Assembly: GCA_947587025.1 (NCBI GenBank)
Contig: CANPXW010000019.1
Coordinates: 1 to 33,399 of the forward strand
Direction of reading: 5' to 3'
From: an uncultured Oscillospiraceae bacterium
GTDB lineage: Bacteria; Bacillota; Clostridia; Oscillospirales; Oscillospiraceae
Length of the DNA: 33,399 nucleotides
A model generated the notes under the pieces. It had not been told where the DNA came from. It did no database searches and worked only from the letters and a program-made list of their open reading frames with translations. The position numbers and the translations under genes are program-made. Positions within the stretch are counted from its first letter, which is position 1. Every line of letters starts with the position of its first letter. Shown here in pieces: positions 1 through 33,399 of this stretch.

Positions 1-633
1 CTGCTGCCCCGCAGCGAGCTGGAGGGGGAGATGGGCGACTCCACCGTGGGCGTGCTGGCCCGGCTGATGAGCCAGGCCCTGCGCAAGCTGGCGGGCATCG
101 TATCCAAGACCAACTGCATCGTGGTGTTCATCAACCAGCTGCGGGAGAAGATCGGCGTGATGTACGGAAACCCCGAGACCACCCCCGGCGGCCGGGCCCT
201 GAAGTACTACGCCAGCGTGCGTCTGGACGTGCGCCGGGTGGAGACCCTCAAGTCCGGCGACGAGATGATCGGCAACCGCACCCGCGTCAAGATCGTCAAG
301 AACAAGGTCGCTCCCCCCTTCAAGGAGGCCCAGTTCGACATCATCTACGGCGAGGGCATCTCCAAGATAGGCGAGATCATCGACCTGGGCGTGAAGCTGG
401 ACATCATCGAGAAGGCCGGCGCCTGGTTCACCTGCTGCGGCGAGCGCATCCAGGGCCGGGACGGCGTGCGGGAATTCCTGCTGGAGAACCCGGACAAGGC
501 CGCCGAGATCGAGGCCGAGATACGGGCCAATGCCCACAAGCTCATGAGCCCCCAGGCCCTCAAGGCCGCCAAGGCCGCCGGCCGGGCCGTGGACGTATCC
601 GCCGATGACTTCGACGACGGCCCCGAGGAATAA
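1..633 (+). CDS. recA: Recombinase RecA (5' part missing, runs off the window start)
   Basis: RecA forms a filament on single-stranded DNA, drives ATP-dependent strand exchange and triggers LexA self-cleavage. The visible 210 residues are the C-terminal part. The reading frame is open from base 1 and has no start codon in the window, so the Walker A motif lies upstream. [10 protein letters not shown] near the left edge and the DNA-binding loop region [19 protein letters not shown] are RecA hallmarks, followed by the C-terminal domain and an acidic tail (DDFDDGPEE) typical of bacterial RecA. The stop codon overlaps the recX start by one base (TAATG), so the two are translationally coupled. Identity is certain; only completeness is limited by the window. 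Confidence 0.98.
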
Positions 634-1172
634 TGCCCGCTGACGAGCAGCAAAAATATACCGTCCGGTCGGTGATGAACGACCCGGCGGGGGAGCTGGA
701 GCCGCCGAAAAAGGCCCCCCAGTCCCCCCTGGAGCGGGCGAAAAAGCTGGCCCTGGAGTACCTCAAGCGGCCCCACTCCGAGAAGGAGCTGCGGGACAAG
801 CTCCGGCAGAAGGGCGTGGCCGAGGCGGACATCGACACGGTGACCGCCCTGTGCCTGGACTACGGCTTCGTCAACGACGCCGAGTACGCCGGCATGATCG
901 CGCGCCACTACGCCGCCATGGGCTATGGCCCCGGCCGGGTGCGCACGGAGCTGAACCGCCGGGGGGTGCCCCGGGAGCTGTGGGACGACGCTCTGGCCCA
1001 GCTGGGGCAGCAGGACGAGACCATCGACCGGCTGCTGGCCGCCCGGCTGCGGGGGAAGGACCCCGCCGACCGCAAAGAGCGGGACAAGGCCGCCGCCGCG
1101 CTGTTCCGCAAGGGCTACGGCTGGGACGAGATACGCGCCGCCCTTCGTCGGAATGGCTTTGAGGATTCATGA
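633..1172 (+). CDS. recX: Regulatory protein RecX
   Basis: RecX binds RecA filaments and limits their growth, and recA-recX pairs are common. The 179-residue product has a charged, proline-rich N-terminus of about 30 residues and then the three-helix repeats of the family: LEYLKRPHSEKELRDKLRQKG, a second repeat around DYGFVNDAEYAGMIARHY with the RVRTELNRRGV helix, and a third ending GYGWDEIRAALRR. The ATG overlaps the recA stop. A later in-frame Met (MNDPAG) is possible, but the overlapping start gives coupling and is preferred. Length is within the family range. No promoter of its own is seen, so it is probably co-transcribed with recA. Confidence 0.93.
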   Translation: MPADEQQKYTVRSVMNDPAGELEPPKKAPQSPLERAKKLALEYLKRPHSEKELRDKLRQKGVAEADIDTVTALCLDYGFVNDAEYAGMIARHYAAMGYGPGRVRTELNRRGVPRELWDDALAQLGQQDETIDRLLAARLRGKDPADRKERDKAAAALFRKGYGWDEIRAALRRNGFEDS

Positions 1173-1212
1173 CCCCCGCGAGCGAGGGCCATTCATCGGT
1201 CAAAACCATTCC
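1150..1212. repeat. Imperfect long inverted repeat over the recX end
   Basis: Bases 1150-1162 (GGAATGGCTTTGA) pair with 1200-1212 (TCAAAACCATTCC) at 12 of 13 positions. The repeat starts inside the last recX codons and ends in the intergenic space. The loop is long. It is the first of four inverted repeats packed between recX and rimO. Function is unknown. Confidence 0.5.
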
Positions 1213-1218
1213 TCCTCT

Positions 1219-1246
1219 CCCCAAAAGGCAGGCGTGCCTTTTGGGG
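1219..1246 (+). terminator. Perfect 12-bp stem-loop downstream of recX
   Basis: CCCCAAAAGGCA (1219-1230) and TGCCTTTTGGGG (1235-1246) form a perfect stem around a GGCG loop, 46 bases after the recX stop. No T-run follows (next bases GGCCCC), so it is not a canonical intrinsic terminator. It may end or stabilise the recA-recX mRNA, or belong to a repeat element. Confidence 0.45.
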
Positions 1247-1328
1247 GCCCCATGAGGGGCCGACGACGAATAACGTTTAACATCCACCAAAGACAATAGC
1301 GGGAGAGCGAAGCCCGGGCAGGGCGAGC

Positions 1329-1385
1329 CGCGCGGCGGGCCGCGCGTCAAAGTCAAAAGCCATAGAACGTTTGGCTTTTGACTTT
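1329..1385. repeat. Two adjacent palindromes upstream of rimO
   Basis: CGCGCGGC/GCCGCGCG (1329-1336 and 1339-1346) is followed at once by a 13-bp perfect inverted repeat AAAGTCAAAAGCC/GGCTTTTGACTTT (1349-1361 and 1373-1385) with an 11-base spacer. The rest of the 1173-1423 gap shows no gene and no convincing promoter. The density of palindromes suggests a dispersed intergenic repeat, which cannot be confirmed from one copy. Confidence 0.5.
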
Positions 1386-1423
1386 CTGCCGGCGGGATCC
1401 ACTTCCGCAGAGCAGTTTCAATT

Positions 1424-2728
1424 ATGTTGGTTCATTTCACCGCACTCGGTTGTGCCAAGAATCTCATTGATTCCGAACAGATGCTGGCGCTGATCCAGGC
1501 CGCCGGCCACCGGATCACCGCAGACCCCGCCCAGGCGGACGCTGCGGTGGTCAACACGTGCGCCTTCATCGAGGCGGCCCAGCAGGAGGCCATCGACGCC
1601 ATCCTGGAGCTGGCCCAGCTGAAAAAGACCGGGTCCCTCAAGCGCCTGGTGGTCACCGGGTGCCTGCCGGAGCGCTATCAGGGCGACATCCTCCGGGAGA
1701 TACCGGAGATCGACGCGGTGCTGGGGGTGGGCAGCTTTCCCGACATCGTGGCCGCGCTGGAGACGGACGAGCGCCATTTCGCCCGGTTTTTGGACAAGAA
1801 CGCCCCCCTGCCGGAGCTGGACCGGACCGTGACCACCGGGCCGGGCTGGGCATACATCAAGATCGCCGACGGGTGCGACAACCGCTGCGCGTACTGCGTG
1901 ATACCCTCCATCCGGGGGCGCTACCGCTCCCGGCCCATGGACGCCATCCTGGCGGAAGCGGAAAAGCTGGCCGCCGGCGGTGTGAAGGAGCTCATATTGG
2001 TGGCCCAGGACGTGACGGCCTACGGCCGGGACCTCCGGGACGGGACGAGCCTCGTCACCCTTTTGCGGCAACTGGTGCGGGTGGACGGCATAGAATGGAT
2101 ACGCCTGCACTACCTCTACCCCCACGAGATCACCGACGAGCTGATCGACGTCATCGCCTCCGAGCCGAAGGTGGTCAAGTACCTGGACATCCCCATCCAG
2201 CACGTGAACGACGCCATCCTGCGCCGGATGCGCCGGCCGGAGACCCGGGCCTCCATCGAGGCGCTGTTCGATAAACTCCGCGCCCGTATCCCGGAGGCGG
2301 CGCTGCGCACCAGCCTGATCGTGGGCCTGCCCGGCGAGGGCGAGGCGGAATTTGAGCAGCTTCTGGGGTTTCTCCGCGAGCAGCGCCTGCCCCGGGCGGG
2401 GGTATTCGCCTTCTCCCCCCAGGAGGGCACCCCGGCGGCGGATATGCCCGACCGATGTAGCGCCCAGGAGGCGGAGCGGCGCAGGGACGCGGTGATGGCC
2501 CTGCAGAATGAGATCATGGACCAGTACGACCGCAGCCGGGTGGGCGGCACCCTCACGGTGCTGTGCGAGGGCGTGGGCGAGGACGGCCGCTGGGCCGGCC
2601 GCAGCCAGGCCGACTCCCCGGACGTGGATGAGCAGGTCCTGTTCATCGGCGGCGCCCAGCCGGGCAGTCTCGTCCGGGTGCATATCGACGCGCTGGAGGA
2701 CGGCTGTCTCACAGGGCATACCGTATAA
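1424..2728 (+). CDS. rimO: Ribosomal protein uS12 methylthiotransferase RimO
   Basis: RimO is a radical-SAM enzyme that adds a methylthio group to the conserved aspartate of ribosomal protein uS12, using two iron-sulfur clusters. All parts are visible in 434 residues. The N-terminal MTTase domain carries cysteines 10 (LGCAKN), 46 (NTCAF) and 80 (TGCLPE). The radical-SAM motif is C151-x3-C155-x2-C158 (GCDNRCAYCVIPSIRG), and the TRAM domain is at the C-terminus (YDRSRVGG onward). The GCAKN start and IRGRYRSR sequence favour RimO over MiaB. The Shine-Dalgarno site before the ATG is weak, but this start gives the normal family N-terminus. The stop is 29 bases before cysE, so an operon with cysE-cysS is likely. 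Confidence 0.95.
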   Translation: MLVHFTALGCAKNLIDSEQMLALIQAAGHRITADPAQADAAVVNTCAFIEAAQQEAIDAILELAQLKKTGSLKRLVVTGCLPERYQGDILREIPEIDAVLGVGSFPDIVAALETDERHFARFLDKNAPLPELDRTVTTGPGWAYIKIADGCDNRCAYCVIPSIRGRYRSRPMDAILAEAEKLAAGGVKELILVAQDVTAYGRDLRDGTSLVTLLRQLVRVDGIEWIRLHYLYPHEITDELIDVIASEPKVVKYLDIPIQHVNDAILRRMRRPETRASIEALFDKLRARIPEAALRTSLIVGLPGEGEAEFEQLLGFLREQRLPRAGVFAFSPQEGTPAADMPDRCSAQEAERRRDAVMALQNEIMDQYDRSRVGGTLTVLCEGVGEDGRWAGRSQADSPDVDEQVLFIGGAQPGSLVRVHIDALEDGCLTGHTV

Positions 2729-2757
2729 TAACTGAATAATAAGGAATATCTGCATAT

Positions 2758-3399
2758 ATGTTTGATTATCTGAAAGAGACCATACACGCCTACCAGGCCC
2801 GCGACCCGGCGGCCCGCAGCGCGCTGGAGGTCTATCTGCTGTACCCCGGCGTGAAGGCGGTGATGCGCCACCGCCGGGCCCACTGGTGCTGGACCCACGG
2901 GCTGAAGTTCCTGGGCCGGGCCATCTCCCAGCGCACCCGGAAAAAGACCGGCATCGAGATACACCCCGGCGCCACCATCGGCCGCCGGCTGGTGATAGAC
3001 CACGGCATGGGCGTGGTGATAGGCGAGACCGCCGAGATCGGCGACGACGTGCTGCTGTACCAGTGCGTGACCCTGGGCGGCACCGGCAAGGAGCACGGCA
3101 AGCGCCACCCCACCATCGGCAACAACGTGCTCATCGGCTCCGGCGCCAAGGTACTGGGCCCCTTCAAGGTGGGGGACAACAGCCGCATCGCCTCCAACGC
3201 GGTGGTGCTCAGCGAGGTGCCGCCCAACTCCACCGCCGTGGGCGTGCCCGCCCACATCGCCCGCATCGCCGGCGAGCGTACCGACTTCGCCGCCCGGGTG
3301 GACCAGATCAGCGTGTCCGACCCGGTGGCCCAGGAGCTGTGCGCCCTGCGCAGCCGCGTCATCCAGCTGGAACAGCTTACAAAGGAGAAAAAGGAGTGA
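2758..3399 (+). CDS. cysE: Serine O-acetyltransferase
   Basis: The enzyme transfers acetyl from acetyl-CoA to L-serine to make O-acetylserine, the acceptor for sulfide in cysteine synthesis, in the cytoplasm. The 213-residue protein is the short bacterial form, without the longer N-terminal helical domain of the E. coli enzyme. The left-handed beta-helix of hexapeptide repeats runs from about residue 65 to 170. It contains the catalytic Asp-His pair D81-H82 (IDHGMGVVIGETA), the CoA/serine region LGGTGKEHGKRHPTIG, and the closing AVGVPAHIARIAG. A weak AAGGA ribosome site lies 12 bases before the ATG. Only six bases separate it from cysS, whose AAGGAG site overlaps the cysE end. Pairing with cysS links cysteine synthesis to its charging. 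Confidence 0.95.
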   Translation: MFDYLKETIHAYQARDPAARSALEVYLLYPGVKAVMRHRRAHWCWTHGLKFLGRAISQRTRKKTGIEIHPGATIGRRLVIDHGMGVVIGETAEIGDDVLLYQCVTLGGTGKEHGKRHPTIGNNVLIGSGAKVLGPFKVGDNSRIASNAVVLSEVPPNSTAVGVPAHIARIAGERTDFAARVDQISVSDPVAQELCALRSRVIQLEQLTKEKKE

Positions 3400-3405
3400 T
3401 AAGCC

Positions 3406-4806
3406 ATGCGCTTTTATAACGACCTGACCATGCAGAAGGAGGACTTTGTCCCCATCACCGAGGGCAAGGTCACCATGTACAGCTGCGGTCCCACCGTATA
3501 TAACTACATCCACGTGGGCAACGCCCGGCCCATCATCATGTTCGACGTGCTGCGCCGGTACCTGGAATACCGGGGCTATGCGGTGACCTTCGTGCAGAAC
3601 TTCACCGACGTGGACGACAAGATCATCCGTCGGGCCAACGAGGAGGGCGTGTCCTCCGCCGAGATCGCAGAAAAATATATCGCTGAGTACTGGAAGGACG
3701 TGAAGGCCCTGGGCGTGCGCGAGGCCACCGTCCACCCCAAGGCCACCGAGAACATCCCCCAGATCATCGAGCTGGTGCAGACCCTCATGGACAAGGGCTA
3801 CGCCTACGAGGTGAACGGGGACGTATATTACCGCACCGCCAAGTTCCGGGACTACGGCAAGCTCAGCCACCAGAACCTGGACGATCTGATGCACGGGGCC
3901 CGCGTGGAGGTCAACGATGTGAAGGAGGACCCCATGGACTTCGCCCTGTGGAAGGCCGCCAAGCCCGGCGAGCCGGCATGGGACTCCCCCTGGGGACCGG
4001 GCCGGCCCGGCTGGCACATCGAGTGCTCGGCCATGTCCAACCGGTATCTGGGCAAGACCATCGACATCCACACCGGCGGCAAAGACCTGGTCTTCCCCCA
4101 CCACGAGAACGAGATCGCCCAGTCCGAGGCGGCCAACGGCGTGCCCTTCGTCCACTACTGGCTGCACAACGGCTTTATCAACGTGGATAACCAGAAGATG
4201 AGCAAGTCCCTGGGCAACTTCTTCACCGTCCGGGACGCGGCGGACGCCTATGGCTACGACTGCATCCGCATGTTCATGCTCATGAGCCACTACCGCTCCC
4301 CGCTGAACTACTCCGTGGACGTGCTCACCCAGGCCCAGGCCGCCCTGGACCGGCTCAAGACCGCCAAGGAGAACCTGGACTTCTTCGCCGCCAACGGCCG
4401 GGACGGGACCCTGACCGAGGCCGACGCCGCCTTCGTAAAGGACCTGGACAAGTACCGCCAGCGGTTCATCGAAGTCATGGACGACGACTTCAACACCGCC
4501 GACGCGGTGAGCGTGATATTCGAACTGGTGCGCCAGATCAACACCGCCGTCTCCCCCGCAGCGGACCCCTCCAAGGCGCTGGCCGCCGCCTGCCGGGACC
4601 TGTTCATGGAGCTGTGCGATGTGCTGGGCATCCCCTTCGGCCAGACGGAGGACCTGGACAGTCAGATCGAGGAGCAGATCGCCGCCCGGCAGGCCGCCCG
4701 CAAGGCCAAGAACTGGGCCGAGGCCGACCGCATCCGGGACGAACTGAAGGCCGCCGGCATCATCCTGGAGGACACCCCCCAGGGCGTGAAGTGGCACCGG
4801 GCGTGA
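3406..4806 (+). CDS. cysS: Cysteinyl-tRNA synthetase
   Basis: Class I aminoacyl-tRNA synthetase that charges tRNA-Cys. The 466-residue protein is full length. It shows the zinc cysteine C27 (MYSCGPTVYNY), the HIGH-type motif HVGN at 36-39, the zinc-site region GWHIECSAMS, PHHENEIAQSEA, and the KMSKS motif at 264-268 (QKMSKSLGNFFTVRD). The DALR-type helical domain and anticodon-binding end follow (RKAKNWAEADRIRDEL). Start ATG has AAGGAG eight to twelve bases upstream, inside the cysE stop region. No T-box or other leader is seen before cysE or cysS, so expression probably follows the rimO-cysE-cysS transcript. An intrinsic terminator follows directly. Confidence 0.97.
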   Translation: MRFYNDLTMQKEDFVPITEGKVTMYSCGPTVYNYIHVGNARPIIMFDVLRRYLEYRGYAVTFVQNFTDVDDKIIRRANEEGVSSAEIAEKYIAEYWKDVKALGVREATVHPKATENIPQIIELVQTLMDKGYAYEVNGDVYYRTAKFRDYGKLSHQNLDDLMHGARVEVNDVKEDPMDFALWKAAKPGEPAWDSPWGPGRPGWHIECSAMSNRYLGKTIDIHTGGKDLVFPHHENEIAQSEAANGVPFVHYWLHNGFINVDNQKMSKSLGNFFTVRDAADAYGYDCIRMFMLMSHYRSPLNYSVDVLTQAQAALDRLKTAKENLDFFAANGRDGTLTEADAAFVKDLDKYRQRFIEVMDDDFNTADAVSVIFELVRQINTAVSPAADPSKALAAACRDLFMELCDVLGIPFGQTEDLDSQIEEQIAARQAARKAKNWAEADRIRDELKAAGIILEDTPQGVKWHRA

Positions 4807-4827
4807 TAAGGCCGCAAAACCTATACA

Positions 4828-4862
4828 CCAAAACCGTGTCTATATGTCAGACACGGTTTTGG
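4828..4862 (+). terminator. Intrinsic terminator after cysS
   Basis: A 14-bp perfect stem (4828-4841 with 4849-4862, CCAAAACCGTGTCT) around a 7-base loop, followed by a T-rich stretch (CTATTTTGTCTCTTG). It closes the rimO-cysE-cysS unit. Confidence 0.85.
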
Positions 4863-4874
4863 CTATTTTGTCTC

Positions 4875-4903
4875 TTGTGTACAAATTAATATTCCTTCAT
4901 AAT
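4875..4903 (+). promoter_or_regulatory. Sigma-A-type promoter candidate for the MATE gene
   Basis: TTGTGT (4875-4880), a 17-base spacer and CATAAT (4898-4903) place transcription start near 4910. That is downstream of the upstream ATG at 4905 and supports translation from 4938. Confidence 0.5.
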
Positions 4904-4937
4904 AATGGCAGAAATTCGTCGCAAGGAGCATTTTTCA

Positions 4938-6314
4938 ATGGCGCAGACAGAAAAGAGACTGGATTCCAGCCGCATGGGAGAGATGCCGGAGGGGAAGCTG
5001 CTGCTGAGCCTGGCGGTGCCCATGATGCTGTCCATGCTGGTGCAGGCCCTTTATAACATCGTGGACAGCGTGTATGTCTCCCGGGTCTCGGAGGACTGTC
5101 TGTCGGCGCTGAGCCTGGCCTTCCCGGCCCAGAACATCATGATCGGCCTGGGCACCGGCACGGGCGTGGGCGTGAGCACGCTGGTATCCCGGGCCCTGGG
5201 CAGCCGGGACGAGAAGCAGGCCGGCCGGGTGGCCGGTACGGCGGTGGCCCTGGGGCTCTGCTGCTGGGTGCTGATGGCCCTGTTCGGGCTGTTTGCCGCC
5301 GACTGGTTCATCCGCTCCCAGACCCAGGTGGAGAGCATCCGCGCCTACACCGACTCCTATCTGCGCATCGTCACCATCTGCTCGCTGTTCGTCTACCAGG
5401 AGATCACCGTGGAGCGGCTGCTGCAGTCCACCGGCCAGACGAAGCTGTCCATGTGGACCCAGATGGTCGGCGCGGTGACCAACATCATCCTGGACCCCTT
5501 CTTCATCTACGGCTGGTGCGGCCTGCCCGCCATGGGCACCGCCGGCGCGGCCATCGCCACCGTCATCGGCCAGGCCGCCGGTACGGCGGTGGGCTATACG
5601 TTCCACTTCAAGAAGAACCGGGAGCTGCCCATCCGCCTGGCCGACATCCGCCTGCCCTGGCCCATCGTCCGGGACATCTACCGGATAGGCTTCCCGTCCA
5701 TCCTCATGGTGGCCATCGGCTCGGTGACCAACTACCTGATGAACATCATCCTGGGGGCCTTCACCTCCACCGCCGTGGCGGTGTACGGGGCCTACTTCAA
5801 GATCCAGAGCTTCTTCTTCATGCCCGTGTTCGGCCTGAACAACGGCATCATCCCCGTCATCGGCTACAACTACGGCGCCCGGAAAAAGCAGCGCATCTAC
5901 CGCACCATCCGCTACGGCGTGATATACGCCACCTGCGCCATGCTGCTGGGGGTGTTCTGCTTCCAGGTGTTCCCTCAGGTGCTGCTGGGCATCTTCTCCC
6001 CGTCGGAGACCATGCTGGCCATCGGCGTGCCCGCCCTGCGGCGCATCAGCCTCAGCTTCCTGCTGGCCGGGTTCTGCATCGTGGCTGGCTCCGCCTGCCA
6101 GGCCCTGGACAAGAGCATGTTCTCCTTCTTCGTGTCCGTGCTGCGCCAGGTGGTGGCCCTCATCCCCGCAGCGTGGCTTCTGAGCCTGACCGGGAACGTG
6201 GACAACGTCTGGTGGTGCTTCCCCATCGCCGAGCTGATGAGCCTGGCCGCCAGCGTGTTCTTCCTGCGCCGCGCCCTGCGGGACATGGAGAAAAAGCTGT
6301 CGGACGCTCCCTGA
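4938..6314 (+). CDS. MATE-family multidrug/metabolite efflux transporter
   Basis: Integral membrane antiporter of the MATE (MatE/NorM/DinF) superfamily, which exports cationic drugs or metabolites using Na+ or H+ gradients. The 458-residue product has about twelve hydrophobic segments in two similar halves. Family sequence includes the opening GKLLLSLAVPMMLSMLVQALYN with YNIVDSVYVSR, GTGTGVGVSTLVSRALG, and in the second half GLNNGIIPVIGYNYGA. ATG at 4938 is chosen over the in-frame ATG at 4905 because AAGGAG (4923-4928) sits nine bases before it and the likely transcription start is near 4910. Substrate cannot be read from sequence. It stands alone between two terminators. Confidence 0.92.
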   Translation: MAQTEKRLDSSRMGEMPEGKLLLSLAVPMMLSMLVQALYNIVDSVYVSRVSEDCLSALSLAFPAQNIMIGLGTGTGVGVSTLVSRALGSRDEKQAGRVAGTAVALGLCCWVLMALFGLFAADWFIRSQTQVESIRAYTDSYLRIVTICSLFVYQEITVERLLQSTGQTKLSMWTQMVGAVTNIILDPFFIYGWCGLPAMGTAGAAIATVIGQAAGTAVGYTFHFKKNRELPIRLADIRLPWPIVRDIYRIGFPSILMVAIGSVTNYLMNIILGAFTSTAVAVYGAYFKIQSFFFMPVFGLNNGIIPVIGYNYGARKKQRIYRTIRYGVIYATCAMLLGVFCFQVFPQVLLGIFSPSETMLAIGVPALRRISLSFLLAGFCIVAGSACQALDKSMFSFFVSVLRQVVALIPAAWLLSLTGNVDNVWWCFPIAELMSLAASVFFLRRALRDMEKKLSDAP

Positions 6315-6331
6315 GCAAAAAACATATGTAC

Positions 6332-6359
6332 AAGCCCCGCCGGTCATCCGGCGGGGCTT
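6332..6359 (+). terminator. Intrinsic terminator after the MATE gene
   Basis: A 12-bp perfect stem AAGCCCCGCCGG/CCGGCGGGGCTT with a TCAT loop, followed by TTTGCGCTTTTC. Confidence 0.85.
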
Positions 6360-6382
6360 TTGCGCTTTTCCAAATCAAAGTA

Positions 6383-6411
6383 TTGACATCGGGAAAGTTT
6401 TGTGATAAATT
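6383..6411 (+). promoter_or_regulatory. Promoter of the pseudokinase gene
   Basis: Consensus TTGACA (6383-6388), a 17-base spacer and TAAATT (6406-6411), inside an AT-rich island that contrasts with the surrounding GC-rich DNA. The expected start is near 6418, giving a leader of about 40 bases. Confidence 0.7.
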
Positions 6412-6455
6412 TGTTTCATATCGTAACCAAATTGTAACTTTTCGGAGAAGGACCG

Positions 6456-8651
6456 GTGCGCGATATGGCAGAAACAGGCTTCACCCCCACAGCGCTGCTG
6501 GGGGGCTATCTGCGTCAGGCAGGCCCGGACGGGGCGGTAAAGCTGGCGCGGGAGCTGTGCGCCCAGCTGAAGGGCGACCCGGACAGCTTCCACGGCGGCG
6601 TCTGGCCGGGCAATGTGGACCTGGACGTGGAGGGCAAGGCCGTGCTGGGCAAGCCCGACCACACCCCCGCCGCCCAGCGTCCGGCGGACGCGGTGGAATA
6701 CACCGCGCCGGAGTTTTTCTGGCACGGGAGCACCTCCGCTGCGGCGGACGTGTTCGCGGTGGGCCTGATGCTCTACGCCGGGTGCAATGGGGGCTATCTG
6801 CCCTTCCAGCCCACCGAGGGGGAGCCGACCAACAAGGACCGGGCCGACGCTCTGCGCCGGCGGATGAAGGGCCAGCCGGTGACCGCGCCGGAGGGCGTCA
6901 GCGCCGAGCTGAAAAAGGTCATCGAAAAGGCCCTGGCCTACGACCCGGAGGAGCGGTACATCACGGCGGCGGAGATGCTCGCCGCGCTGGGCCGCACAGA
7001 CGAGGCTCTGCCCTCGGCCAAGGGGGCCGGCGCGGCGGCGGCCGCAACGATGGCGGCAGCAGCAGCCCCGGAGGCAGAGACGCCCGCGCCGGAGACGGAT
7101 ACCACCGCGCCGGAGGCGGAAGCTCCTGAGCCAGAGGCGGATGCTCCTGCCCAAGAGGCGGAGGCCCCCGCACCGGAGGCAGAGGCTCCCACATATGAGA
7201 TAGTGACCCCCGTGCCCGAGGCGGATATACCCGCCTATGAGATAGAGACCCCCGCGCCCCGGACGGAGACGTCCGCGCCTAAAACGGATATGCCCGCGCC
7301 CCAGGCAGACGCGCCCGCCCCTGAAGCGGAGACGCCCGCCGTCAAAAAGTCCGCGCCCCAGGCGGCGCGGAAGGACGCGCACACCGGACCGGCCGCCCCG
7401 GCAGGGCAGGCCGCGCCCCAGCATCCCGCCGGGACCCGCCAGTCCCATCCGCAGAAGGGCCGTCCGGCCCAGTCCCATCCCCGGCAGGCGGCCTCCGCCG
7501 TGCCGGCTGCCCAGCGCAAGCGCCGTTCCAAGACCGCGCCCGTGCTGGCGGCCCTGCTGGCCGCCGCCGTGCTGGGAGGCGGGTGGAGCGTCTATCGGTT
7601 CCTGCGCCCCGGCAAGCCGGAGATGTCCCAGCCCTTCGCCCCGGCGGCGGTGGAGACATCGGAGCCCGAGCAGCCCACGGCGACCGCCCTGCCCACGGCC
7701 ACGGCAAAACCCACCCCCACCGCCAGGCCTACGGCCTCGCCCCGGCCCTCCGCCTCTCCCCGGCCATCCGTATCGCCTCAGCCCACGCCTGTCGGCGGCG
7801 CGGCCGCGATAGAGACCGGCGCCGGGACCGGCGCGGGTACAGGCGCCGCCGTGAACACAGGCACAGGCGCCGGCACGAGCACCGCGTCCGCCGGCTACGG
7901 CACAGGCGCCAGCTCCAGCGGCGGATATGGCGGCGGCTACGGCTACGGCGGCAGTTACGGCACCTCCGGCGGCGGCGGTTCCTCCAGCTATACCGTCCAG
8001 TCCGCCGGCGGCACGGTATACCTCACCGGCGACTATGTACGGGTCCGTTCCGGTCCCGGCACCGGCTATACCATCCTGGCCCTCACCCGCAAGGGGGACA
8101 GCCTCACCCGCACCGGCACCGTCTCCACCGGCTGGACCCAGGTGAACTACAACGGCGTCACCGGCTACGTCTACAGCCAGTACCTGACGGACAAGGCCCC
8201 CGCCGCGCCCACGGCCACCCCCAAGCCCTCGCCCTCCGCCACGGCCACGCCTTCGCCCTCGCCATCTCCATCCCCCGTGCCCGCCAAGACATACGAGGTC
8301 AAATCGGAGGCCCTGACCTATGAAAAGGCCAAGGAGGCGGCCGGCGCGGCTGGCCTGGCCACGGTGACGAGCCAGGAGGACTTCCAGGCCCTGAAGGAGA
8401 CCCTGGCCGACTCCGGGCTGGAGTACGTCTGGATAGACGCAGTGAAGTCCGAAGAGGATAACAGCTGGAGCTCCGGCGGCGTGAAGCTCGCCAAGGACTG
8501 GTGGGCCGAGAATGAGCCCGACCCGGCCAACGATCTGCTGCTGCTGCAAAAGACGGCGACCGGCTGGCAGTTCATCACCGTCAAGTCGGATGGCTTCTCG
8601 CTGGAGACCTACGCCGACAAGCTGGGCTATGTGACCAACAAGACCGAATGA
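6456..8651 (+). CDS. Single-pass pseudokinase receptor with SH3b and C-type-lectin-like domains
   Basis: Residue numbers use the GTG start at 6456 (731 aa, GGAG eight bases upstream); ATG at 6465 is an alternative. Residues about 15-180 look like the C-lobe of a Ser/Thr kinase. HGGVWPGN (46-53) replaces HRDLKPxN, GKPD (65-68) sits where DFG is expected, TAPEFF (83-88) matches the APE motif, DVFAVG (99-103) matches DxWSxG, and DPEERYITAAEML matches the terminal helix. The Gly-rich loop, beta-3 Lys and catalytic Asp are absent, so it should be inactive. A Pro/Ala/Glu-rich linker (about 200-300), basic RKRRSK (354-359) and one membrane helix (361-378) follow. Outside come Pro/Ser/Thr and Gly-rich spacers, an SH3b domain (about 515-578, YVRVRSGPGTGYTIL) and a cysteine-free lectin-like fold (about 612-731, YVWIDAVKSEEDNSW, WWAENEPDPAND). 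The layout resembles PrkC/StkP-type sensor kinases. Ligand and partners are unknown. Confidence 0.75.
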   Translation: MRDMAETGFTPTALLGGYLRQAGPDGAVKLARELCAQLKGDPDSFHGGVWPGNVDLDVEGKAVLGKPDHTPAAQRPADAVEYTAPEFFWHGSTSAAADVFAVGLMLYAGCNGGYLPFQPTEGEPTNKDRADALRRRMKGQPVTAPEGVSAELKKVIEKALAYDPEERYITAAEMLAALGRTDEALPSAKGAGAAAAATMAAAAAPEAETPAPETDTTAPEAEAPEPEADAPAQEAEAPAPEAEAPTYEIVTPVPEADIPAYEIETPAPRTETSAPKTDMPAPQADAPAPEAETPAVKKSAPQAARKDAHTGPAAPAGQAAPQHPAGTRQSHPQKGRPAQSHPRQAASAVPAAQRKRRSKTAPVLAALLAAAVLGGGWSVYRFLRPGKPEMSQPFAPAAVETSEPEQPTATALPTATAKPTPTARPTASPRPSASPRPSVSPQPTPVGGAAAIETGAGTGAGTGAAVNTGTGAGTSTASAGYGTGASSSGGYGGGYGYGGSYGTSGGGGSSSYTVQSAGGTVYLTGDYVRVRSGPGTGYTILALTRKGDSLTRTGTVSTGWTQVNYNGVTGYVYSQYLTDKAPAAPTATPKPSPSATATPSPSPSPSPVPAKTYEVKSEALTYEKAKEAAGAAGLATVTSQEDFQALKETLADSGLEYVWIDAVKSEEDNSWSSGGVKLAKDWWAENEPDPANDLLLLQKTATGWQFITVKSDGFSLETYADKLGYVTNKTE

Positions 8652-8657
8652 CTCTTT

Positions 8658-8693
8658 CCGGCCCTGACCGCACGTCAGGGCCGGGATTTTTTT
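8658..8693 (+). terminator. Strong intrinsic terminator after the pseudokinase gene
   Basis: An 11-bp perfect stem CCGGCCCTGAC/GTCAGGGCCGG (8658-8668, 8674-8684) with a 5-base loop, followed by seven consecutive T (8687-8693). Confidence 0.92.
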
Positions 8694-8718
8694 GCCCCGC
8701 CGCCCCCCTTTGACCCCT

Positions 8719-8748
8719 TTCGACCCGGCCGGTGCGCCATTCTATAGG
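8719..8748 (+). promoter_or_regulatory. Weak promoter candidate for the LTA-synthase-like gene
   Basis: TTCGAC (8719-8724), an 18-base spacer and TATAGG (8743-8748) lie between the strong terminator and the ribosome site at 8761. The match is modest, but the terminator implies that some separate start is needed here. Confidence 0.35.
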
Positions 8749-8775
8749 AAGCACGGTCAAGGAGGCAAGGCGCGG

Positions 8776-9954
8776 ATGCGGCGGGTGATATTGGCGGTGC
8801 TGCTGGCGGTGCTGGCGGCGCTGATCGGGTCTAGGATGGCGGCGGAGCGGCCGGCGGTACAGACGGCGGTCCTGGATACATACTGGCCTCCGGAGGAGTA
8901 TAACGTGCTGGACCTGGACAGGCCCCAGGTCCCCCAGACCGCCGGCAGCACCCTGCTGTCGGAGCTGGACAGCTGGTATTTCTCCCGCACGCCCACCGCC
9001 AAGGGGGACTATACCGGCCTGCTGGCGGGAAAGAGCCTCATCCTGCTGCTGGCGGAGCAGTGGACGCCGGAGCAGGCGGACCCGGCCAGCGCACCCTCCC
9101 TCTGGAGGCTGGAAAGCGAGGGACTATGTTTTCAGGACGTGTACGCCCCCGACTGGTATCAGGGCGCGGACGGGCGGCTGTTCGCCCTGCTGACGGGGCT
9201 CGTGCCCACCAACCTGGGCGACGGCACCGCCCTGGCCTGGGTCGGGCAGCAGCACACGTATCTGCCCTGTTCGGTGGGCACATGTCTGGGCGGGATGGGC
9301 TACGCCTGTTTTGCCTGGCCGGGGGACAAGACCGGCGCCGCGTCCCTGGAGGCGCTGGACTTCGCGGTCCGGGAGCGGCCGGTCACCGACGGGGACATGC
9401 TCGTCCAGGCGCTCCCTCAGCTGGGTCAGGGGCCCTTCGCGGCCTTTTTCGTGCTCACGGGGGCCGACGCGGAGCAGACCATGGGCAGGCTGTGGCGGGC
9501 CCTGGCCGACACAGGGCTGGAGGACGACGTGCTGCTGTGTCTGCTGGCGGAGGGCGGCGAGCCGACGCGGGGCAGTCTCACGCTCTGGTGGAAGGGCGCG
9601 CCGGCGGGGCGGGTATCCGCCGGGCCCTGCTCGGAGCTGGACGTGACGGCAACGCTGCTGGACCTGCTGGGCGCGCCCTACGACGCCCGGTTCCTGTCCG
9701 GCCGGGATCTGCTGGCGCCGGAGGGCAGCGGCGCGCCGGTGGCGCTGGGCGGCAGCGCGTACGCCGACTGGGTGACGGACGCCGGCCGGTACAGCGCGGC
9801 CGAGGAGCGCTTCGTCCCCGCCGACGAGCGCTTTTCCGGCGAGCAGGAGACCATCCGGTACGTGCTGCAGATGCGCCAGGCGGTATATGAGCAGTACGTC
9901 TATACGCGCCGCGCGATGGAGCGCGACTATTTTCGCTCCCGGCTGGGTCAGTAA
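8776..9954 (+). CDS. Catalytically degenerate LTA-synthase-family (sulfatase-fold) membrane-anchored protein
   Basis: Start ATG at 8776 has GGAGG ten bases upstream; the frame is open to 8692 but that part lies in the terminator. The 392-residue product has one N-terminal hydrophobic anchor (residues 4-18) instead of the five helices of LtaS, then an extracellular alkaline-phosphatase-like domain. Family landmarks are KSLILLLAEQW (86-96), PSLWRLESEGLCFQDVYAP, YLPCSVGTCLGGMGYACFA, DVTATLLDLLGAPYDARFLSGRDLLAP and the C-terminal DYFRS. By motif alignment the metal ligand Glu94 is kept. The nucleophile Thr region reads GADGR (Ala131), the FSGH His reads Ala230, and the Asp-His pair of NDHYP reads Gly260-Gly261. 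It is therefore predicted not to make teichoic acid. A binding or regulatory role on glycerol-phosphate polymers is only a guess. Confidence 0.72.
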   Translation: MRRVILAVLLAVLAALIGSRMAAERPAVQTAVLDTYWPPEEYNVLDLDRPQVPQTAGSTLLSELDSWYFSRTPTAKGDYTGLLAGKSLILLLAEQWTPEQADPASAPSLWRLESEGLCFQDVYAPDWYQGADGRLFALLTGLVPTNLGDGTALAWVGQQHTYLPCSVGTCLGGMGYACFAWPGDKTGAASLEALDFAVRERPVTDGDMLVQALPQLGQGPFAAFFVLTGADAEQTMGRLWRALADTGLEDDVLLCLLAEGGEPTRGSLTLWWKGAPAGRVSAGPCSELDVTATLLDLLGAPYDARFLSGRDLLAPEGSGAPVALGGSAYADWVTDAGRYSAAEERFVPADERFSGEQETIRYVLQMRQAVYEQYVYTRRAMERDYFRSRLGQ

Positions 9955-9960
9955 AAATTG

Positions 9961-9989
9961 TTGCGTTTGCGGGAAAAATGGATTATAAT
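9961..9989 (+). promoter_or_regulatory. Promoter of the 10069-10833 gene
   Basis: TTGCGT (9961-9966), a 17-base spacer and consensus TATAAT (9984-9989). The expected start is near 9996, leaving a leader of about 73 bases. Confidence 0.7.
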
Positions 9990-10068
9990 GCAATAAACTG
10001 CTGGGATAATACCCAAATGCACGCAGTACGCCGGCGGCGTCCTGCGGGATGATGGGAGGGAAAACGAT

Positions 10069-10833
10069 ATGAGACTTCAACGGCTCGCCATCCTTCTGCT
10101 GGTGATGATCCTCATCGTCGGCCTGGAGGGCATGATGCTGCGCACTCTTACCGACGACGGCGAAACGGCCGCCGTTCCCCAGCCGTCTCCGGAGCCCTCC
10201 GACGATCCTGCGGCCCCGGCGGCCACGCTGGGCATCCAGACCCAGATACCCACTCCCGCGCCCACTATGCCCGGCTTCACCAGTCCCCCGGTGGGCGGCG
10301 GCGGCAGCACCAGCAGCGACAGCGGCAGCAGCAACAACAGCAGCAGTAACAACAGTAACAACAGCAGCGGTTCCTCCTCTCCCACCCAGGCTCCCGCGCC
10401 CACAAATCCCCCCGCGCCCACTCCCGCGCCCACCGAGCCGCCTCCTCCCACGGACCCGCCCGGGACCTCCATGGGCAGCGGCAGCTTCTCCTCCAACACC
10501 GGCGTGGGCCTGAACCTGAACGTCGACTGGGAGGCCAGGGACCAGGGCAACGGCACCTGCCGGGTGTACATCAACGGCACCATCAACTCCTACAGCCTGG
10601 GCGTGTCCAGCCACCCGGTGTCCATCAGCCTGGGCGGTTACTCCACCTCCGTGATGGGCAAGGGCCTGGATGTCCCCGAGGGCGGCATGCAGAGCAACAG
10701 CCTGTTCTCCACCTACATCGACGTGCCCTCCGGCACCAGCGGGACCATGACGGTCTCCTGGCGCTTCGGCGGCACCTACAGCGATGTGGAGATCATGGAC
10801 GTGGTGGCCACCGGCGACGTGTACACCAGCTGA
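10069..10833 (+). CDS. Secreted or membrane-anchored protein with Ser/Asn/Pro linker, unknown function
   Basis: I do not recognise a family. The 254-residue product opens with a hydrophobic segment (residues 5-24) that could be a signal peptide or membrane anchor, with no lipobox. Residues about 30-140 are low complexity: Pro/Thr spacers, then a Gly/Ser/Asn tract (GGGGSTSSDSGSSNNSSS and more), then Pro/Ala/Thr repeats, as in wall-spanning linkers. Residues about 143-254 form a compact segment with beta-strand-like alternation (GVGLNLNVDWEARDQGNGTC, ending WRFGGTYSDVEIMDVVATGD), possibly a beta-sandwich. GGGAGGG lies eight bases before the ATG. Its own consensus promoter and a terminator make it a single-gene unit. 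Linker style matches the pseudokinase two genes upstream, which suggests a shared wall location. Confidence 0.75.
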   Translation: MRLQRLAILLLVMILIVGLEGMMLRTLTDDGETAAVPQPSPEPSDDPAAPAATLGIQTQIPTPAPTMPGFTSPPVGGGGSTSSDSGSSNNSSSNNSNNSSGSSSPTQAPAPTNPPAPTPAPTEPPPPTDPPGTSMGSGSFSSNTGVGLNLNVDWEARDQGNGTCRVYINGTINSYSLGVSSHPVSISLGGYSTSVMGKGLDVPEGGMQSNSLFSTYIDVPSGTSGTMTVSWRFGGTYSDVEIMDVVATGDVYTS

Positions 10834-10851
10834 TAAGAGCATAACGACAAA

Positions 10852-10882
10852 CAGCGCCGGGAGCGTAACGCTCCCGGCGCTG
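10852..10882. terminator. Bidirectional stem-loop between convergent genes
   Basis: A 14-bp perfect stem CAGCGCCGGGAGCG/CGCTCCCGGCGCTG with a 3-base loop lies between the + gene ending at 10833 and the - gene ending at 10896. Flanking T-richness is modest on both strands. Confidence 0.8.
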
Positions 10883-10895
10883 CTTCTATGTCCTG

Positions 10896-11258
10896 TCACA
10901 GTCCCTGGGACTGCTTGAAGGCACGCACGGCGTCCGCCGTCTGGGCGTAATCGGCCTTCACCTGGTCCAGCAGACCGGCCGCCGCCCCGGCGTCACGGCC
11001 CCGCAGGGCCTCGGTCAGCTCGTGGCTGGAGTGGCCCAGCTTGGTGAAGCCCAGGTTCTGGCACACGCCCTTGATGGTGTGGCTGGCCCGGAAGGCGGTA
11101 TCCAGATCGCCGCCGTCCATGCTGGTGCACAGCAGCTCGTAGCTGGGGTCGTCCAGGAATTTCAGCACGAACTTCTGGATGAGCCTCTCGCTGCGCAGAC
11201 GTCCCAGCACGTCGTCGTAGTCGGCCTCCATGGCCGCGTAGCACTCCTGCAGAGTCAT
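10896..11258 (-). CDS. Free-standing histidine phosphotransfer (Hpt) protein
   Basis: A 120-residue helical protein with the Hpt signature RASHTIKGVCQNLGF. His60 is the predicted phosphoacceptor, set in a four-helix bundle like those that pass phosphate between the receiver of a hybrid kinase and a final response regulator. No kinase or other domain is attached. The start codon overlaps the stop of the upstream cyclic-di-GMP regulator (ATGA), so the two are translationally coupled and probably made in fixed ratio. The neighbouring hybrid kinases (13397-16345 and 16505-18607) supply receivers that could feed it. It ends next to a bidirectional terminator. Confidence 0.9.
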   Translation of the reverse strand: MTLQECYAAMEADYDDVLGRLRSERLIQKFVLKFLDDPSYELLCTSMDGGDLDTAFRASHTIKGVCQNLGFTKLGHSSHELTEALRGRDAGAAAGLLDQVKADYAQTADAVRAFKQSQGL

Positions 11259-13324
11259 TGGTCTGTTCCTCCTTGCTCGTCGTCGATGTCAGAAATGGCG
11301 GAAAGGGTATCCTTCAAAGATTCATCGTAGAACCGGTACTGCGCCCGGCCGGCCCGCTTGGCGGCGTACAGGGCCGCGTCGGCGGCCTGGAACAGCGCCT
11401 CGTAGCTCTTGCCGGTGAGCTGGGCCAGGGCCACGCCCATGGTCACGGAGATGTCGTAGTTCTCGTAGGGGCCGCACAGGCTGTGGAAGATGCGGTCCAC
11501 GGTGCGCTCGATGTCGGTGTTGTACTCCAGGAAGAGCAAAAACTCATCCCCGCCTGCCCGGCAGGCGATGTCGGAACCGCGCACGCTCCGGTGCAGCCGG
11601 TCGGCCACCACCTTGAGCACCTGGTCGCCGAACTGGTGGCCGTACTGGTCGTTGGCGGACTTGAAGAAGTCCAGGTCGAAGATGGCCATAGCGTAATTGC
11701 TCTGGGGGCGGTCGGCCATGCGGGTCTCGATGCGCTCCTTGGCGGCAGCCCGGTTGTAAAGGCCCGTCATGGCGTCACGGGCGGCCTTTTTCTCCAGGTA
11801 AGTCATCTTCTCATGGGTGTCGTGGATGTCGATGGCCTTGCCCAGCGCGCCCTCGAATCGGGGCGGCATGTCCGTGGACCAGATGGAGCGCAGGATGATC
11901 TGGTACCAGCGGGACTGGCCGTCGTAGGTCAGCTGGCAGTCGTAGCTGATGTTGGGAGCCTCCGCCGTGGTCTGGCGCAGCTTCTCCAGCATTTCGGCCC
12001 AGCCGTCGTCCCCCAGCACGGCCTGCAGCTTGGGGTCCCGGCCGGGGTCCATGATGATCTCGTCCAGGCCCAGGGTCTGGGCGCCCCAGGGGGTCATGCT
12101 GATGACGGACGGGGAGATGGTGTACTCGAACTGTATCTCCCTGGTCATGGCGGCGAAGAAGCTGTACTTCATCCGCTCGTAGTCCAGCAGCCGCAGCGTG
12201 CGGTCCGAGACGCTGCTGTTGGCGGGGCGGACCGACTCCTGCACGATGTTCCGGCTCTCCCGGGCGGCGCTCTGCTCGCCGGACTCGGCCAGCAGGGCGC
12301 GGATGCTCTCGGCGTTCTCCGTCAGGCACTCCAGCAGCAGCGGGTTGAACACGCCGCACTGGCCGCCGGTGATCATCTCCACCGCCTTCTCATGGGAGAA
12401 GGGGGGCTTGTATACCCGGGGGCTGGTCAGCGCGTCGTACACGTCCGCCAGCGCCACCACCTGGGCGGAGATGGGGATGTCGTCCCCCACCAGGCCGTCG
12501 GGATAGCCCTGGCCGTCGTACCGCTCGTGGTGCCAGCGGCATATCTCGTAGGCCGTGCGTATCAACGGGTCGTCCTTATGCCCCTCCAGCGCGTCCAGCA
12601 TCATGGCTCCCTTGATGGAGTGGGTCTTCATCACGGTGCACTCGTCCACGGTCAGCCGGCCGGGCTTGTTGAGGATGTGCTCGTCGATGACGATTTTGCC
12701 GATGTCGTGCAGGGCCGATCCCACGCTGATACAGGAGATCTCCTGGCTGGTCAGGCCGTAGCGGTCGGTCTTGCGCATCAGCGCCCGCAGCAGGAAGTCC
12801 GTCAGCGTGCGCACGTGCAGGATGTGCTGGCCGCTCTCGCCGTTGCGGAACTCCACGATGTGGCTGAGTATCTCTATCATCAGGCTGCTCTGGCGCTCCG
12901 TCTCCCGTATCTGCTCCTCCACCATGGCCGTCAGCCGCTTCTGCTTGGCGTACAGCAGCAGGGTGTTCACCACCCGCCGGCGGACGATCAGCGCGTCGAA
13001 GGGCCGGGCGATGAAGTCGCTCACCCCCAGATCGTACGCCTTGGCCACCTGGGCCGATCCGCTCTCGGCGGAGATCATGATCACCGGCACTTCCGCGATC
13101 AGGCCGCTCTGGTTCATGGCCGCCAGCACCCCGAAGCCGTCCAGCCGGGGCATGACGATGTCCAGCAGCACCAGGCTGATGGCGCTGCCGTGGGAGCGGA
13201 GCATGGCCAGGCCATCCACGCCGTCCTCCGCCTCCAGTATCTCGTACTCGTCCTCCAGCATGTCCGCCAGGATGGAACGGTTCATCTCCGAGTCGTCAAC
13301 GATCAGTATCTTTCCCTTGTCCAT
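11255..13324 (-). CDS. Response regulator with HD-GYP, PAS-like and GGDEF domains (cyclic-di-GMP turnover)
   Basis: The 689-residue protein starts with a receiver domain (1-120, DDSEMN, phosphoacceptor Asp55 in LLDIVMP). The usual conserved Lys is Arg107 (FIARPF). An HD-GYP phosphodiesterase domain spans about 145-335 with HD at 206-207 (ALHDIGK) and HHERYDGQGYPDGL (GYP at 273-275). A PAS-like region follows (about 380-505). The diguanylate cyclase domain is at 510-670, with intact GGDEF at 591-595 and an RxxD inhibitory site (RGSD) five residues before it. Both synthesis and breakdown motifs appear complete, so net output should depend on phosphorylation and product binding. GGAG-type ribosome site precedes the ATG. 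It lies 72 bases after the upstream hybrid kinase and overlaps hpt, so a phosphorelay operon is likely. Confidence 0.93.
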   Translation of the reverse strand: MDKGKILIVDDSEMNRSILADMLEDEYEILEAEDGVDGLAMLRSHGSAISLVLLDIVMPRLDGFGVLAAMNQSGLIAEVPVIMISAESGSAQVAKAYDLGVSDFIARPFDALIVRRRVVNTLLLYAKQKRLTAMVEEQIRETERQSSLMIEILSHIVEFRNGESGQHILHVRTLTDFLLRALMRKTDRYGLTSQEISCISVGSALHDIGKIVIDEHILNKPGRLTVDECTVMKTHSIKGAMMLDALEGHKDDPLIRTAYEICRWHHERYDGQGYPDGLVGDDIPISAQVVALADVYDALTSPRVYKPPFSHEKAVEMITGGQCGVFNPLLLECLTENAESIRALLAESGEQSAARESRNIVQESVRPANSSVSDRTLRLLDYERMKYSFFAAMTREIQFEYTISPSVISMTPWGAQTLGLDEIIMDPGRDPKLQAVLGDDGWAEMLEKLRQTTAEAPNISYDCQLTYDGQSRWYQIILRSIWSTDMPPRFEGALGKAIDIHDTHEKMTYLEKKAARDAMTGLYNRAAAKERIETRMADRPQSNYAMAIFDLDFFKSANDQYGHQFGDQVLKVVADRLHRSVRGSDIACRAGGDEFLLFLEYNTDIERTVDRIFHSLCGPYENYDISVTMGVALAQLTGKSYEALFQAADAALYAAKRAGRAQYRFYDESLKDTLSAISDIDDEQGGTDQ

Positions 13325-13337
13325 TTCCTCTCCTGCC

Positions 13338-13356
13338 GCCGGCGCTGTGCGCCGGC
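13338..13356 (-). other. Stem-loop just upstream of the regulator's ribosome site
   Basis: GCCGGCGC/GCGCCGGC (8-bp stem, 3-base loop) sits immediately upstream of the AGGAGAGG region of the 13324 start. On the minus strand the T-run precedes rather than follows the stem, so it is not a terminator for the kinase gene. It could protect or tune the downstream message. Confidence 0.4.
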
Positions 13357-13396
13357 AAAAATGCTATTTTCTGTGACAGACGCCCTTCTTCGGCGG

Positions 13397-16345
13397 TCAC
13401 TTCAGCCACTTTTTGAGCATCTCCATCAGCTTTTCCACCTCCACGGGCTTGGACACATGGTCGTTCATGCCCGCCTCCTTCGCCCGCAGGATGTCGTCCG
13501 CGAAGGCGTTGGCGGTCATGGCCACGATGGGCACCGTGCCGGCGTCGGGCCGGTCCAGGGCCCGGATGGCACGGGCCGCGTCGTAGCCGTTCATCACCGG
13601 CATCTGGATGTCCATGAAGACCAGGTCGTAATAGCCGGGCTGGCTCCCAGAGATCTTTTTCACCGCCTGGGCGCCGTCCTCGGCCTGGTCCACGTCCACG
13701 CCGATGAAGCTCAGCAGCTCCTGGGCGATCTCCCGGTTGAGCTGGTTGTCCTCCACCAGCAGCACCCGCTTGCCCGCGAAGCTGCCCTCCTCCAGCGCGG
13801 AGGGGGCCAGCTCCGGCTGCCCGCCTTCGCCGGCCAGCACCGACTTGAGGGCGAACACCAGCCGGGAGCGGAACAGGGGCTTTTCGATGAAGGCGGATAT
13901 GCCCGCCTGCCGGGCCTCGGCCTCGATGTCGGACCAGTCGTAGGCCGACAGGATGATGATGGGCACGTGGTCCCCCACCTGCCGGCGTATCTGGCGGGCA
14001 GTTTCCACTCCGTCCATGCCGGGCATCTTCCAGTCCAGTATCACTGCGGAGAAGTCCTCTCCCGCCTGGGTGGCGGCCAGGGTCCGGTCCACGGCCTGCC
14101 GGCCGTCCGTCACCCACTCCGGGCGCATGCCGATGCCCTGCAGGATCTCGCAGGTGGTCACGCAGCAGGTCTCGTCGTCGTCCGCCACCAGCACCCGCAG
14201 ATCGGCAAGCTGGCCCACGTCCTCCGCCGCCAGGTCCTGCAGGCGCAGATGCAGCTGCACGGTGAAGGTGGAGCCCTGGCCGGGCTGGCTCTGGACCCGG
14301 ATGTCCCCGTCCATCATCCGCACCAGGTTGCGGGTGATGCTCATGCCCAGGCCGGTGCCTTCGATGTTGCCGGACTGCTTGGAACGGCTGAAGGGGTCGA
14401 AGATGGTCTTGATGAACGCCTCGTCCATGCCGATGCCCGTGTCCTGGCAGACGAACTCATAGCAGGCCATGCCGTGGATGCGGGAGACGCTCTCCCGGAT
14501 GGAGAAGGTGATGGTGCCGCCCTCGGGGGTGAACTTCACCGCGTTGCCCAGGATATTGACGAATATCTGCTGCAGGCGCAGGATGTCGCCCAACACGTCC
14601 TCGTGCTCGATGTGGTCGATGTGCACCCGCAGCTGCTGGCGCTTGGCGTCCACCTGGGCGCGGATGATGGTCACCACGCTCTCCACCATGTCCGCCATGG
14701 AGAAGGGCTCCTCCGACAGGGTCACCTTGCCGCTCTCGATCTTGGACATGTCCAGCACGTCGTTTATCAGCGCCAGCAGGTGGCGGCTGGAGATGGTGAT
14801 CTTGCTCAGGCAGTCGGTCAGCCGCTCCGGGTCGTCCAGATGCATGGCGGCCACCGCCGTCATGCCCATGATGGCGTTCATAGGGGTGCGGATGTCGTGG
14901 CTCATACGGGCCAAAAATTCGCTCTTGGCCCGGTTGGCGGCCTCCGCCGCCTCGGAGGCGTTTTTCAGCGCCAGGCGTATCTCCATATCCCGCTCCCGCA
15001 GGGCGGTCACGTCCTGGATGGCGAACAGCACGTCCACCGGCAGGCCCGCCTTCCGCTCCAGGCAGAGGATGTAGATGTTCTCCCAGCGGTGGCCGCCCCG
15101 GTCGATCTGATAGGCGAACTGCAGATAGGGCACGTCCTCGGTCAGGTGCCTCTGCACATACTCCCGGCCGATGACCTGGCTCATCTGCTCGCCGGTGTCG
15201 GCCATGTCGATATACATGCCGTCCAGGCGGGCGATCAGGTCCGTATACGCGCCCTGCACCGGCACGCCGCCGATGCCCTTGTCCAGATAGCGGTAGGTAT
15301 CCGTCTCAAAATCCACCAGCGCGAAGCGGGTGAACAGCGCCGGCACCGCTTGGACGATGCGGCTCATCTGCTGCTTTTCGTCCACCAGCCGACGCCGCTG
15401 CCGCCAGTTTCTCACCAGCAGATAGCCCACGTAGACCAGGAACGCCAGCGCCAGCTCTATCTCCAGCCGGATGCCGGCGGAGTTGGCCTGGCGGGTCATA
15501 CTGCTGGTCAGGGAGGAGGGGAAGGTCTGCACCAGCACCCAGTCCCCGCCGTCCAGGGCGATGGCGTAGGCGCTGCCGGCGCCCTTGGAGCCCTTGTAGG
15601 AGAAGCTGGTGAAATCCACGTCGTTGGTGGCGTCCAGGGTGTCCCGCAGCCGCAGAAGATCCTGGGGCGTCAGGCGGTCGTCCCGCTCGATGCGCTCCAG
15701 CAGGTTCTGCCCGGCCAGGTCGGCCTGCGAGGCGAGGATGATGGTGCCGTCCCGCTCCAGCAGATAGGTGTTGCCCTGCACGCCGAAGTAGTCGGAGACC
15801 AGCACCTCCTCCACTGTCTGCCCCCGCAGGATGCAGCTGAGCACGCCGATGATCTCGTTGTTATAGTAAAACGGCGCGTAGAAAATGAGCAGCGTCTCGT
15901 TGGTGATGCGGCTGTTGTGGACCACGCACCGCCCGGCGTTGCCGGCCATGCCGTCCAGAAAATATTCCCGGTCAGACAGGTCCGCCGTCTGGCCGTCCGC
16001 CGTCAGGTCGGTGCCGTCAGCGGAGATGAACTCCACATAGTCGAACATGGAGCGGCTGACCATGTCCCGCAGCACATCCGTGTCTATCTCCGGCCGGGCC
16101 AGCGTCGCGCCGTACAGATGGGCCATCTGCTCAACGCTGCGCTGGGACATGTTCAGCAGTTCTTCGATGCGCGCCTCCTTCTGCTCGGTGGCGGTCTGGA
16201 TGATGCTGTCGTTCTGCTCCAGGATGCGCTGGTCGTTGTCCCGCACGAAGGTGAAGAAGGACAGCAGGATGAACGCCAGCAGCGCGCCGAGGACTATGGC
16301 GCCTGTGATGATGTCGCTTCGTGATCTCTTTTCGGTGTTATCCAT
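13397..16345 (-). CDS. Hybrid sensor histidine kinase with Cache-like sensor, PAS-like domain and two receivers
   Basis: The start is set at 16345 (MDNTEKRSRS, GGAGGG just upstream) because the in-frame extension to 16411 covers the promoter. The 982-residue protein has a membrane helix at about 12-32, an extracytoplasmic region of about 260 residues resembling a double Cache ligand domain (FDYVEFISADGTD, YFLDGMAG, GNTYLLERDGTIILAS), and a second helix at about 294-312. A PAS-like region ending VLFAIQDVTALRERD follows. HisKA has its H-box at FLARMSHDIRTP (His483), and the ATPase domain shows GNAVKFTPEGG, DTGIGMDEAF and GTGLGMSI. Two receiver domains follow (VILDWKMPGMDG and VFMDIQMPVMNG), both with acceptor Asp and conserved Lys. 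It probably signals through the free Hpt protein to the HD-GYP/GGDEF regulator downstream. The ligand is unknown. Confidence 0.93.
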   Translation of the reverse strand: MDNTEKRSRSDIITGAIVLGALLAFILLSFFTFVRDNDQRILEQNDSIIQTATEQKEARIEELLNMSQRSVEQMAHLYGATLARPEIDTDVLRDMVSRSMFDYVEFISADGTDLTADGQTADLSDREYFLDGMAGNAGRCVVHNSRITNETLLIFYAPFYYNNEIIGVLSCILRGQTVEEVLVSDYFGVQGNTYLLERDGTIILASQADLAGQNLLERIERDDRLTPQDLLRLRDTLDATNDVDFTSFSYKGSKGAGSAYAIALDGGDWVLVQTFPSSLTSSMTRQANSAGIRLEIELALAFLVYVGYLLVRNWRQRRRLVDEKQQMSRIVQAVPALFTRFALVDFETDTYRYLDKGIGGVPVQGAYTDLIARLDGMYIDMADTGEQMSQVIGREYVQRHLTEDVPYLQFAYQIDRGGHRWENIYILCLERKAGLPVDVLFAIQDVTALRERDMEIRLALKNASEAAEAANRAKSEFLARMSHDIRTPMNAIMGMTAVAAMHLDDPERLTDCLSKITISSRHLLALINDVLDMSKIESGKVTLSEEPFSMADMVESVVTIIRAQVDAKRQQLRVHIDHIEHEDVLGDILRLQQIFVNILGNAVKFTPEGGTITFSIRESVSRIHGMACYEFVCQDTGIGMDEAFIKTIFDPFSRSKQSGNIEGTGLGMSITRNLVRMMDGDIRVQSQPGQGSTFTVQLHLRLQDLAAEDVGQLADLRVLVADDDETCCVTTCEILQGIGMRPEWVTDGRQAVDRTLAATQAGEDFSAVILDWKMPGMDGVETARQIRRQVGDHVPIIILSAYDWSDIEAEARQAGISAFIEKPLFRSRLVFALKSVLAGEGGQPELAPSALEEGSFAGKRVLLVEDNQLNREIAQELLSFIGVDVDQAEDGAQAVKKISGSQPGYYDLVFMDIQMPVMNGYDAARAIRALDRPDAGTVPIVAMTANAFADDILRAKEAGMNDHVSKPVEVEKLMEMLKKWLK

Positions 16346-16401
16346 CCGTTCCCTCCGGCGGTCCCGCCCGCACGCGTCGTCTGAAATATCTGCATTTTTA
16401 T

Positions 16402-16430
16402 ATTGTAACATGCCGGCGGCCCCGATGCAA
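16402..16430 (-). promoter_or_regulatory. Promoter of the hybrid kinase-regulator-Hpt operon
   Basis: On the minus strand TTGCAT (16430-16425), a 17-base spacer and TACAAT (16407-16402), in the gap after the terminator of the upstream kinase gene. The expected start is near 16395, giving a leader of about 50 bases. Confidence 0.65.
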
Positions 16431-16440
16431 CTGAAAAGGC

Positions 16441-16483
16441 CTGCCCGGCCAAAACAGAACAGGGGCCTGTTTTGGCCGGGCAG
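16441..16483 (-). terminator. Terminator after the solute-binding hybrid kinase gene
   Basis: A 17-bp perfect stem (16441-16457 with 16467-16483, CTGCCCGGCCAAAACAG) around a 9-base loop, followed on the minus strand by GCCTTTTCAG. It separates the two kinase genes into different transcription units. Confidence 0.8.
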
Positions 16484-16504
16484 AGCGTCCCGTGCGTCGG
16501 CCCG

Positions 16505-18607
16505 TCACACGACGGCCAGCTTTTCCAGCAGCTCGTCCACGTCCACGGGCTTAGCGATGAAATCGTCCATACCGCTGTCCAATGCCTTGGCGCGGTCGGT
16601 CTCGTAGGAGTTGGCGGTGCAGGCGACGATCTTCACCGTTTTGGCGTCCGGCCGGTCCAGGGCCCGGATGGCCGAGGCGGCCTCAAAGCCGTCCATCTCC
16701 GGCATGAGCAGGTCCATGAGTATCACCCCGTAGGTCTCCGGCGCGGAGGCACGGAACATATCCAGGGCTGCCCGGCCGTTCTCCGCCAGCTCGGCCCGGT
16801 AACCGGCCCCCTCCAGCAGCTCCAGCATGATCTCGCCGTTGAGCTCGTTGTCCTCGGCCACCAGCACCCGGGGCTTCTCGTCCCGGCGGGGCGCGCCGCT
16901 CTCCCGCCCGGCGGCGGGCATATCCGCGCTCGGGCCGGAGAAGGTGAACAGGAACGTGCTGCCCTTGTCCTTCTCGCTGGTGAAGGTCAGGTCTCCGCCC
17001 ATCATCCGCGCCAGCTGGCGGCTGATGGGCAGGCCCAGGCCAGTGCCCTCGTTGCCCTTGGACACGGTGTCCAGCTCCCGGGCGAAGGACTCGAAGATAT
17101 GCTTCTGGAACTGCTCGCTCATGCCCCGGCCGGTGTCGGTCACCTCTGCGGCGGTGCGCACGGTCCCGTCCGCCTGGACGGTCTGGTGCATGCTGAAGGT
17201 CACCTGGCCGCCGGGCGGGGTGAATTTCCGGGCGTTGTCAAGCAGATTCAAAAGCACCTGCTGGATGCGTACATCGTCGCCCAGCACGCAGGGCTGGGCC
17301 AGGCAGATGTTGGCGCGCAGGGTCAGGCCCTTCTCCTCCATGGCGCCGCGTACGATGGCCTCCACCGTGTCCGCCAGGTGCTCCAGGTCCACCGGGCGCG
17401 CGTCCAGCTCCATCCGGCGATCCTGCAGCCGGGACATGTCCAGGATGTCGCTTACCAAGCTGAGCAAATACCGGGCGGTGGAGTCGGACTGGCGCAGATA
17501 GCCGTCCAGCCGCTCCGGGTCGTCCAGCTTCTGCCGCATCAGGTAGTTCAGGCCGATCAGGCCGTTGAGGGGCGTGCGTATCTCGTGGCTCATGGTGGAC
17601 AAAAACTGTCCCCGCACCTTGGCGTCGGCCCGGTCCTCCATGGAGCGGACACGCTGGCGCACCAGCAGCACCGCCAGGGCCACGATCACCAGACCCGCCG
17701 CCGCCAGCACGGCCACCATGTGCCGGTACCGGGTGAGAAAATCGCCCACGGTGAAGCGGTATTGGTTGTCCATCACGCCCCGGATGATGCAGGCGCTGAC
17801 CGCGTCCTCGCCCATGGCGGCGATGGCCTTGTCCAGGATGTCGATGAGCATCTGCCCATCCGCCGGGTCGATGCCCTCTCCGCCGCCGAAGGCCACCACC
17901 GCCGAGAAGCACATCTGGTCGTCCAGGCCCATCATGGGGATGACCTGCAGCTCGTCGTAGGCCGGCTTGGACATCCAGTATTCCGCCACATACTGGTTCT
18001 GGATGGTCACGTCCGCCTCGCCGGAGCGGATCGCGCCGAAGCAGTCCTCGGTGGAATCGTAGTCCACCAGCACGAAGCTGGGGAACATGTCTCCCAGCAC
18101 CTTGCGTATGGTCTGGGAGCCGGTGGACAGGGCCGCCCTGAACTGGCCGCCCTGGCTGAAATCCGTGTCGCCTCGGGCCACGATCACCTTCCGGCTGGAC
18201 AGATAGGGCTCGCTGATGAGGATGCCGTTGGCGTTCTTGTTGGCCTCGTTGTACTCCACGCTGGTGACCAGGGCCAGCTTCTCCTGCTGCAGATACTCGT
18301 AGGTGACGTCGCCGGTGGGCAGGGCCACGTATTCAAACTCCAGCCCGCTCAGCTGGGCCACCCGGTCCAGGATGTAGCGGGAGATGCCGGCGAACTGGCC
18401 GTTCTCGTCCATGAAAGTGACGGGGATGCGGTCCTGCACGAAGCCCACCCGCACCGGGCCGCTGGCCTGCACGTAGGCGGCCTCCTCTTCCGTCAGAGAC
18501 ACGCCGCTGCCGCCGCCGTTGGCGGCATACGCGCCCATGGGCACGGCGCACAGCAGCAGCCCCGCCAGCAGCAGCGGGACCAGTATTTTCCCGAGCTTTT
18601 TTCCCAT
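16505..18607 (-). CDS. Hybrid sensor histidine kinase with amino-acid-binding-protein-like sensor and one receiver
   Basis: The 700-residue protein has a signal peptide (1-29, ending GAYAA). An extracytoplasmic domain (about 45-285) resembles the family 3 solute-binding proteins of amino-acid ABC transporters (PVRVGFVQDRIPVTFMDENG, ILISEPYLSSRKVIV, and a gating segment with ADVTIQNQYVAEYW). One membrane helix (about 297-317) leads directly to HisKA with H341 (FLSTMSHEIRTPLNG). The ATPase domain follows (LLDNARKFTPPGG, DTGRGMSEQF, GTGLGLPIS), then a C-terminal receiver (VAEDNELN, ILMDLLMPEMDG, IAKPVD). Direct ligand sensing by such a domain is known in BvgS/EvgS-like kinases. It lies just downstream of a tryptophan transporter but is separated by a terminator and has its own promoter. 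Output partner could be the Hpt protein at 10896. Ligand is not known. Confidence 0.93.
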   Translation of the reverse strand: MGKKLGKILVPLLLAGLLLCAVPMGAYAANGGGSGVSLTEEEAAYVQASGPVRVGFVQDRIPVTFMDENGQFAGISRYILDRVAQLSGLEFEYVALPTGDVTYEYLQQEKLALVTSVEYNEANKNANGILISEPYLSSRKVIVARGDTDFSQGGQFRAALSTGSQTIRKVLGDMFPSFVLVDYDSTEDCFGAIRSGEADVTIQNQYVAEYWMSKPAYDELQVIPMMGLDDQMCFSAVVAFGGGEGIDPADGQMLIDILDKAIAAMGEDAVSACIIRGVMDNQYRFTVGDFLTRYRHMVAVLAAAGLVIVALAVLLVRQRVRSMEDRADAKVRGQFLSTMSHEIRTPLNGLIGLNYLMRQKLDDPERLDGYLRQSDSTARYLLSLVSDILDMSRLQDRRMELDARPVDLEHLADTVEAIVRGAMEEKGLTLRANICLAQPCVLGDDVRIQQVLLNLLDNARKFTPPGGQVTFSMHQTVQADGTVRTAAEVTDTGRGMSEQFQKHIFESFARELDTVSKGNEGTGLGLPISRQLARMMGGDLTFTSEKDKGSTFLFTFSGPSADMPAAGRESGAPRRDEKPRVLVAEDNELNGEIMLELLEGAGYRAELAENGRAALDMFRASAPETYGVILMDLLMPEMDGFEAASAIRALDRPDAKTVKIVACTANSYETDRAKALDSGMDDFIAKPVDVDELLEKLAVV

Positions 18608-18678
18608 TCTGAAAGACTCCCTTCAGCAAGCCCTCGGGCCGCGCGGCAAAGAGAAGATACCTTAAAATATCCAATGTG

Positions 18679-18707
18679 ATTTTAGAACAAAAGTCGGCCG
18701 TTGTAAA
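18679..18707 (-). promoter_or_regulatory. Promoter of the solute-binding hybrid kinase gene
   Basis: Minus-strand TTTACA (18707-18702), a 17-base spacer and TAAAAT (18684-18679). The leader is about 65 bases, with GGGAG about nine bases before the ATG at 18607. Confidence 0.6.
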
Positions 18708-18741
18708 GTTTTTCCGCACAAAACGGCCCCATTTGCACATG

Positions 18742-18773
18742 AAAAAACGGACCCACAGCAAGCGGGTCCGTTT
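18742..18773 (-). terminator. Terminator of the trpXYZ operon
   Basis: A 10-bp stem AAACGGACCC/GGGTCCGTTT with a 9-base loop (18745-18773), followed on the minus strand by a run of six T (18747-18742). It lies about ten bases past the ATPase stop. Confidence 0.9.
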
Positions 18774-18782
18774 CGTACGCGC

Positions 18783-19568
18783 TCAGGAGAGCAGCATCCG
18801 GTCGTTATCCAGGGCCTTGCCCACATTTTCCTTGAACATGCGCAGCAGATCGTTCACGCCCAGACCCGTCCGCTCATCACCCTTCAGGTCCAGCAGGATG
18901 CGGCCGGAGTCCATCATCAGGGTCCGGTTGCCCAGCTCCAGAGCCGAGGACATGTTGTGGGTGATCATCAGGCAGGTCAGCTTCCCCTCCCGGACGATGC
19001 TCTCGGTGAGAGCGAGAACCTTTTCCGCCGTACCGGGGTCCAGGGCGGCGGTGTGTTCGTCCAGCAGCAGCAGCTTGGGGGGCACCATGGTGGCCATGAG
19101 CAGGGTCAGGGCCTGGCGCTGGCCGCCGGAGAGCAGCCCCACCGGCTGGCGCATCCGGTCCTCCAGGCCCATGCCCAGCAGGGCCAGCTTATCCCGGAAG
19201 GCGGCCTTCTCCGCCTTGGAGACGTGGCTGAGCCAGCCGCCGCCCCCCGCCGCCAGGGCCAGATTCTCCTCGATGGTCATGGCCGGCGCGCTGCCCCGCA
19301 TGGGGTCCTGGAACAGCCGGCCGATGGACTTGGCCCGCTTGAACTCCGGCTGGAAGGTCACGTCCTGGCCGTCCAGGACGATGGAGCCGGTATCGGGCAG
19401 GAAGCTGCCGGCGATGGCGTTGAACAGGGTGCTCTTGCCCGCGCCGTTGGCGCCGATGATGGTGACGAAGTCGCCCTTTTCCAGGTGCAGGCTCACGTCC
19501 GTCAGGGCGGTCTTTTCGTTGACCGTGCCGGGGTTGAAGGTCTTGGAGATGTGGGAGAGGGTGAGCAT
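18783..19568 (-). CDS. trpZ: ABC transporter ATPase of the tryptophan transporter
   Basis: Cytoplasmic ATPase that powers import through the neighbouring permease. The 261-residue protein has Walker A GANGAGKST (about 39-47), Q-loop (LFQDPMRGSAP), signature LSGGQRQALTL and Walker B LLLLDEHTAALDP followed by the H-loop ITHNMS. The sequence type matches the uncharacterised-transport ATPases paired with PF04392 binding proteins. Its ATG is one base after the permease stop (TGACATG), so it is coupled. The trpXYZ name rests on the linked binding protein, permease and the UGG T-box rather than on this protein alone. It is the last gene of the operon. Confidence 0.88.
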   Translation of the reverse strand: MLTLSHISKTFNPGTVNEKTALTDVSLHLEKGDFVTIIGANGAGKSTLFNAIAGSFLPDTGSIVLDGQDVTFQPEFKRAKSIGRLFQDPMRGSAPAMTIEENLALAAGGGGWLSHVSKAEKAAFRDKLALLGMGLEDRMRQPVGLLSGGQRQALTLLMATMVPPKLLLLDEHTAALDPGTAEKVLALTESIVREGKLTCLMITHNMSSALELGNRTLMMDSGRILLDLKGDERTGLGVNDLLRMFKENVGKALDNDRMLLS

Positions 19569-19569
19569 G

Positions 19570-20499
19570 TCAGCCGTCCTCCTTCCCGGACCCGGCCAGC
19601 CGGCGGCGGAGCATGGGCACCTGGCTCTTGAAGTAGGGTCCCGCGATGGCGATTATCACGATCACGGAGCTGACCAGCTTCAGCATGAACGCGGGCATAT
19701 TGAACCGCAGCGCGATGGTGTACACCAGCCGGAAGATGACCGAGCCGATCACCACGCCCACCGCCCTTTTCGCGACGGAGCCCCGGCCCATGAAGGTCTG
19801 GCCGATGAGAAGGCTTGCCAGGGCGATGGTGACCATGCCGGAGCCGATGTCGATGTTCACCGACTTCTGGCTCTGGGCCAGCAGGCACCCGGACAGGCCC
19901 GTGAAGGCATTGGAGATGCACAGGCCCACCGTGGTGGTGAACACGGGGTTGATGGAGGAGGAGCGTACCATGTCCGGATTGTCGCCGGTGGCCCTTATGG
20001 CCAGGCCCAGCCGGGTGCGCAGGAACAGCGCCAGAAACAGGATCACCAGCGCCACCGCCGCCAGCGAGATGACCAGCTCATGCTGGCCGGCCAGGGGCGT
20101 ATCGGCCAGAAGGTCCTTCATCCGGGTAAAAATGGTCACCGTCTTGTTCATGTTCAGCAGGGACGACTTTCCCATCACCGCGATGTTGATGGAGTAAAGG
20201 CCCGTGTTGACGATGATGCCCGCCAGCAGGCTCTCGATGCCCATGCGGGTCTGCAGCACGGCGGTGACGAAGCCGCTGAGCACCCCCGCGCCCATGGCGG
20301 CGGGGATGGACAGATAGGGGTGGCCGGCGATGGCGACCACAGCGCCCACTGCGGCCCCCAGCGTGAAGCAGCCGTCGGTACTGAGGTCGCACACGTTGAG
20401 CATGGAGTAGCTCAGAAACAGGGCCAGCACGGTCAGCGAGCAGGTCAGGCCCAGCTCCAGCGCCGTCTGTGCCAGGCTCCATATGGCGGATAGTGACAT
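19570..20499 (-). CDS. trpY: ABC transporter permease of the tryptophan transporter
   Basis: A 309-residue membrane protein with about eight to nine hydrophobic segments, of the branched-chain-amino-acid/ribose-type permease superfamily (BPD_transp_2). Typical sequence includes SYSMLNVCDLSTDGCFTLGAAVGAVVAIAG in the first segments and TGLSGCLLAQSQKSVNIDIGSGMVTIALASLLIG in the core. A single permease gene implies a homodimer in the membrane. AGGAG precedes the ATG by about eight bases. It lies 77 bases after trpX, and that gap contains a GC-rich stem-loop. The assignment to tryptophan follows from the T-box specifier and from the known trpXYZ arrangement. Confidence 0.87.
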   Translation of the reverse strand: MSLSAIWSLAQTALELGLTCSLTVLALFLSYSMLNVCDLSTDGCFTLGAAVGAVVAIAGHPYLSIPAAMGAGVLSGFVTAVLQTRMGIESLLAGIIVNTGLYSINIAVMGKSSLLNMNKTVTIFTRMKDLLADTPLAGQHELVISLAAVALVILFLALFLRTRLGLAIRATGDNPDMVRSSSINPVFTTTVGLCISNAFTGLSGCLLAQSQKSVNIDIGSGMVTIALASLLIGQTFMGRGSVAKRAVGVVIGSVIFRLVYTIALRFNMPAFMLKLVSSVIVIIAIAGPYFKSQVPMLRRRLAGSGKEDG

Positions 20500-20526
20500 G
20501 GGATAGCTCCTTTTAAGCAGGATATA

Positions 20527-20554
20527 GGGGGCAGGGGCGAACGCCCCTGTCCCC
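20527..20554 (-). other. Intercistronic stem-loop between trpX and trpY
   Basis: A 13-bp arm pair with one mismatch (20527-20539 and 20542-20554) and a two-base centre. On the minus strand it is followed by TATATCCTGC, not by a T-run, so it should not terminate. Such structures commonly protect the upstream binding-protein message, giving more TrpX than TrpY. Confidence 0.6.
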
Positions 20555-20576
20555 GCATCGTTTTTCGGTTCTTTGT

Positions 20577-21605
20577 TTACTCTGCCGCGTCAGCGAATTC
20601 CTCGGCGGTCTCGATGGGCTTGACGGCGGTGCACAGGGGGGCGAACAGCTCCTCCAGCTCCTCGAAGGTCTTGCCGGTGATCTGCTCGCACACGTCGGTG
20701 TTGATGGTGGCGGTGCCGTTATCGAAGGTCATCACAGGCAGCTCGGCGGGGTCCTCGCCGTCCAGCAGCACCTGAGCGATCATGTTGGCGGTCTCCACGC
20801 CCAGGTTGGCGTAGTCCACGCCGTAGCCCATGAACGCGCCGTTCAGGGCGAAGGAGTCAGCGCCGGTGTAGTGGGGGATGCCGGCCTCGGCCAGGTCCTC
20901 ATAGATGCTCAGCTCAGCGGTCATGATGGTGTTGTCGGAGGGGGTGAACACCGCGTCCACGCCGTCGTCGATCAGCTGGGTGACCGCCTGCTGGACCTCG
21001 GGGATGGAGGTGCCGTTGTACTCCTTGTACTCCACGTTCTTCTCATCCAGGAATTCCTTCGCGGCGGCGATGGGGGTGGCGGAGGAGTCCTGGCCGATGT
21101 CATACAGCAGGCCGATCTTGTCCGCGTCGGGATCCTCGGCAAAGATCAGGTTCATGACGGCGGTGGTGTCCAAAAAGTCGGAGGTGCCGGTGATGTTGGC
21201 GCCGGGGGCTTCATTGCTCTCCACCAGGCCGGCGGACTCGGGGTCGGACACGGCGGAGAAGATCACGGGGATCTGGTTCTCCTCGGTGGCCGCCTGCATC
21301 TGCATGGCCACGGGGGTGGCCACGCCCACCATCAGGTCCACCTCGTCGGCGATGAAGTTGGAGATGATCTGGTCCATCACGGTGGTGTCGGCGTTGCAGT
21401 TATCGTAGCTGACGTCGAAGGTGACGCCCCTCTCCTCGCCTATGGCGTCCAGCTGCGCCTGGATGTTCTCCACGATCTGGTTCAGGGACGCGTCGTCCAC
21501 GTAGTTGCAGATGCCGATCTTATAGGTCTCGCCGTCAGCGAAGGCGGCGGAGGCCAGGGACAGGACCATCATAAGGGCCATCACAGTGCAGATAAGCTTT
21601 TTCAT
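20577..21605 (-). CDS. trpX: Tryptophan ABC transporter substrate-binding protein
   Basis: A PF04392-type (ABC_sub_bind) binding protein of 342 residues. Start is ATG at 21605 with GGAG nine bases upstream; the longer frame to 21635 adds MRKHEKENIT and lacks that spacing. A signal peptide ends near ALMMVLSLASAAFADGE, with an AFA-type signal peptidase I site and no lipobox Cys, unusual for a Gram-positive binding protein. Family sequence includes YKIGICNYVDDASLNQIVENI, VDLMVGVATPVAMQMQAAT, IPVIFSAVSDPESAGLV, GANITGTSDFLDT and the hinge KIGLLYDIGQDSS. It is the first gene after the tRNA-Trp T-box leader, which supports tryptophan as the ligand. Direct ligand-contact residues are not identified here. 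Confidence 0.88.
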   Translation of the reverse strand: MKKLICTVMALMMVLSLASAAFADGETYKIGICNYVDDASLNQIVENIQAQLDAIGEERGVTFDVSYDNCNADTTVMDQIISNFIADEVDLMVGVATPVAMQMQAATEENQIPVIFSAVSDPESAGLVESNEAPGANITGTSDFLDTTAVMNLIFAEDPDADKIGLLYDIGQDSSATPIAAAKEFLDEKNVEYKEYNGTSIPEVQQAVTQLIDDGVDAVFTPSDNTIMTAELSIYEDLAEAGIPHYTGADSFALNGAFMGYGVDYANLGVETANMIAQVLLDGEDPAELPVMTFDNGTATINTDVCEQITGKTFEELEELFAPLCTAVKPIETAEEFADAAE

Positions 21606-21730
21606 CGTTATATTCTCCTTTTCATGCTTTCTCATTTTAGTTTTTTGGTTTGATTTATGTTCATGTTTCGTGGGTGTCCTTCACGCCCGCCATCGTTTGG
21701 ACAATATGAACATCTTCATGTACCTCCCCT

Positions 21731-21774
21731 TGGAAAATAAAGATCCTGTCCCTGCATTTCTGCTGGGACAGGAT
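21731..21774 (-). terminator. T-box regulated terminator
   Basis: ATCCTGTCCC/GGGACAGGAT (10-bp stem, 21743-21752 with 21765-21774), with extra GCA/TGC pairing inside the loop, followed on the minus strand by CTTTATTTTCC. It lies directly after the T-box antiterminator sequence. The GGGAC/TCC strand would compete with the antiterminator fold. Confidence 0.85.
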
Positions 21775-22024
21775 GTTATAAACTCCTGCGGTGCCACCCG
21801 GCTTGACGCTCACGCGTCCGCTTTGCTCCGCGCCATCACGCGGCGGCGTTTTTCACGAAGCGCCTCTCTCCGTCTCACATAGGGCAGATAAACTGCCTTC
21901 CGATCGCCCTCCGAAGTCCATTCGCCGCTTCCCGCCTGTGCCGCGCTCTCAGCTGTGCGCCGCTCTCTGTGACAAGCACTGGAAGGGCTACTCACTCTTC
22001 ATCAACGGTTTATCGTATTAAATT
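21736..22024 (-). ncRNA. T-box riboswitch leader, tRNA-Trp specific
   Basis: Read on the minus strand, the 290-base leader has the T-box core GGGTGGCACCGC (21799-21788) and a following terminator. A stem III hairpin GGCAG/CTGCC is at 21897-21883. Stem I carries AGAGAG and the GCTGAGAGC segment. Its distal strand contains GAA-TGG-AC (TGG at 21920-21918), the usual context of a specifier codon, so the leader should read uncharged tRNA-Trp. When tRNA-Trp is uncharged its NCCA end would pair with the bulge of the antiterminator and allow trpXYZ transcription. No other gene lies in this stretch of almost 490 bases between psuG and trpX. Confidence 0.93.
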
Positions 22025-22030
22025 GTCTGC

Positions 22031-22059
22031 ATTATAGCGCGGGCTTTCCCGTTTGTCAA
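22031..22059 (-). promoter_or_regulatory. Consensus promoter of the T-box/trpXYZ operon
   Basis: Perfect TTGACA (22059-22054), a 17-base spacer and perfect TATAAT (22036-22031) on the minus strand. Control is therefore expected to lie in the leader rather than at initiation. Confidence 0.92.
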
Positions 22060-22091
22060 TACCTTTTTTGCAGGTATTTTTTGGTATTTTT

Positions 22092-23006
<915 letters not shown>

Positions 23007-23048
23007 GCTTGACGTTCCTCCAATAATTTTCTACAATAAGAGTATGCC

Positions 23049-23345
23049 TTACAACAGGAATGGGTCGCCGGCCAGCACGAAAACGATGCTCAGCGCTATG
23101 GCCAGCTCCAGCGCCAGGATCACCGGCACGCCCACCGTGAATTTGCGCTTGCGTATCTTGTGGCGGAACAGCAGCATCCCAGCCAGGGCCCCGATGCCGC
23201 CGCCCAGGGCGGCCAGACCCAGCAGAGCCGCCTCCGGGATGCGCTCCCGGTGCACCCGCGCCCGGTGTTTGTCCAGGCCGAATACAGCCAGCGTCAGCAG
23301 ATTCACGGCTTCCAGATATATGAGCAGTACGGTGAAAATATCCAT
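23049..23345 (-). CDS. Small DUF1294-family membrane protein
   Basis: A 98-residue protein with an N-terminal hydrophobic helix (IFTVLLIYLEAVNLLTLAVFG), the DUF1294 motif DKHRARVHRERIPEAALLGLAALGGGIGALAGMLLFRHKIRKRKF, and a C-terminal hydrophobic helix (VPVILALELAIALSIVFVL). The conserved D-K-x2-A and RHKxRK-x-F features place it in the family, whose function is unknown. The longer open frame to 23789 is an antisense shadow of the alaX-like gene. There is no Shine-Dalgarno site; the -10 element ends six bases before the ATG, so the message is probably leaderless. psuG follows 42 bases later and may be co-transcribed. Confidence 0.88.
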   Translation of the reverse strand: MDIFTVLLIYLEAVNLLTLAVFGLDKHRARVHRERIPEAALLGLAALGGGIGALAGMLLFRHKIRKRKFTVGVPVILALELAIALSIVFVLAGDPFLL

Positions 23346-23351
23346 AGCCGC

Positions 23352-23380
23352 AGTATACACTTTTTTCCCAGGGAGGTCAA
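23352..23380 (-). promoter_or_regulatory. Promoter for the leaderless DUF1294 message, with symmetric -10
   Basis: Minus-strand TTGACC (23380-23375), a 17-base spacer and TATACT (23357-23352), six bases before the ATG at 23345. The -10 lies in a GTATAC palindrome (23353-23358), which also gives TATACA on the plus strand toward the gene at 23384, though with a poor -35 there. Confidence 0.65.
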
Positions 23381-23383
23381 CCG

Positions 23384-24526
23384 ATGGACACGAGAAAGCT
23401 CTATTACGAGGACGCGTATACCCGGCGCTTCGAGGCCCGGGTGCTGCGGTGCGAAAAGGCCGGAGAGGGCTGGGACGTGGAGCTGAACGCCACGGCCTTC
23501 TTCCCCGAGGAGGGCGGCCAGTCGGCGGACACGGGCGCCCTGGGCCCGGTACGGGTGACCGACGTGCGGGAAAAGGACGGACACATCCTCCACCGCACCG
23601 ACGGGCCCCTGCCAGCGGGCGATACGGTGGAGGGGGTGCTGGACTGGGCGGAGCGGTTCCGCAAGATGCAGACCCACACCGCCGAGCACATCGTCTCCGG
23701 CCTGGTGCACACCGCCTTCGGCTTTGAGAACACCGGCTTCCACCTGGGCGCGGACTGCTGCACGGTGGACTTCGGCGGGGAGCTGACACGGCAGCAGCTG
23801 GACCGGATAGAGGACGAGGCCAACCGGGCCGTGTGGCAGGACCTGCCGGTCCGCGCCCGGTTCCCCCTGTCCTTCGAGCTGGCGGGGATGGAGTACCGCA
23901 GCAAGCTGGCGCTGACCCGGGACGTGCGCATCGTGACCATCGAGGGGGTGGACGCCTGCGCCTGCTGCGCGCCCCACGTGTCCGGCACGGGGCAGATCGG
24001 CGCGGTGAAGATACTGGACTTCATGCGCCACCGGGGCGGCACCCGGCTGTGGATGAAGGCCGGCTCCGACGCCCTGGCGGACTACCGGGCCCGGTACACG
24101 GCCGCAGCGGCCATATCGGGGCTGCTCAACGTGCCCCAGCCGGACATCGCCGCCGGGGTGGAGCGGCTCATAGAGCAGCGGGACGGACTGAAGAGGGACC
24201 TGGCGGCGCTGCGCCGGCAGATGGCCCTGGCCAAGGCGGAGTCCCTGCCGGAAACGGAGGGGCATCTGCTGGTGTTCTTCGACGGGGACGAGGACGCCCT
24301 GCGCGCGCTGGCCAATGCCGGCATGGAAAAGTGCGGCGGGGCATGCGCGGTGTTCTCCGGCGCCGACGGGGCCTGGCGGTTCGTCATGGCCAGCCGCGCG
24401 CTGGACATGCGCGCGTTCATCAAGGAGCACGGCCCGGCGCTCCGCGCCCGGGGCGGCGGCCAGGAGCGGATGGTCTCCGGCCGCAGCGCCGCCTCCAGGG
24501 CGGAGATAGAGGCATTTTTCAAATAA
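23384..24526 (+). CDS. Alanyl-tRNA editing protein (long AlaX type)
   Basis: A 380-residue stand-alone relative of the AlaRS editing and C-terminal domains, predicted to hydrolyse Ser- or Gly-mischarged tRNA-Ala. The N-terminal barrel has TAFFPEEGGQSADTG. The editing site has H98-x3-H102 (QTHTAEHIVSG) and C194-x3-H198 (CACCAPHVSGTGQIG), the four zinc ligands of the family. Residues about 155-195 carry the usual link strand (YRSKLALTRDVRIVTIEG). Residues 240-380 form a coiled-coil-like stretch and a DHHA1-type domain (VSGRSAASRAEIEAFF), as in long AlaX proteins. GGGAGG sits seven bases before the ATG. It is divergent from the DUF1294 gene, with overlapping promoter DNA, and ends at a strong stem-loop. 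Confidence 0.92.
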   Translation: MDTRKLYYEDAYTRRFEARVLRCEKAGEGWDVELNATAFFPEEGGQSADTGALGPVRVTDVREKDGHILHRTDGPLPAGDTVEGVLDWAERFRKMQTHTAEHIVSGLVHTAFGFENTGFHLGADCCTVDFGGELTRQQLDRIEDEANRAVWQDLPVRARFPLSFELAGMEYRSKLALTRDVRIVTIEGVDACACCAPHVSGTGQIGAVKILDFMRHRGGTRLWMKAGSDALADYRARYTAAAAISGLLNVPQPDIAAGVERLIEQRDGLKRDLAALRRQMALAKAESLPETEGHLLVFFDGDEDALRALANAGMEKCGGACAVFSGADGAWRFVMASRALDMRAFIKEHGPALRARGGGQERMVSGRSAASRAEIEAFFK

Positions 24527-24534
24527 CGTGTATA

Positions 24535-24570
24535 AGCAAAAGGCGCGGCCGCACGGCCGCGCCTTTTGCT
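24535..24570. terminator. Bidirectional terminator between convergent genes
   Basis: Self-complementary arms of 17 bases (AGCAAAAGGCGCGGCCG and its complement, 24535-24551 and 24554-24570) with a two-base centre. A-rich and T-rich ends let it act on both strands, between the + gene ending at 24526 and the - gene ending at 24585. Confidence 0.88.
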
Positions 24571-24584
24571 GTCTTTCTGCGGAT

Positions 24585-25895
24585 TCAGTTCGTCCCGCCG
24601 GAGACCATCTCGGTGATGTTGCGCTCGTCCTGGGCCAGCTGCTGGATGGACGCGCGCAGATTCGCCATGGCGGTGTAATCGCACTGGTGGTTGATGCCCA
24701 CCATCTGCTGCACCGTATCGCCGTTGAAGACGATGATGGGCCCGGACTGGTCGGACAGGGTGACGAACACGGTGATGACGTCCGAGCCCTCCGGGGGCAC
24801 GGTGGTGGCCGCGTCGGCGGTGATGGCCGTGACCTGCTGGACGAAGGACGCCGCCGTGCCGCCGTCCAGCGTCAGGTATCCGTGCTGGCCCTGGATGTTG
24901 TAATCCACGAACACGCCCTCCACGCTGATGCCGGGCAGCTGCCCGTAAACGGCGGCATACGCCTGGCCGATGTCCTCCCGCAGGCCGGTGATGGGGCCGC
25001 CGGCGAACTGGGGCACCGTGCTCTCCGGCAGGATGGAGACGGAGGACAGCTCGTCCGCGCCGTCCAGCCAGTAGTATACCGGGCCGTAGTCGTCGTTGAC
25101 CGTCACGGTCAGGCAGGGACCGGTGAAAGAGAAGGTGTAGTAGGAGTTGTCGGCCAGAGTGAACACGTAGTCGGTGGTCTGGGTCAGGTCGATGTTCTGG
25201 TCGGGGTTCTCCTCCACCCTGGCCACGCGGGCGTTGGCCAGCAGGGAGAACACCTGGCCGATGACCGCCGGGTCCCGGCTGGACAGGGTCGCGCCGCCGT
25301 TGAAGCGCCTGCCCACGGACAGCATCTGGCCCTGGTCGAAGCCGTCGGCAAAGGCGCGGATGGCGTCGTCGTAATACAGGTCGAAAATATCCCAGCCCTC
25401 ATGGTAGCCGGGGAAGGAGATCTGGCCGAGCCCCTCGCCGCCGGAGACGGTGTAATCGCCGTCGGTCATGGAAAGGTCGCCGCCGGCAAAGGTCACGGAC
25501 AGCTTGCTCCCGTCGGCCAGCGTGAACGTGTAGACGGTCTGCGCGCCGCCGCCCTGGCCCGCCGGCTGCTTGCCGGTGACCCGCATGGAGCGCAGCGCAT
25601 CGCAGGCGGCGATGATGGAGGCGCGGTCGAAGACGGGGGAGTTGTAGCCCCGCTCCGGCGTGTAGATGCTCAGCGCCACGGGCGTATCCTTGTAATAGCT
25701 GGACGCAAACTCCGTCCAGCCCAGAAACTCCATCAGCGCCCGCTCATGGAAGGCGTCCGCAGCCTCCGGAGGGCCGTCCACCGGGGCAAGGCTCCCGTCG
25801 GCCTCCGTGCCGGGCATGATGCTCACGAAATGGCCGCAGCCGGCCAGGCACAGGCACAGGGCCAGCGCCGCCAGCGGCACCAGGATCTTTTTCAT
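24585..25895 (-). CDS. Lipoprotein of unknown function
   Basis: I do not recognise a family. The start is ATG at 25895 with GGGAG eight bases upstream; the frame extends to 25940 over the -10 element. The 436-residue product has a lipoprotein signal (MKKILVPLAALALCLCLAGC, cleavage before Cys20), so it should be anchored outside the membrane. The mature part has two similar-looking stretches, TVYTFTLADGSKLSVTFAGGDLSM and DYVFTLADNSYYTFSFTGPCLTV, which suggest a duplicated beta-rich domain. The C-terminal part (about 300-436) contains further strands and ends with helices (LRASIQQLAQDERNITEM). It has a consensus promoter and a shared terminator and is not linked to another gene. Confidence 0.85.
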   Translation of the reverse strand: MKKILVPLAALALCLCLAGCGHFVSIMPGTEADGSLAPVDGPPEAADAFHERALMEFLGWTEFASSYYKDTPVALSIYTPERGYNSPVFDRASIIAACDALRSMRVTGKQPAGQGGGAQTVYTFTLADGSKLSVTFAGGDLSMTDGDYTVSGGEGLGQISFPGYHEGWDIFDLYYDDAIRAFADGFDQGQMLSVGRRFNGGATLSSRDPAVIGQVFSLLANARVARVEENPDQNIDLTQTTDYVFTLADNSYYTFSFTGPCLTVTVNDDYGPVYYWLDGADELSSVSILPESTVPQFAGGPITGLREDIGQAYAAVYGQLPGISVEGVFVDYNIQGQHGYLTLDGGTAASFVQQVTAITADAATTVPPEGSDVITVFVTLSDQSGPIIVFNGDTVQQMVGINHQCDYTAMANLRASIQQLAQDERNITEMVSGGTN

Positions 25896-25930
25896 AGAGG
25901 GGTCTCCCTTCCAGAGCAGCAGTATGATAC

Positions 25931-25959
25931 AGTATACCACGCCGGACCGCCGCTGTCAA
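25931..25959 (-). promoter_or_regulatory. Consensus promoter of the lipoprotein gene
   Basis: Minus-strand TTGACA (25959-25954), a 17-base spacer and TATACT (25936-25931), with a leader of about 30 bases. Confidence 0.85.
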
Positions 25960-25987
25960 AAGGGGCGGGAAGAGCGCTGGCCGGCGG

Positions 25988-26003
25988 ATGTAAGCGATTA
26001 CAT
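25988..26003. promoter_or_regulatory. LacI-type operator O1
   Basis: ATGTAAGCGATTACAT: two six-base arms ATGTAA/TTACAT with a central CG, the usual form of a LacI-family site. It lies about 105 bases upstream of the expected lacI transcription start and about 29 bases upstream of the -35 of the divergent lipoprotein gene, so it could affect both. Confidence 0.7.
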
Positions 26004-26026
26004 ATCTTGTCATTTTGCCCAGTTTT

Positions 26027-26040
26027 AGAAAACGTTTGCG
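26027..26040. promoter_or_regulatory. Possible cre-like site
   Basis: AGAAAACGTTTGCG keeps the AAACGTTT core and central CG of CcpA catabolite-response elements but differs at the ends. It lies 32 bases upstream of the lacI -35. Weak call. Confidence 0.3.
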
Positions 26041-26071
26041 GAAAATTTTTAATAAAATTTGCAAATTGTCC

Positions 26072-26100
26072 TTGCATTTTTATCAAAACAGTGGTACATT
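26072..26100 (+). promoter_or_regulatory. Promoter of the lacI sugar operon
   Basis: TTGCAT (26072-26077), a 17-base spacer and TACATT (26095-26100), in an AT-rich stretch. The expected start near 26107 places operator O2 at about +46 to +63. Confidence 0.6.
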
Positions 26101-26151
26101 CAGTTCATGAATGGGAGGGTCTTCGGATCGTTCCCTATGTTAGGACCCGAT

Positions 26152-26169
26152 AATGTAAGGGCTTACATT
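26152..26169. promoter_or_regulatory. LacI-type operator O2
   Basis: AATGTAAG-GG-CTTACATT, two perfect eight-base arms. It shares ATGTAAG/TTACAT with O1, 165 bases away centre to centre. It lies between the promoter and the lacI start, so a bound repressor would block elongation and autoregulate the operon. Confidence 0.75.
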
Positions 26170-26189
26170 TCCAGAAGGGAGGGTCTCGC

Positions 26190-27173
26190 GTGAACGCCAC
26201 CATATATGACGTGTCCCGGTTGTCCGGCGTGTCCACCGCCACCGTCTCCCGGGCCTTCTCCGAGCCGGGCCGGGTCCGCGCCGAGACCCTGCGCCGGGTA
26301 TACGAGGCGGCGGAGGCCCTGCACTACCACCCCAACGCCATCGCCCGGGCCATGGCCCGGCAGCGCACCGACAAGATCGCATACCTTATCTGCAAAAAGG
26401 GCGCCACCATCCTGGACGAGTTTTACGCCGGCATCTGCGATGGCATCATGCGCACCGCCAACCGCTCCGACTACCAGCTGCTGGTGTCCACCGAGGAGGA
26501 CTGGCGGCTGACCGTCAGCGCCGGCCAGAGCAAGCAGATCGAGGGCGTCATCCTGGGCGGCAACGCCCAGCCGGAGATGATCTCCGGCTTCCAGAGCCAA
26601 AACGTGCAGGTGGTGCTGGTGAACAACAACATCGCGGGAGTGCCCTGCGTGGTGGCCGACGAGGCCGGCGGCGTGGGCCAGGTGGTGGACCATCTGGCGG
26701 ACCGGGGCCACCGGCACATCGCCATGCTGGTGGGCCGCGTCAACCCCTATGTGGTCCGGGAGCGCTACGGCGCGTTTTTGGCCGCCATGGCGCAGCGGGG
26801 CCTGCCCGTGGGCCCGGCGGACGTGCGCATGTGCGACGCGGACGTGGACAGCGCCACCGAGGCGGCGTCCGAGCTTTTGCAGGGAAGGGATCGTCCCACG
26901 GCCATCGTGGGCGGAAACGACGTGGTGGCCGCCGGGGTCATCAAGGCCGCCCGCCGGCTGGGCATGCGCCTGCCGGAGGACCTGGCGGTGACCGGCTATG
27001 ACGACAGCGCCGTCTGCCCCATGCTGGAGCCGGAGCTGACCAGCGTGCACATCGACTGCCGCCAGATGGGGGAGCTGGCCGTGGCCAGGCTGACGGCCCT
27101 GCTGGACGGGGAGAGCGAGATACCCCCGCTGACCGTGGTCCCCACGCTGCTGCGGGTGCGGCGGAGCACGTGA
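26190..27173 (+). CDS. LacI-family transcriptional regulator of the sugar operon
   Basis: A 327-residue repressor. The N-terminal helix-turn-helix (TIYDVSRLSGVSTATVSRAFS, about 4-24) and hinge helix (NAIARAMARQRT) are followed by a periplasmic-binding-protein-like effector domain (KIAYLICKKGATILDEFYAGI, GVILGG, HRHIAMLVGR, AIVGGNDVVAAGVIKAA, LAVTGYDDSAVCPMLEPELTSVHID). Translation starts at GTG 26190 with AAGGGAGGG about six bases upstream. Two matching palindromes flank the promoter, so autoregulation is likely, and the five genes that follow are the obvious targets. The inducer is probably the transported sugar or its phosphorylated form, not identified. Confidence 0.93.
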   Translation: MNATIYDVSRLSGVSTATVSRAFSEPGRVRAETLRRVYEAAEALHYHPNAIARAMARQRTDKIAYLICKKGATILDEFYAGICDGIMRTANRSDYQLLVSTEEDWRLTVSAGQSKQIEGVILGGNAQPEMISGFQSQNVQVVLVNNNIAGVPCVVADEAGGVGQVVDHLADRGHRHIAMLVGRVNPYVVRERYGAFLAAMAQRGLPVGPADVRMCDADVDSATEAASELLQGRDRPTAIVGGNDVVAAGVIKAARRLGMRLPEDLAVTGYDDSAVCPMLEPELTSVHIDCRQMGELAVARLTALLDGESEIPPLTVVPTLLRVRRST

Positions 27174-27178
27174 GCCGC

Positions 27179-27206
27179 TTTACACAGACTTTACCCAGAC
27201 TTGACC
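27179..27206 (+). repeat. Three hexamers phased at 11 bp upstream of the permease gene
   Basis: TTTACA-CAGAC-TTTACC-CAGAC-TTGACC: two near-identical 11-base units in tandem followed by a third, partly matching hexamer. They lie ten bases upstream of a weak TGGCAG-17-TATGAT promoter candidate (27216-27244), a good position for an activator. The pattern resembles Pho-box-type direct repeats. It may give the transport genes a second start independent of lacI. Confidence 0.55.
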
Positions 27207-27273
27207 ATATGCCGCTGGCAGGGGACCGGGCAGTCCGGTATGATGGACCCAGCCGGCAAAAGGAGGTACCCAC

Positions 27274-28113
27274 ATGAGATCGAAACGCAGAGCGATGACC
27301 GTGGTGAAGGTGCTGCTGTGCGCGCTGGCGCTGCTGGTGGCCCTGTTCCCCATCTACTGGCTGCTGGCCATGGGCATCCGGCCCACCGACGAGATGCGCG
27401 GGCACATCTCCATCATCCCCCGCTCCCTGACGGGAGAGCACTTCGCCCAGCTGTTCACCCAGGAGGGCTTCGGCCAGGCCATCGTAAACAGCCTGCAGAC
27501 CACCTTCGGCTCGCTGGTCATCTCCCTGGCGGTGGGCATCTGCGCGGCCTACATCCTGGCCCGGCGGCGGTTCCGCTTCGGGCTGAAGAAGCCGGTCACC
27601 TACTGGGTGCTGCTGGTGCGCGTGCTGCCGCCGGTGGCCTTCACCATCCCCCTGTACATCATGTTCAACAAGGTGGGCATCCTGCAGACCAAGCTGCCGG
27701 TGATGCTGGCCTGCGTGCTCATCAACGTGCCGCTGATCATCTGGTTCCTGATAAGCTTCTTCCAGGACTTGCCGGAAGAGGTGGAGGAGAGCGCCAAGGT
27801 GGACGGGGCCACGGAGTGGCAGCTGTTCGTGCGCATCGTGCTGCCCCTGGTGGCGCCGGGCATCGCGGCTGTGGCCATGCTCTCGTTCATGTACGCCTGG
27901 AACGAGTACACCTACACCGTCATCTTCACCCGCAGCCCCTCCAACTACACCGTGCCCCTGGCCCTGAGCCTTTTGAACAACGAGGACAACCTGACCAACT
28001 TCGGCCTGGTGGCCGCCGGCGGCATCATCTCCGTGGTGCCCATCACCCTGTTTGTGATCTTTGCGCAGAACTACTTGATCTCCGGACTTTCAAGCGGCGC
28101 TGTCAAAGAGTAA
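27274..28113 (+). CDS. Carbohydrate ABC transporter permease (MalG type)
   Basis: A 279-residue membrane protein with six predicted hydrophobic segments, of the binding-protein-dependent permease family (BPD_transp_1). It has the MalG-like opening (KVLLCALALLVALFPIYWLLAMGIRPTDEM) and the cytoplasmic EAA loop EVEESAKVDGATEWQLFVRIVLPLVAPGI, which docks on the ATPase. The C-terminus ends LISGLSSGAVKE, the typical MalG end. AAGGAGGT lies about eight bases before the ATG. It forms the heterodimer with the permease at 29457, and no ATPase is encoded in the operon. Substrate specificity cannot be read from it. Confidence 0.92.
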   Translation: MRSKRRAMTVVKVLLCALALLVALFPIYWLLAMGIRPTDEMRGHISIIPRSLTGEHFAQLFTQEGFGQAIVNSLQTTFGSLVISLAVGICAAYILARRRFRFGLKKPVTYWVLLVRVLPPVAFTIPLYIMFNKVGILQTKLPVMLACVLINVPLIIWFLISFFQDLPEEVEESAKVDGATEWQLFVRIVLPLVAPGIAAVAMLSFMYAWNEYTYTVIFTRSPSNYTVPLALSLLNNEDNLTNFGLVAAGGIISVVPITLFVIFAQNYLISGLSSGAVKE

Positions 28114-28147
28114 CAATGAAACAAAATCTACATTAGGAGGAACACAC

Positions 28148-29359
28148 ATGAAAAAGCTGCTTGCCCTGACCCTGGCGATGCTGATGGTCCTGAGCCTCGG
28201 CACCGCCGCCTTCGCGGACGAGGATCCCGTCAAGATGACCCTCATCCTGCGCGACGGCACCTACGCCGACGTCATCGAGGAGTGCCTGCCCGCCTTCGAG
28301 GAGGAGCACAACGTCACCTGCGAGGTCCAGCGCCTTTCCGAGGACGACCTGCGCACCGGCATCGCCCTGGACGCCATCAACCCCGTGGGCACCTATGATC
28401 TGTGCATGGTGGACGGCTCCTGGATGGCCGAGTACACCGAAAACGGCGTTCTGGCCAATCTGACCGAGCTGGGCTATGAGCTGGACGACGACATCATCCC
28501 CGCCACCACCACCATCTGCTATGTGGACGACCAGCTGTATCTGGCCCCCTACTATGGCAACGTGACCGTGCTGATGTACAACAAGGCCAACGTGGAGGCC
28601 GCCGGCTACAAACCCGAGGACATCCAGAGCCTGGAGGACATCCTGGCCATCTGCCAGAAGGCCCAGGCCGACGGCAAGAAGGGCTTCATCTACCGCGGCG
28701 ACACCCAGAACAACCTGGTCGTGGACTTCCTGCCCATCCTGCTCAGCTATGGCGGGTGGGTCGTCGACGAGGACAACAAGCCCACCGTGGACACCGACGA
28801 GTTCAAGGCCGCTATGCAGTTCTATCTGGATCTGATCGCCACCGGCGACGCCGAGGTGAAGGATGACCTGATCGCCTCCGTGGACACCGGCGCGGGCACC
28901 ATGGGCATCGGCTGGCCCGGCTGGTACACCCCCACCGCTGACTCCCCCGCCGACTACATCGCCCTGAGCGGCGCCGCCACCGCCGACGCGGAGAAGTACA
29001 ACTCCAACGTCTACGGCATCTGGACCATCGGCGTGCCTGCCAACGCGCCTCACCCCGAGCTGGCCGCCCAGCTGGTGGAGTATCTGATGGACCCCGACGT
29101 GCAGAAGTCCACCGTTCCCTCCGGCGGCGTGCCCTGCCGTTACAGCAGCCTGCAGGACGAGGATGTCCTGGCCGAGTATCCCCAGTATGAGGTGGTCTGC
29201 GCGGCTCTGGAGAGCGGCATGTACCGTCCCGTCATCGCTGAGTGGACCGAGTTCTTCACCACTCTGGGCACCGAGATGGACAACATCATCAACGGTGTGA
29301 AGGACATCGACACCGGTCTGGCCGATGCCCAGGCCGCTCTGGAGGAACTGATGGGCTGA
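28148..29359 (+). CDS. Extracellular solute-binding protein, family 1 (sugar type)
   Basis: A 403-residue binding protein that delivers a carbohydrate-like solute to the two permeases. A signal peptide (about 1-23, LTLAMLMVLSLGTAAFADE) ends in an AFA-type site with no lipobox Cys. Family 1 features include ECLPAFEEEHNVTCEVQRL, LYLAPYYGNVTVLMYNKANVEAAGY, the segment GTMGIGWPGWY, and YGIWTIGVPANAPHPELAAQLVEYLMDPDVQKS. AGGAGG sits seven bases before the ATG, the best ribosome site in the operon. It lies between the MalG and MalF genes, an unusual order. A strong stem-loop follows it. The ligand is unknown; regulation by LacI and linkage to a sugar kinase favour a carbohydrate or polyol. Confidence 0.92.
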   Translation: MKKLLALTLAMLMVLSLGTAAFADEDPVKMTLILRDGTYADVIEECLPAFEEEHNVTCEVQRLSEDDLRTGIALDAINPVGTYDLCMVDGSWMAEYTENGVLANLTELGYELDDDIIPATTTICYVDDQLYLAPYYGNVTVLMYNKANVEAAGYKPEDIQSLEDILAICQKAQADGKKGFIYRGDTQNNLVVDFLPILLSYGGWVVDEDNKPTVDTDEFKAAMQFYLDLIATGDAEVKDDLIASVDTGAGTMGIGWPGWYTPTADSPADYIALSGAATADAEKYNSNVYGIWTIGVPANAPHPELAAQLVEYLMDPDVQKSTVPSGGVPCRYSSLQDEDVLAEYPQYEVVCAALESGMYRPVIAEWTEFFTTLGTEMDNIINGVKDIDTGLADAQAALEELMG

Positions 29360-29385
29360 CGCCCACAGTGCCCCTTTTATCCCAC

Positions 29386-29412
29386 GGCTGGGGCGCGCTG
29401 CGCGCCCCAGCC
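29386..29412 (+). other. Intercistronic stem-loop after the binding-protein gene
   Basis: A 12-bp perfect stem GGCTGGGGCGCG/CGCGCCCCAGCC with a CTG loop and no following T-run (ACCCCGG). It probably shields the binding-protein message from 3' decay rather than ending transcription, as the MalF-type gene follows without a visible promoter. Confidence 0.65.
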
Positions 29413-29456
29413 ACCCCGGCCGCGCCGGAGATCTCCCGGAATGTGAGGTCTTTCCA

Positions 29457-30347
29457 ATGAAGAAAAAACAGCTCACAGTCGCCCATCTGCAGTCCAGACG
29501 CTTCGGCGTGGGGATGCTCACCCCCACCATGATCGTGCTGCTGGTGATGACGGCCTACCCCCTGTTCTTCACGGTGTACTACAGCTTCACGGACTACAAT
29601 CTGCTCAAGCAGCTGCGTAAGCCCGCCAATTTCATCGCGCTGAAAAACTACACCGACCTTTTGAAAAACGAGTATTTCCAGCAGGCCATCTGGAACACCG
29701 TCAAATTCACCGTGCTGGCGGTGGTGTTCGAGATGCTCATCGGCTTCGGCCTGGCGCTGCTGGTACACAGCCTGACCCGGGGCCAGAAGGTGATGCGCAC
29801 GCTCCTGCTGCTGCCCTATCTGCTTCCCACCGTCACGGTGGCCCTCAGCTGGCGGATGATGCTCTCCCCCAACTACGGCATCGTCAATCAGGTCTTGCAG
29901 GCGCTGCACCTTCCGGTGTATAATTGGTTCTCCGATATACGGACAGCCTTCGGGATGCTGGTGCTCATCGACGTGTGGCAGAGCGCGCCGTTCGTGTTCC
30001 TGCTGCTGTATGCGGCGCTGCAGTCCGTGCCCCAGAGCCAGTACGAGGCCGCCCGCATCGACGGAGCCAATGCGTTCAAGACGCTGTTTTACGTGACCAT
30101 CCCCAACATCAAGAACAGCCTGGCCCTGTGCGCGCTGCTGCGCACCATCGACAGCTTCCGCCTGTTCGACAAGGTGAATCTGCTCACCGGCGGCGGTCCG
30201 GCCAACAGCACCGCCACCATCACACAGTACCTGTATAATTTCGGCATCAGCTCTTTGAACTTCGGCTTCGGCAGCGCCGGCGCCGTGATCATGACCGTGC
30301 TGGTGCTCATCCTCTCCAGCTTCTATATCAAACGCGCGATGGGATAA
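29457..30347 (+). CDS. Sugar ABC transporter permease (MalF type)
   Basis: A 296-residue membrane protein with six predicted helices. The MalF/UgpA-like N-terminus reads GVGMLTPTMIVLLVMTAYPLFFTVYYSFTDYN. The central part includes VMRTLLLLPYLLPTVTVALSWRMMLSPNYGIVN, and the EAA loop is YEAARIDGANAFKTLFYVTIPNIKNSL. LLTGGGPANSTATITQYLYNFGI is also typical of the family. GAGGT lies about ten bases before the ATG. It pairs with the permease at 27274, and the missing ATPase is probably a shared MsmK/MalK-type protein encoded elsewhere. The gene ends only five bases before the hydrolase start. Confidence 0.92.
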   Translation: MKKKQLTVAHLQSRRFGVGMLTPTMIVLLVMTAYPLFFTVYYSFTDYNLLKQLRKPANFIALKNYTDLLKNEYFQQAIWNTVKFTVLAVVFEMLIGFGLALLVHSLTRGQKVMRTLLLLPYLLPTVTVALSWRMMLSPNYGIVNQVLQALHLPVYNWFSDIRTAFGMLVLIDVWQSAPFVFLLLYAALQSVPQSQYEAARIDGANAFKTLFYVTIPNIKNSLALCALLRTIDSFRLFDKVNLLTGGGPANSTATITQYLYNFGISSLNFGFGSAGAVIMTVLVLILSSFYIKRAMG

Positions 30348-30352
30348 CGCCA

Positions 30353-31318
30353 ATGGGACCTATGAAACTGACCTTTGTGAATGTGGGCTACGGCGAGGCC
30401 ATCCTGGTCCGGTGTCCGGACCCGGACAGCCCTGGCGGTACGTTCGTCATGGTGATCGACGGCGGCAGCGGCGAGGCGGCGGAGTACGCCGACGGCCGCA
30501 CCGGCCGCGTGCCCATGGCGGACTGGCTGGCCTCCCAGGGCCTGGACCACATCGACGTGGCGGTGATGACCCACATCCACGAGGACCATATATGCGCTCT
30601 GCCCGCCGTGCTGGCGCGCTGGCGTCCGGCCCGGCTGTGGCAGAGCCTGCCGGCGGACCTGCATAAGAGCCTGCCGGAGTTCGCCCCCTTCCCGGGGATA
30701 AACGCCTCCCAGGACAAGTTCCGCCGGGCGCTGAACGACTACCGGACCATCTGCGCCGCCATGGACGGGCGCATCGAGACCCTGTCCGCCGGGTGGAGCG
30801 CCAGCCCCTGCCCGGGGCTGACCGTGCGGGCGCTGGCCCCCTCGGCCCAGCGGGCCGCCGCGCTGGAGGACGAGTGCCGGACCCTGGCCGAGGCCAATGG
30901 CACGGACGGGTTCCCGGCGCTGCTCTCGGCCCTGGACGGCCGGATGAACAACTACAGCCTCATCCTGGCCCTGGAGTGGCAGGGCGCGCGCATCCTGCTG
31001 CCCGGCGACACCAACTGCGCCGGCTACGGCGGCGTCGACCCCGCCGCACTGCGGGCGGACATCTTCAAAGTGGGCCACCACGGCCAGCGGGACGGAGCGG
31101 ACGCGCCGCTGCTGGACGCGGTCCGGCCCAAAGCGGTTGTGTGCTGCGCCTCCAGTGACCGGCGCTACAACAGCGCCCACCCGGACACCCTGGCCCTCAT
31201 CCAGGCACGTGGCGCCAAGATGTACTATTCCGACTGCCCTGTGCCGGATGTGCCGCCCCACCAGGCGCTGACGTTTTGCATCGGCGGTGCGAACGCTATA
31301 GAGGCCAGCTATCAGTAA
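30353..31318 (+). CDS. ComEC-like metallo-beta-lactamase-fold hydrolase
   Basis: A 321-residue soluble protein with no signal peptide, so cytoplasmic. The opening KLTFVNVGYGEAILVRC and MVIDGGSGE resemble ComEC-type hydrolases. The zinc motif HxHxDH is intact at 74-79 (MTHIHEDHI), with later ILLPGDTNCAGYGG and KVGHHGQRDG supplying the remaining ligands. RCPDPDSPGG near the start is an inserted loop. It has no transmembrane helices, unlike ComEC. Start ATG 30353 is five bases after the permease stop; ATG at 30362 is possible, and neither has a strong ribosome site. Placed between a sugar transporter and a PfkB kinase, it may cleave a lactone, phosphoester or cyclic phosphate of the imported compound. 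The reaction is not known. Confidence 0.85.
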   Translation: MGPMKLTFVNVGYGEAILVRCPDPDSPGGTFVMVIDGGSGEAAEYADGRTGRVPMADWLASQGLDHIDVAVMTHIHEDHICALPAVLARWRPARLWQSLPADLHKSLPEFAPFPGINASQDKFRRALNDYRTICAAMDGRIETLSAGWSASPCPGLTVRALAPSAQRAAALEDECRTLAEANGTDGFPALLSALDGRMNNYSLILALEWQGARILLPGDTNCAGYGGVDPAALRADIFKVGHHGQRDGADAPLLDAVRPKAVVCCASSDRRYNSAHPDTLALIQARGAKMYYSDCPVPDVPPHQALTFCIGGANAIEASYQ

Positions 31319-31333
31319 AAGGAGAAGCACGCG

Positions 31334-32215
31334 ATGAAAAAGCAGTACGACGTGCTGGTGATCGGTCCGGTGTCCCTGGACCACAACATCGACTATGAGG
31401 GCCATGAGCGCAAGGAGGTAGGCGGCGCGGTGGTGGCCTCCGGCTTCGCTGCGGCCAAGAGCGGAAACCGCACGGCCCTGTTCACCAAGCTGGACCCGGC
31501 CGACGCGGACGTGGAGGCCCGCTTTGCCGGCTCCGGAGCGGACCTGTACTGGGCCCCCTCCCGGCACACCTGCTCCATCCGCAACCAGTACCTGACCGCC
31601 GACAAGGAGCGGCGCATCTGCACCTCCATGGGCGTGTGCGACCCCTTCCGGTTCGAGGAGCTGCCGGACGTGGACGCGGCCATCTACCACTTCGCCGGGC
31701 TGGTGTACGGGGACTTTGACGGCCCCCTGTTCGAGGAAGCGTCCCGCCATGGCAAGGTGGCGGTGGACGTACAGTGCCTGCTGCGCCACGTGGAGCCGGA
31801 CAAGTCCATGGGCTTTCACGACTGGGCAGACAAGCGCAAATACCTACCCTGCATCGACTACCTGAAGACCGACGCAGCGGAGGCGGAGATACTGACCGGC
31901 CTGACCGACCGGGCTGAGGCGGCCAAACTCCTGTACAGCTGGGGCGCGAAAGAGGTGCTCATCACCCATAACACCGAGGTGCTGGCCTACGACGGAAAGC
32001 AGATATACACCTGCCCCATCAAGGCCCGGAACCTCTCCGGCCGCACCGGCCGGGGGGATACCACCTTCGCCGGGTACATCACCGAGCGGCAGCGGGCGGG
32101 GATAGAGCAGGCCCTGCTGTACTGCACCGCCCTGGTCAGCCTGAAAATGGAAACCCCCGGCCCCTTCCAGGGCTCCCGCCAGGACGTGCTGGACTACATA
32201 AAGCAATTCTACTGA
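31334..32215 (+). CDS. PfkB-family carbohydrate kinase
   Basis: A 293-residue ribokinase-like enzyme expected to phosphorylate the imported sugar or a derivative with ATP. The N-terminal strand DVLVIGPVSLDHNIDYEG and the glycine pair VGGAVVASGFAAAKSGNRTALFTKL match the PfkB signature 1 region. The second signature is GRTGRGDTTFAGY with the catalytic base Asp242 retained, and Arg replaces the Ala/Gly commonly found before Gly-Asp. The C-terminal helix KMETPGPFQG includes the usual ligand segment. GGAG lies about nine bases before the ATG, 15 bases after the hydrolase stop. It is the last gene of the operon. Exact substrate is undetermined; fructokinase, ribokinase and inositol kinase types are all possible. 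Confidence 0.9.
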   Translation: MKKQYDVLVIGPVSLDHNIDYEGHERKEVGGAVVASGFAAAKSGNRTALFTKLDPADADVEARFAGSGADLYWAPSRHTCSIRNQYLTADKERRICTSMGVCDPFRFEELPDVDAAIYHFAGLVYGDFDGPLFEEASRHGKVAVDVQCLLRHVEPDKSMGFHDWADKRKYLPCIDYLKTDAAEAEILTGLTDRAEAAKLLYSWGAKEVLITHNTEVLAYDGKQIYTCPIKARNLSGRTGRGDTTFAGYITERQRAGIEQALLYCTALVSLKMETPGPFQGSRQDVLDYIKQFY

Positions 32216-32228
32216 TAAACAAAAAATG

Positions 32229-32256
32229 CGCGCCCCGGACCGATGTCCGGGGCGCG
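32229..32256. terminator. Terminator between the PfkB operon and prfC
   Basis: A 12-bp perfect stem CGCGCCCCGGAC/GTCCGGGGCGCG with a CGAT loop, followed by TTGTCATGTTTAATTTT on the plus strand and ATTTTTTG on the minus strand. It serves both convergent units. Confidence 0.9.
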
Positions 32257-32265
32257 TTGTCATGT

Positions 32266-33399
32266 TTAATTTTGCTTGAATTCCCGCAGGACGAGGCCGG
32301 GGTTTTTCTCCTCCGCCCAGCGGATAGACCACTGCCCGCCGAATACCAGCAGGTCGTTGCCCCGGAAGTCCTGGACCCAGCGGCTGTCGGTGCCCAGGTT
32401 GAGGCGGCTCAAGTCCATGTCCGTGTTCTCCACCCAGCGGACGTACTGGTATGGCAGGCCCCGCCGGCGCACGTCCACGCCGTACTCGGTCTTCAGCCGG
32501 TACTCCAGCACCTCCAGCTGCAGCACGCCCACCACGCCCACGATGACCTCCTCCAGGCCGGAGCCGGGAGCGTGGAATATCTGTATTGCGCCCTCCTGGG
32601 CGATCTCCATCATGCCCTTCTCGAACTGCTTGCGCTTCATGGTGTCGACGCGCTCCACGGCGGCGAATATCTCCGGGGCGAAGGTGGGGATGCCCTCGAA
32701 GGTCACCGGCCGGCCCTTGTCGCACACCGTGTCGCCGATGGCGAAGATGCCCGGATCGAAGATGCCGATGATGTCTCCGGCGTATGCCTCGTCGATGATC
32801 TGGCGGCTGTCGGCCATCATCTGCTGGGGCTGGGCCAGGCGCAGGGTCTTGCCGCCCTGGACGTGCAGATACTCCTTGTCCCGCTGGAACTTGCCCGACA
32901 CCACCCGCATAAAGGCGATGCGGTCCCGGTGGGCCTTGTTCATGTTGGCCTGTATCTTGAACACGAAGGCGGAGAACCGCTCGTCGAAGGGGTCCACCGT
33001 CCCCTCGGCGGCCTGCCGGGGCAGGGGCGGGGGCGTCAGCTCGATAAAGCTCTTCAAGAAGGGCTCCACGCCGAAGTTGGTCAGGGCCGAGCCGAAGAAC
33101 ACCGGGCTGAGCTGGCCCCGGTGCACCTGGTCCAGGTCGAACTCATACCCCGCCCCGTCCAGCAGCTCCACGTCCGCCTCCAGGGTCTGGCGCAGGCTCG
33201 TGCCCAGCAGCCCGTCCAGGGCCTCGCCCTCGCTGAGGGAATGCTCCTCGGCATGGATACGCTGGGCGCCCCGGTGGGCGTCGCCGAAGGACAGTATCTT
33301 GCCCGACTGCCGGTCGTACACCCCCTTGAAGTCCCGGCCGCAGCCGATGGGCCAGTTCATGGGATAGGTGCCGATGCCGAACTCGTTCTCCAGCTGCTC
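32266..33399 (-). CDS. prfC: Peptide chain release factor 3 (N-terminal part missing, runs off the window end)
   Basis: RF3 is a translational GTPase that recycles RF1/RF2 after termination. The visible 377 residues run through the frame to the last base of the window, so the G1-G4 motifs lie outside. RF3 hallmarks are YPMNWPIGCGRDFKGVYDR, SPVFFGSALTNFGVEPFL, DERFSAFVFKIQANMNKAHRDRIAFMRVVSGKF, VGVVGVLQLEVLEYRLKTEYGV and the C-terminal LVFGGQWSIRWAEEKNPGL. The PMNWPIG segment separates it from EF-G. It is convergent with the PfkB kinase gene, with a shared stem-loop between them. Confidence 0.97.
   Translation of the reverse strand, partial: EQLENEFGIGTYPMNWPIGCGRDFKGVYDRQSGKILSFGDAHRGAQRIHAEEHSLSEGEALDGLLGTSLRQTLEADVELLDGAGYEFDLDQVHRGQLSPVFFGSALTNFGVEPFLKSFIELTPPPLPRQAAEGTVDPFDERFSAFVFKIQANMNKAHRDRIAFMRVVSGKFQRDKEYLHVQGGKTLRLAQPQQMMADSRQIIDEAYAGDIIGIFDPGIFAIGDTVCDKGRPVTFEGIPTFAPEIFAAVERVDTMKRKQFEKGMMEIAQEGAIQIFHAPGSGLEEVIVGVVGVLQLEVLEYRLKTEYGVDVRRRGLPYQYVRWVENTDMDLSRLNLGTDSRWVQDFRGNDLLVFGGQWSIRWAEEKNPGLVLREFKQN

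Follow-up and report, generated by a model that had tools for sequence, protein, structure and literature searches.

A Putative Envelope Receptor Built on a Kinase C-Lobe without an N-Lobe in an Uncultured Oscillospiraceae Bacterium

Introduction

The PASTA kinases PrkC, StkP and PknB combine an N-terminal kinase fold, a single transmembrane (TM) helix and a wall-facing sensor. The receptor described here has the same layout but lacks the N-lobe, the catalytic residues and, according to a Pfam scan, any PASTA domain, carrying an SH3b domain and a C-type-lectin-like domain (CTLD) instead; the PknB_PASTA_kin model gives it 47 bits against the 450 required. EssB/YukC of type VII secretion possesses a helical ectodomain. 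In the accessible part of its description, EssB/YukC resembles our protein in being a membrane pseudokinase from Firmicutes and does not bind ATP, as we predict for our protein; its pseudokinase, however, spans residues 3–206 with a degraded Gly-rich loop, and its dimerizing ectodomain is different (PMC9600267). The YukC family is not among the Pfam families matching our protein at E ≤ 1.

The nearest analogue with experiments is MviN (ActPs3), as far as the available text of a 2025 review of bacterial pseudokinase families goes (PMC12599244). MviN recruits FhaA after phosphorylation by PknB, restraining wall synthesis. It shares with our protein the character of an envelope-tied membrane pseudokinase and, as proposed below, of a non-catalytic recruiter, and in M. 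tuberculosis it has a carbohydrate-binding domain; however, it retains an N-lobe, where the family constraints are concentrated, and has another membrane part. The families described in the accessible portion of the same review show motif losses or deletions, none of them lacking the N-lobe.

The nearest published architecture we found is the cyanobacterial kinase-CLec group of DGR targets, in which, according to the available part of the paper, a Ser kinase with Hanks motifs I–IX is grafted to a C-terminal CLec domain diversified by a retroelement (PMC7517822). Bacterial kinase and C-type-lectin fold are common to both, but our locus lacks the full motif set, and no convincing template copy was seen: the CTLD DNA finds no second copy in its genome (80% complete) except a 38-base match of 83%. 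A further source, PMC8008677, is listed with the term "protein kinase domain" alongside "C-type lectin domain". A literature search, mostly without subscription papers and preprints, returned no bacterial receptor devoid of the N-lobe and no half-kinase with a lectin domain.

Gene and Domain Organization

The window, i.e., the whole analyzed stretch of 33,399 nucleotides from an uncultured Oscillospiraceae bacterium, contains an open frame at 6456–8651 (+) encoding 731 residues. GTG 6456 is the first start; translation may alternatively begin at ATG 6465, and at least nine relatives likewise have two possible starts three codons apart. A sigma-70-like promoter (6383–6411, +; TTGACA-17-TAAATT with TG, 10/12 match; one found against a mean of 0.1 in shuffles) lies between a MATE gene and the receptor gene. 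An intrinsic terminator read directly from the sequence (8658–8693, +; an 11-bp GC-rich stem, then seven T) directly follows the stop codon. The hairpin of the MATE gene is visible by eye at about 6332–6369 and absent from the hairpin scan output. Given its own promoter and terminator, the gene most likely forms a single-gene transcription unit. No neighbor gene conserved across genera, and hence no operon partner, was found. Within the clade of the window the gene follows recA-, recX-, rimO-, cysE- and cysS-like genes and often a MATE gene, and elsewhere other genes, as judged from neighbor calls by a simple composition score, which missed the receptor gene itself in the window.

Two other loci of the window deserve mention. 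A frame directly after the receptor terminator (8692–9954) resembles a degenerate LtaS/sulfatase (weak match to PDB 4mhx, E 0.11; no Pfam match). A cluster on the minus strand (10896–16411) encodes an Hpt protein, a response regulator-HD-GGDEF protein and a dCache hybrid histidine kinase.

The encoded protein consists, in order, of a kinase C-lobe, a low-complexity linker, one TM helix, a stalk, an SH3b domain and a C-type-lectin fold. The A/P/E/T-rich linker is encoded by an array of 21-nt repeats (7031–7330, +), recognized by repeat scan and composition. The TM helix (7533–7604, +), preceded by QRKRRSK, is the sole stretch of the protein with hydropathy above 1.6, in line with the one membrane helix proposed in the sequence-only reading. 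The positive-inside rule, our single guide to orientation, would place the C-lobe inside and the SH3b/lectin head outside, beyond an extracytoplasmic Gly/Ala/Thr/Ser/Pro-rich stalk (7611–8033, +; by composition).

Kinase C-Lobe

The C-lobe (6465–7019, +) extends from helix D/E to helix I, as defined by Pfam, an AlphaFold model, structure matches and alignment. The Pfam model Pkinase (PF00069) matches residues 77–175 at model positions 158–258 of 263 (33.4 bits; cut-off 31.7). The AF2 model has a pLDDT of 90.6; the PDB matches listed by Foldseek are kinases, headed by PknB, and the 50 matches listed by VIA are all kinases, although other families may match beyond these rows. A model without a kinase fold, which would have spoken against the kinase assignment, was thus not obtained. 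That assignment had been made from four motifs (HGGVWPGN, TAPEFF, DVFAVG and DPEERY), all of which are present in the same order. It requires one correction: rather than scattered motifs, the entire C-lobe is present, the protein beginning at the hinge/helix D.

The reported lack of a Gly-rich loop, beta-3 Lys, catalytic Asp and DFG also proved right: the N-lobe is gone, HRD is replaced by HGG and the DFG position reads KPD. Every feature sought of an active Hanks-type Ser/Thr kinase (an N-lobe bearing the Gly-rich loop and the VAIK Lys; the HRD and DFG Asp) is absent, whereas the APE Glu, the helix-F Asp and the Arg pairing with APE are kept. By class the protein is therefore a pseudokinase, with the kinase fold kept as a C-lobe and the catalytic residues lost; unlike the families in the accessible part of PMC12599244, it misses the N-lobe half of the fold.

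A first alignment (A1) comprised 24 of the first 30 loci. A second one (A2) comprised the window and 78 of 80 related loci, a near-copy (L035) and a cut frame (L046) being omitted. In none of these 79 rows is the HRD Asp present; the catalytic-loop Asn is kept in 73 and the His in 65, and ten residues are invariant. Going by the order of the helices, we assign one of them as G; its last two residues, Arg133 and Met134, are invariant (79/79). Among eight other kinases aligned, all keep this Arg and two keep the Met, and the conservation of the segment could be purely structural.

An NCBIfam scan matched 13 families to the protein, none above its own cut-off. A relation to the anti-phage kinases PD-T4-6, MADS6 and PglW was considered and rejected: 19 models match, only by C-lobe stretches of their kinase part.

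Absence of the N-Lobe

An in-frame stop lies six codons upstream of GTG 6456 and bounds the open frame there. Scanning a collection of species genomes produced 433 pattern matches. Relatives account for 187 of these, and the best 80 relatives were fetched. All 80, from other assemblies, have a C-lobe without an N-lobe. Seventy-one of them probably start at the hinge; in the remaining nine, 96–135 open codons of low complexity and mostly acidic character precede it. A profile of the N-lobe (A4), derived from ten kinases, matches none of the 80 even at E ≤ 10 but 43 of 45 other kinase frames. These 45 include the ten profile sources, two near-copies and several frames that are cut or degenerate; the two frames missed are more distant kinases of the receptor's own genome.

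A frameshift or assembly error upstream of 6456, named in the sequence-only reading as a possible explanation, was examined by means of the upstream stop, the promoter and the 80 relatives. Together with the profile these rule out a wrong start, a frameshift or an assembly fault as the cause of the absent N-lobe.

Distribution and Ancestry

By record title, the fetched relatives are mostly Oscillospiraceae, the rest belonging to Ruminococcaceae, Clostridiales, Eubacteriales, Butyricicoccus and similar taxa; isolate names point to rumen, rabbit, chicken, horse and other guts. A family profile detects 58 of 300 sampled host-family genomes at E ≤ 1e-35. Fifty-six of them have one match each of at least 175 bits, across 20 of 106 genera, and the other two reach only 127–130 bits; the N-terminal region was read for 30 of the 56. 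Among 394 genomes of the host order, only four exceed 200 bits, all from the host family, and the others listed reach at most 126. Among 391 genomes of the host class the window alone scores strongly, the next match having 131 bits. No strong match outside the host family was thus found in these 394 and 391 genomes, which is not proof of absence, because only 8 or 11 of the candidates were scored per genome and the weaker extra-family matches were read in part. Those weaker matches that were fetched carry an N-lobe. A phage origin was considered and dropped, as 38 pattern matches in viral contigs included no relatives.

In a maximum-likelihood tree of 121 C-lobes, omitting two near-copies and one cut frame, the 79 rows without an N-lobe lie on one side of a branch with support 100/100, although the tree program warns of long branches meeting at this branch. 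On these sequences, the proteins without an N-lobe form one clade. The earlier remark that no described protein of this exact architecture was known to the reader needs qualification: the architecture is not unique to the window but shared by a clade of gut Oscillospiraceae-like bacteria, most members of which lack SH3b (present in 24 of 80).

Three kinases, L128 and L129 from another family of the order and L132 from the host family, combine an N-lobe, a TM helix and a C-terminal CTLD. They are apparently active Ser/Thr kinases, and our literature search listed no description of this receptor kinase type. They share with the half-kinases the order of parts and a homologous CTLD (107.4, 100.7 and 65.7 bits), but keep the N-lobe, HRD and DFG/DFS, and are not sister to them in the C-lobe tree, a placement made unsure by long branches.

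Other kinase relatives (L114, L130, L131 and L133; by pattern only, L147, L152 and L153) keep the N-lobe but have degraded catalytic motifs, more so in L130 and L133 than in L114 and L131, and represent further pseudokinase groups of the order and class. As relatives with an N-lobe have also lost catalytic motifs, active-site decay seems to have occurred more than once in the group. A further locus (L117, G318:C40) encodes three tandem Ser/Thr kinases, two starting with a zinc-ribbon-like CPKCG..CPxCG and the third with CRNCG..CPRCG.

Juxtamembrane Motif

In 45 of 76 relatives, the low-complexity linker ahead of the TM helix carries the motif Y-x-V-x-[KR]-x-F-[ED]; four of the 80 were left out, having no TM helix in the stretch. 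A script counted 44, having misplaced the TM helix of L066, in which the motif was seen directly. It sits 14–43 residues ahead of the helix in 42 of the 44 measured, and over 1000 rounds of shuffled linkers it occurred on average 0.004 times and at most once. This Y-x-V-x-K-x-F-E motif is a new observation and may be a docking site for a partner. It is absent from the linker of the window (7020–7532), and tblastn with three relatives found no copy in another frame of the window.

A DNA pattern for the motif gave 12 matches in ten genomes against seven for a reversed control pattern. Eight of the 12 lie inside the receptor gene; the other four fall in a response-regulator-like frame and in frames of 548, 43 and 105 codons. 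In these ten genomes the pattern does not indicate a second protein family with the motif.

SH3b and Lectin-Like Head

The SH3b domain (8034–8186, +) proposed earlier was confirmed by Pfam (SH3_3, residues 527–577; 42.6 bits, cut-off 27). The last 120 residues (8289–8648, +) form the predicted Cys-free C-type-lectin-like domain, identified by an AF2 model, structure matches and a family profile. It contains no Cys, its model has a pLDDT of 90.0, and the 50 PDB matches listed are C-type lectin domains, 35 at E ≤ 0.001; one of them is SPL-1, which we take to be a C-type lectin. In the Pfam check suggested in the sequence-only reading, Pkinase and SH3_3 exceed their cut-offs, but for the window alone Lectin_C stays at 17.2 bits, below its cut-off of 22.6; across 55 family CTLDs the same model recognizes 46 at E ≤ 0.01.

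A profile finds the CTLD in 68 of the best 80 relatives. Of the other 12, eight are truncated by a contig boundary, three have SH3b repeats as their C-terminus and one, with SH3b, is partly masked. SH3b occurs in 24 of the 80, namely 20 with a CTLD, the three with repeats and the masked one. Pfam applied to five relatives gave one SH3_3 each and, in three of the five, Lectin_C below its cut-off. In eight relatives the C-terminus seemed to hold a second SH3b, a profile artefact that disappeared once the profile was restricted to first domains. In the half-kinase receptors L085, L100 and L102 the lectin domain is missing and the C-terminus carries three or four SH3b repeats.

Canonical Ca-dependent C-type lectins are marked by EPN-like and WND-like Ca/sugar motifs and a conserved Cys pair. 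The CTLD of the window reads EPD and has no WND-like motif. In an alignment of the window with 54 of 67 listed CTLDs (A3), members without SH3b have EPx in 36/36, a WND-like motif in 35/36 and the Cys pair in 27/36 cases, against 5/19, 4/19 and 0/19 in the SH3b clade, window included. This loss of lectin Ca/Cys residues in the SH3b clade is a new observation. It makes glycan sensing by the CTLD of the window less likely than in relatives. With SH3b in place, the CTLD may have been released from classical Ca-dependent sugar binding, which would fit the pattern of constraint: in 15 pairwise NG86 comparisons, made without a formal test, dN/dS and identity are 0.21–0.53 and 68–83% for the C-lobe, 0.23–0.96 and 50–79% for SH3b, and 0.70–1.27 and 29–42% for the CTLD. 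The high values of the CTLD may equally reflect relaxed constraint or ligand diversification.

Candidate Partners in the Genome

A search of the own genome for an active kinase, proposed earlier, did yield candidates, although a partner role for them is a guess. The receptor is one of three Pkinase matches in this 80% complete assembly. Another is a PknB with full Pkinase and PASTA above cut-offs, which reads HLD where HRD is usual; the remaining kinase has HRD and DFG, and its match begins at model position 42. None of the three is a lone N-lobe. Profile A4 likewise found no N-lobe in trans, a weak negative because it also misses the two kinases of this genome.

The only FHA match of the own genome lies within a frame otherwise reading as FtsW/RodA. 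This locus (L135, G000:C2:17396-17590, within a 647-codon frame) is a possible phospho-Thr link to wall synthesis through an FtsW/RodA-like membrane protein.

Discussion

We propose that the gene encodes a receptor or scaffold of the envelope that spans the membrane once and is built on half a kinase (rough probability 0.6). That it is a non-catalytic receptor or scaffold we consider probable; that its partner is a Ser/Thr kinase is a tentative suggestion. There being no ATP site, the output must be binding, and the earlier proposal of signaling by binding rather than phosphorylation would be a sound inference from the sequence. Such a receptor would anchor two parts: outside, a long stalk bearing the wall-binding head, and inside, a rigid half-kinase. 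SH3b, and in relatives also the CTLD, would bind cell-wall or glycan material, and the C-lobe may relay the state of the head by holding a protein partner.

Kinases contact each other front-to-front on the C-lobe at helix G, or back-to-back on the N-lobe. A C-lobe without an N-lobe could make only the front-to-front contact, and the helix-G Arg is kept in the eight other kinases too; on these grounds our most specific guess is docking on a kinase substrate or on an active Ser/Thr kinase, a PASTA kinase being present in the genome. We further speculate, as a possibility well short of probable, that these proteins are the first half-kinase receptor class, an obligate non-catalytic partner docking by its helix-G face on an active envelope kinase or its substrates and governed by a fast-evolving lectin/SH3b head. 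Most relatives would then dock through Y-x-V-x-K-x-F-E as well, and the C-lobe would be kept across many genera. Since the window has lost this motif and its CTLD has a dN/dS of 0.70–1.27, the ancestral function may no longer be complete in this protein.

Alternatively, the protein could be only a surface adhesin or wall tether, with the C-lobe as a folded cytosolic plug that carries no signal. Ectodomain modules of known binding kinds, the fast evolution of the CTLD and the lack of a conserved neighbor gene are compatible with this idea. However, the C-lobe is the most conserved part (68–83% identity against 29–42% for the CTLD) and retains ten invariant residues, and relatives have a separate conserved motif near the membrane, so we regard a pure adhesin as unlikely.

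We find it similarly doubtful that the protein serves as a decoy or substrate platform, its helix-G face titrating or localizing substrates or adaptors of an active kinase, such as FHA proteins. The helix-G segment, kept in all 79 rows, and the FHA domain in the FtsW/RodA-like frame of the own genome would suit it, as would the recruitment of FhaA by the pseudokinase MviN after PknB phosphorylation, described in the accessible part of PMC12599244. Nevertheless, no conserved phospho-acceptor was noticed, without a systematic search, and the FHA link is drawn by analogy.

The frequent retention of the catalytic-loop Asn and His recalls kinase-fold proteins with unusual chemistry, such as SelO and SidJ, and could hint at an enzyme acting in this manner or with an N-lobe in trans. 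We consider this very improbable, as the N-lobe, HRD Asp and DFG Asp are all missing and no Pkinase match of the genome is an N-lobe alone, the A4 search being empty but insensitive and the assembly 80% complete. A pseudogene fragment, frameshift or assembly error, for which nothing speaks beyond the absent lobe itself, can practically be dismissed in view of the promoter and terminator, the long intact frame, the same absence in 80 of 80 relatives from other assemblies and a C-lobe dN/dS below 1.

In the literature covered, bacterial pseudokinases keep both lobes; a clade with the C-lobe only separates a non-catalytic job of this lobe from ATP binding and makes that job directly testable. For uncultured gut bacteria it adds a lectin-headed type of receptor. 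The relatives (kinases with CTLD, and half-kinases having CTLD, SH3b plus CTLD, or SH3b only) form a natural series for the route by which a sensor kinase might turn into a scaffold.
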